A stretch of DNA of 31,423 nt, taken from a virus. Below are positions 1 through 31,423 of this stretch, piece by piece (within the stretch, counting starts at the first letter, position 1; each line of letters opens with the position of its first letter). The stretch is taken from IMG/VR virus record IMGVR_UViG_3300025869_000055, positions 1 through 31,423 of that record. The stretch is one strand, 5' to 3'. The position numbers and the translations under genes are program-made. Below the pieces are notes generated by a model, which worked only from the letters and a program-made list of their open reading frames with translations, searched no databases and was not told the origin of the DNA.

Positions 1-852
1 ATCAATAGCAACATCACCGCCACCTAGATTTAAAGCAATAAAAGTCTCTATAGTAGTAATGCTCTGAGTAATAATAGTATTAATAACATTGTATAAAACA
101 TTTACAGTTACATCATCAAACATCGGGCCGATAGCTAAGTTAATATCTCGACCACCTATTTCTACGATAAGACTAGTTAGATTTCCACCAAAATTAAAAC
201 CACCAGTATAAGAAGCATATCCACTATTAACACCAGATGCTGAGAGTATATCAGTACTTGAAAAATTTAATACCGACCCATTATTACCAGTAACATGAAA
301 GTAAATAGAGTCTTCACTATCTTCTTTAACTACTTCGATAGTATAAGTTACTTGACCACCATCGCTTATATTTAAATTACTAATGTCTATTGTCTGAACA
401 AAAGTACTACCCATACCAGTAACACCATTATTACTAGTGCCATTACCAGACCCTGTTATTTGAGCGCATTTATCTGTGCCTAAATCTGCACATGTAGAAC
501 CAGAGGGCATAGAAGCAGGACCTTCACCACCCCAATCAGAATCCATATCACCTTCTTTAGTAGAAGTTACGTATCCACTTTCAGAATTAAGTAAATCTCC
601 TGAGTCTTCATTAGTAACAGTAGTAGTGGTGGTAACAGAAGTAGTAGTTTCTATAGTAGTAATCCCAGTAGAGTCAGTAAAACTTTCAGTCACTACTTCA
701 GATTCAATAGACACATCAACAGCAGGGTCACATAGTCCTACTGTATCAACAACGCACGTTTGGCTAACAGTTTTTTGTACGCTAAAGAATAAGCAGCATA
801 AGCAGCACGCCAATAATGCCTTTCTTTGGGTCAACTTGAATAGGTGTTTCAC
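1..852 (-). CDS. Exported Thr/Gly-rich protein, C-terminus beyond the window
   Basis: I do not recognise a family. The frame is open from the left edge up to position 852 with no stop codon, giving about 284 residues. I place the start at GTG 852, which follows a GAGAG purine run by six bases; TTG 834 is the alternative. The first 30 residues look like a signal peptide: basic MKHLFKLTQRK, then a Cys/Leu-rich hydrophobic core. Next comes a Thr/Ser/Val-rich low-complexity linker (about residues 50-80), then a Gly/Asn-rich region with beta-type alternation. The start overlaps the end of the preceding gene (782-1330) by about 70 bases in another frame, which suggests translational coupling. It is the last gene of the virion operon seen here. 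It could be an exported virion-associated or envelope protein; the function is unknown. Existence of the reading frame is well supported, the exact start less so. Confidence 0.7.
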   Translation of the reverse strand, partial: MKHLFKLTQRKALLACCLCCLFFSVQKTVSQTCVVDTVGLCDPAVDVSIESEVVTESFTDSTGITTIETTTSVTTTTTVTNEDSGDLLNSESGYVTSTKEGDMDSDWGGEGPASMPSGSTCADLGTDKCAQITGSGNGTSNNGVTGMGSTFVQTIDISNLNISDGGQVTYTIEVVKEDSEDSIYFHVTGNNGSVLNFSSTDILSASGVNSGYASYTGGFNFGGNLTSLIVEIGGRDINLAIGPMFDDVTVNVLYNVINTIITQSITTIETFIALNLGGGDVAID

Positions 853-1330
853 TTGTTACTCTCTTAGTTGGTTTTGGTGTGTATAAATCTTTAATAACAG
901 AACCTTTAGGAATTAAATTAAAATTCTTTTTCCATTCAATTTGTGCATCTTCACCTATCTTACCCATATAAGGACAGAAAGTATTGGACATAGCCATAGC
1001 ATCAAAGACACGATAGTCTTGGCATAAAGTAGACACAGCTGCTACTTTCATACCCATAGCATACAATGACCTAGATAGTTTTAGTCTTTCACAATTTAAA
1101 TCAGGAATAGCAATGCCACTAGCTATGCCAAGTATCTGTGTTTGAATAGCAGCAGACGCACCAGTCTTACAGACATCTGAGTTGTTAACTACAACAGAGG
1201 GAGCTGATGCTGTTGGAGGAGCTTTGTCCGTGACAACTGTGGAGGAAACAGTATTAGAGTCAGCAGATAAAGCCCCCCCTGCTGTCGCACATAACAACAG
1301 CAAACTAATATAAATTAACCTAGATAACAT
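782..1330 (-). CDS. Exported protein with N-terminal signal and hydrophobic C-terminal tail
   Basis: The product has 182 residues and unknown function. Residues 1-22 form a clear signal peptide (MLSRLIYISLLLLCATAGG, then ALSA as a possible cleavage site). A Thr/Ser/Pro/Val-rich stretch follows, then a compact region with four cysteines at about residues 54-120 (in VCKTG, NCERL, LCQDY and FCPYM), consistent with disulfides in the periplasm. The final residues, GIIGVLLMLLIL, are strongly hydrophobic and end at the stop codon, so the C-terminus could sit in a membrane. The start ATG overlaps the stop of the upstream 81-residue gene in a TAATG junction. I recall similar proteins in marine podoviruses after the fiber gene but cannot confirm this. 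It might be an envelope or host-surface factor made late; that is inference. Confidence 0.8.
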   Translation of the reverse strand: MLSRLIYISLLLLCATAGGALSADSNTVSSTVVTDKAPPTASAPSVVVNNSDVCKTGASAAIQTQILGIASGIAIPDLNCERLKLSRSLYAMGMKVAAVSTLCQDYRVFDAMAMSNTFCPYMGKIGEDAQIEWKKNFNLIPKGSVIKDLYTPKPTKRVTSETPIQVDPKKGIIGVLLMLLIL

Positions 1331-1575
1331 TACGAAGCAGTGTAACCTTTACCAGCTGTAATTGCATTAGTAGTAGCTGTCATTGACTCACTGCCCCAGT
1401 CTGTCTTAGCTTTCATTAGCTCAAGATGCTCAACATTTCTGTCTACTGCTGATTGTCTATCTGCGGCTGATTCATCAGCCATTTTATCGCCAGCTATTAC
1501 ATCTGTAATGAGTGCTATGGAGTGACCCATTGCTGTAAAGTCTTGTAGTAATTCTGCGTCTGTTCTATCTGTCAT
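1330..1575 (-). CDS. Small acidic protein following the tail fiber
   Basis: This is an 81-residue protein of unknown function. It is soluble-looking, acidic and mostly helical in pattern, with an acidic N-terminal half (MTDRTDAELLQDF) and a Gly/Thr/Ala-rich end. It starts five bases after the fiber stop codon with a good ribosome binding site (AAGGAT, eight bases before the ATG) and ends in a TAATG overlap with the next gene, so it is co-translated with its neighbours. The position right after the fiber would suit a fiber-associated or assembly factor, but no motif supports that. The short length, coupling and ribosome binding site make it a convincing gene. Confidence 0.75.
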   Translation of the reverse strand: MTDRTDAELLQDFTAMGHSIALITDVIAGDKMADESAADRQSAVDRNVEHLELMKAKTDWGSESMTATTNAITAGKGYTAS

Positions 1576-1580
1576 TTTAT

Positions 1581-4500
1581 TTATCCTTCTAAGGTTTTTA
1601 GACGTGCTTCTAAAGCATCGTTCTTTGCTGATAGTTCTTGTAGTGCTTTTACCATTACTGGTATTACAGCAGTTTCTCCAACTCTTTGTTGTCCAGTTTC
1701 ATCATCATCCCACATACTAAATCCATTTTTAATATCACTGTGTTTATCAATAGCTGCTTTAACTTCCTGTGCTATAAAACCATGTTGACTTTTTTTGCTT
1801 TTGTAGACTTCTATAGAATCTTTTTTGTAACCTCTAAATTCTGTAGGTAAATCACATTTATTTTTATAGTTAAAAGTTACAGGTCTTAGGTCGTTTATAA
1901 AGTTAAGTCCTACTGTAGAATCTTCAATATCTTTTTTAACTCTTTCATCTGAAACAGTTGACCATGTAACGTTACCGTGAGCTGCTCTTATATCACTGTT
2001 GCCATGTCCTATTGTTGTAAAACCTGTTGCCGCAGCTAAAGAATGTCCAAGACCTACGGCTGATGAAGCATCCGCTGTAGTTGGTGAAGTATATGAACCA
2101 ATTAAAGTGTTAGTACCTCCTGTTGTAAGTGCTGTTCCAAAAATACCTGAGCTGTAACCAAGAAGAACATTAGCACCGCCTGTAGTAACTTTATCACCTG
2201 CAAGACCACCTATTGCTACGTTTGCATTACCTGTGGTGTTTGCTTTTAAAGCATGATGCCCAAACGCACTGTTGTTACTTGCTGTTGTATTGCTTTCTAA
2301 TGCTCCTCTACCAACCGCCTGATTGTTACCACCTGTAGTATTAGAAAAAAGAGCAGTTTCTCCAAATGCATTATTATTTGTGCCTGTAGTATTTGTTCCT
2401 AAAGCGTCTAAACCTACAGCAGTATTGTAATTAGCAGTTGTATTTGCATCTAATGCACCTTTACCAACGGCTGTGTTACCAGTACCTGTAGTATTCAACC
2501 CTAAAGAGCTTTGCCCAACGGCAGTATTCTCACTAGCTGTTGTATTTGTTGTCATTGAGTTCCAACCAACAGCAACATTTGAAGCACCTGTGGTGTTTGC
2601 GTCTAGGGCATTTCCACCAACGGCTACATTACTAGCACCTGTGGTGGTAGCTAGCATAGCGGCATAACCAACTGCTGTATTTTGTGAGGCTGTAGTGTTT
2701 GCGTTTAAGGTGTACATTCCAACAGCAACATTCTGTGCGCCTGTAGTATTAAGTTTTAATGTATCACCACCAACAGCCGTGTTTAAAGAGCCTGTAGTGT
2801 TAGTTGTTAAAGCTAGATAACCAAGGGCTGTGTTGTTATCTGCTGTAGTGTTAGCTCCTAAAGAATTGCTGCCAACTGCTGTGTTGTTAGCACCTGTAGT
2901 GTTTACATCTAGTGAATTTGAGCCAACTGCTGTGTTGTTATTTGGTGTAGTGTTAGATGTTAAAGCCCTATACCCTAAAGCAGTGTTTGAAGTACCCGTT
3001 GTATTAGCCTTTAAAGAATCGTGACCAACCGCTGTTGTGTTGTTACCAGTGTGATTAAATAGAGACTCGTAACCTATAGCAACATTTTGGTTGCCTGTTA
3101 CATTTGCAGATAAAGCAAAGCTACCCAAAGCTACGTTGTGATACCCTGTAGTAATAGCATCCGCTGAGTTAATACCAACTGCTGTATTACCAGATGCTGT
3201 TGTTGCAGCTCCTAAAGCAGACTTACCAACTGCTGTATTACTAGCACCTGTAGTGTTAGCGTCTAAAGCCTGATACCCAACTGCGGTGTTGTTATCTGCT
3301 GTTGTGTTGGCTCCAAGTACATACGAACCCAGCGCAACATTGTTACTACCTGTAGTGTTACTTGACATTGATGCATTACCAACTGATGTGTTGTTGCCGC
3401 CTGTCGTGTTGGCATCAAGTGTAAAAGTGCCAATAGCAGTGTTTCGTGCGCCTGTCGTGTTTAATTTTAAGGCAACACCACCAAATGCTGTATTTAAAGT
3501 ACCTGTGGTGTTAGTTAAAAGTGCCTGATAACCAAAGGCGTTGTTGTTATTTGCTGTAGTGTTAGCAGCTAAAGAAGACGCACCAACGGCTGTGTTACTA
3601 GTGCCTGTGGTGTTAGCTGATAAAGAAGACTTACCAACTGCTGTGTTGCTAGATGCTGTGGTGTTTGCGTCTAGAGCCTGATAACCTACAGCAGTGTTTC
3701 CATCCCCAGTCGTAATCGCAGTACCAGCTTCGTCACCCACAACAGTATTGTAGTTACCGCCAGATGCTATTGAGTTACCTGCGTTGACACCAGCTCTAAA
3801 GTTAGATGTACCTGCTGAAGCAGTTATTATATCTGCCCCATCTGCAAAGGTTACGTCTGCGGCAAAGTTAGCTGCACCATCTACGTCTACAATATCTAGG
3901 TTACTAATTCCGTCAATATCAATATTACCAGAAATATCTAAACTTGCTGCCGCTATTTCACCAGAAGCAGTAACAGAAGTTATGTTAGGATTAGCACCGC
4001 CACCAGCAAGAGTAGCCATGTCAGCAATAACAGTAGATGTTGCTAGTAAATTAAGGTCATCTACTATTGCACTAGTAGCTAATAAATTTAAATCAGTAAC
4101 TATATCGCTCGTAGCTAAAGTGTTTAAGTCAGAAACAATGTCACTAGTAGCTAAAGTATTAATGTCACTTACTATATCAGAAGTAGCTAATGTATTTATA
4201 TCACTTACAATGTCGGAAGTAGCAAGCGTATTTAAATCAGATACTATATCTGACGTTGCTAATATTGCCATGTCAGCAACTATGTCAGTAGTAGCTAGTA
4301 TGTTTAAGTCAGCAACTATAGCACTTGTGGCTAAAGTATTCATATCAGCAATTACATCACTGTTAGCTAACAAAGCCATATCTGCAACTATATCTGTAGT
4401 AGCTAGTAATGCCATATCAGCAACTACAGCACTATCAGATAATATACCCATGTCCTCGATGACTGCCGATGTTCCTAACAAACCCATTGCCGTTACATTT

Positions 4501-5240
4501 GCAGATGTAGCAAGTAATCCCATATCCTCAATAACAGCAGACGTAGCTAACAGCCCCATGTCCTCTATAACTGCAGATGTTGCAAGCAAACCCATATCTT
4601 CTACAACAGCAGCTGTGCCTAATAAGTTCATATCTTCAACAATTGCCGATGTTGCTAGTGTATTCATGTCTGCAACAGCGTCACTAGTGCCTAATAGAGC
4701 CACTGAGGCGGCATTGGCTGATACTGTCTGTACGTCAGAGGTAGAAGGTCCAGCCTCGACTGCACCAGTAGAAGCATTAAAGGCAAGAACTTTACCTTTT
4801 CTATCTGCAACCAAGGGAAGAGTCACAGAAACAGCCGTATCGTAATCTGTAGTTTGTATAGCACGATTAGCTTTGTCATTAAGGTCAGCCGCAATTGCAG
4901 TAAATCTATCTAGCTCTGTATTCAATGAAGATATTTGGAATGAGCCTTGTGCTGGAAAGTCTGTCACTCTTTCTAAAGCAATGTCTCTAGTAATAACGAC
5001 CGTACTACCGCCACTAATTCCAGTGACTGTATTTCCTGCTGTTGTTGTTATTGTTCCTGTACTACCATCACCTCCACTAACAGTGTAATGCGTGGTTAAT
5101 GTTTTAGTAGTACCATCAACAATAAAGTTAAGGTCAGCATCAGCAAAAAACTCAAATGATACCGCAAAACTTGTCTGTGTTGCACCTTCTGCTACTGTAT
5201 ATGATACTCTTGGTGAGTTATTTGCTATTACTATTGTCAT
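1581..5240 (-). CDS. Tail fiber with T7-type N-terminus, tandem repeats and S74 self-cleaving chaperone
   Basis: This 1219-residue fiber should form the receptor-binding appendage. Residues 1-160 resemble the T7 gp17 N-terminal domain that docks on the tail (Phage_T7_tail family). Residues 181-408 hold 19 copies of a 12-residue repeat (LLATSxIVxDMN type), likely a trimeric shaft. Residues 514-1022 hold about 30 copies of a 17-residue repeat (NTAVGxxALxANTTG), similar to YadA-type beta-roll head repeats. The C-terminus from about residue 1085 is an endosialidase-type intramolecular chaperone (Peptidase_S74): SDERVKKDI with Ser1097 as the expected self-cleavage point, LRPVTFNYK, then HGFIAQEVKAAI and a C-terminal coiled coil. 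By family knowledge, the chaperone trimerises and then cuts itself off. The gene is the first after the internal virion proteins and has a conserved 14-bp element upstream (5287-5300). Confidence 0.93.
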   Translation of the reverse strand: MTIVIANNSPRVSYTVAEGATQTSFAVSFEFFADADLNFIVDGTTKTLTTHYTVSGGDGSTGTITTTAGNTVTGISGGSTVVITRDIALERVTDFPAQGSFQISSLNTELDRFTAIAADLNDKANRAIQTTDYDTAVSVTLPLVADRKGKVLAFNASTGAVEAGPSTSDVQTVSANAASVALLGTSDAVADMNTLATSAIVEDMNLLGTAAVVEDMGLLATSAVIEDMGLLATSAVIEDMGLLATSANVTAMGLLGTSAVIEDMGILSDSAVVADMALLATTDIVADMALLANSDVIADMNTLATSAIVADLNILATTDIVADMAILATSDIVSDLNTLATSDIVSDINTLATSDIVSDINTLATSDIVSDLNTLATSDIVTDLNLLATSAIVDDLNLLATSTVIADMATLAGGGANPNITSVTASGEIAAASLDISGNIDIDGISNLDIVDVDGAANFAADVTFADGADIITASAGTSNFRAGVNAGNSIASGGNYNTVVGDEAGTAITTGDGNTAVGYQALDANTTASSNTAVGKSSLSANTTGTSNTAVGASSLAANTTANNNNAFGYQALLTNTTGTLNTAFGGVALKLNTTGARNTAIGTFTLDANTTGGNNTSVGNASMSSNTTGSNNVALGSYVLGANTTADNNTAVGYQALDANTTGASNTAVGKSALGAATTASGNTAVGINSADAITTGYHNVALGSFALSANVTGNQNVAIGYESLFNHTGNNTTAVGHDSLKANTTGTSNTALGYRALTSNTTPNNNTAVGSNSLDVNTTGANNTAVGSNSLGANTTADNNTALGYLALTTNTTGSLNTAVGGDTLKLNTTGAQNVAVGMYTLNANTTASQNTAVGYAAMLATTTGASNVAVGGNALDANTTGASNVAVGWNSMTTNTTASENTAVGQSSLGLNTTGTGNTAVGKGALDANTTANYNTAVGLDALGTNTTGTNNNAFGETALFSNTTGGNNQAVGRGALESNTTASNNSAFGHHALKANTTGNANVAIGGLAGDKVTTGGANVLLGYSSGIFGTALTTGGTNTLIGSYTSPTTADASSAVGLGHSLAAATGFTTIGHGNSDIRAAHGNVTWSTVSDERVKKDIEDSTVGLNFINDLRPVTFNYKNKCDLPTEFRGYKKDSIEVYKSKKSQHGFIAQEVKAAIDKHSDIKNGFSMWDDDETGQQRVGETAVIPVMVKALQELSAKNDALEARLKTLEG
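2175..3701 (-). repeat. About 30 tandem 51-bp repeats in the fiber gene
   Basis: The repeats encode a 17-residue unit with consensus xNTAVGxxALxANTTGx (fiber residues 514-1022). One unit (QNVAIGYESLFNHTGN) is a residue short. The fixed positions are NTAVG and NTT; the variable positions sit between them, as expected for exposed loops of a beta-roll. The near-repeats would allow unequal recombination and length change. Confidence 0.9.
4017..4700 (-). repeat. 19 tandem 36-bp repeats in the fiber gene
   Basis: Each unit encodes 12 residues of the type xLLATSxIVxDM (fiber residues 181-408). Several neighbouring units are nearly identical in protein (NTLATSDIVSDI, NTLATSDIVSDL), which suggests recent duplication. 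The heptad-like spacing of Leu, Ile and Val suggests a coiled or helical shaft. Confidence 0.88.
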
Positions 5241-5286
5241 TTTACTACCTCATTTTTCCCCTGTTACCAATTTACTTATTACTTTT

Positions 5287-5300
5287 CAACGCACAATTAC
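5287..5300 (-). promoter_or_regulatory. Conserved late element, fiber copy
   Basis: Read on the minus strand this is GTAATTGTGCGTTG, one mismatch from the 14-mer GTAATTGTGAGTTG found before the small terminase and before the small gene that precedes the portal. It overlaps the stop codon of the internal virion protein gene and ends 46 bases before the fiber ATG. It is followed by AAAAG, so a TTGAAA -35-like hexamer is embedded at its end. A promoter role is inferred. Confidence 0.5.
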
Positions 5301-8300
5301 ATATTACCAAATGTTCTACCTAGTTCTTTCATTTGGTCTTTTAAAAACCATAATCTAAGAAAAGGTAGTATTCGTAAGAAATCTTCTGTACCTTCACCAT
5401 AATTTCCTTGCACTATATTTCCAGCTGCACGACTATATTGTAATGCAATGTCTGGGCCAGCACCTAATATACCAGCCAATGCATCAGCATAGTTTTGTTC
5501 TGCTCCATATTTAGCTGCTACCATTCCTCCAGTAAAATTCTTACCTGTTAATTCCATGCCAGTATGTAATGATGTATAAAATATATCTGAATACACACCA
5601 CCTAAACCAGCATAATCAAAAGACCTCATAAGTGCTGTAGGAATGTTATCTTTTTCTCGAACATAATCAGGAACTCTCATTTGATATTGTAAATAACCAA
5701 GACCCATAAACGCGGCTATTGTTATAGCTTTATTTTTATTTTGTCCTTGAGCCAATGAGCCTTGTATTTTAGTAGCTGCTGCCATGAGATAAGAATAAAA
5801 CTGCAATGGCATATTTAATAAACCACTTTCTACTCGAGCATACCCTCTATATTTAGGGTGTTCTTTAAGACCCATTTTGCCAGCAATGTGCATAGGTAAC
5901 ATAATAATACCATCAGCTAATATAGGCTTGTCTGCTGGTGTACCCATTAAAATAGTATTTAAAATACCATCACTCATTGCTGCTTTAAAAGATGTAATAG
6001 TATCTTCTTGCACAAATTTACTAGGCTTATTTGATTTGCCTTTTTTTGTTTTCCATTTACTTATATTAGCTAAATACAATCCATTATCAGTTTTATCCCA
6101 AGGAGCATTTGCTATTTCTGTAGCTTTTTCTTTGTCTATTCCATTTCGTAAAAGCCAAGTAGTTTCAAATTTATTTGAATTACCATTTACTAATTTAATA
6201 GAGTAATCAATAATACTGTGCTGTCTGTTTAATGACTCCCAGTTTTTTAATAATGCAGTTAAAGGAGCAAGACCATTAAGAGTATAAAAAGCATCCTTAC
6301 CTTTCTCCCAAGTCTTAGTTATCTTAGACTCACCGCGCATCTCATCTGTAAAACGTACTTGAGCATTACCTATTTCAATTTCTAAAGCTTCAGCATAAAC
6401 TTCTTTAGTTTCTCTTAACGCTTGTTGTACATTTTGTGGTCTTTTTAAAATGTTAAATAAACTTTTAAAAATTGTACCAACTTCATGATTCATAAACATA
6501 GTTGCTGGTTCACTAATAGTTGCAAACCCAGCAGAACCTAAATAACTTAACGCAGATGCTTCTTTAATTGCGTAAGCAGTTTTACTATCCCAACGAGAGG
6601 GGTCTTCAATTGTTCTACCCACTACACGATTGTACATTATTTGAAATTCCATACGAGCTTTATTTATTTGCCTAACACTCATATTGTTAGAAATACCGTC
6701 TTCGTCTATCTCATCTAAAATATCATCTAATGTTCTGCCACCAAATCCTTTTTCCCATTCTATTAACGGAGCAATTCTATTTGTGTATTCTAGCATTACT
6801 TTTTCTGGATTTAATTCTATAAAATCTAATACATCTTTATTAGGTATGTCTAATATTCTACCTTTTGTGTGTTTAGATGAGCCTAATCCAAGAAATAAAG
6901 TGTCAGGATTTAATGGGTCATACTCACCTTCTTCAAGTATTTTTTTAACTGTATCTTCTGCTCGAAGAGTTACTGATTTTACATCCATAGGCGCGCCCTC
7001 TTTAGGGTTTGCTAAATAATGTTGTAAAATTTTATTTGTAAATAATGCTCTGTTTGCTTTAATTTTGCCTTGATTCCAATAACGAGCAAAATATTTACTT
7101 TCTCCTTTAGGCATTACAGAACCAGTATAAGATTCTTTTAATAATAATTCTTGTTCTTTTAATCTTTCTTCTAATCTTATTATTTGTTTTTCAAAATGTT
7201 TTCTTAAAGCTGGTTTTGTTGCAACTTTTAATTTATTTTTAGTAGAATCAATACCATTTGTTAATTTTTTAATACTAGTTTTAACAGATTTAGCAGAACC
7301 TATAAGACCTAAATCTCTTAACTCAACTTCAGCATCTTTAAAAAAATTGTCTAGTAAATCTGCAGCTTCTTTTTGTTTAGGACTCATAGAGTAAGCTGGG
7401 TCATCAGCTAATCGAGCTGTGTTTACCTCAGTAATCCAATCATCAAATGTCATTTTATTTTTTTGCAATGGGTTTAATTTAGATGCTTTTGCTGCAGCAT
7501 TAGATAACCTATAACCAGCCATCTCCATTGCACCGCCTTGTTCTTCGCCCCAAAGCCTGTAAAATTGTTTCATGTTTTTTACTACAGGGCCAACACGCAA
7601 TTTTTGTTGTGTATAAATAGAAGGGCCATGAGTTAAACCCATCATATTAGCAACTGTAACTAGTCCGTGGTCACTAGCTAACCTATGCATATAACCTTTA
7701 GTAGTTGTTAATTTAGAACGTAAGAAACTTCTAAATGGTGTAGGCATTGCTTTTACAAAAAAACTATCAGCTTTATAAATATCATTAGGGTCTTTGCTTT
7801 TCCAATATTCCATGCGCCTTACAGATATTTCTCTATTAAGGTCAAAGACTTCTTGCTTACTGTTACTTCTATTTTTTAAATTGTTTAATTCTTTTGTGCT
7901 TTGAAGACCATATTTTCTATCTTTAACAGATGGCATTTTATCTATGTCATCAGGAGTAAGACCATTTAATCCATCAATCATTGCATTGTAATCATCCATT
8001 AAAATATTATGATTACGTGCTTTTATTGCAGACGGCACTCTTAACCCACCTTGCAAAAATCCTCCAAAAACAAAAGCTGCCCCTATATTAATAGGTGTTT
8101 CATGAGGAACTGATGTAGGGTCAAAAGGCGCGCGAAGTAATTCTAAACCTCCTTGATGAAACGCTGAAGCTGTAGCAACTTTACCAATTGCATACATTAA
8201 TCTAGCTTCGCCAATTCCATACGGCAAACCTAACCAATTAATAGGATTAGCAAATTCACTAATCATTGCTTTAGCTACGCCAGCTTTGTATAAAGTTTCT

Positions 8301-8602
8301 CTATTTTCTAAAAGACCATCTAAGTCTTTAAGTTTTGCATCTAACTCAGCTTGACTCTGAACATCAACATAATCACCAACATATTCATAGTGTCGAGGTT
8401 CGAACATATCTATATCTAATTGAAAGTTTTCATCTCTTACATGGTTAAACTTATAAGAATTACTAATATGATTTACAATCGGACTACCAGCACTCTTTAT
8501 ACTAGCTCCTATTGTTTCACCCCATGTTGGTGTCTTAGGCATATTATCAATAGATGAAGTTTGATTACTCCATACTCTATTATTATTAAAACCGTTTAAC
8601 AT
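5297..8602 (-). CDS. Internal virion protein, gp16-like (DNA ejection)
   Basis: The 1101-residue product sits where T7 gp16 sits, just before the fiber, and is probably the largest ejection protein that leaves the capsid to help DNA cross the envelope. Sequence support: the start overlaps the gp15-like gene in a TAATG junction; there are long helical stretches, several amphipathic or hydrophobic segments (near residues 120-150, 170-185, 970-990, 1030-1050) and a C-terminus ending PFLRLWFLKDQMKEL, of a type I associate with marine podovirus gp16 homologues. I see no N-terminal lytic transglycosylase domain, which T7 gp16 has. Peptidoglycan opening must be done elsewhere or is not needed. The gene is very AT-rich. 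Function is assigned mainly from position, size and composition. Confidence 0.72.
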   Translation of the reverse strand: MLNGFNNNRVWSNQTSSIDNMPKTPTWGETIGASIKSAGSPIVNHISNSYKFNHVRDENFQLDIDMFEPRHYEYVGDYVDVQSQAELDAKLKDLDGLLENRETLYKAGVAKAMISEFANPINWLGLPYGIGEARLMYAIGKVATASAFHQGGLELLRAPFDPTSVPHETPINIGAAFVFGGFLQGGLRVPSAIKARNHNILMDDYNAMIDGLNGLTPDDIDKMPSVKDRKYGLQSTKELNNLKNRSNSKQEVFDLNREISVRRMEYWKSKDPNDIYKADSFFVKAMPTPFRSFLRSKLTTTKGYMHRLASDHGLVTVANMMGLTHGPSIYTQQKLRVGPVVKNMKQFYRLWGEEQGGAMEMAGYRLSNAAAKASKLNPLQKNKMTFDDWITEVNTARLADDPAYSMSPKQKEAADLLDNFFKDAEVELRDLGLIGSAKSVKTSIKKLTNGIDSTKNKLKVATKPALRKHFEKQIIRLEERLKEQELLLKESYTGSVMPKGESKYFARYWNQGKIKANRALFTNKILQHYLANPKEGAPMDVKSVTLRAEDTVKKILEEGEYDPLNPDTLFLGLGSSKHTKGRILDIPNKDVLDFIELNPEKVMLEYTNRIAPLIEWEKGFGGRTLDDILDEIDEDGISNNMSVRQINKARMEFQIMYNRVVGRTIEDPSRWDSKTAYAIKEASALSYLGSAGFATISEPATMFMNHEVGTIFKSLFNILKRPQNVQQALRETKEVYAEALEIEIGNAQVRFTDEMRGESKITKTWEKGKDAFYTLNGLAPLTALLKNWESLNRQHSIIDYSIKLVNGNSNKFETTWLLRNGIDKEKATEIANAPWDKTDNGLYLANISKWKTKKGKSNKPSKFVQEDTITSFKAAMSDGILNTILMGTPADKPILADGIIMLPMHIAGKMGLKEHPKYRGYARVESGLLNMPLQFYSYLMAAATKIQGSLAQGQNKNKAITIAAFMGLGYLQYQMRVPDYVREKDNIPTALMRSFDYAGLGGVYSDIFYTSLHTGMELTGKNFTGGMVAAKYGAEQNYADALAGILGAGPDIALQYSRAAGNIVQGNYGEGTEDFLRILPFLRLWFLKDQMKELGRTFGNM

Positions 8603-11600
8603 TAATTACTTAATCCTAATTCTACTCGATGTACTTTATTTACTAACTCATAAAATTTACTTAATTCTTTATATTTTGAAGTGCTTGCATTAAATTTTTT
8701 CATATCATCAAACAATGTTTTTTTAAGATTAGTAAGTTCGTTTCCTGTTATTTGTTCTCTTTTTTGATTTAAAAGAATAGGTTTTCCAGAACTATTTCCT
8801 TCTTTAGAAACAAATGAATACCCTCGTTGATTATGGTCTAAGCCAGCATACATTAAAGTAATGTGTTTCTTACTTTTAAAATCTATGCTTTCTATTATGT
8901 TGCTTTCAACAACTGTGCCTTTTACAATATTTCCTATAGGTGAAGGTATTGCATTTATTTCAGCTTGTTGCTTTTTTAAAAGTGCTTTAGCATTTTTTAA
9001 AGAAAGTGAGCTTTCTATAATTTGTTGAGTTATTGTTTCTTGGCTTTCTGCAAGTTCTTTTTCTGCTCTTTTTCTTAATAGTTCGTATCTGCCTTCTTGA
9101 CCACTCTTACGGTATTCATCTCTTAATTCGTCAGTATTAAAATATGGCATCATTAATTCATTATTTTGTTTACCCAGCACAGGATTCAACGAACCATCTT
9201 CACTAAGTACATGAGGCCATAAATTTAAACTACCTTCACTAGAAAATTCATCAGGAATTAAAACTACTTTTTGATATTTACCCCCAGATTCTTCTGCTTC
9301 TTTTCTAAGTTTTTGTCGTTCATCAGCTGGTAAATCCATAATTTCGTTAAGTTCTTTTACACTTTTACCTACAAATATTCTATCTAATAAAGTATAACCA
9401 AAATCATTTAATTGTTTTTCCATTTGGCTTTCAGCCCAAGTAGCTGTGTCATTATCTCCAAATACATTATGTAAAGTAAGATTTGTTTTGTTTGTACCTG
9501 TTCTTAAATCAAGAATAATATCATCTTCTACAAAAACTTTATCATACATATTAGTTAAATTTTCACTAATTGTTTTTTCATTTATATTGCTGTAGATTTG
9601 ATAATTAACATATGCTTCAAATTGTTTATATAAACCTGTGCCAAGCATTAAATCTGTTTCTGGCAAAACTGTTCTTATATATTTAGCAGTAGAAGATATA
9701 ATATCATTTCTGTCATTTCTTGTAGTTTTGTCATCTATATTAGCAATTGCAAAAAAATTAGCACGTTTTTCACTTTTATCTTTATTAGTTAAACTACCTA
9801 AACTTTGTATAATTTCATTACGTTTATCACTTCCAAGCATTAATGATAAATCACTTACAGTCTCAAAAAAAGCTTCTTGGTCTTCAGTAAAAACATTGTA
9901 GGCTTTTAATTTATTATACCTTGCGCCCTTGTCTGTTCTTAAATTACTGTATTGATTATGAAGTTGAAATATTGAATTTATAATTTCATTATCTACAAGC
10001 GCACCAGACATCATAAGATTAACTTGTTTAGTTAACTCAGTAGAACCAGTTTGTGATATTATATTTTCCCAAGTATTAGAGTTACGCCAATTAAAATTGT
10101 CATCAACTATATTTCTATGACTTTTATCTGCCTCGCCTGATAATAATGTAAGTCTATTTATATTTGCATCAGCTATTGCTTTTGCTTGTGTTTCTTTTTT
10201 AGCTTGTCCTTTTGCTAATTCTCCAAAAACAGTAGATATAGCTTTAACATTTTCGCCCATAGTTCTTGATAATATATCATCAAGTCTATCTTTAAGATGA
10301 TTTATAGGAGCAGACATTGGCCCATCAGGAGAAACAATTGATGTACCAAATTCATATTTTTTTAATGAACTTGTGTTTTTACCGCCACTTAAAATATAAG
10401 CATCTGAATCGTATAATATTTCAGAAGAAATATTAGGAATGTCTGACATCATGGCGTTAACATCTCTTATAATAAATTCTTTATTTAATTTTTTTTGAAA
10501 ATCTATAAGTTTATCTACACCAAGTGGCTTACCTTGATTAATAAAATATTCAACTTTTTCATTAAATTCATCTAAATAATTATTATAATCTTCCTGTGTA
10601 TAACTTATATCTCCATTTCTTATTTTAGTAATTTCATTACTTACAGTTAGTGAAAAATCAAATTTTTGTTTATTTATTAAATTTTCTTTTAAAGCTTTTT
10701 GTCTTGCGGCTTGAGCATCTTTAAACTTACCACTGTAACCTCGTTGAACATATGTTTTTAAAGAACCAAGTTTGTCAAAAGGAACTAATTTATGAATTGC
10801 TTCAATAATTACTTTGCTTTCTGGGGAAAGAAAGTTTCCGTCTTCGTCTTGTACATCAGTATTATGACGACCTACTGCTGTAGCAATTTGGTCATTTGTA
10901 TCAAGACCAAGAGAGATAGCATAAGTTAATAAAATTTCTGCTTCATTTCCTATTTCTTTATTTAAACCATCAAAATTAATTTCTGGATTTTCCCTCATGT
11001 ATTTTTCTAAATTGTCTTTATAAGAATTAAGTTCTGTAATAAAATACTCTAATCCAGCTTCTATTCTTTCACTTTTGTTTTGCACTCCAAGTAAATCAAT
11101 TTCTTCTTTAGTTTGCTCACTAAAAACTAATTCTTCTAAAATATTATTAATACTAATATCTTTTGCATTTAATTTTTCTTGTACATCTTTAAATATTTCT
11201 GCTTGTTCTTCTTGAATTCTAAATTGATATATAGATGATTGACTTCTAACTTGATTTGCTAATTCCTCACTTAAATACTCAGGAGGCAAACCAACATCAT
11301 ATTCTTTAGTACCAAAAATTATTCTATTTCTTGCAACATTATTAACATATTTATTAAATTCTTTTGCAGTTTTAAAAGATTGAGATTGTAAATCAGATTG
11401 AAGAACCGCTGACCAATAAGATTTTTCTGCTGCATTTTTTAAAGCATTTATTTCTGGGCCAGAATATGAGTTTGAATCTGCTGTTACATTTAAATCTATT
11501 TTTTCTAATATTTTGTTATATGCTATTTCTCTGTCTTCATCATTTAATTCTGAAAAACTTTTTTGAATTTCATTAACTTCAGTTATAAACAATTGTTTAT

Positions 11601-12129
11601 TTTTTGCTTTTAGTTCTCGTCTTCGAGTTTGAGTAAGATTCATTTTAGTAGAAGCTAGATAAAAAGTTCCAGCTTCTTCTACCATACCTTTATACATACC
11701 TTCTGGAGCATTATTAACCATACCAGATAAGTATTGAGAAAACTTTTCTTCATATGCTTGAGGAGAAATATTTTCTATTAATGAAAATTCTTTAGATTTT
11801 AATTTAATTTCATCAGATATTGATTTTTCAAATCTACTATCAATTATTCTTTTGTAAGCAGCTCTAGCATCAGAGTTCATATTGTATAACTCTAAAGCTT
11901 CTAGCTTACCTGTAGTTGGATTAATTGTTCTAACTTTATCTATATCTTCACTTAAAGCTAACTCTTGTGCTTCATTAAGAGATTCTTTTTTTAAAGTATT
12001 AAAAGCTGTTGATGCTACGTTTTTTGCGTTAGCTCTAATTGTTTCCCAAAGCTCAGACTCACCTGTATTAATCCTAGCAACACCTATTGGTGCGTTAGTA
12101 ACTGTTCTTTTTTGTCTAAGTACTGGCAT
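8602..12129 (-). CDS. Internal virion protein, gp15-like
   Basis: The 1175-residue product lies between the gp14-like and gp16-like genes, the place of T7 gp15 (747 residues), so it is considerably longer than T7's. It is almost entirely charged and helical in pattern, rich in Lys, Glu, Asn and Ile, with no signal peptide or clear membrane segment. That fits an inner-core ejection protein lining the translocation tube. The N-terminus MPVLRQKRTVTNAPIG resembles the start of other marine podovirus core proteins as I remember them. A TAGGAAT ribosome binding site precedes ATG 12129, and the stop overlaps the next start (TAATG). No enzymatic motif is recognised. Assigned by gene order, size and composition. 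Confidence 0.72.
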   Translation of the reverse strand: MPVLRQKRTVTNAPIGVARINTGESELWETIRANAKNVASTAFNTLKKESLNEAQELALSEDIDKVRTINPTTGKLEALELYNMNSDARAAYKRIIDSRFEKSISDEIKLKSKEFSLIENISPQAYEEKFSQYLSGMVNNAPEGMYKGMVEEAGTFYLASTKMNLTQTRRRELKAKNKQLFITEVNEIQKSFSELNDEDREIAYNKILEKIDLNVTADSNSYSGPEINALKNAAEKSYWSAVLQSDLQSQSFKTAKEFNKYVNNVARNRIIFGTKEYDVGLPPEYLSEELANQVRSQSSIYQFRIQEEQAEIFKDVQEKLNAKDISINNILEELVFSEQTKEEIDLLGVQNKSERIEAGLEYFITELNSYKDNLEKYMRENPEINFDGLNKEIGNEAEILLTYAISLGLDTNDQIATAVGRHNTDVQDEDGNFLSPESKVIIEAIHKLVPFDKLGSLKTYVQRGYSGKFKDAQAARQKALKENLINKQKFDFSLTVSNEITKIRNGDISYTQEDYNNYLDEFNEKVEYFINQGKPLGVDKLIDFQKKLNKEFIIRDVNAMMSDIPNISSEILYDSDAYILSGGKNTSSLKKYEFGTSIVSPDGPMSAPINHLKDRLDDILSRTMGENVKAISTVFGELAKGQAKKETQAKAIADANINRLTLLSGEADKSHRNIVDDNFNWRNSNTWENIISQTGSTELTKQVNLMMSGALVDNEIINSIFQLHNQYSNLRTDKGARYNKLKAYNVFTEDQEAFFETVSDLSLMLGSDKRNEIIQSLGSLTNKDKSEKRANFFAIANIDDKTTRNDRNDIISSTAKYIRTVLPETDLMLGTGLYKQFEAYVNYQIYSNINEKTISENLTNMYDKVFVEDDIILDLRTGTNKTNLTLHNVFGDNDTATWAESQMEKQLNDFGYTLLDRIFVGKSVKELNEIMDLPADERQKLRKEAEESGGKYQKVVLIPDEFSSEGSLNLWPHVLSEDGSLNPVLGKQNNELMMPYFNTDELRDEYRKSGQEGRYELLRKRAEKELAESQETITQQIIESSLSLKNAKALLKKQQAEINAIPSPIGNIVKGTVVESNIIESIDFKSKKHITLMYAGLDHNQRGYSFVSKEGNSSGKPILLNQKREQITGNELTNLKKTLFDDMKKFNASTSKYKELSKFYELVNKVHRVELGLSN

Positions 12130-12138
12130 TAAAAATTC

Positions 12139-12597
12139 CTAATCTTTATCTGATTTTTTTCTTGAGCCTCTGTAAGAAGATATACCCCCCATTATATCTC
12201 CAAAGGCATTAACAGTAGCAGACCTTAAAGCATTTTTTGAACCAGCTCTTAAACTTGCCGCTTCTATTTCTGTTTTTCTCATACTAATCAGACTTTGATT
12301 AGTAGCAACTCTTATGTCTTCTGCTACTATATCTTTTTGATTATCAAAAAAAGCTTGCATACTGGGGTCATCTCTTCTCCCTAGATTTGCAAACATATTT
12401 TCATTAGCTGACATATCATTTTGATATTCATTCATTCTAATTATAGCAGATTGTTTAGTCTGTGTGTCCATTAAACTGCGGTCAATTAATGCAAGCTTTG
12501 CACTTTGCAACGCTTGTCCAGCTCTAACTCTTCCGCTTTGAATAGAGCTAAAAGCTGATAAACCTGTACTAGCGATTGCTAACCATGGAATTGCCAT
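12139..12597 (-). CDS. Internal virion protein, gp14-like
   Basis: This 152-residue protein follows tail tubular protein B, exactly where T7 gp14 lies. The N-terminus MAIPWLAIASTGLSAFSSIQSG is a hydrophobic, glycine/serine-containing helix. The rest is helical with conserved-looking Asn/Gln/Met-rich repeats and a basic tail (SYRGSRKKSDKD). By analogy with gp14 it may form the pore in the outer membrane during DNA ejection. The start is coupled to the preceding gene by TAATG at 12595-12599, and nine bases separate its end from the gp15-like gene. Confidence 0.78.
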   Translation of the reverse strand: MAIPWLAIASTGLSAFSSIQSGRVRAGQALQSAKLALIDRSLMDTQTKQSAIIRMNEYQNDMSANENMFANLGRRDDPSMQAFFDNQKDIVAEDIRVATNQSLISMRKTEIEAASLRAGSKNALRSATVNAFGDIMGGISSYRGSRKKSDKD

Positions 12598-15179
12598 TAT
12601 ATAATTACCTCTGCTATTAATCCATTAACCTGTATAGGTAGAGGTTCTGCTTGAGTCACTTCTATTTGTGGGTCATCACTATATCCAAGTAATCTAAACT
12701 CTCTTTTACCAGTAACAGGCGTTCTTATCTTTGACATGTCATCAGTAACTTGTCTTATTGTTAATGCTGTATTGTTTACACTTACTGCTAGTGTATTATT
12801 TAAATCTAAGAAAACACTTCCTATTGCTCGAGGCAATCCTGTAACTGGGCCATTGTCAGCTGTTAAATCAATAGGATTAGTTTTTAAAGTAACATCAAAC
12901 TTATATCCAATCTCTGCTGTTGTTATAGCTTCAACAGCAGATACATCAGCTTCACCACCAGATACTACTACATCACCATAGTAATTTGTATTGCTAACTA
13001 CACTAACAACTGCACCATTAGCAAACTCATCACTCACAGTAAAAACACCTGTAGTGCTAGTATAAGTCTTAGCTACATCTAAATTAACTGTGTCTTTAAA
13101 CTCACATAAAATATATTCCTGAGTACCAGCACCAGTATCAATAACAATATTACAAAACACTTTGTCATCAATAACACATATAGATTTAAAAGAACCTCTA
13201 GTCGTAAACTCAACCCACCCAGCTCGTTTTTCTGTTCTGTTAGAATTAAACACAGCTACAGTGCCATCGTCATTTACCATAAATATATAAGACTCATTTC
13301 TATTTATCGCACCTCTAAGAACAGACTGCTCAATAGGATTCTTAATAAGATGCGATGAAATAGAAGAAATAGAAGATGCAGTATACGAACCTTCTGCGTC
13401 TGAATAAATGTATTCTCTAACAATAGAACCATTCTTTTGTACAAATACAGTTGCACCATCTAATGACTCAGGACGAATCCATGTACTACCATAAGGTGTT
13501 TGTTTTCTTAACTGTGCATTAGTTGGAGTTATTGCATTACCTAGATATGTAGGCACAAATAATTCGTTACTAGCTGTAAATATTTGCAAATCTCTATTAG
13601 ACACTAAATGTCTTATTTCGTTTACTTCACCAGTAGCTGCAATTAATTGGATTGAATCAGAATCATTTGCTGTACCTACATCAAAGTTCCAGTAAGCATT
13701 TGTTTTGCTCATCCATATAGCATCAGGCTGTGAGCTTGTTCCACCAAATACTAATCTATTTTCATGGAAAGTAACGGCTGTAGGAAATCCTCTTAAAGAA
13801 GAGAAAGTTTGCTCTTGCCAATCTAATGTAGCTGCACCAGTAGTAATTTTAATAGAAGCACCACCACCATCTTCACTAGCATTAGCTGTACCATTAGCTG
13901 TAAATGTGTATGTATTCTCATCTATAATAGCTAGAATAGCTTCTGAATTGTTTAAGTTAGATGTTGAAATTCCACCAACAGTTGCAGCATCAGAGATAAC
14001 AATAGTTTCACCACCTTTAAAACCATGAGCTATATGAGTAACTTCTACTACTGCACTGCCAGATGCTGTCCTAAATGCGTTATTAATTAATGTTTGCTGT
14101 AATGCTTTTAATATTGTTCCTGTAGCCCTAGTCCCATTAACAACTGCTGTTATAAGTATTTCTGAATTACCATACTTTAACCGTGTACCAACATGACCTG
14201 ATACAAAATAAGATGCACTAGTTGTTAAAGGGACACCTGTCCCAGATGTAGCCTCAGCTGCTAGAGTTACGCCAGTATCTTGGAAAGGATAATATGGTTG
14301 AAATGTGTCAGTAACAGTAGACCCAGACGTTAATGTATCAAATACTTTTACTTCTAATTGAAAAGCAGTTGCACTAGTCCTTACTAATAAACGTGGTTTA
14401 AAAAGTGTATGACATATCCACATAGTGTTTCCGCTTTGAGCAAATGAATATTCATTTATATATTCATCATCAAATGGAATTGCATTACTATCTACGTCAG
14501 CCGTTAATGTAGATACTAAACTTGTAACACCTGTTGATTGCACTACTCTAAATACTCTTAACTTAGCATTTTCTATAGATACAATATATTGGAAATCATC
14601 TGAGAATATAAACGGAACTAACCTACTTTGCATATCAGCACCGCCAGTAAAATTTGTTACAGCTAATCGTGTGCTGTCTGTTGTTGTTACTGTCAAATTA
14701 GTGCCAGATTGAGGAAAATCTCTCTTAACAGTTACTACTGCTGCTGCTGGATTAGCTACTGTAAATCCTGATATTGCATTAATAGCAGTAAAAATAAGGT
14801 CTGCCGTTACATTATTAGATGTATTAGGTTTATAATAATGAGTATTGCCAGACGCGGCAGTAGGAGTACCAGCACCAACCGCTTCAGACTCTAGTGTAAT
14901 TTCTGTTCCATCATGTGTAAAAAACTTTATTTGACTACCAACAGCAATGTTAGCATAGTCAGCTACTGTAATTGTAAATGATGTCTGCTCTACAGTAATA
15001 TCGTACTTGTATATTTTTTCAGTGCCAGCACGTTTAATTACACCCCCTTCACTTCTAAGAAGAAAGTTTTCTACACGTTGAGCAGAAGCTGAGTACACAG
15101 CGGAGTCTGTTCTTGATATTGCTGACGGACTTATTTCACCAAACTGAAAATTATTTACTGGTACTCGAACTTTTCGCAT
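12597..15179 (-). CDS. Tail tubular protein B (gp12-like nozzle)
   Basis: The product has 860 residues, similar to T7 gp12 (about 794). It builds the lower tail tube (nozzle) and contacts the fibers. The N-terminus VNNFQFGEISPSAISRTD followed by RVENFLLRSEGGVIKRAGT is characteristic of this family (gene 12 type). The central part is beta-rich with many short Thr/Val/Gly stretches; FHENRLVFGGTSSQPDAIWMSKT near the middle is another family signature. It is coupled to tail tubular protein A by a TAATG overlap at 15177-15181 and to the gp14-like gene in the same way. Confident assignment. Confidence 0.93.
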   Translation of the reverse strand: MRKVRVPVNNFQFGEISPSAISRTDSAVYSASAQRVENFLLRSEGGVIKRAGTEKIYKYDITVEQTSFTITVADYANIAVGSQIKFFTHDGTEITLESEAVGAGTPTAASGNTHYYKPNTSNNVTADLIFTAINAISGFTVANPAAAVVTVKRDFPQSGTNLTVTTTDSTRLAVTNFTGGADMQSRLVPFIFSDDFQYIVSIENAKLRVFRVVQSTGVTSLVSTLTADVDSNAIPFDDEYINEYSFAQSGNTMWICHTLFKPRLLVRTSATAFQLEVKVFDTLTSGSTVTDTFQPYYPFQDTGVTLAAEATSGTGVPLTTSASYFVSGHVGTRLKYGNSEILITAVVNGTRATGTILKALQQTLINNAFRTASGSAVVEVTHIAHGFKGGETIVISDAATVGGISTSNLNNSEAILAIIDENTYTFTANGTANASEDGGGASIKITTGAATLDWQEQTFSSLRGFPTAVTFHENRLVFGGTSSQPDAIWMSKTNAYWNFDVGTANDSDSIQLIAATGEVNEIRHLVSNRDLQIFTASNELFVPTYLGNAITPTNAQLRKQTPYGSTWIRPESLDGATVFVQKNGSIVREYIYSDAEGSYTASSISSISSHLIKNPIEQSVLRGAINRNESYIFMVNDDGTVAVFNSNRTEKRAGWVEFTTRGSFKSICVIDDKVFCNIVIDTGAGTQEYILCEFKDTVNLDVAKTYTSTTGVFTVSDEFANGAVVSVVSNTNYYGDVVVSGGEADVSAVEAITTAEIGYKFDVTLKTNPIDLTADNGPVTGLPRAIGSVFLDLNNTLAVSVNNTALTIRQVTDDMSKIRTPVTGKREFRLLGYSDDPQIEVTQAEPLPIQVNGLIAEVII

Positions 15180-15763
15180 TAACTACGCCTTTGAGTGATA
15201 TACCTACTAGTATTAAATTTTCTAGTTGTTTGTTGCTGAGAGTCACTTGCTCTAGCTTTAGCCATAGACACTGCGGCTTTATCTTCCATCATACCAGCCA
15301 TAGCTGTGTCTCTAGCTATTGATACTGCAAACATACTAGCTAATGTATATTCAACTGCTATTGTAAAATACGAAGGCCAGTCTACTTCTACTGCCCTAAA
15401 TGTATAATCAGCAATTAAAGTTTCAGTACTACTTGCATCACAAAATACTTTGTCACCATATGTTTGATACTCTATAGGAAAATCACCTACAGTTACCGCA
15501 TGTAACATTATTAAATTAGACGGCAACTGATACGCTGCATCATATCGCCCTGTAGGAGCATCAGATAATAAACCTAATACTGCCTGCTCTGTTGCAAAAC
15601 GCCATCGACAATTAGTTAATGCCGCCCTTGCTATATCCTCATACATATTAGAAGCAACAAGTGCTTCATTAGTAGAGTCTTCAAATGAAGTTATAGGCTC
15701 TGCACCGATTAGGATTAAAGCCCTCGAACATACATCTATTGATGAATTTGCTGGTGTTGCCAT
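15179..15763 (-). CDS. Tail tubular protein A (gp11-like gatekeeper)
   Basis: The product has 194 residues, matching T7 gp11 (196). It forms the ring between portal and nozzle. Family hallmarks are the start SSIDVCSRALILIGAEPI, then YEDIARAALTNCRWRFATEQ, RYDAAYQLPSNLIMLHAV and a basic C-terminus. There is no Shine-Dalgarno sequence directly before ATG 15763. The nearest one, AAAGGAG at 15794-15800, is about 30 bases upstream and separated from the ATG by a GC hairpin (15774-15792). A folded hairpin would shorten the gap to roughly 12 bases. The upstream neighbour stops at 15802. Confidence 0.93.
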   Translation of the reverse strand: MATPANSSIDVCSRALILIGAEPITSFEDSTNEALVASNMYEDIARAALTNCRWRFATEQAVLGLLSDAPTGRYDAAYQLPSNLIMLHAVTVGDFPIEYQTYGDKVFCDASSTETLIADYTFRAVEVDWPSYFTIAVEYTLASMFAVSIARDTAMAGMMEDKAAVSMAKARASDSQQQTTRKFNTSRYITQRRS

Positions 15764-15773
15764 ATGTAGTGTA

Positions 15774-15792
15774 GGGGGCGGTTAAACCCCCC
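15774..15792 (-). promoter_or_regulatory. GC hairpin between ribosome binding site and ATG of tail tubular protein A
   Basis: On the minus strand, a run of Gs pairs with GCCCC across a short TTTAA-containing loop, giving a 5-6 bp GC stem with one bulge. No U-tract follows, so it is not a standard terminator. It sits between AAAGGAG and the ATG. It could bring the two together or act as an attenuator between capsid and tail genes. Confidence 0.55.
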
Positions 15793-15801
15793 ACTCCTTT
15801 T

Positions 15802-16065
15802 CTAATCAGAATCTGTTACTGTAATTGCAGTACCATCTGCAACATCGACTACCGAACCTGTATTAGATAAAACAACAGTCCACGCTATTGTGGGAGCATT
15901 ATTATCATATACAGCAATTAGGTCGCCAACATTCATCATTGCAGCTGCGTCATTAAAGTAACCTGATGCGCGAACAACTGATAGAGCGTCAACACTTGAA
16001 TAATACCAAATGTTGTAGCCTCCACCCCCTGCCATGCGCGTTAATCCAGATGCACCATAAGCCAT
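15802..16065 (-). CDS. Small glycine-rich structural-region protein
   Basis: This is an 87-residue protein between the capsid and tail tubular genes. It starts MAYGASGLTRMAGGGGYNIWYYSS, a Gly-rich segment, followed by a beta-type domain ending in TVTDSD. A good ribosome binding site (AAAGGA) lies eight bases upstream of ATG 16065. Proteins like this commonly follow the major capsid gene in marine podoviruses, as I recall. A capsid decoration or head-completion role is possible but not shown by any motif. Confidence 0.75.
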   Translation of the reverse strand: MAYGASGLTRMAGGGGYNIWYYSSVDALSVVRASGYFNDAAAMMNVGDLIAVYDNNAPTIAWTVVLSNTGSVVDVADGTAITVTDSD

Positions 16066-16083
16066 TTTAAAGTCCTTTCTTTA

Positions 16084-16896
16084 CTATCCGTTATTGTCAA
16101 GAACTTCGTAGATACCATTGTCGTCTATCGCAACAGACCCCATTGACATCATTGAAGTGGTTAAATGAGAAGCTTTCTCAGGGATATAATTTACCTCTGT
16201 AGAAACATCAGCATTAATACCAAGACCAATAGCTGAAGTGTGATAAGCCATATTTTTACCGCCAGCAATTGCACTGGTTGAGAAAATATTAAGACCTAAG
16301 AAGTTCTTCATTGTCATTCCACCAGCAAACGGAAGATTTTGCTCACCTACATAATCAGATGATGCAAACTCTTCGATTAAGAATAAGTCTGCAAAACCTT
16401 TAGGATGCATTGCCAAATATCTTTGGTTGTCTTCTGGAACTTCTGCCGCACCCATTGTTTCAAACAATGATAGTAAGTCAGCTATTTGAACAGCAGAACT
16501 TGTATCATGTATTTGAGTAGAGTTTGCGCCAGCGTCTAGGGCCGCAACAATAATAGCATCTGTCTTACGGCCAAGGGCCGCAGCTGCAGATTGAGCTACT
16601 GCTTGACGCTCATTGATATTGGTTTTTAACTCATCGAGTTTATCAATATATTCAGCGGCATAGAAGTCAGCCATTGTTGCTTCAACGGTTGTGTGAGCTA
16701 GCTCCATTGGAGTTACCATACCGTTACGAGATTTAGTTGTTGCTTCACCTGTTCCGATTTTTTGGAACCTTGCTATGTTGCCAGTTACGTTAGTAGTTCT
16801 GACAGTGTTACGCAGTTTAGAACCCATACGCTGATACGCTAAATGCACATCGGACTCAAACTGTTTGATGAAGGCTGTGTCTATTGAGTTTGCCAT
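16084..16896 (-). CDS. Major capsid protein
   Basis: The 270-residue product is the expected HK97-fold shell protein, shorter than T7 gp10A (345). Evidence is its position after scaffold and gp13-like genes and its domain pattern: an N-terminal helix (residues 1-30), an E-loop-like segment with TGEATTKSRNGMVTPMEL, the domain with DFYAAEYIDKLDELKTNINERQ typical of this marine phage coat family, and a compact beta-rich end. Start ATG 16896 has AAAGGTAG before it. The upstream gap of 86 bases carries a degenerate copy of the conserved late element, consistent with boosted expression of the most abundant protein. Confidence 0.88.
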   Translation of the reverse strand: MANSIDTAFIKQFESDVHLAYQRMGSKLRNTVRTTNVTGNIARFQKIGTGEATTKSRNGMVTPMELAHTTVEATMADFYAAEYIDKLDELKTNINERQAVAQSAAAALGRKTDAIIVAALDAGANSTQIHDTSSAVQIADLLSLFETMGAAEVPEDNQRYLAMHPKGFADLFLIEEFASSDYVGEQNLPFAGGMTMKNFLGLNIFSTSAIAGGKNMAYHTSAIGLGINADVSTEVNYIPEKASHLTTSMMSMGSVAIDDNGIYEVLDNNG

Positions 16897-16913
16897 TACA
16901 GCTACCTTTCATT

Positions 16914-16927
16914 AAGTTGCACAATTA
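16914..16927 (-). promoter_or_regulatory. Degenerate copy of the late element before the capsid gene
   Basis: On the minus strand, TAATTGTGCAAC matches the first nine bases of the GTAATTGTGAGTTG element (using the C variant seen at the fiber) and then diverges. It lies 17 bases before the capsid ATG, closer than the 46-56 bases of the other copies. This is a weak call. Confidence 0.3.
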
Positions 16928-16982
16928 TTTATATCGTGGGTGTCTGCTTCACATGGTCATTGTAGGTATCCAAAAGGGCTAC

Positions 16983-17495
16983 TCAATGTATTACAGGCCG
17001 TGATTCTAAATTATAAACATTTTTTTTTGACAAATTGCAACGCACAAAATGAACATAATTAATATTTTCTCCATCAACTACAACATCAACGTCAAATCCA
17101 AGCCAAATTGCCCACTGTATTATGCGCTCATTGCTTTCTAATATGTTCATATTAAGTTTATAATAGTTTCCATGTAGAAATTCTACTAACTTTGGGGATG
17201 CTTTTAAAAAACTAAACCAATTTTTCTGCATATCTTCTGCAAACATTGCCCACATTAGCCCAGTTTGATAGCCGTCAGGCTCTACACCTACAATGCCTAA
17301 TGGTTTATTAGCTTTCTCAACTACATAAACATTCTTTTTTCTAACAAATTCCATAAAGAAATCTAAAGGTTCTCTGTTAAATAGAGATAACTCAAACTTA
17401 TTTTCTTCACTAAGTGTTTCTGAAAGAGGAATAACGTGTTTCATATGAGCAGGAACTAGGGTTAAAAGCCCCTGCTTCATAAGCCAATCAGCCAT
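16983..17495 (-). CDS. gp13-like internal virion / GNAT-like protein
   Basis: This 170-residue protein resembles T7 gp13 (internal virion protein A, 138 residues) in N-terminal style and size. The pattern of a mixed alpha/beta fold with VVEKANKPLGIVGVEPDG then NILESNERIIQWAIWLGFDVD recalls GNAT acetyltransferases; I see no proof of acetyl-CoA binding. In T7, gp13 is needed for virion morphogenesis. Here it sits between scaffold and capsid rather than after the tail tubular genes, an order I associate with related marine phages. It overlaps the scaffold stop by eight bases (ATG 17495). Confidence 0.68.
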   Translation of the reverse strand: MADWLMKQGLLTLVPAHMKHVIPLSETLSEENKFELSLFNREPLDFFMEFVRKKNVYVVEKANKPLGIVGVEPDGYQTGLMWAMFAEDMQKNWFSFLKASPKLVEFLHGNYYKLNMNILESNERIIQWAIWLGFDVDVVVDGENINYVHFVRCNLSKKNVYNLESRPVIH

Positions 17496-18213
17496 AAAGC
17501 TTCTTGAATCCGTCTTCTATAGTCTTAACATAAGCAGGGTCACGTTGACTTACATTGTGGTATCGAGGGTCAAGCATCATAGTTCTTAAATCAGACTCAT
17601 TAATCTTATCTACTGAATCTGTAGTAGAATTTAATGACGCGCCTTTCATGTTTTCCATAATATGCTCTAAGGCAACAATACCTTCATGGGTCTCTGCCAT
17701 GCGCTCTATTGCTGGCATTAACTCCTCAGGGAAAAACTTATTAGCAAATGCACTAGCTGCATTAGTTCTATCTAAAGCTTGGTCACCTAGTTTAATCATC
17801 TCATCGTCAATGTTAACTTCATTACCAGCAATAGCGTTCATATACTTTTCAATACCAGCAGAGAATACATCCTGACCATAGCCATTCTCAAATGAATGTT
17901 CAGACCACCACTGTAACAGCTCACTTTCAATAGCTTCACCTTCGTCTATGCCCTCAGGTAATGTGTAATCACCTTTGTTTTCTGGACGATTCTCATACTT
18001 AGTTCTATTAAACTCTTCTTCTATTTCTTTACGAAGAGTTTCATCTTTATTACCTAGCTTAGATTCTAGTTCTTTATAAGCTTTGGCTAGGTCTTCACCT
18101 GTTTTGTATTTCTCAGGCAACCATTCTGGTCTGTCAGTAGTTTCTACTGGCTCTACTGCCTCAGTTGTTTCTGCAACTTCTTCTGTTTGTGTATCTAATA
18201 ATGTTTCATTCAT
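17488..18213 (-). CDS. Capsid assembly scaffold protein (gp9-like)
   Basis: The 241-residue product is acidic and predicted mostly helical, as scaffolds are. The N-terminus is a Glu/Thr/Val-rich disordered region (TQTEEVAETTEAVEPVETTD), then RPEWLPEKYKTGEDLAKAYKELESKLG, a signature shared by T7-like scaffold proteins. The C-terminus ends with a short basic helix (ETIEDGFKKLYG type), which in other scaffolds binds the coat protein. It starts in an ATGA overlap with the upstream 85-residue gene at 18210-18213 and precedes the capsid gene by one gene. Confidence 0.88.
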   Translation of the reverse strand: MNETLLDTQTEEVAETTEAVEPVETTDRPEWLPEKYKTGEDLAKAYKELESKLGNKDETLRKEIEEEFNRTKYENRPENKGDYTLPEGIDEGEAIESELLQWWSEHSFENGYGQDVFSAGIEKYMNAIAGNEVNIDDEMIKLGDQALDRTNAASAFANKFFPEELMPAIERMAETHEGIVALEHIMENMKGASLNSTTDSVDKINESDLRTMMLDPRYHNVSQRDPAYVKTIEDGFKKLYG

Positions 18214-18467
18214 TGATTTTTCCTATGTGCATGTTGTATGCGCCTCTCTAAAAGACCAACTATATATCTCTGACCTTCCAAATGACGCAATTCCTCAGTT
18301 GTAACATTCGGGCCATTTACCATCTCTATTGTTATAGAGCGTAAATACTTTAAGACTTCCTTGCCAGTGGGAGACTCTAGCAAGGAAGCTATATTTTTAC
18401 TTATCTGTGTATCTTTATTGGTATCTCTTTGAAAACCATCGACTCCAATATTAACTTTACTGGGCAA
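18210..18467 (-). CDS. Small helical protein between portal and scaffold
   Basis: This is an 85-residue basic, helical protein of unknown function. It must start at TTG 18467, overlapping the portal stop: AGGAG lies seven bases before that TTG, and the portal frame ends there. It ends in an ATGA overlap with the scaffold start. The C-terminal half (TEELRHLEGQRYIVGLLERRIQHAHRK) looks like a helical hairpin. Small proteins at this place are frequent in podoviruses of this type. The TTG start and the double overlap make it tightly dependent on portal translation. Confidence 0.72.
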   Translation of the reverse strand: MPSKVNIGVDGFQRDTNKDTQISKNIASLLESPTGKEVLKYLRSITIEMVNGPNVTTEELRHLEGQRYIVGLLERRIQHAHRKNQ

Positions 18468-20046
18468 TCATTTGCTCCTGTTCTTCTGGTTGACCTTGAG
18501 GCTGGCCTTGCATCTGTTGCATTTGTGCCATCTGTGCCGCAGCCTCTGCAATTTGCTTGCGTTGCTCTTCATCCCTAATCAAAGCATCAGGAACACCAAA
18601 CTTCTTAGCTAAATGCACTGCTGTTTCTTCGCCATCAATTAACATGTTTAACATTTCTGGGCCAAACACACCACCAACCAGCTCTAAGAACCTAGATACT
18701 GAACTTATATCTTGGTTTGCTTGAGCTTGTGCTAGTGGAGATACAGATTTTACCTTAACTTCTCTACCATTTACTACAGGAATTTCTATTCTACCCTGCT
18801 TTTTAAGGATATATATTAGCCTTTGAAGCACAGGTTGCACTAATTCTGCCTGTAATCTACCAAATGCAGACCCCATTCTGCGTGATAAATCAGCCATTCT
18901 CTCTGCAACTTCGGTTGCTGAAGCTGGTGTTCTGTCAGGATTGCCTAACATGTCGTTGTATAATGCACGTTTAATATTCAATCTCATGTCACTTAGTACC
19001 AACTGTGCTACATCAAAGTTACCAGCGGCTTGTATAGGTTGCAATCCAGCAGAGCCTATGCCCTTTGGTATGATAGAGCCTGGAACTAGCTGGATAGTAT
19101 CTACGTTTACTACACCGTCATCTTCCATCTGATAAATCCCAGAGATAGACATCTGTGCGTTCTCTAAGATAAGTTCAATAGTAAGGTTAGTAGTTTTAAT
19201 TGCACTAAGAGCGTTCATTAGTGGGCCACGACCATATACTTCACCAGCACACTTGCTCCATCTAAAGCAAATAAAAGGATTAGACCCTACACCTGACATC
19301 TTTTCGTAGTAAACAACACACTTTGTAGTCATACATATAGCGTAATGTAGGTAAGCTTCTTCGTTTTTAGTACTGTAATCCCTGCAAACAAGCTCTAATA
19401 ATGTAGTTGTTTGGTCTCCAGCGTTACTAATCCTGTCAGTAATCTTTGGTGGCATAGCAGAATTAGGGTATAACTGAGGTATTTGGTCAAACCTAATCTT
19501 CTTTCTTTCCCTAAATACATGGTCAATCTTATCATCTGGCCCAGTATCAAGAACAACATGAGGCAGAGGAACAGCAGAAAACACTACTGGGTTTAAGGAA
19601 TCACCTTCTTCAACAACAAGTACACCAGTGCCTACAGCTAAATCCATAAAGGATTCATGCACCTCTTGAGAAAAATTAGAGTTCTGTATTATCTCAAATA
19701 CATACTCTGTTACTTCATCGAGGTCGTTGTTAATTGGGTCACGCTCTCCTTTAGGAATCTCAGAACCAGCCACAAGGTCAGCCCACCTAGCAAAATTGGG
19801 AACAATACCAGACTGCAAACGAGAAGCGAACTCCTGTACACCCACCACAGCAGTCTCGTCAAATATCTTATCATCTCTTCTTTGACCAATACTTTCACTA
19901 TAAAAAGACTCCCTCATAGGTAGCGCGTACTCGTAACACTCCTCGAACAAAGGCACAAAGTTTTCCCTTAGAGCCTTTGCTTTTTCGTACCTATCCATAT
20001 ACTTCTTGGCAACTGGGTCGTCACCATAGTTGCTTGAAGATTCCAT
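18457..20046 (-). CDS. Portal protein (head-tail connector)
   Basis: The 529-residue product matches the T7 gp8 type connector family in size (536) and sequence style. Signatures include ARWADLVAGSE preceded by FASRLQSGIVPN, then FMDLAVGTGVLVVEEGD and the TPASATEVAERMADLSRRMGSAFGRLQAELVQPVLQR helix region near residues 375-410. The C-terminus is Gln/Met-rich low complexity (QMAQMQQMQGQPQGQPEE), expected to be disordered. A dodecamer would form the DNA gate. The start overlaps the preceding small gene in a TAATG junction. Confidence 0.94.
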   Translation of the reverse strand: MESSSNYGDDPVAKKYMDRYEKAKALRENFVPLFEECYEYALPMRESFYSESIGQRRDDKIFDETAVVGVQEFASRLQSGIVPNFARWADLVAGSEIPKGERDPINNDLDEVTEYVFEIIQNSNFSQEVHESFMDLAVGTGVLVVEEGDSLNPVVFSAVPLPHVVLDTGPDDKIDHVFRERKKIRFDQIPQLYPNSAMPPKITDRISNAGDQTTTLLELVCRDYSTKNEEAYLHYAICMTTKCVVYYEKMSGVGSNPFICFRWSKCAGEVYGRGPLMNALSAIKTTNLTIELILENAQMSISGIYQMEDDGVVNVDTIQLVPGSIIPKGIGSAGLQPIQAAGNFDVAQLVLSDMRLNIKRALYNDMLGNPDRTPASATEVAERMADLSRRMGSAFGRLQAELVQPVLQRLIYILKKQGRIEIPVVNGREVKVKSVSPLAQAQANQDISSVSRFLELVGGVFGPEMLNMLIDGEETAVHLAKKFGVPDALIRDEEQRKQIAEAAAQMAQMQQMQGQPQGQPEEQEQMIAQ

Positions 20047-20300
20047 TAACTAAACCTTTGGCCAAAATTAGAAGTACTTCCTGATGATGGGTTAAGCATT
20101 GAGTAACGCTTTCTACCGCCAGAGCCACCTCTTCTTCTTAATTTTTTAGCTGCTATGTCTGTAATAGCCAAATCTTTATCTTCTTGCTTTTGCCTAGAGA
20201 TGTCTAACTGCACTTCTCTTGCCGCTTCATCTGCATCAGCTTGCTGTTGTCTTGTTAGCTCAGCAACATTCGGGTCTACTTTTGGTTTTGGTAAGCACAT
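20046..20300 (-). CDS. Small basic protein preceding the portal
   Basis: The 84-residue product starts MCLPKPKVDPNVAELTRQQ, continues as a charged helix (QADADEAAREVQLDISRQKQ) and ends in a Gly/Arg/Ser-rich basic tail (LRRRGGSGGRKR). This layout is common in small proteins found just upstream of portals in podoviruses. Function is not known. A strong AAAGGAG ribosome binding site precedes ATG 20300, and the conserved late element lies 56 bases further upstream, so the gene may head its own late transcript together with the portal. Confidence 0.75.
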   Translation of the reverse strand: MCLPKPKVDPNVAELTRQQQADADEAAREVQLDISRQKQEDKDLAITDIAAKKLRRRGGSGGRKRYSMLNPSSGSTSNFGQRFS

Positions 20301-20356
20301 ACTTTTCTCCTTTAAGATTTCTTACTTATTCTGTAAGCACAGAATAAAAAATTTTG

Positions 20357-20370
20357 CAACTCACAATTAC
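20357..20370 (-). promoter_or_regulatory. Conserved late element, copy before the small gene and portal
   Basis: On the minus strand this is GTAATTGTGAGTTG, identical over 14 bases to the copy before the small terminase. It overlaps the large terminase stop codon (ATG-TAA-TTG) and ends 56 bases before ATG 20300. TTGCAA at its end could serve as a -35 hexamer; no good -10 is seen. A promoter role is inferred. Confidence 0.55.
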
Positions 20371-21890
20371 ATTCTAGCCCATAATCCTTGTCTTCTTCGT
20401 GGCTTATTAGTTCGTGCAAACACATCAAAGTTGCGTTGTACTACTGTAGCTTGCGCTGGTTTCTGGTTACTTATAAGACTTCTACCTTCTCCAGCCCCTA
20501 ATAGTAGGTACTGTAAAGCATCATGTATGTGTGAATACATATTCTTATCTGGTTTATCTGCGTATCTTTCTCCAGATACTTCCATTCTGCGGTAGGAATA
20601 CCCACCTTCGAATCCTTTTATAAGCGTTGAGCATCTTCTGTCTAGAAGAAACGCTGGCTTTCCTTCGGACATTTTGTTTAATTGTGATGAGACAGCCTCC
20701 AATCTTAGGTCAACAGAGTTACTTGGTGCAGGAACTGCTCTTAATCCAGCCCCTCGAAGTATGTGGAATGGTGTAGATTCATCAGTCTGCGCTCTAAAAT
20801 CTCCAGCAGGGTCACCGAAAATAAGAACATCAGGACAGTCAGGAAAACGTGTAGCCAGTTCTTCCCTTAGTACTTCCGCAAACCTAACGATACCCATGTC
20901 TATAGCCACAATCTCGGACTGTATCAGCCATCTGCCACGCACCTTCTGTCCTAATACTGCGGCTGGAGTAAGCCCAAAGTCTATTCCTACATAAAGAGGC
21001 AGAGAAGCAGCTACTGGGATTTCTTCTTTAGCAACATGTGTGTCAGTTACAAACATAGAATATACAGGCTTTCCGTCTTGGATTGTGCCAAGTCTATTCA
21101 TAACATACACATCAATCCAGCTTTTTGTTTTACCCTGTACTAGATTAGGATAATAACTCTTTAACATATTTTTTACATTCTCAGCTACTGTATTAGGTGC
21201 ATAGTTCTCTACTTCTCCGTCCTCATCTTTAACCTCAACCATCCCAGAGGGCTGAGTATAGAAGTTCCAGTTAGTAGGTTTAACTAACATCTTAGCCTGT
21301 TCTCTAGGTATATGGTCAGGAATAGGAACTTCTCCAGACATAATAGGCCACCAATGGTCTTCCTCTGGTGCGTTAGTATCAGCAATAACCCCAGTCCATG
21401 TAGGGCCACCATCGCGCATAGAAGGAAAACGACCAACTCTCATAGTACAGGCATCAATAATACTCTTACCTAACTCTCTAGCCTCGTTAATCCAGATGCC
21501 AGTAACCTCTAGCGACAACAGTTTCTTTACATCCTCAGGCCTATCAAGGGCTAAAAAAATTACCTCAAGGTCTATATCACCCTTCTTAATGCGATGAGTA
21601 TAAGGAACAGACCAATTAAACTTACCCCATTCATTCTCTGGAAACCAATCTAACCAAGTCTTAATTGTAGTAGTTCGAAGCTGGGGATTGGTATTCCGTA
21701 TGATAGCCCACCGACTCTTGCGTATTCCATCAGCAGACTTCTCCTGACTTAACGCCCTGCGAAACACCTCAATGCAACACGCAACAGACTTACCACTACC
21801 AACAGGGCCTCGAATACCACGAAAAAAAGTATCGTCCTTCATAAAACTCTTTAATACTTCCCCATCAGGCTTGTACTTAAAGTCAATCAC
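20367..21890 (-). CDS. Terminase large subunit
   Basis: The 507-residue ATPase-nuclease cuts and pumps DNA into the head. Walker A is GPVGSGKS at residues 28-35; the Walker B strand is GIWINEA near 131-137 with Glu136. The nuclease acidic residues are in VGIDFGLTPAA (Asp304), LIFGDPAG (Asp360) and YSHIHDALQY (Asp457). The start is GTG 21890, which overlaps the TGA of the upstream winged-helix gene (GTGA), with AAGGG eight bases before it. Unlike T7, where the large terminase is near the right end, here it lies just before the portal block. Confidence 0.95.
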   Translation of the reverse strand: MIDFKYKPDGEVLKSFMKDDTFFRGIRGPVGSGKSVACCIEVFRRALSQEKSADGIRKSRWAIIRNTNPQLRTTTIKTWLDWFPENEWGKFNWSVPYTHRIKKGDIDLEVIFLALDRPEDVKKLLSLEVTGIWINEARELGKSIIDACTMRVGRFPSMRDGGPTWTGVIADTNAPEEDHWWPIMSGEVPIPDHIPREQAKMLVKPTNWNFYTQPSGMVEVKDEDGEVENYAPNTVAENVKNMLKSYYPNLVQGKTKSWIDVYVMNRLGTIQDGKPVYSMFVTDTHVAKEEIPVAASLPLYVGIDFGLTPAAVLGQKVRGRWLIQSEIVAIDMGIVRFAEVLREELATRFPDCPDVLIFGDPAGDFRAQTDESTPFHILRGAGLRAVPAPSNSVDLRLEAVSSQLNKMSEGKPAFLLDRRCSTLIKGFEGGYSYRRMEVSGERYADKPDKNMYSHIHDALQYLLLGAGEGRSLISNQKPAQATVVQRNFDVFARTNKPRRRQGLWARM

Positions 21891-22177
21891 TCAAAAAACC
21901 CTTCAACAATAGCCCACTTACGAGGCTCCTTTTTACTAGAAAAACCAGAGTCTTCTATACACTCTATAAGACCAATTTTTTCTAACTCTTTTAATGCTAA
22001 AGCCGCTGTATTCTTACTAACATTAGCAAACTTTCCAGCCTCCCTAACACTATAAACAACAGGCTCACTACCATTAGATGACTTCGCTAACAGCCCAATA
22101 TAAATAGCACGAGCATTTGAACTAGAAACTCGCCAAGCATTAGAATTAATTATTGCATGATAAAGTTTAATATACAT
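21887..22177 (-). CDS. Small winged-helix DNA-binding protein between the terminases
   Basis: The 96-residue product has a winged-helix pattern. Helices run around residues 8-35, and the recognition unit is SVREAGKFANVSKNTAALALKELEKIGLIECIED, followed by a wing-like FSSKKEPRKWAIVEG. It may regulate late genes or assist DNA recognition at packaging; both are inference. It starts directly after the stop of the upstream 64-residue gene (TAGATG) and ends inside the GTG start of the large terminase. The place between the two terminase genes is unusual for a regulator. Confidence 0.75.
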   Translation of the reverse strand: MYIKLYHAIINSNAWRVSSSNARAIYIGLLAKSSNGSEPVVYSVREAGKFANVSKNTAALALKELEKIGLIECIEDSGFSSKKEPRKWAIVEGFFE

Positions 22178-22372
22178 CTATTTGTCAGCAATACCACTGT
22201 CACGACCAACCCTCAACAGTCTAGCCACAGTAGCAGGAGCTAAAGAATCAATAAGCTTGTCAGCCTCATAGTCAGTAACAAACTCCTTAGGATGATGCTT
22301 GAAGTTAACCTTCTTTACTATCTTACGAAGTATATCTAACTCCGAACCCTTAATCGTACTAATAAAACTCAT
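22178..22372 (-). CDS. Small protein downstream of the small terminase
   Basis: This 64-residue protein is of unknown function. It is helical and basic in its first half (LDILRKIVKKVNFKHHPKEF), with a C-terminal LAPATVARLLRVGRDSGIAD that could be part of a helix-turn-helix. AAGG precedes ATG 22372 with normal spacing. The stop touches the start of the winged-helix gene. About 80 bases separate it from the small terminase; nothing notable is seen in that gap apart from a weak inverted repeat near the ribosome binding site. Confidence 0.68.
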   Translation of the reverse strand: MSFISTIKGSELDILRKIVKKVNFKHHPKEFVTDYEADKLIDSLAPATVARLLRVGRDSGIADK

Positions 22373-22451
22373 ATCGAACCTTTCTCAAGAAAAATGCTAG
22401 TGTGAGACCTATTGCAACAGAGTAACCGCAAGTTTTGACCCCACCCACCTC

Positions 22452-22838
22452 TTACGACAGGTCTATTGAGACACGAATGTCGCCAGCTACCTGCACTTGA
22501 CTCCTATCTATTGGCTTGAACCCAGCTCTATCTAGCAAATCCTTGCTTGCTTCCAGCTGAACATACTCACTCTTCGCACCCTTACTCAGTCCTGCTAACT
22601 GGTGTACAGCCGCAGGAGCAAGTCTACTAAACTGTTCTGTCACTACTGTCATCAAGTGCTGTTGCACGTGGGCAGTCTTCAATGCCTTTTGTGCGGTGAC
22701 TCTACCGCTGTCACCTTCTGCGTATCCTGCGGTCTTTGCAGCTTGCGTGACATTCCCTCCATTTGCTACATATGCATCAACTAAAGCTATCTGTCTTCTG
22801 GTTAGTTTTCTATTACTTACAGGTATCATCAGGAACAA
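22452..22838 (-). CDS. Terminase small subunit
   Basis: The product is about 125-128 residues and resembles the Terminase_2 family. It starts with SNRKLTRRQIALVDAYVANGG, then NVTQAAKTAGYAEGDSG as a helix-turn-helix that would bind the packaging site, and a helical oligomerisation part (VQQHLMTVVTEQFSRLAPAAVHQLAGLS). Two starts are possible: TTG 22838, six bases after AGGAG, or ATG 22829, about nine bases after a GAGGGG run. I give the longer form but the ATG is equally likely. It heads the whole minus-strand operon and has a copy of the late element upstream. Confidence 0.88.
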   Translation of the reverse strand: MFLMIPVSNRKLTRRQIALVDAYVANGGNVTQAAKTAGYAEGDSGRVTAQKALKTAHVQQHLMTVVTEQFSRLAPAAVHQLAGLSKGAKSEYVQLEASKDLLDRAGFKPIDRSQVQVAGDIRVSIDLS

Positions 22839-22892
22839 CCCCCTCTCCTTACCTCTCCCCCTTCACAGATAGCTTGTTACAAATGTACGTGT

Positions 22893-22906
22893 CAACTCAC
22901 AATTAC
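22893..22906 (-). promoter_or_regulatory. Conserved late element, terminase copy
   Basis: On the minus strand this is GTAATTGTGAGTTG and it continues as ACA, so a consensus -35 hexamer TTGACA is formed at its end; CTATCT lies 17 bases on but is a poor -10. It ends 54 bases before the TTG start of the small terminase. It is identical to the copy at 20357-20370. Confidence 0.55.
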
Positions 22907-22912
22907 GGAAAT

Positions 22913-22952
22913 AACACTAAACAACAGAATATAGTGTTTGCTAAGGGCAAAC
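22913..22952. repeat. Two overlapping inverted repeats
   Basis: AACACTA (22913-22919) pairs with TAGTGTT (22932-22938). GTTTGC (22936-22941) pairs with GCAAAC (22947-22952) over a five-base loop. They share bases 22936-22938, so only one can form at a time in RNA. They may be operators or an RNA element. Confidence 0.5.
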
Positions 22953-23006
22953 CAATGAGTAGTGTCCTCGCTCCCTCTAGGCTGTACTCGGCCACAGGAG
23001 ACTGCT

Positions 23007-23033
23007 AAAATCAGGTTGGACAACCCTGATTTT
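23007..23033. repeat. Palindrome 1: 11-12 bp hairpin, terminator-like on either strand
   Basis: AAAATCAGGTTG pairs with CAACCCTGATTTT with one bulged C and a very short loop. The arms end in A4/T4, so either strand could give a weak hairpin plus U-tract. It could insulate the two divergent operons. Confidence 0.65.
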
Positions 23034-23050
23034 GCCTGTAAAGTACAGGC
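23034..23050. repeat. Palindrome 2: 7-bp arms
   Basis: GCCTGTA-AAG-TACAGGC is a perfect inverted repeat starting directly after palindrome 1. The short spacer suits a dimeric protein operator or a small hairpin. Confidence 0.65.
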
Positions 23051-23054
23051 CGCA

Positions 23055-23074
23055 TGACACACAGTCGTGTGTCA
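23055..23074. repeat. Palindrome 3: 8-bp arms, shares 12-mer with the initiator-gene repeats
   Basis: TGACACAC-AGTC-GTGTGTCA is a perfect inverted repeat, four bases after palindrome 2. Its first 12 bases, TGACACACAGTC, occur again twice inside the replication gene at 27217-27228 and 27286-27297, so the same protein might bind all three. Confidence 0.65.
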
Positions 23075-23291
23075 CCTGTATGGCAGTGGATTTTTGAATC
23101 TAGCGATGCCAAAAATAACGTACTCGTGCGCCCGCGCTCGGACGATTTAATCTATTGTATACTACACTACACAAAAGAGATTCTACTCGCATCTGATAAA
23201 GGTGTCCTGATGCACAGACACTGCGTCAATAACCATGTCACTATTGCCGAAGAAGTTTAATTACTATCAACTTTGTCACCATATGTTCGAA

Positions 23292-23434
23292 GGTCCATTT
23301 ATAACCACCTAAGAATACAGGCATATCTGAATGGACTATCCAAACTGGTCACACAAGAATAATAGACGTATCCATTCACGACCTTGTGCGGATGCTATTC
23401 CACCTTTGGTGGGCATCCTTCTATTGAATGGACC
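23292..23434 (+). ncRNA. Putative structured, possibly switching, leader RNA of the early operon
   Basis: Fold A: GGTCCATT (23292-23299) pairs with AATGGACC (23427-23434), enclosing two arms. Arm one is TGAATGGA (23328-23335) with TCCATTCA (23371-23378). Arm two is GGATGC (23390-23395) with GCATCC (23413-23418), topped by CCACC-TTT-GGTGG. Fold B: GTCCATT (23293-23299) pairs with AATGGAC (23330-23336), and TCCATTCA (23371-23378) pairs with TGAATGGA (23425-23432). The two are mutually exclusive apart from the shared GGATGC hairpin. It lies about 130 bases before the first early ATG. No known riboswitch class is recognised. The alternating 8-mers could instead be protein-binding half-sites in DNA. 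Confidence 0.4.
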
Positions 23435-23562
23435 CTCGTCGATTTTTCTTGTGCGATGGTTGTGGCTGGTGTTGCTTTGCTTGGATGGCTCAGCCAGTTT
23501 GGTTATTCCTGTCAGATGAAGCATGCCTGTATTCTCAGGTGATTCTAAATGGAGAACATATA

Positions 23563-23976
23563 ATGAAAAAGTTAATAGCAAATAAACTGGCAATAGCAAC
23601 ATGGTCATCAACTGGGTCTGAGCAACAGGACGAATACCTTTATCAGAAACGAGCAGAATCTTCCTGCTACGCAACATACAATAGATTAACTTATTTAAAG
23701 AATAAGATAATAGAACAGATTGATGCAGGACAAGTAACCTATGCAGAAATGACTGACACTATCATTCAGATAGTACAAGCAGAACATGAAGCAGACCAAT
23801 CTGTTCACGAACAACTAACTGGTGAGACTTGGACACCAGCTCGAAAGGGTTCTAGAGCTAAGACAACTCATCTATCAGTCGATGAGATACAGGCCCTACG
23901 AGACAAGTACTCAACACCTAATGAAGACGGTACTTCAACAGCTAGACCTCAACTAGCTGGCAAGATATCTAAGTAA
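23563..23976 (+). CDS. First early gene, hypothetical protein
   Basis: The product has 137 residues and unknown function. I start it at ATG 23563 because GGAG lies eight bases upstream; the open frame reaches further up into the structured leader without another ribosome binding site. The product begins MKKLIANKLAIATWSST, is charged and helical in the middle (residues 25-85), has a basic stretch ARKGSRAKTTH, and a C-terminal segment HLSVDEIQALRDKYST of the kind seen in short helix-turn-helix or Arm-like tails. As the first early gene it may act on host takeover. A strong 12-bp hairpin follows the stop codon. Confidence 0.75.
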   Translation: MKKLIANKLAIATWSSTGSEQQDEYLYQKRAESSCYATYNRLTYLKNKIIEQIDAGQVTYAEMTDTIIQIVQAEHEADQSVHEQLTGETWTPARKGSRAKTTHLSVDEIQALRDKYSTPNEDGTSTARPQLAGKISK

Positions 23977-23985
23977 CTTAACCAA

Positions 23986-24013
23986 GATAGGTAGGCTTCC
24001 GAGTCTACCTATC
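23986..24013 (+). repeat. 12-bp hairpin with TCCG loop after the first early gene
   Basis: GATAGGTAGGCT pairs with AGTCTACCTATC (11 Watson-Crick pairs and one G-U in RNA) around a TCCG tetraloop. No T-run follows, so it is not a standard terminator. In T7-like early mRNAs such hairpins are often RNase III sites or 3' stabilisers; that role is inferred here. Confidence 0.75.
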
Positions 24014-24034
24014 ATTACTACATAAGGAAGACAC

Positions 24035-24118
24035 ATGACACAGGACATAATAGGCATAGCCCTGCTTTGCATCATAATGGTAGGCATATTATTTATAGGC
24101 CACGGTATAGGGTTGTGA
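24035..24118 (+). CDS. 27-residue membrane microprotein
   Basis: AAGGA lies six bases before ATG 24035. The product, beginning MTQDIIGIALLCIIMVG and ending GHGIGL, is one predicted transmembrane helix with a short N-terminal tail. Its stop overlaps the GTG of the next small frame (GTGA), suggesting coupling. Function is unknown; small early membrane peptides often act on host envelope functions or superinfection. Confidence 0.6.
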   Translation: MTQDIIGIALLCIIMVGILFIGHGIGL

Positions 24119-24222
24119 AGCGAGAGAGAAAAGAGCGTGATATATTGCACTATAAGTCTAGTGAAAAAAAAGCAAATCGAATGAAACTATCTAATCAATT
24201 AACAGGAGAACTAAAATGTTAG
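24115..24222 (+). CDS. 35-residue basic peptide bridging to the DUF932 gene
   Basis: The frame starts at GTG 24115 inside the stop of the membrane microprotein and ends at TAG 24220-24222, just inside the DUF932 gene start at 24216. The product MKRERKERDILHYKSSEKK... is highly basic and helical. There is no clear ribosome binding site, so translation would depend on coupling. The overlaps at both ends support it, the short length and missing ribosome binding site argue against it. Confidence 0.42.
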   Translation: MKRERKERDILHYKSSEKKANRMKLSNQLTGELKC

Positions 24223-25085
24223 ATACAATTACGAATGACTATGACTTCCAAGTACTAGAAGAGAAAGCATACTTGGCAGATGGTACAGCAATACCAGACA
24301 TGAAGATACTTAGGCATCCAGATACAGGGTTTATTCTAGGTAGACACAGCAGTAATTACAAACCTATCAACTACGAAGAGATGGTTGATAACTTACTAGT
24401 TGGTCTTAATAACTCAGACATATCTCAAGATTACACCACTGATATCAAGGTACATAACGGTGGACGTAAGCTTAAAGCTACTGTGTTATTCAATGACATA
24501 ACAATCAACCCATCCCCTCAACTCAATGACCTAACTCATTACCGAATCAATATGTTTAGTAGTCATGATGGTACTTGGCCTTACATTATTAGTGCTGATG
24601 GCTTGCGATTAACCTGTCTAAATGGACAGACATTTGCTGACCCACTATCTAAAATAAGACTCAAGCATACATCGAGGGTAAGCATAGATGATACAGCTAG
24701 GCATGTGCTTAACAACTACGAGACCTTCAAAGATAAAGAAGAAATGTGGAGTGAGTATGCGTACACTAGTGTCTATGAAACAGAGGTAGAAGATTTTTTC
24801 AAGGCTAATATAGTTAAGAAGAAAACATATTCATCAGTCAAGTATAACAACGAGCGTCAGTTAGAAAACCTAATGAGTTTATATCACGACCATTCTAGCT
24901 GGATGGGTCACAACAAATGGTCTTTGTATAATTGTCTTACATCATGGGCTACTCACACTGACTTTACTGATAACTCAGGCAAGCGTCTGTCTAAGAGTCC
25001 ACACAATACCTCAGTAGAAAGGGAAGCTATGATTGCTAAAGCAATGGACACTGAATACTGGCACACATTAGGTAGAAAGTTATGA
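24216..25085 (+). CDS. DUF932 / phage-plasmid-like protein
   Basis: The 289-residue product belongs to the DUF932 family (also annotated as phage/plasmid-like protein, TIGR03299), whose biochemical role is not established. Recognisable segments are FILGRHSSNYKPINYEEM (residues about 39-56), YRINMFSSHDGTWPYIISADGLRLTCLNGQTF (108-139) and the helical C-terminal half. GGAG precedes ATG 24216 with eight bases. Family members usually sit in early or accessory regions near recombination genes, as here. The 3' end overlaps the next gene in an ATGA junction. Confidence 0.88.
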   Translation: MLDTITNDYDFQVLEEKAYLADGTAIPDMKILRHPDTGFILGRHSSNYKPINYEEMVDNLLVGLNNSDISQDYTTDIKVHNGGRKLKATVLFNDITINPSPQLNDLTHYRINMFSSHDGTWPYIISADGLRLTCLNGQTFADPLSKIRLKHTSRVSIDDTARHVLNNYETFKDKEEMWSEYAYTSVYETEVEDFFKANIVKKKTYSSVKYNNERQLENLMSLYHDHSSWMGHNKWSLYNCLTSWATHTDFTDNSGKRLSKSPHNTSVEREAMIAKAMDTEYWHTLGRKL

Positions 25086-25264
25086 GCATAATTAAATGTA
25101 ATGAGTGTGATGGCACTGGTATAGTAGACAACTGCTATGCTAGTCCATCATACAACCCAACGTCCTCTGACTACGGAGTAGCAGGGATGTCAAGCAACCC
25201 AAAGGTTTATTTTTCACACAAAGAAGAACTTTGCCTTAAATGTAATGGAGATGGACATGAGTAA
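25082..25264 (+). CDS. DnaJ-like CxxCxGxG zinc protein
   Basis: The 60-residue product carries two copies of the CxxCxGxG motif, Cys6-Cys9 (CNECDGTG) and Cys51-Cys54 (CLKCNGDG), the signature of the DnaJ cysteine-rich zinc domain. A loop of about 40 residues, rich in Ser, Asn and Pro, separates them. It should bind one zinc. It starts in an ATGA overlap with DUF932. It may be a small chaperone-like or protein-binding factor; the target is unknown. Confidence 0.8.
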   Translation: MSIIKCNECDGTGIVDNCYASPSYNPTSSDYGVAGMSSNPKVYFSHKEELCLKCNGDGHE

Positions 25265-25655
25265 TACTATGGAAGAACTAGATGCAATAGCAAAAGGTAT
25301 TAAGAACTTAAGCATACGCACTAAGAGTGCTGTATTAGATGAAGAAACTATATCGTTAGTAGATGCTGTGCAAAATAATAAAGCTGAACAATCACGTGAG
25401 TTTTTACAGGAAGCACACAGTATTGTGTATAGTGATAGACACGAAGAGTATGGTGACGCAGCTGATAACTTCAATGACATCGCTAAAATGTGGACTGATT
25501 GGAATAGAGGATATCATTTTACTAAAGAAGATGTAGCAATGATGATGATAATGGTTAAGATAGCACGCTGTCACCACAACTGGACTGAAGATAGTCTCAA
25601 AGATATTGTAGGTTATTGCACGCTGATACATAAATTTAGATTTATTGATGACTAG
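25257..25655 (+). CDS. MazG-like all-alpha protein (DUF6378/DUF1599 type)
   Basis: I take ATG 25257 (132 residues) since GGAG sits six bases upstream; ATG 25245 and 25251 are in frame. The C-terminal part is the signature YSDRHEEYGDAADNFNDIAKMW, then TKEDVAMMMIMVKIARC and DSLKDIVGYC, an all-alpha fold with acidic residues resembling MazG/dUTPase-type nucleotide hydrolases. This family is linked to nucleotide metabolism or modification in phages. The N-terminal 50 residues are a charged helix. It overlaps the preceding zinc protein by a few bases. Confidence 0.8.
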   Translation: MSNTMEELDAIAKGIKNLSIRTKSAVLDEETISLVDAVQNNKAEQSREFLQEAHSIVYSDRHEEYGDAADNFNDIAKMWTDWNRGYHFTKEDVAMMMIMVKIARCHHNWTEDSLKDIVGYCTLIHKFRFIDD

Positions 25656-25693
25656 TATTGACCAATCAACTGCGTGTGTGCTACAACAGAATC

Positions 25694-25939
25694 ATGATTA
25701 GTTATTGGGAACAGATAATGGAGAAGCATAGGTGGGTTGACCTGCCTATGCACAAGGTGTTTAAGCGTGCTGGTCTGCCAACATCTACATACTATAGAGC
25801 TGTGCGTAAGCAAGACATAAGACTAGCAACAGCTAAGCAAGTAGGTAGAACCCTAGATAGATTAGCTAAGAACTGGGCTACTGGATTATCTGAACCCAAG
25901 AAGATTAACTCTCAATGTAAAATTAAAAATGAACAATGA
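25694..25939 (+). CDS. Small helix-turn-helix protein
   Basis: The 81-residue product from ATG 25694 (a TTG at 25658 would add 12 residues) has a helix-turn-helix pattern: DLPMHKVFKRAGLPTSTYYRAVRKQDIRLATAKQVGRTLDRL. This layout, with helix 2 and recognition helix around residues 20-40, resembles short Cro-type regulators. No strong ribosome binding site is seen before either start, so the start is uncertain. It overlaps the next HTH gene by 11 bases. Confidence 0.68.
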   Translation: MISYWEQIMEKHRWVDLPMHKVFKRAGLPTSTYYRAVRKQDIRLATAKQVGRTLDRLAKNWATGLSEPKKINSQCKIKNEQ

Positions 25940-26135
25940 ATACAAAGCAATGGTTGAACAGCTTGTAATATACAGGCATGAAAAAAAACTTAGCCAAGAA
26001 GATTTAGCCGATATCATTGGCATAGGTAATTCTTTGGTACACAAATGGGAGCAACACAAGCGTATACCAAGTGGGTTCATGCTGTCGTGTTGGGTTGATG
26101 CACTTGGTTGCAAAATCGAAGTCACTAAAAGGTAA
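25929..26135 (+). CDS. Cro/C1-type (XRE) transcriptional regulator
   Basis: The 68-residue product is a minimal XRE domain: YRHEKKLSQEDLADIIGIGNSLVHKWEQHKRIP (residues about 15-47), with SQEDLADIIG as helix 2 and NSLVHKWEQ as the recognition helix. It may control the divergent region or early promoters; there is no sign of a lysogeny module such as an integrase here. It starts inside the preceding HTH gene and is followed after one base by the zinc-ribbon frame. Confidence 0.82.
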   Translation: MNNEYKAMVEQLVIYRHEKKLSQEDLADIIGIGNSLVHKWEQHKRIPSGFMLSCWVDALGCKIEVTKR

Positions 26136-26136
26136 G

Positions 26137-26421
26137 ATGGAATCAGGCACAGGTACGTGCGATGCTTGCTATACTAAAACAGAATGGTTTGTTGCTATAC
26201 TACATAGCTATAAGCCAACGAAACATTACATCATCTGTTTAGATTGTTACGAAAGGGAGACATGGCAAACAAGAATAAGTCAAAGGGAACTTACCATGAG
26301 AAATGGTTCTGCAAATGGCTCGAAAAAATCGGCATCAAAAACTACCGCGTCCCCCTCTCAGGTGCGCTTGGAGGTGAGTGGTCAGGTGACATCCACCTCG
26401 CAATGGTGGGACGAAAACTAG
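26137..26421 (+). CDS. Zinc-ribbon frame overlapping the nuclease gene
   Basis: ATG 26137 has AAAGG four bases upstream. The first 43 residues hold two CxxC pairs, Cys8-Cys11 (CDACYTK) and Cys34-Cys37 (CLDCYERE), a plausible zinc ribbon. The frame continues to 26421, 160 bases into the nuclease gene in another frame; that second half is Ser/Thr/Gln-rich and looks like a shadow. The N-terminal part fills an otherwise empty 126-base gap and reads like a protein. Expression of the whole 94 residues is uncertain. Confidence 0.5.
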   Translation: MESGTGTCDACYTKTEWFVAILHSYKPTKHYIICLDCYERETWQTRISQRELTMRNGSANGSKKSASKTTASPSQVRLEVSGQVTSTSQWWDEN

Positions 26422-26609
26422 TAGGTGAAGTAAAATACAGGGATAAGTCTAACTTCCCTAGCCCCTTCACAGTACTCGAAGGCAAAGACATTGCCTTTTA
26501 TAAACGTAAAGCAGGCAAACCTCAGACGCTTGTGATTATGGACGGTGAATTGTTTGAGGAAATAGTAGGAGAATACCATGACAATAGAATCACAGAGGGT
26601 GAGAGTTAA
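26262..26609 (+). CDS. PDDEXK nuclease, Holliday-junction-resolvase-like
   Basis: The 115-residue product begins MANKNKSKGTYHEKWFCKWLEKIG; ATG 26262 follows AAGGGAG with five bases. The motif order fits small PDDEXK nucleases: Glu in YHEKWF, then GGEWSGDIHL with the metal-binding Asp, then KLVGEVKYR with Glu-x-Lys, then a beta/alpha end with AGKPQTLVIM. Archaeal-type Hjc resolvases have the same layout. It may resolve branched DNA made during replication and recombination before packaging. The exact substrate cannot be told from the sequence. It overlaps the next gene by 32 bases. Confidence 0.72.
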   Translation: MANKNKSKGTYHEKWFCKWLEKIGIKNYRVPLSGALGGEWSGDIHLAMVGRKLVGEVKYRDKSNFPSPFTVLEGKDIAFYKRKAGKPQTLVIMDGELFEEIVGEYHDNRITEGES

Positions 26610-26832
26610 GAACTACCTAGAAGCAGGGAATAAACTTACACCCATTGAAGCACTAGATAAATTTGGTTGCTTTAGATTAGCAGCTGTAATTCATGTGCTT
26701 AAAAAAGATGGCATGAATATACTCAGTCACATACACACACATGGTGGTAAGAAGTATGCAGTGTATGAGCATGTGCCAGAGGGTGATGTTAAGAAACGTG
26801 AATCCAACTGGATGATGCCTGAGTGGGGATAA
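26578..26832 (+). CDS. Helix-turn-helix protein (HTH_55-like)
   Basis: The 84-residue product has the pattern VRVKNYLEAGNKLTPIEALDKFGCFRLAAVIHVLKKDGMNI followed by a short beta-wing with KKYAVYEHVPE. This corresponds to the small phage HTH domain type in which TPIEALDKFG is helix 2 and RLAAVIHVLKKDG the recognition helix. AGGAG precedes ATG 26578. Phages often carry one next to recombination genes; the role is unknown. A hairpin starts six bases after its stop. Confidence 0.78.
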   Translation: MTIESQRVRVKNYLEAGNKLTPIEALDKFGCFRLAAVIHVLKKDGMNILSHIHTHGGKKYAVYEHVPEGDVKKRESNWMMPEWG

Positions 26833-26837
26833 AAAAA

Positions 26838-26869
26838 CCCCTGCCTTAGTTGATACCTAAAAGCAGGGG
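26838..26869 (-). terminator. Intrinsic terminator for minus-strand transcripts
   Basis: CCCCTGC (26838-26844) pairs with GCAGGGG (26863-26869), and TTAG (26846-26849) with CTAA (26857-26860). Seven As (26831-26837) precede the stem on the plus strand, so a minus-strand RNA would have the hairpin followed by seven Us. The plus-strand RNA has no U-run after the stem. It lies inside a plus-strand operon, so it would stop leftward transcription from the lysis side or an antisense RNA. Confidence 0.6.
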
Positions 26870-26893
26870 CTATAGTTCAGTGGCAGGAGAGCC
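26866..26893 (+). other. tRNA-Ala-like 5' half
   Basis: GGGGCTATAGTTCAG, then TGGCAGGAGAGCC, closely resembles the acceptor strand and D-arm of bacterial tRNA-Ala, with a GTTC/GAGC D-stem. No anticodon arm, T-loop or matching acceptor 3' strand follows, so it is not a tRNA gene. Its first four bases are also the right arm of the terminator hairpin. Confidence 0.45.
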
Positions 26894-26928
26894 AAAAACA
26901 AATACTTATAGGACGTTATGAGACACCT

Positions 26929-27210
26929 ATGTACGCGACAACACTAACATTAAACATTTGCAAAGCGCAAGTTAATAATGCCAATGCAAAATATGTATAC
27001 ATTATTCTTGCTTCATATGTAGATGAAGGTGGTGTATGCTATCCTTCCATCCAAGGATTAGCAAAGAGAACAGGGCTATCAGGACGTACTGTTATTAGAG
27101 CTATTAACTACCTAGAAGAAAATAAATTCTTAACAAGAGAGCGTGGATGTAAGGGTAACACCACTCTCTATGACTTAACTTGCCCACTGGAGAACACCAA
27201 TGACAGATGA
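26929..27210 (+). CDS. Replication initiator N-terminal half, HTH_36 winged helix
   Basis: The 93-residue product carries a winged-helix domain of the HTH_36 type: NAKYVYIILASYVDEGGVCYPSIQGLAKRTGLSGRTVIRAINYLEENKFLTRERG. This domain opens many phage replication initiators (lambda-O-like or DnaD-like). Here a TGA at 27208 ends the protein and the second half continues from a new ATG at 27200 in another frame. So the initiator seems to be made as two polypeptides or is joined by frameshift. It may bind the two 15-bp repeats just downstream. Start context: GAG six bases before the ATG. Confidence 0.8.
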   Translation: MYATTLTLNICKAQVNNANAKYVYIILASYVDEGGVCYPSIQGLAKRTGLSGRTVIRAINYLEENKFLTRERGCKGNTTLYDLTCPLENTNDR

Positions 27211-27610
27211 GAGTAGTGACACACAGTCACACAAAGAGAATAAGATTATTAATTATACTAACAATAAAGAACTAAACTCTTTGGGTGACACACAGTCACC
27301 TGATGAATTAGACTTCACTAGATTCTGGCAAGTCTATCCCAAGCATGTGCAGAAAAAGACAGCACGTTATGCTTTCTTCAAAGCATGCAAGACAGCAGAC
27401 AAGTACGATATAATTTCTGGTGCGCTTGCTTTCGCTGATGCTATGAAATCCAACAACACCCTCAAGAAATACATACCTCATGCATCTACATGGCTAAATG
27501 GTGAGCGTTGGGAAGATGACTTCGATGACCTCAAAGAAGAAACCAATACACAAGTGCTAGATAATATTCTTAGCTTCCCTCTAAACCAGCTCACAGCACA
27601 GGACAAATGA
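27200..27610 (+). CDS. Replication initiator C-terminal half (DnaD/replisome-organiser-like)
   Basis: The 136-residue product has a low-complexity linker (residues 1-30) containing the 4-residue sequence DTQS twice, then a typical C-terminal region of phage replication proteins: DFTRFWQVYPKHVQKKTARYAFFKAC, then HASTWLNGERWEDD. In related one-piece proteins this part follows an HTH_36 domain and serves to recruit helicase or loader. It starts 11 bases inside the preceding HTH_36 gene. The linker DNA contains two identical 15-bp repeats around an AT-rich stretch, resembling the lambda origin inside gene O. Confidence 0.82.
   Translation: MTDESSDTQSHKENKIINYTNNKELNSLGDTQSPDELDFTRFWQVYPKHVQKKTARYAFFKACKTADKYDIISGALAFADAMKSNNTLKKYIPHASTWLNGERWEDDFDDLKEETNTQVLDNILSFPLNQLTAQDK
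27216..27230 (+). repeat. Origin-like repeat, copy 1
   Basis: GTGACACACAGTCAC, an inverted repeat of GTGAC/GTCAC around ACACA. It is identical to copy 2 at 27285 and shares 12 bases with the palindrome at 23055. Confidence 0.7.
27231..27284. other. AT-rich spacer between repeats, possible DNA unwinding element
   Basis: This 54-base stretch has only 12 G or C bases (about 22%), lower than the flanking coding DNA. Together with the flanking identical 15-mers it looks like a small origin of replication lying inside the initiator's own linker. It is coding DNA as well, so low GC alone is weak evidence. Confidence 0.4.
27285..27299 (+). repeat. Origin-like repeat, copy 2
   Basis: GTGACACACAGTCAC, 69 bases (start to start) after copy 1 and identical including the third codon positions. 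Confidence 0.7.
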
Positions 27611-27611
27611 C

Positions 27612-28076
27612 ATGACCTTTGACGAACGTACAAAAACTATCGGACAGTGGGTACAGAAGCTTCTCCGTAGGTATGAGGCCCCATCTAAGATGGATAATGA
27701 TTCCCTTCGTGAGGAACTCATGCTGATTGTCAAAGATGTTAACGCAAATATTGCAGGCCATGTCACACCAACACAACTATCCTCACTCTTAGAGAGAATA
27801 GAAGGTAAGATAAGAGCAAGTCATGGTGCGCGCACTTGGCCTACCATTAAGACCTTCATCGATGCCGCTAAGAAATCAGCAGTTGATACACCACCTAATC
27901 CTACAGGTGAGTTCTCATTAGACCCACTAAAAATTACAGAGAAGCGTATCAAAAATGGTGAGCCAATATCAGATAGCTATCTAAGAGAGGGTGTCCTAAA
28001 AGATAAGCTCCTCTCTTATACTAGCATTACTAACGAAGACCTTGAAAAATACAGGGTTGATACTATCCACGAATAA
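27612..28076 (+). CDS. Hypothetical replication-region protein in the helicase-loader position
   Basis: The 154-residue product follows the initiator pair by one base and is mostly helical: QWVQKLLRRYEAPSKMDNDSLREELMLIVKDVN, then SSLLERIEGKIRASHGARTWPTIKTFIDAAKKSA. The order initiator then this gene is like lambda O then P, so a helicase loader or replisome helper is possible. No ATP-binding motif is seen, which also fits lambda P but is not proof. The last codons contain the -35 hexamer of the promoter for the recombination genes. Confidence 0.75.
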   Translation: MTFDERTKTIGQWVQKLLRRYEAPSKMDNDSLREELMLIVKDVNANIAGHVTPTQLSSLLERIEGKIRASHGARTWPTIKTFIDAAKKSAVDTPPNPTGEFSLDPLKITEKRIKNGEPISDSYLREGVLKDKLLSYTSITNEDLEKYRVDTIHE

Positions 28077-28084
28077 TGTATAAT
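28057..28084 (+). promoter_or_regulatory. Sigma-70-type promoter before the YqaJ gene
   Basis: TTGATA (28057-28062), a 16-base spacer, then TATAAT (28079-28084), a perfect -10 and a 5/6 -35. It is 18 bases before the ATG at 28102, with the ribosome binding site in between, so the leader would be very short. It may give the recombination genes separate expression from the replication genes. Confidence 0.6.
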
Positions 28085-28101
28085 AAAAACAGGAGAGTAC
28101 A

Positions 28102-28896
28102 ATGATAAGACATGGATTTATTGGCGGTTCAGACTGCGCCAAGATAATGAGTAATGATTGGCATGACCTTTGGTTAACCAAGACTCAAAGAAAACAACCA
28201 GATGATTTAAGTCATTTGATTCAAGTGCAGCTAGGTGTATTTACAGAACCATTTAATCTAAACTGGTTAGAGCTAAACACCGATTGGAGTCCACACGAAA
28301 CTCAAGTACCATACACAGCAGACTGGTCTGGTGTTCCAATCAAAGGTACGCTCGATGCATTAGCTGTTAACTCACAAAGTCATGAGGCTATAGTAGAGTG
28401 CAAGCACACCAATGCCTTTACCAATATAGATAAACAGGTAGAAAGATACATGGCACAGATGCAGTGTTACATGGCAATCAGTGGTATCAATGAGTGTGTG
28501 TTGTCTTGTATCTTCGGCAACTCAGGGTACAAAGCTACTATAGTTTCAGCAGATACAGACTATGTTAATGTATTAAAAGAAAGAACTGTTCAGTTCTGGC
28601 ACTATGTAACTAGTGATACACCACCAGAAAATATTGAAGAGGCTGATGTTAATACAGATAAGATACCGCTTGATGGCATGAAGAAACGCAATGCCTCAAC
28701 CGACAATCATTTTAATTCGTTAGCTAAAGATTTTTTGATGAACCAAGAACACGCAAAAAACTTTGAGCTAGCTAAGAAGGAACTAAAATCACTGGTCAAA
28801 TCAGATGAACGTGAAGTTTATAATGACCAACTAACCATAGAGCGCAACAAACGTGGCGCACTTACAATCAAAAGGAGAACTGAAGATGGCAAATAA
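28102..28896 (+). CDS. YqaJ-type (lambda exonuclease family) recombinase nuclease
   Basis: The 264-residue product should be a 5'-3' exonuclease that makes single strands for the ERF annealing protein next door. Motifs fit the family: GGSDCAKI near residue 8, Glu49 in LGVFTEPF, Asp85 in IKGTLDAL, Glu99-x-Lys101 in AIVECKHT, and the QMQCYMA helix (Gln119/Gln121). The C-terminal 80 residues are helical and charged. AGGAG precedes the ATG. The 3' end overlaps the ERF gene by 11 bases. Confidence 0.88.
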   Translation: MIRHGFIGGSDCAKIMSNDWHDLWLTKTQRKQPDDLSHLIQVQLGVFTEPFNLNWLELNTDWSPHETQVPYTADWSGVPIKGTLDALAVNSQSHEAIVECKHTNAFTNIDKQVERYMAQMQCYMAISGINECVLSCIFGNSGYKATIVSADTDYVNVLKERTVQFWHYVTSDTPPENIEEADVNTDKIPLDGMKKRNASTDNHFNSLAKDFLMNQEHAKNFELAKKELKSLVKSDEREVYNDQLTIERNKRGALTIKRRTEDGK

Positions 28897-29320
28897 AAGT
28901 GAAAAGCAAGTAGCTATTGAGGACTATGTCAAAGCACAGCAAGCAATGGGTAAAGCTATTAAGAACTCAACCAATCCACATTTTCGTAGTAGCTATGCTG
29001 ACTTAGGCAATGTGTATGATGCGTGTCTCAAACCATTCAATGACAATGGCTTTACTGTTACACAACCATCAGGTCGTGATGAGTTTGGTGACTATGTCAG
29101 TACTAACATTACTCATGTAACTGGTATGGCTTTCCAATCTAAAGTCTATCTAGTTATAGAGAAGCAAACTATGCAAGGACTAGGCTCAGCTATTACTTAT
29201 GCTCGACGCTATGGTCTATTGCAAATGGCTGGCATTGCACCAGAAGATGACGATGGCAACGAGGCTAGTAAAACACCAGCCAAACACAAACCAATCCCAA
29301 CTAAATCAGGAGATTTCTAA
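28886..29320 (+). CDS. ERF-family single-strand annealing protein
   Basis: The 144-residue product starts at ATG 28886, eight bases after AAAGGAG. ERF signatures: NSTNPHFRSSYADLGNVYDACLKPFNDNGFTVTQPSG, then TNITHVTGM, then QGLGSAITYARRYGLLQMAGIAPEDDDGN. It is shorter than typical ERF proteins (about 200 residues), lacking most of the C-terminal tail. It would pair with the YqaJ nuclease as a two-component recombination system. Its stop touches the start of the SSB-tipped gene. Confidence 0.9.
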   Translation: MANKSEKQVAIEDYVKAQQAMGKAIKNSTNPHFRSSYADLGNVYDACLKPFNDNGFTVTQPSGRDEFGDYVSTNITHVTGMAFQSKVYLVIEKQTMQGLGSAITYARRYGLLQMAGIAPEDDDGNEASKTPAKHKPIPTKSGDF

Positions 29321-29700
29321 TGAGCGAATACGACAACACAAACAGAGGCGCAGGCTTTCCACCCTATGAAGAAGAGAAGATGGTACTAACAGGTAAGATT
29401 AATGTCGATGGACTTGACACCGATGTTATCTATGTAGCTGGTACTACCAAATCAGGACAGCGTGTGCTTAGAATATACCAGAAGATGGGCATAATGTTCG
29501 AGCAAGAAGATACATCTAATGGTAAGCCTAACTACTCAGGCCCACTAGATGATACAGGTACTTTTGTTGAGAATAAAAAGGTTGCAGCTTGGAAAAAAAC
29601 TACAGATGCTGGACTTAATATGATTAGCTTACAGGTTACAGACCGAACACAGGTTACACCTAAAAATAACACCGACATAGATGATGTGATACCATTCTAA
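29320..29700 (+). CDS. Single-strand DNA-binding-like protein with SSB C-terminal tip
   Basis: The 126-residue product ends DIDDVIPF, the acidic tip of bacterial SSB (DDDIPF) that recruits partner proteins. The body has short beta-type stretches (MVLTGKINVDGLDTDVIYVAG, RVLRIYQKMGIMF, NMISLQVTD), which could be a small OB fold, but I cannot recognise a standard SSB domain. Position after exonuclease and annealing protein fits a phage SSB. The start overlaps the ERF stop by one base (TAATG). Confidence 0.68.
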   Translation: MSEYDNTNRGAGFPPYEEEKMVLTGKINVDGLDTDVIYVAGTTKSGQRVLRIYQKMGIMFEQEDTSNGKPNYSGPLDDTGTFVENKKVAAWKKTTDAGLNMISLQVTDRTQVTPKNNTDIDDVIPF

Positions 29701-29891
29701 TGAGCGGTCGAGGTAGAGTAAAAGAGTCTCGTAATAAAAAAATTGCAGAGACTTATCAGGATGCTTGTCCCCATTGTGGGGGCAGGCATACGATGAAAAG
29801 CGTTGGCAAACTATTTAATATAAGTCCGTCAAGAGTATACCAGCTAGTAAAAAAATTTAACCAGCAAGTTCGAAGTGAGGACCGTCAATAA
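29700..29891 (+). CDS. Small zinc/HTH protein, last early gene
   Basis: The 63-residue product combines Cys23-Cys26 and His30 (CPHCGGRH) with a helix-turn-helix TMKSVGKLFNISPSRVYQLVKKF, resembling the DNA-binding region of sigma-like or terminase-small-like factors. A basic N-terminus (SGRGRVKESRNKK) supports DNA binding. It starts in a TAATG overlap. Its 3' end overlaps the endolysin gene tail to tail by 35 bases, with no terminator between the opposing operons. It could act as a late regulator; inference only. Confidence 0.78.
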   Translation: MSGRGRVKESRNKKIAETYQDACPHCGGRHTMKSVGKLFNISPSRVYQLVKKFNQQVRSEDRQ

Positions 29892-30312
29892 AAGGACGAC
29901 GACCTTGCGACCTACGCAAATCTATATACTCATTCATTGCCTCTTCCATTGTACCTTCATACTCAGCAATATCTTTGATGTGCCAAGCCGCACCCCAGCG
30001 TACTGGCACACCAATTAACTGAGATGCTTTCTTCATGCTGTCAGCTATATCATCATACAAGTTTAACTCCCATGATGCTCGACTACCTACATAAGCCATA
30101 AGGTCTACCGCCCTACCAGATATATGTTTGCTATCCATAGTTTGTGACACACCTTTATCAACCAATAGCTTTTGCTCTTGGATAGTACGCAACCCACATA
30201 TCACACCAAAATCTACTTTAGTTTTTAAGATAGCCATCTTTACTAAAGCAACTAGATTAGAATCAACCTTATCTAATTTAGCTGTACTTCTATCTGATAA
30301 TCTAAAACTCAT
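29857..30312 (-). CDS. Endolysin, M15-type peptidase
   Basis: The 151-residue enzyme should cleave peptidoglycan stem peptides (L-Ala-D-Glu peptidase type, like T5 endolysin). Zinc ligands by family: His63 and Asp70 in SKHISGRAVDL and His146 in DGPHFEL, with Asp143 in the place of the catalytic acid. No signal peptide is present, so a holin is needed for release, and one is encoded next to it. Its start overlaps the holin stop by four bases. It is the last gene of the leftward lysis cluster. Confidence 0.92.
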   Translation of the reverse strand: MSFRLSDRSTAKLDKVDSNLVALVKMAILKTKVDFGVICGLRTIQEQKLLVDKGVSQTMDSKHISGRAVDLMAYVGSRASWELNLYDDIADSMKKASQLIGVPVRWGAAWHIKDIAEYEGTMEEAMNEYIDLRRSQGRRPFIDGPHFELAG

Positions 30313-30686
30313 TTGTTTAATCCTTTTGTTTTCTCGAATGAACGTAAACCGCCAAGCCCCAACATCCCCATTAACACAGGAAGCATAGTACCTGTATCAG
30401 CTTGAGGTATATCAATACCAAACCCAGCGCACAAAGGAGACACTAAAAAATTTACAAGGAATCCAAGAACACATACCCAAGCAGTAGCTGGTCGCCAGCT
30501 AGATTGAAACCAGTTACCCTTTGCATCTTGTTTGTTTATTTCTAACTGTGCAAGCATTGCTTCTTGAGCATGTGATTCAGCCATCGTGCTAATCTCATGA
30601 GCAAGTAAAGCTTTCTGGTCTTTGTCTTCTATGAATTTATCTAAGATGCCAGTGACTGGCCCAACAAGTGTACTTAATAATCCCAT
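30309..30686 (-). CDS. Holin of the 3TM (GTA-holin-like) family
   Basis: The 125-residue product has an N-terminal amphipathic segment, a helical linker, then FQSSWRPATAWVCVLGFLVNFLVSPLC (about residues 60-86) and TMLPVLMGMLGLGGLRS (99-115) as membrane segments, and a basic tail ending KTKGLNK. The SWRPA motif before a membrane helix is typical of this holin superfamily. It would open the inner membrane for the endolysin encoded directly downstream. Confidence 0.88.
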   Translation of the reverse strand: MGLLSTLVGPVTGILDKFIEDKDQKALLAHEISTMAESHAQEAMLAQLEINKQDAKGNWFQSSWRPATAWVCVLGFLVNFLVSPLCAGFGIDIPQADTGTMLPVLMGMLGLGGLRSFEKTKGLNK

Positions 30687-30687
30687 A

Positions 30688-31362
30688 TTATCCTCCGAGT
30701 AATGGATTGATTAATGCTCTTTGTATTTTCTTATCTAGGTTTTCCTCGAGGCTGTCAATTTTTTCATCTAGTTTAGTTAGCTTAGCATCCATTCTAATTT
30801 CAAACGATGAGATAATATCTCTAATAGTTTTAACATTACCGCGCAACAATAGGTCTGTGTCTCTGATGCTTGACCTATTTCTAATCTCTTGTTCATCAGT
30901 AGATTTAATTACTTTGTTTAAGTCTTTAGTAACTTGCTCAATACTTGTTGTTAGTTTGTTCGATTGCTTTTCTATATCCTTATCTAATCGTGCAGACATA
31001 TCAGAAAGGTCAACCTTCTGCTCTATTTTTAAGTCGTGTATTTGTGTTTGTAACTCAGCAACTGTACTCTTAATAGAATTAACTTGTTCTCTAACTAGCT
31101 CGTTCATTAACGTATCTGCCTCTTTCAACGCAACAAACTCAGCTTCAATTACACCTAGCTCACCAGATACCATAGTTATATGGTTATCTATGTGGGATAA
31201 GTCAGGACTTACATACTCAGAGATAGCAGATTGCATGTCAGTAAATTGTTTGTATGCCTCGAACACACCATATGCACCACCACCTAGAGTACTCAAACTT
31301 ACAATCAAAGCAACCATCTTGCCGCCTGTAAACTTTACCCCTGCAAATTCTACCTCTGCCAT
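30688..31362 (-). CDS. Membrane-anchored coiled-coil protein of the lysis cluster
   Basis: The 224-residue product has one N-terminal membrane segment (about residues 15-35, MVALIVSLSTLGGGAYGVF) followed by a very long coiled coil with heptad Leu/Ile spacing (residues 55-215). That is the architecture of an inner-membrane spanin or other late envelope protein. No obvious outer-membrane lipoprotein partner is visible in the window. It starts two bases after the stop of the upstream partial gene and ends one base before the holin start. Assigned as lysis-associated by location; exact role unknown. Confidence 0.75.
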   Translation of the reverse strand: MAEVEFAGVKFTGGKMVALIVSLSTLGGGAYGVFEAYKQFTDMQSAISEYVSPDLSHIDNHITMVSGELGVIEAEFVALKEADTLMNELVREQVNSIKSTVAELQTQIHDLKIEQKVDLSDMSARLDKDIEKQSNKLTTSIEQVTKDLNKVIKSTDEQEIRNRSSIRDTDLLLRGNVKTIRDIISSFEIRMDAKLTKLDEKIDSLEENLDKKIQRALINPLLGG

Positions 31363-31364
31363 AC

Positions 31365-31423
31365 CTAACTCTTTTTATTGTTAGCCGCAAAAGAACGCGC
31401 AGCTGCAACGCTGCCAAATCCCC
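31365..31423 (-). CDS. C-terminus of an upstream gene, cut by the window edge
   Basis: Eighteen residues are visible (GFGSVAAARSFAANNKKS, then TAG at 31365-31367), an Ala-rich basic tail. The stop lies two bases before the start of the coiled-coil gene, as expected within an operon. Too little is visible to identify it. Confidence 0.55.
   Translation of the reverse strand, partial: GFGSVAAARSFAANNKKS

Follow-up and report, generated by a model that had tools for sequence, protein, structure and literature searches.

Between the early and late genes of a podovirus-like virus record (IMGVR_UViG_3300025869_000055; the window is the whole 31,423-nt stretch analysed) lies a noncoding leader in which a preliminary description had proposed a two-state RNA switch at 23292–23434, and the locus raises the question of which structure is formed there, in which molecule, and to what end. 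Late genes occupy the minus strand, running from the terminase small subunit at 22838 leftwards through the capsid and tail genes, and the replication and recombination genes lie on the plus strand. By its portal protein, the window is closest among cultured phages to the Pelagibacter phage EXVC031P Hodr (64.5%), whose record (L015, OQ414635.1) bears locus tags of EXVC032PBaldr, probably a labelling error of the deposit. Among the late virion genes, a 1175-aa protein (8602–12129) has no PHROG or Pfam match. The features of the early/late divergence are as follows.

22452–22838, minus strand: terminase small subunit, the first of the late genes and divergent from early gene 1
22867–22895, minus strand: candidate late promoter, a consensus match (TTGACA 22895–22890, 17 nt, CTATCT 22872–22867), then a G-rich leader
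23007–23074, no strand assigned: three short hairpins (23007–23033, 23034–23050, 23055–23074) between the late promoter and the giant hairpin, possibly terminators or insulators
23147–23348, minus strand: giant hairpin, left arm (which would be the 3′ arm of a minus-strand RNA), noncoding, an inverted and imperfect repeat of the early leader and the first ~42 codons of early gene 1
23158–23163, plus strand: TATACT within the box (C)ATACTACAA, a candidate early −10 element or protein site
23349–23456, minus strand: apical part, with an inner stem (23349–23368/23437–23456) around the tip
23371–23434, no strand assigned: clade-specific apical insertion with TCCATTCA/TGAATGGA and the GGATGC/GCATCC hairpin, the core of the feature first described
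23494–23689, minus strand: right arm (5′ arm of a minus-strand RNA), with the Shine-Dalgarno sequence, the ATG at 23563 and the first 127 nt of early gene 1
23563–23976, plus strand: early gene 1, 137 aa, a predicted long helical hairpin

Promoter motifs are consensus readings and candidates only as to activity. Most relatives carry TTGACA, some 17 nt further on a TATG-like hexamer, and a G-rich leader, all before the terminase gene; this leader (22840–22866 in the window) is unusual and strongly conserved, reading GGGGGGAGAGAGGGAGAGGGGGG in most relatives. Between hairpin and terminase gene, several relatives (L129, L142, L148, L132, L165 and others) contain iteron-like TTGTAGTA repeats and palindromic TGACGyNACGTCA sites, which from their sequence may bind a regulator or a replication protein. 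At about 22370, L005, L010, L011, L013 and L014 have several hundred to ~1100 nt inserted, which the window, L006 and L007 do not have.

The hairpin around the four 8-mers

The four related 8-mers from which the switch was constructed lie where they had been reported (GGTCCATT at 23292, TGAATGGA at 23328 and 23425, TCCATTCA at 23371), in an element about 130 nt upstream of the early ATG at 23563, and no other copies occur between 22.8 and 24.2 kb. When 23288–23438 is folded alone the outer stem and two arms do form (−45.9 kcal/mol, z = −4.06, pair probabilities 0.99–1.0), and the GGATGC/GCATCC hairpin, as had been claimed, stays stable in every context (0.99–1.0). These 8-mers nevertheless lie at the tip of an imperfect hairpin of ~543 nt (23147–23689), an inverted repeat which, like its overlap with the early coding sequence, went unmentioned in the preliminary description. 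Within the full hairpin, on either strand, the 23292/23427 outer stem and the 23328/23371 arm have a predicted probability of 0.00, and the 23371/23425 pairing, which is part of the tip, one of 0.88–0.98. The true partner of GGTCCATT is 23544–23553, about 250 nt downstream. Thus, the mutually exclusive folds are lost because the isolated cut-out leaves out the real pairing partners. Neither is the switch conserved, since it was built on 23371–23434, a 64-nt insertion that the window shares only with its closest relatives (L005–L008) and replaced by ~9 nt in L009–L014. The earlier remark that no known riboswitch fits agrees with a search of Rfam covariance models, none of which exceeded the gathering threshold in the window or in 20 relatives, a relaxed threshold yielding only chance-level matches (E ≥ 0.8). 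The original switch reading is therefore unlikely, and a two-state switch or set of protein half-sites at 23292–23434 is extremely improbable, for all that the 8-mers exist and their fold is stable in isolation. What does hold is the expectation of a structured, conserved nucleic-acid element at this site, in the form of the giant hairpin.

The extent of this hairpin is apparent from self-comparison of the window, in which successive inverted-repeat blocks run outward to 23147 and 23689. When the two sides are locally aligned the score is 101, and no other centre in the window exceeds 49. In a scan for hairpins, this region scores 103 (minus strand), and the rest of the window no more than 18. 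Folded as RNA, 23140–23700 reaches −222 kcal/mol on the plus strand (z −13.6) and −275 kcal/mol on the minus strand (z −21). An artefact of metagenome assembly or amplification was ruled out by the ~24% difference between left and right arms, and by the presence of the hairpin in independent contigs and in a complete cultured genome.

Conservation of the hairpin and selection on its pairing

Relatives were fetched with three queries, namely early protein 1, the alignment of its family and the small subunit of the terminase; about 590 exist by the terminase link, 80 of which were fetched, and dereplication of the early-gene loci at 95% left 54. A hairpin occupies the same place in 50 of these 54 (37 strong, 13 weaker but in register), is absent in L126, L130 and L152, and the remaining locus, L171, has just 68 nt of upstream sequence. 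Searching from the terminase side, 52 loci exceed the cut-off used. The span of the hairpin varies from about 240 to 890 nt, and its right arm enters the early coding sequence by 24–310 nt, depending on clade, so that in all 50 hairpin loci the start codon of early gene 1 lies inside the paired right arm. In long-armed clades (L113–L118) the left arm extends over the first codons of the terminase gene and over the late promoter motif; this motif is inside the left arm in L098 as well, and outside it in the window's clade. Cultured Hodr carries a hairpin of 261 Watson-Crick pairs (11935–12257 with 12307–12643) reaching into both divergent genes and covering terminase codons, the start included. 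Only a weak AT-rich inverted repeat was seen in HTVC034P, and no comparable inverted repeat in MEP301. The loops of L142, L132, L127, L151, L160, L162, L178 and others share an apical module, approximately CTTGCAGTTnGCAAGGgCGAAGArCGnAGyGTcCCTTGCGAACTG on the minus strand, on arms that differ between clades.

The early gene 1 protein accompanies the giant hairpin in relatives, and belongs to a family for which no PHROG or Pfam match was convincing. It is modelled as two long antiparallel helices with short flanking ones (mean pLDDT 90.6), a predicted fold for which no significant structural match was found; a likeness to Rop and UvsY was weak (E > 0.1) and was discarded as evidence. Against GenBank phages, neither this protein nor the DNA of the hairpin region showed any similarity.

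Selection on the pairing was assessed in clade alignments of 6–10 distinct sequences each, with structures derived from the same sequences, so that the following controls are not probabilities: pairing holds in 98.9% of cells for the window's clade, whose 8 double-changed pairs compare with 2.2 after shuffling (0/500) and a maximum of 2 in slid controls, whereas clade A6 shows 21 double-changed cells against 8.2 shuffled (0/500), its 7 double-changed pairs against 5.1 being not unusual. Compensatory changes, which the preliminary description had named as its own test, thus exceed both shuffled and slid controls, a result compatible with RNA and with single-stranded DNA alike. A strand-neutral count over four clades found 32 double changes that preserve a Watson-Crick pair and 26 that do not. 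A measure independent of any fold is provided by silent third positions of early gene 1, whose divergence inside versus beyond the hairpin is 0.041/0.158, 0.088/0.160, 0.140/0.330 and 0.065/0.217, that is, 2–4 times lower inside in all four clades, although in two of the four the early protein is also more conserved there.

These data bear upon a reading without function, in which an inverted duplication of the early gene start has had its arms kept alike by template switching or gene conversion. Template switching at quasi-palindromes yields matched changes in both arms, the left arm does repeat the early gene start, imperfectly and in inverted orientation, and clade differences resemble linked blocks in both arms. 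Yet dozens of phages have the element at the same site and the window has none elsewhere, conversion should give perfect pairs and not biased wobbles, and the silent sites of the coding arm are constrained; this reading is judged distinctly unlikely. The giant hairpin at the early/late divergence is real and conserved, its pairing is kept by selection, and it very probably has some function.

Strand and molecule

The strand on which the pairing matters may be sought in the mismatches that the hairpin tolerates. Opposite the coding sequence, transition mismatches would be G·U in a minus-strand RNA in 169 cases and in a plus-strand RNA in 40, the direction being the same in 15 of 15 informative groups, and since these mismatches are spread over codon positions 1–3 it is the noncoding left arm that is drifting. 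Contrary to the assignment of the element to the early-leader strand, the bias points to the opposite strand, though weakly in the leader itself (58:42 toward minus, p = 0.13); in Hodr there is no strand bias (mismatches 9:10, folds −243/−243). Flanking composition on the minus strand is 52.7% G+T, and a neutral G·U ratio of about 1.6:1 was estimated from base composition. A strand bias of mutation does not by itself account for the asymmetry of the wobbles, since the observed 4.2:1 exceeds this estimate, but transversions in the left arm lean toward the same strand, so that the bias is partly compositional and its weight as evidence is lowered. Segregating single changes favour minus by 89:30, and in the coding arm alone by 24:8, transversions there being balanced. 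Consensus folds of four clades (minus/plus) are −246/−192, −213/−157, −311/−238 and −196/−152, and the minus fold is the more stable in 19 of 19 representatives. In the loops, C-GNA-G mini-hairpins occur on the minus strand in 21 of 48 loci, a count that overstates independent cases as the loci are interrelated, and on the plus strand in one. Taken together, there is moderate evidence that the molecule is the minus strand. RNA and single-stranded DNA are not separable by the bias, as G·T also beats A·C in single-stranded DNA.

The element might be a quasi-palindrome acting at the DNA level, single-stranded or cruciform, for example as a replication origin, a packaging site or a hairpin promoter of the N4 kind. 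It adjoins the terminase gene at the minimum of cumulative GC skew (which is confounded by gene direction), the iteron-like repeats are nearby, and the strands are nearly symmetric in the leader part and in Hodr. Some loops, moreover, have the C-GNA-G mini-hairpins, which presumably resemble early promoters of N4. On the other hand, arms of 150–320 bp far exceed the DNA hairpin sites known to us, the coding part has its strand bias, and an N4-type polymerase was not recognised in the window. An N4-type promoter was specifically considered for the C-GNA-G loops and set aside, no N4-like virion RNA polymerase having been found among the proteins scanned, with the provisos that the 1175-aa virion protein has no match and that the window may be incomplete. 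A DNA-level role appears rather unlikely.

A second possibility retains the plus strand. Here an early mRNA would start at the ATACTACAA box, and its leader would pair with the Shine-Dalgarno sequence, start and first codons of gene 1, blocking translation until RNase III, a protein or a shorter transcript opens the hairpin; in longer-armed clades, a minus-strand RNA would similarly hide the terminase start, but not in transcripts that begin at the late promoter within the arm, as for T4 gene e. Many clades have this box at the outer end of the left arm or close to it, a position which suggests that early transcripts may start there and include the whole hairpin, the plus-strand fold is also extreme in its z-score, and the longer hairpins span the late promoter and first terminase codons (or, in Hodr, terminase codons). 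In T4, the start sites of e, soc, 49 and I-TevI are sequestered likewise by hairpins in long transcripts (PMC3014915). The mismatches opposite the coding sequence speak against it, being A·C rather than G·U in a plus-strand RNA by 4 to 1, the reverse of what selection for plus-strand pairing should leave, and the ATACTACAA box has no clear −35. Such a lock on the early leader is possible though unlikely.

The reading preferred here, to which we assign a probability of roughly 0.38, is a putative minus-strand RNA in the form of a hairpin, with the start of early gene 1 as its antisense target. Transcription would begin inside early gene 1 and proceed leftwards, producing a 5′ arm that is the perfect antisense of the Shine-Dalgarno sequence, start codon and first codons of that gene (24–310 nt of coding sequence by clade), on which the 3′ arm, the imperfect copy, would fold back to form a rod of up to ~320 bp whose loop is complementary to the early leader. 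The RNA may then act on early gene 1, for instance as a shut-off once late transcription starts, and would probably be cleaved by RNase III; its ends, its effect on the target and this processing are all putative. Several points count against this minus-strand RNA: a very stable stem would hinder antisense binding, the ATACTACAA box stands at the outer left end in many clades, and a search by consensus upstream of the right (5′) arm revealed no convincing minus-strand promoter. A further step, speculative and rather doubtful, would make the element an early-to-late timer, a 240–890 nt late-strand antisense hairpin RNA acting together with the helical-hairpin protein of the early gene in a large group of marine podoviruses, and as such a new class of control element.

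Relation to known systems

Selection usually acts against long inverted repeats, which tend to be unstable. Yet in dozens of divergent marine podoviruses one is retained over the beginning of the first early gene, and constrained codons are the price. Were the element an RNA, it would rank with the longest simple hairpin RNAs of phages known so far, and would offer a handle on early/late timing in small pelagic podoviruses without a recognised RNA polymerase. As cultured Hodr (host Pelagibacter HTCC1062) carries the hairpin, the question is directly testable. Antisense and start-sequestering hairpins are known kinds of element, but we know of none comparable in size, coding overlap and breadth, and no description of such an element was found in the literature searched, the coverage of which was incomplete.

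The closest counterparts of a minus-strand RNA, if it exists, are the hairpin-shaped antisense RNAs IS10 RNA-OUT, CopA of plasmid R1 and RNA I of ColE1, in which an antisense hairpin likewise lies over the target start, as the present one does in all 50 hairpin loci, with a loop complementary to the target. Those RNAs measure ~70–110 nt, whereas the present element spans ~240–890 nt, half of which imperfectly repeats the coding start of its target.

Other structured elements of phages share some of these traits. The early promoters of N4 are small DNA hairpins that control early transcription (PMC4496689), far smaller than the present hairpin and dependent on a virion polymerase of ~3,500 residues, none being recognised here. 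The cabRNA of staphylococcal phages is a structured RNA from the terminase region, but it lies within terS/terL and is a known CBASS trigger (PMC10686824), whereas the present element is upstream of terS and under structural selection. GOLLD and ROOL are large structured RNAs in phage or prophage settings (PMC12286853), unlike which a single long rod is formed here instead of a multi-branched fold, with no Rfam match at the gathering threshold. The arrangement at T4 gene e, in which the start is hidden in long transcripts and an internal promoter gives rise to free ones (PMC3014915), suits the long-armed clades in particular: the Shine-Dalgarno sequence and AUG of early gene 1 lie in the stem, as do the terminase start codons in those clades and in Hodr. 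The T4 hairpins are local to the start site, however, whereas the present hairpin extends hundreds of nucleotides into the coding sequence of one or both divergent genes.
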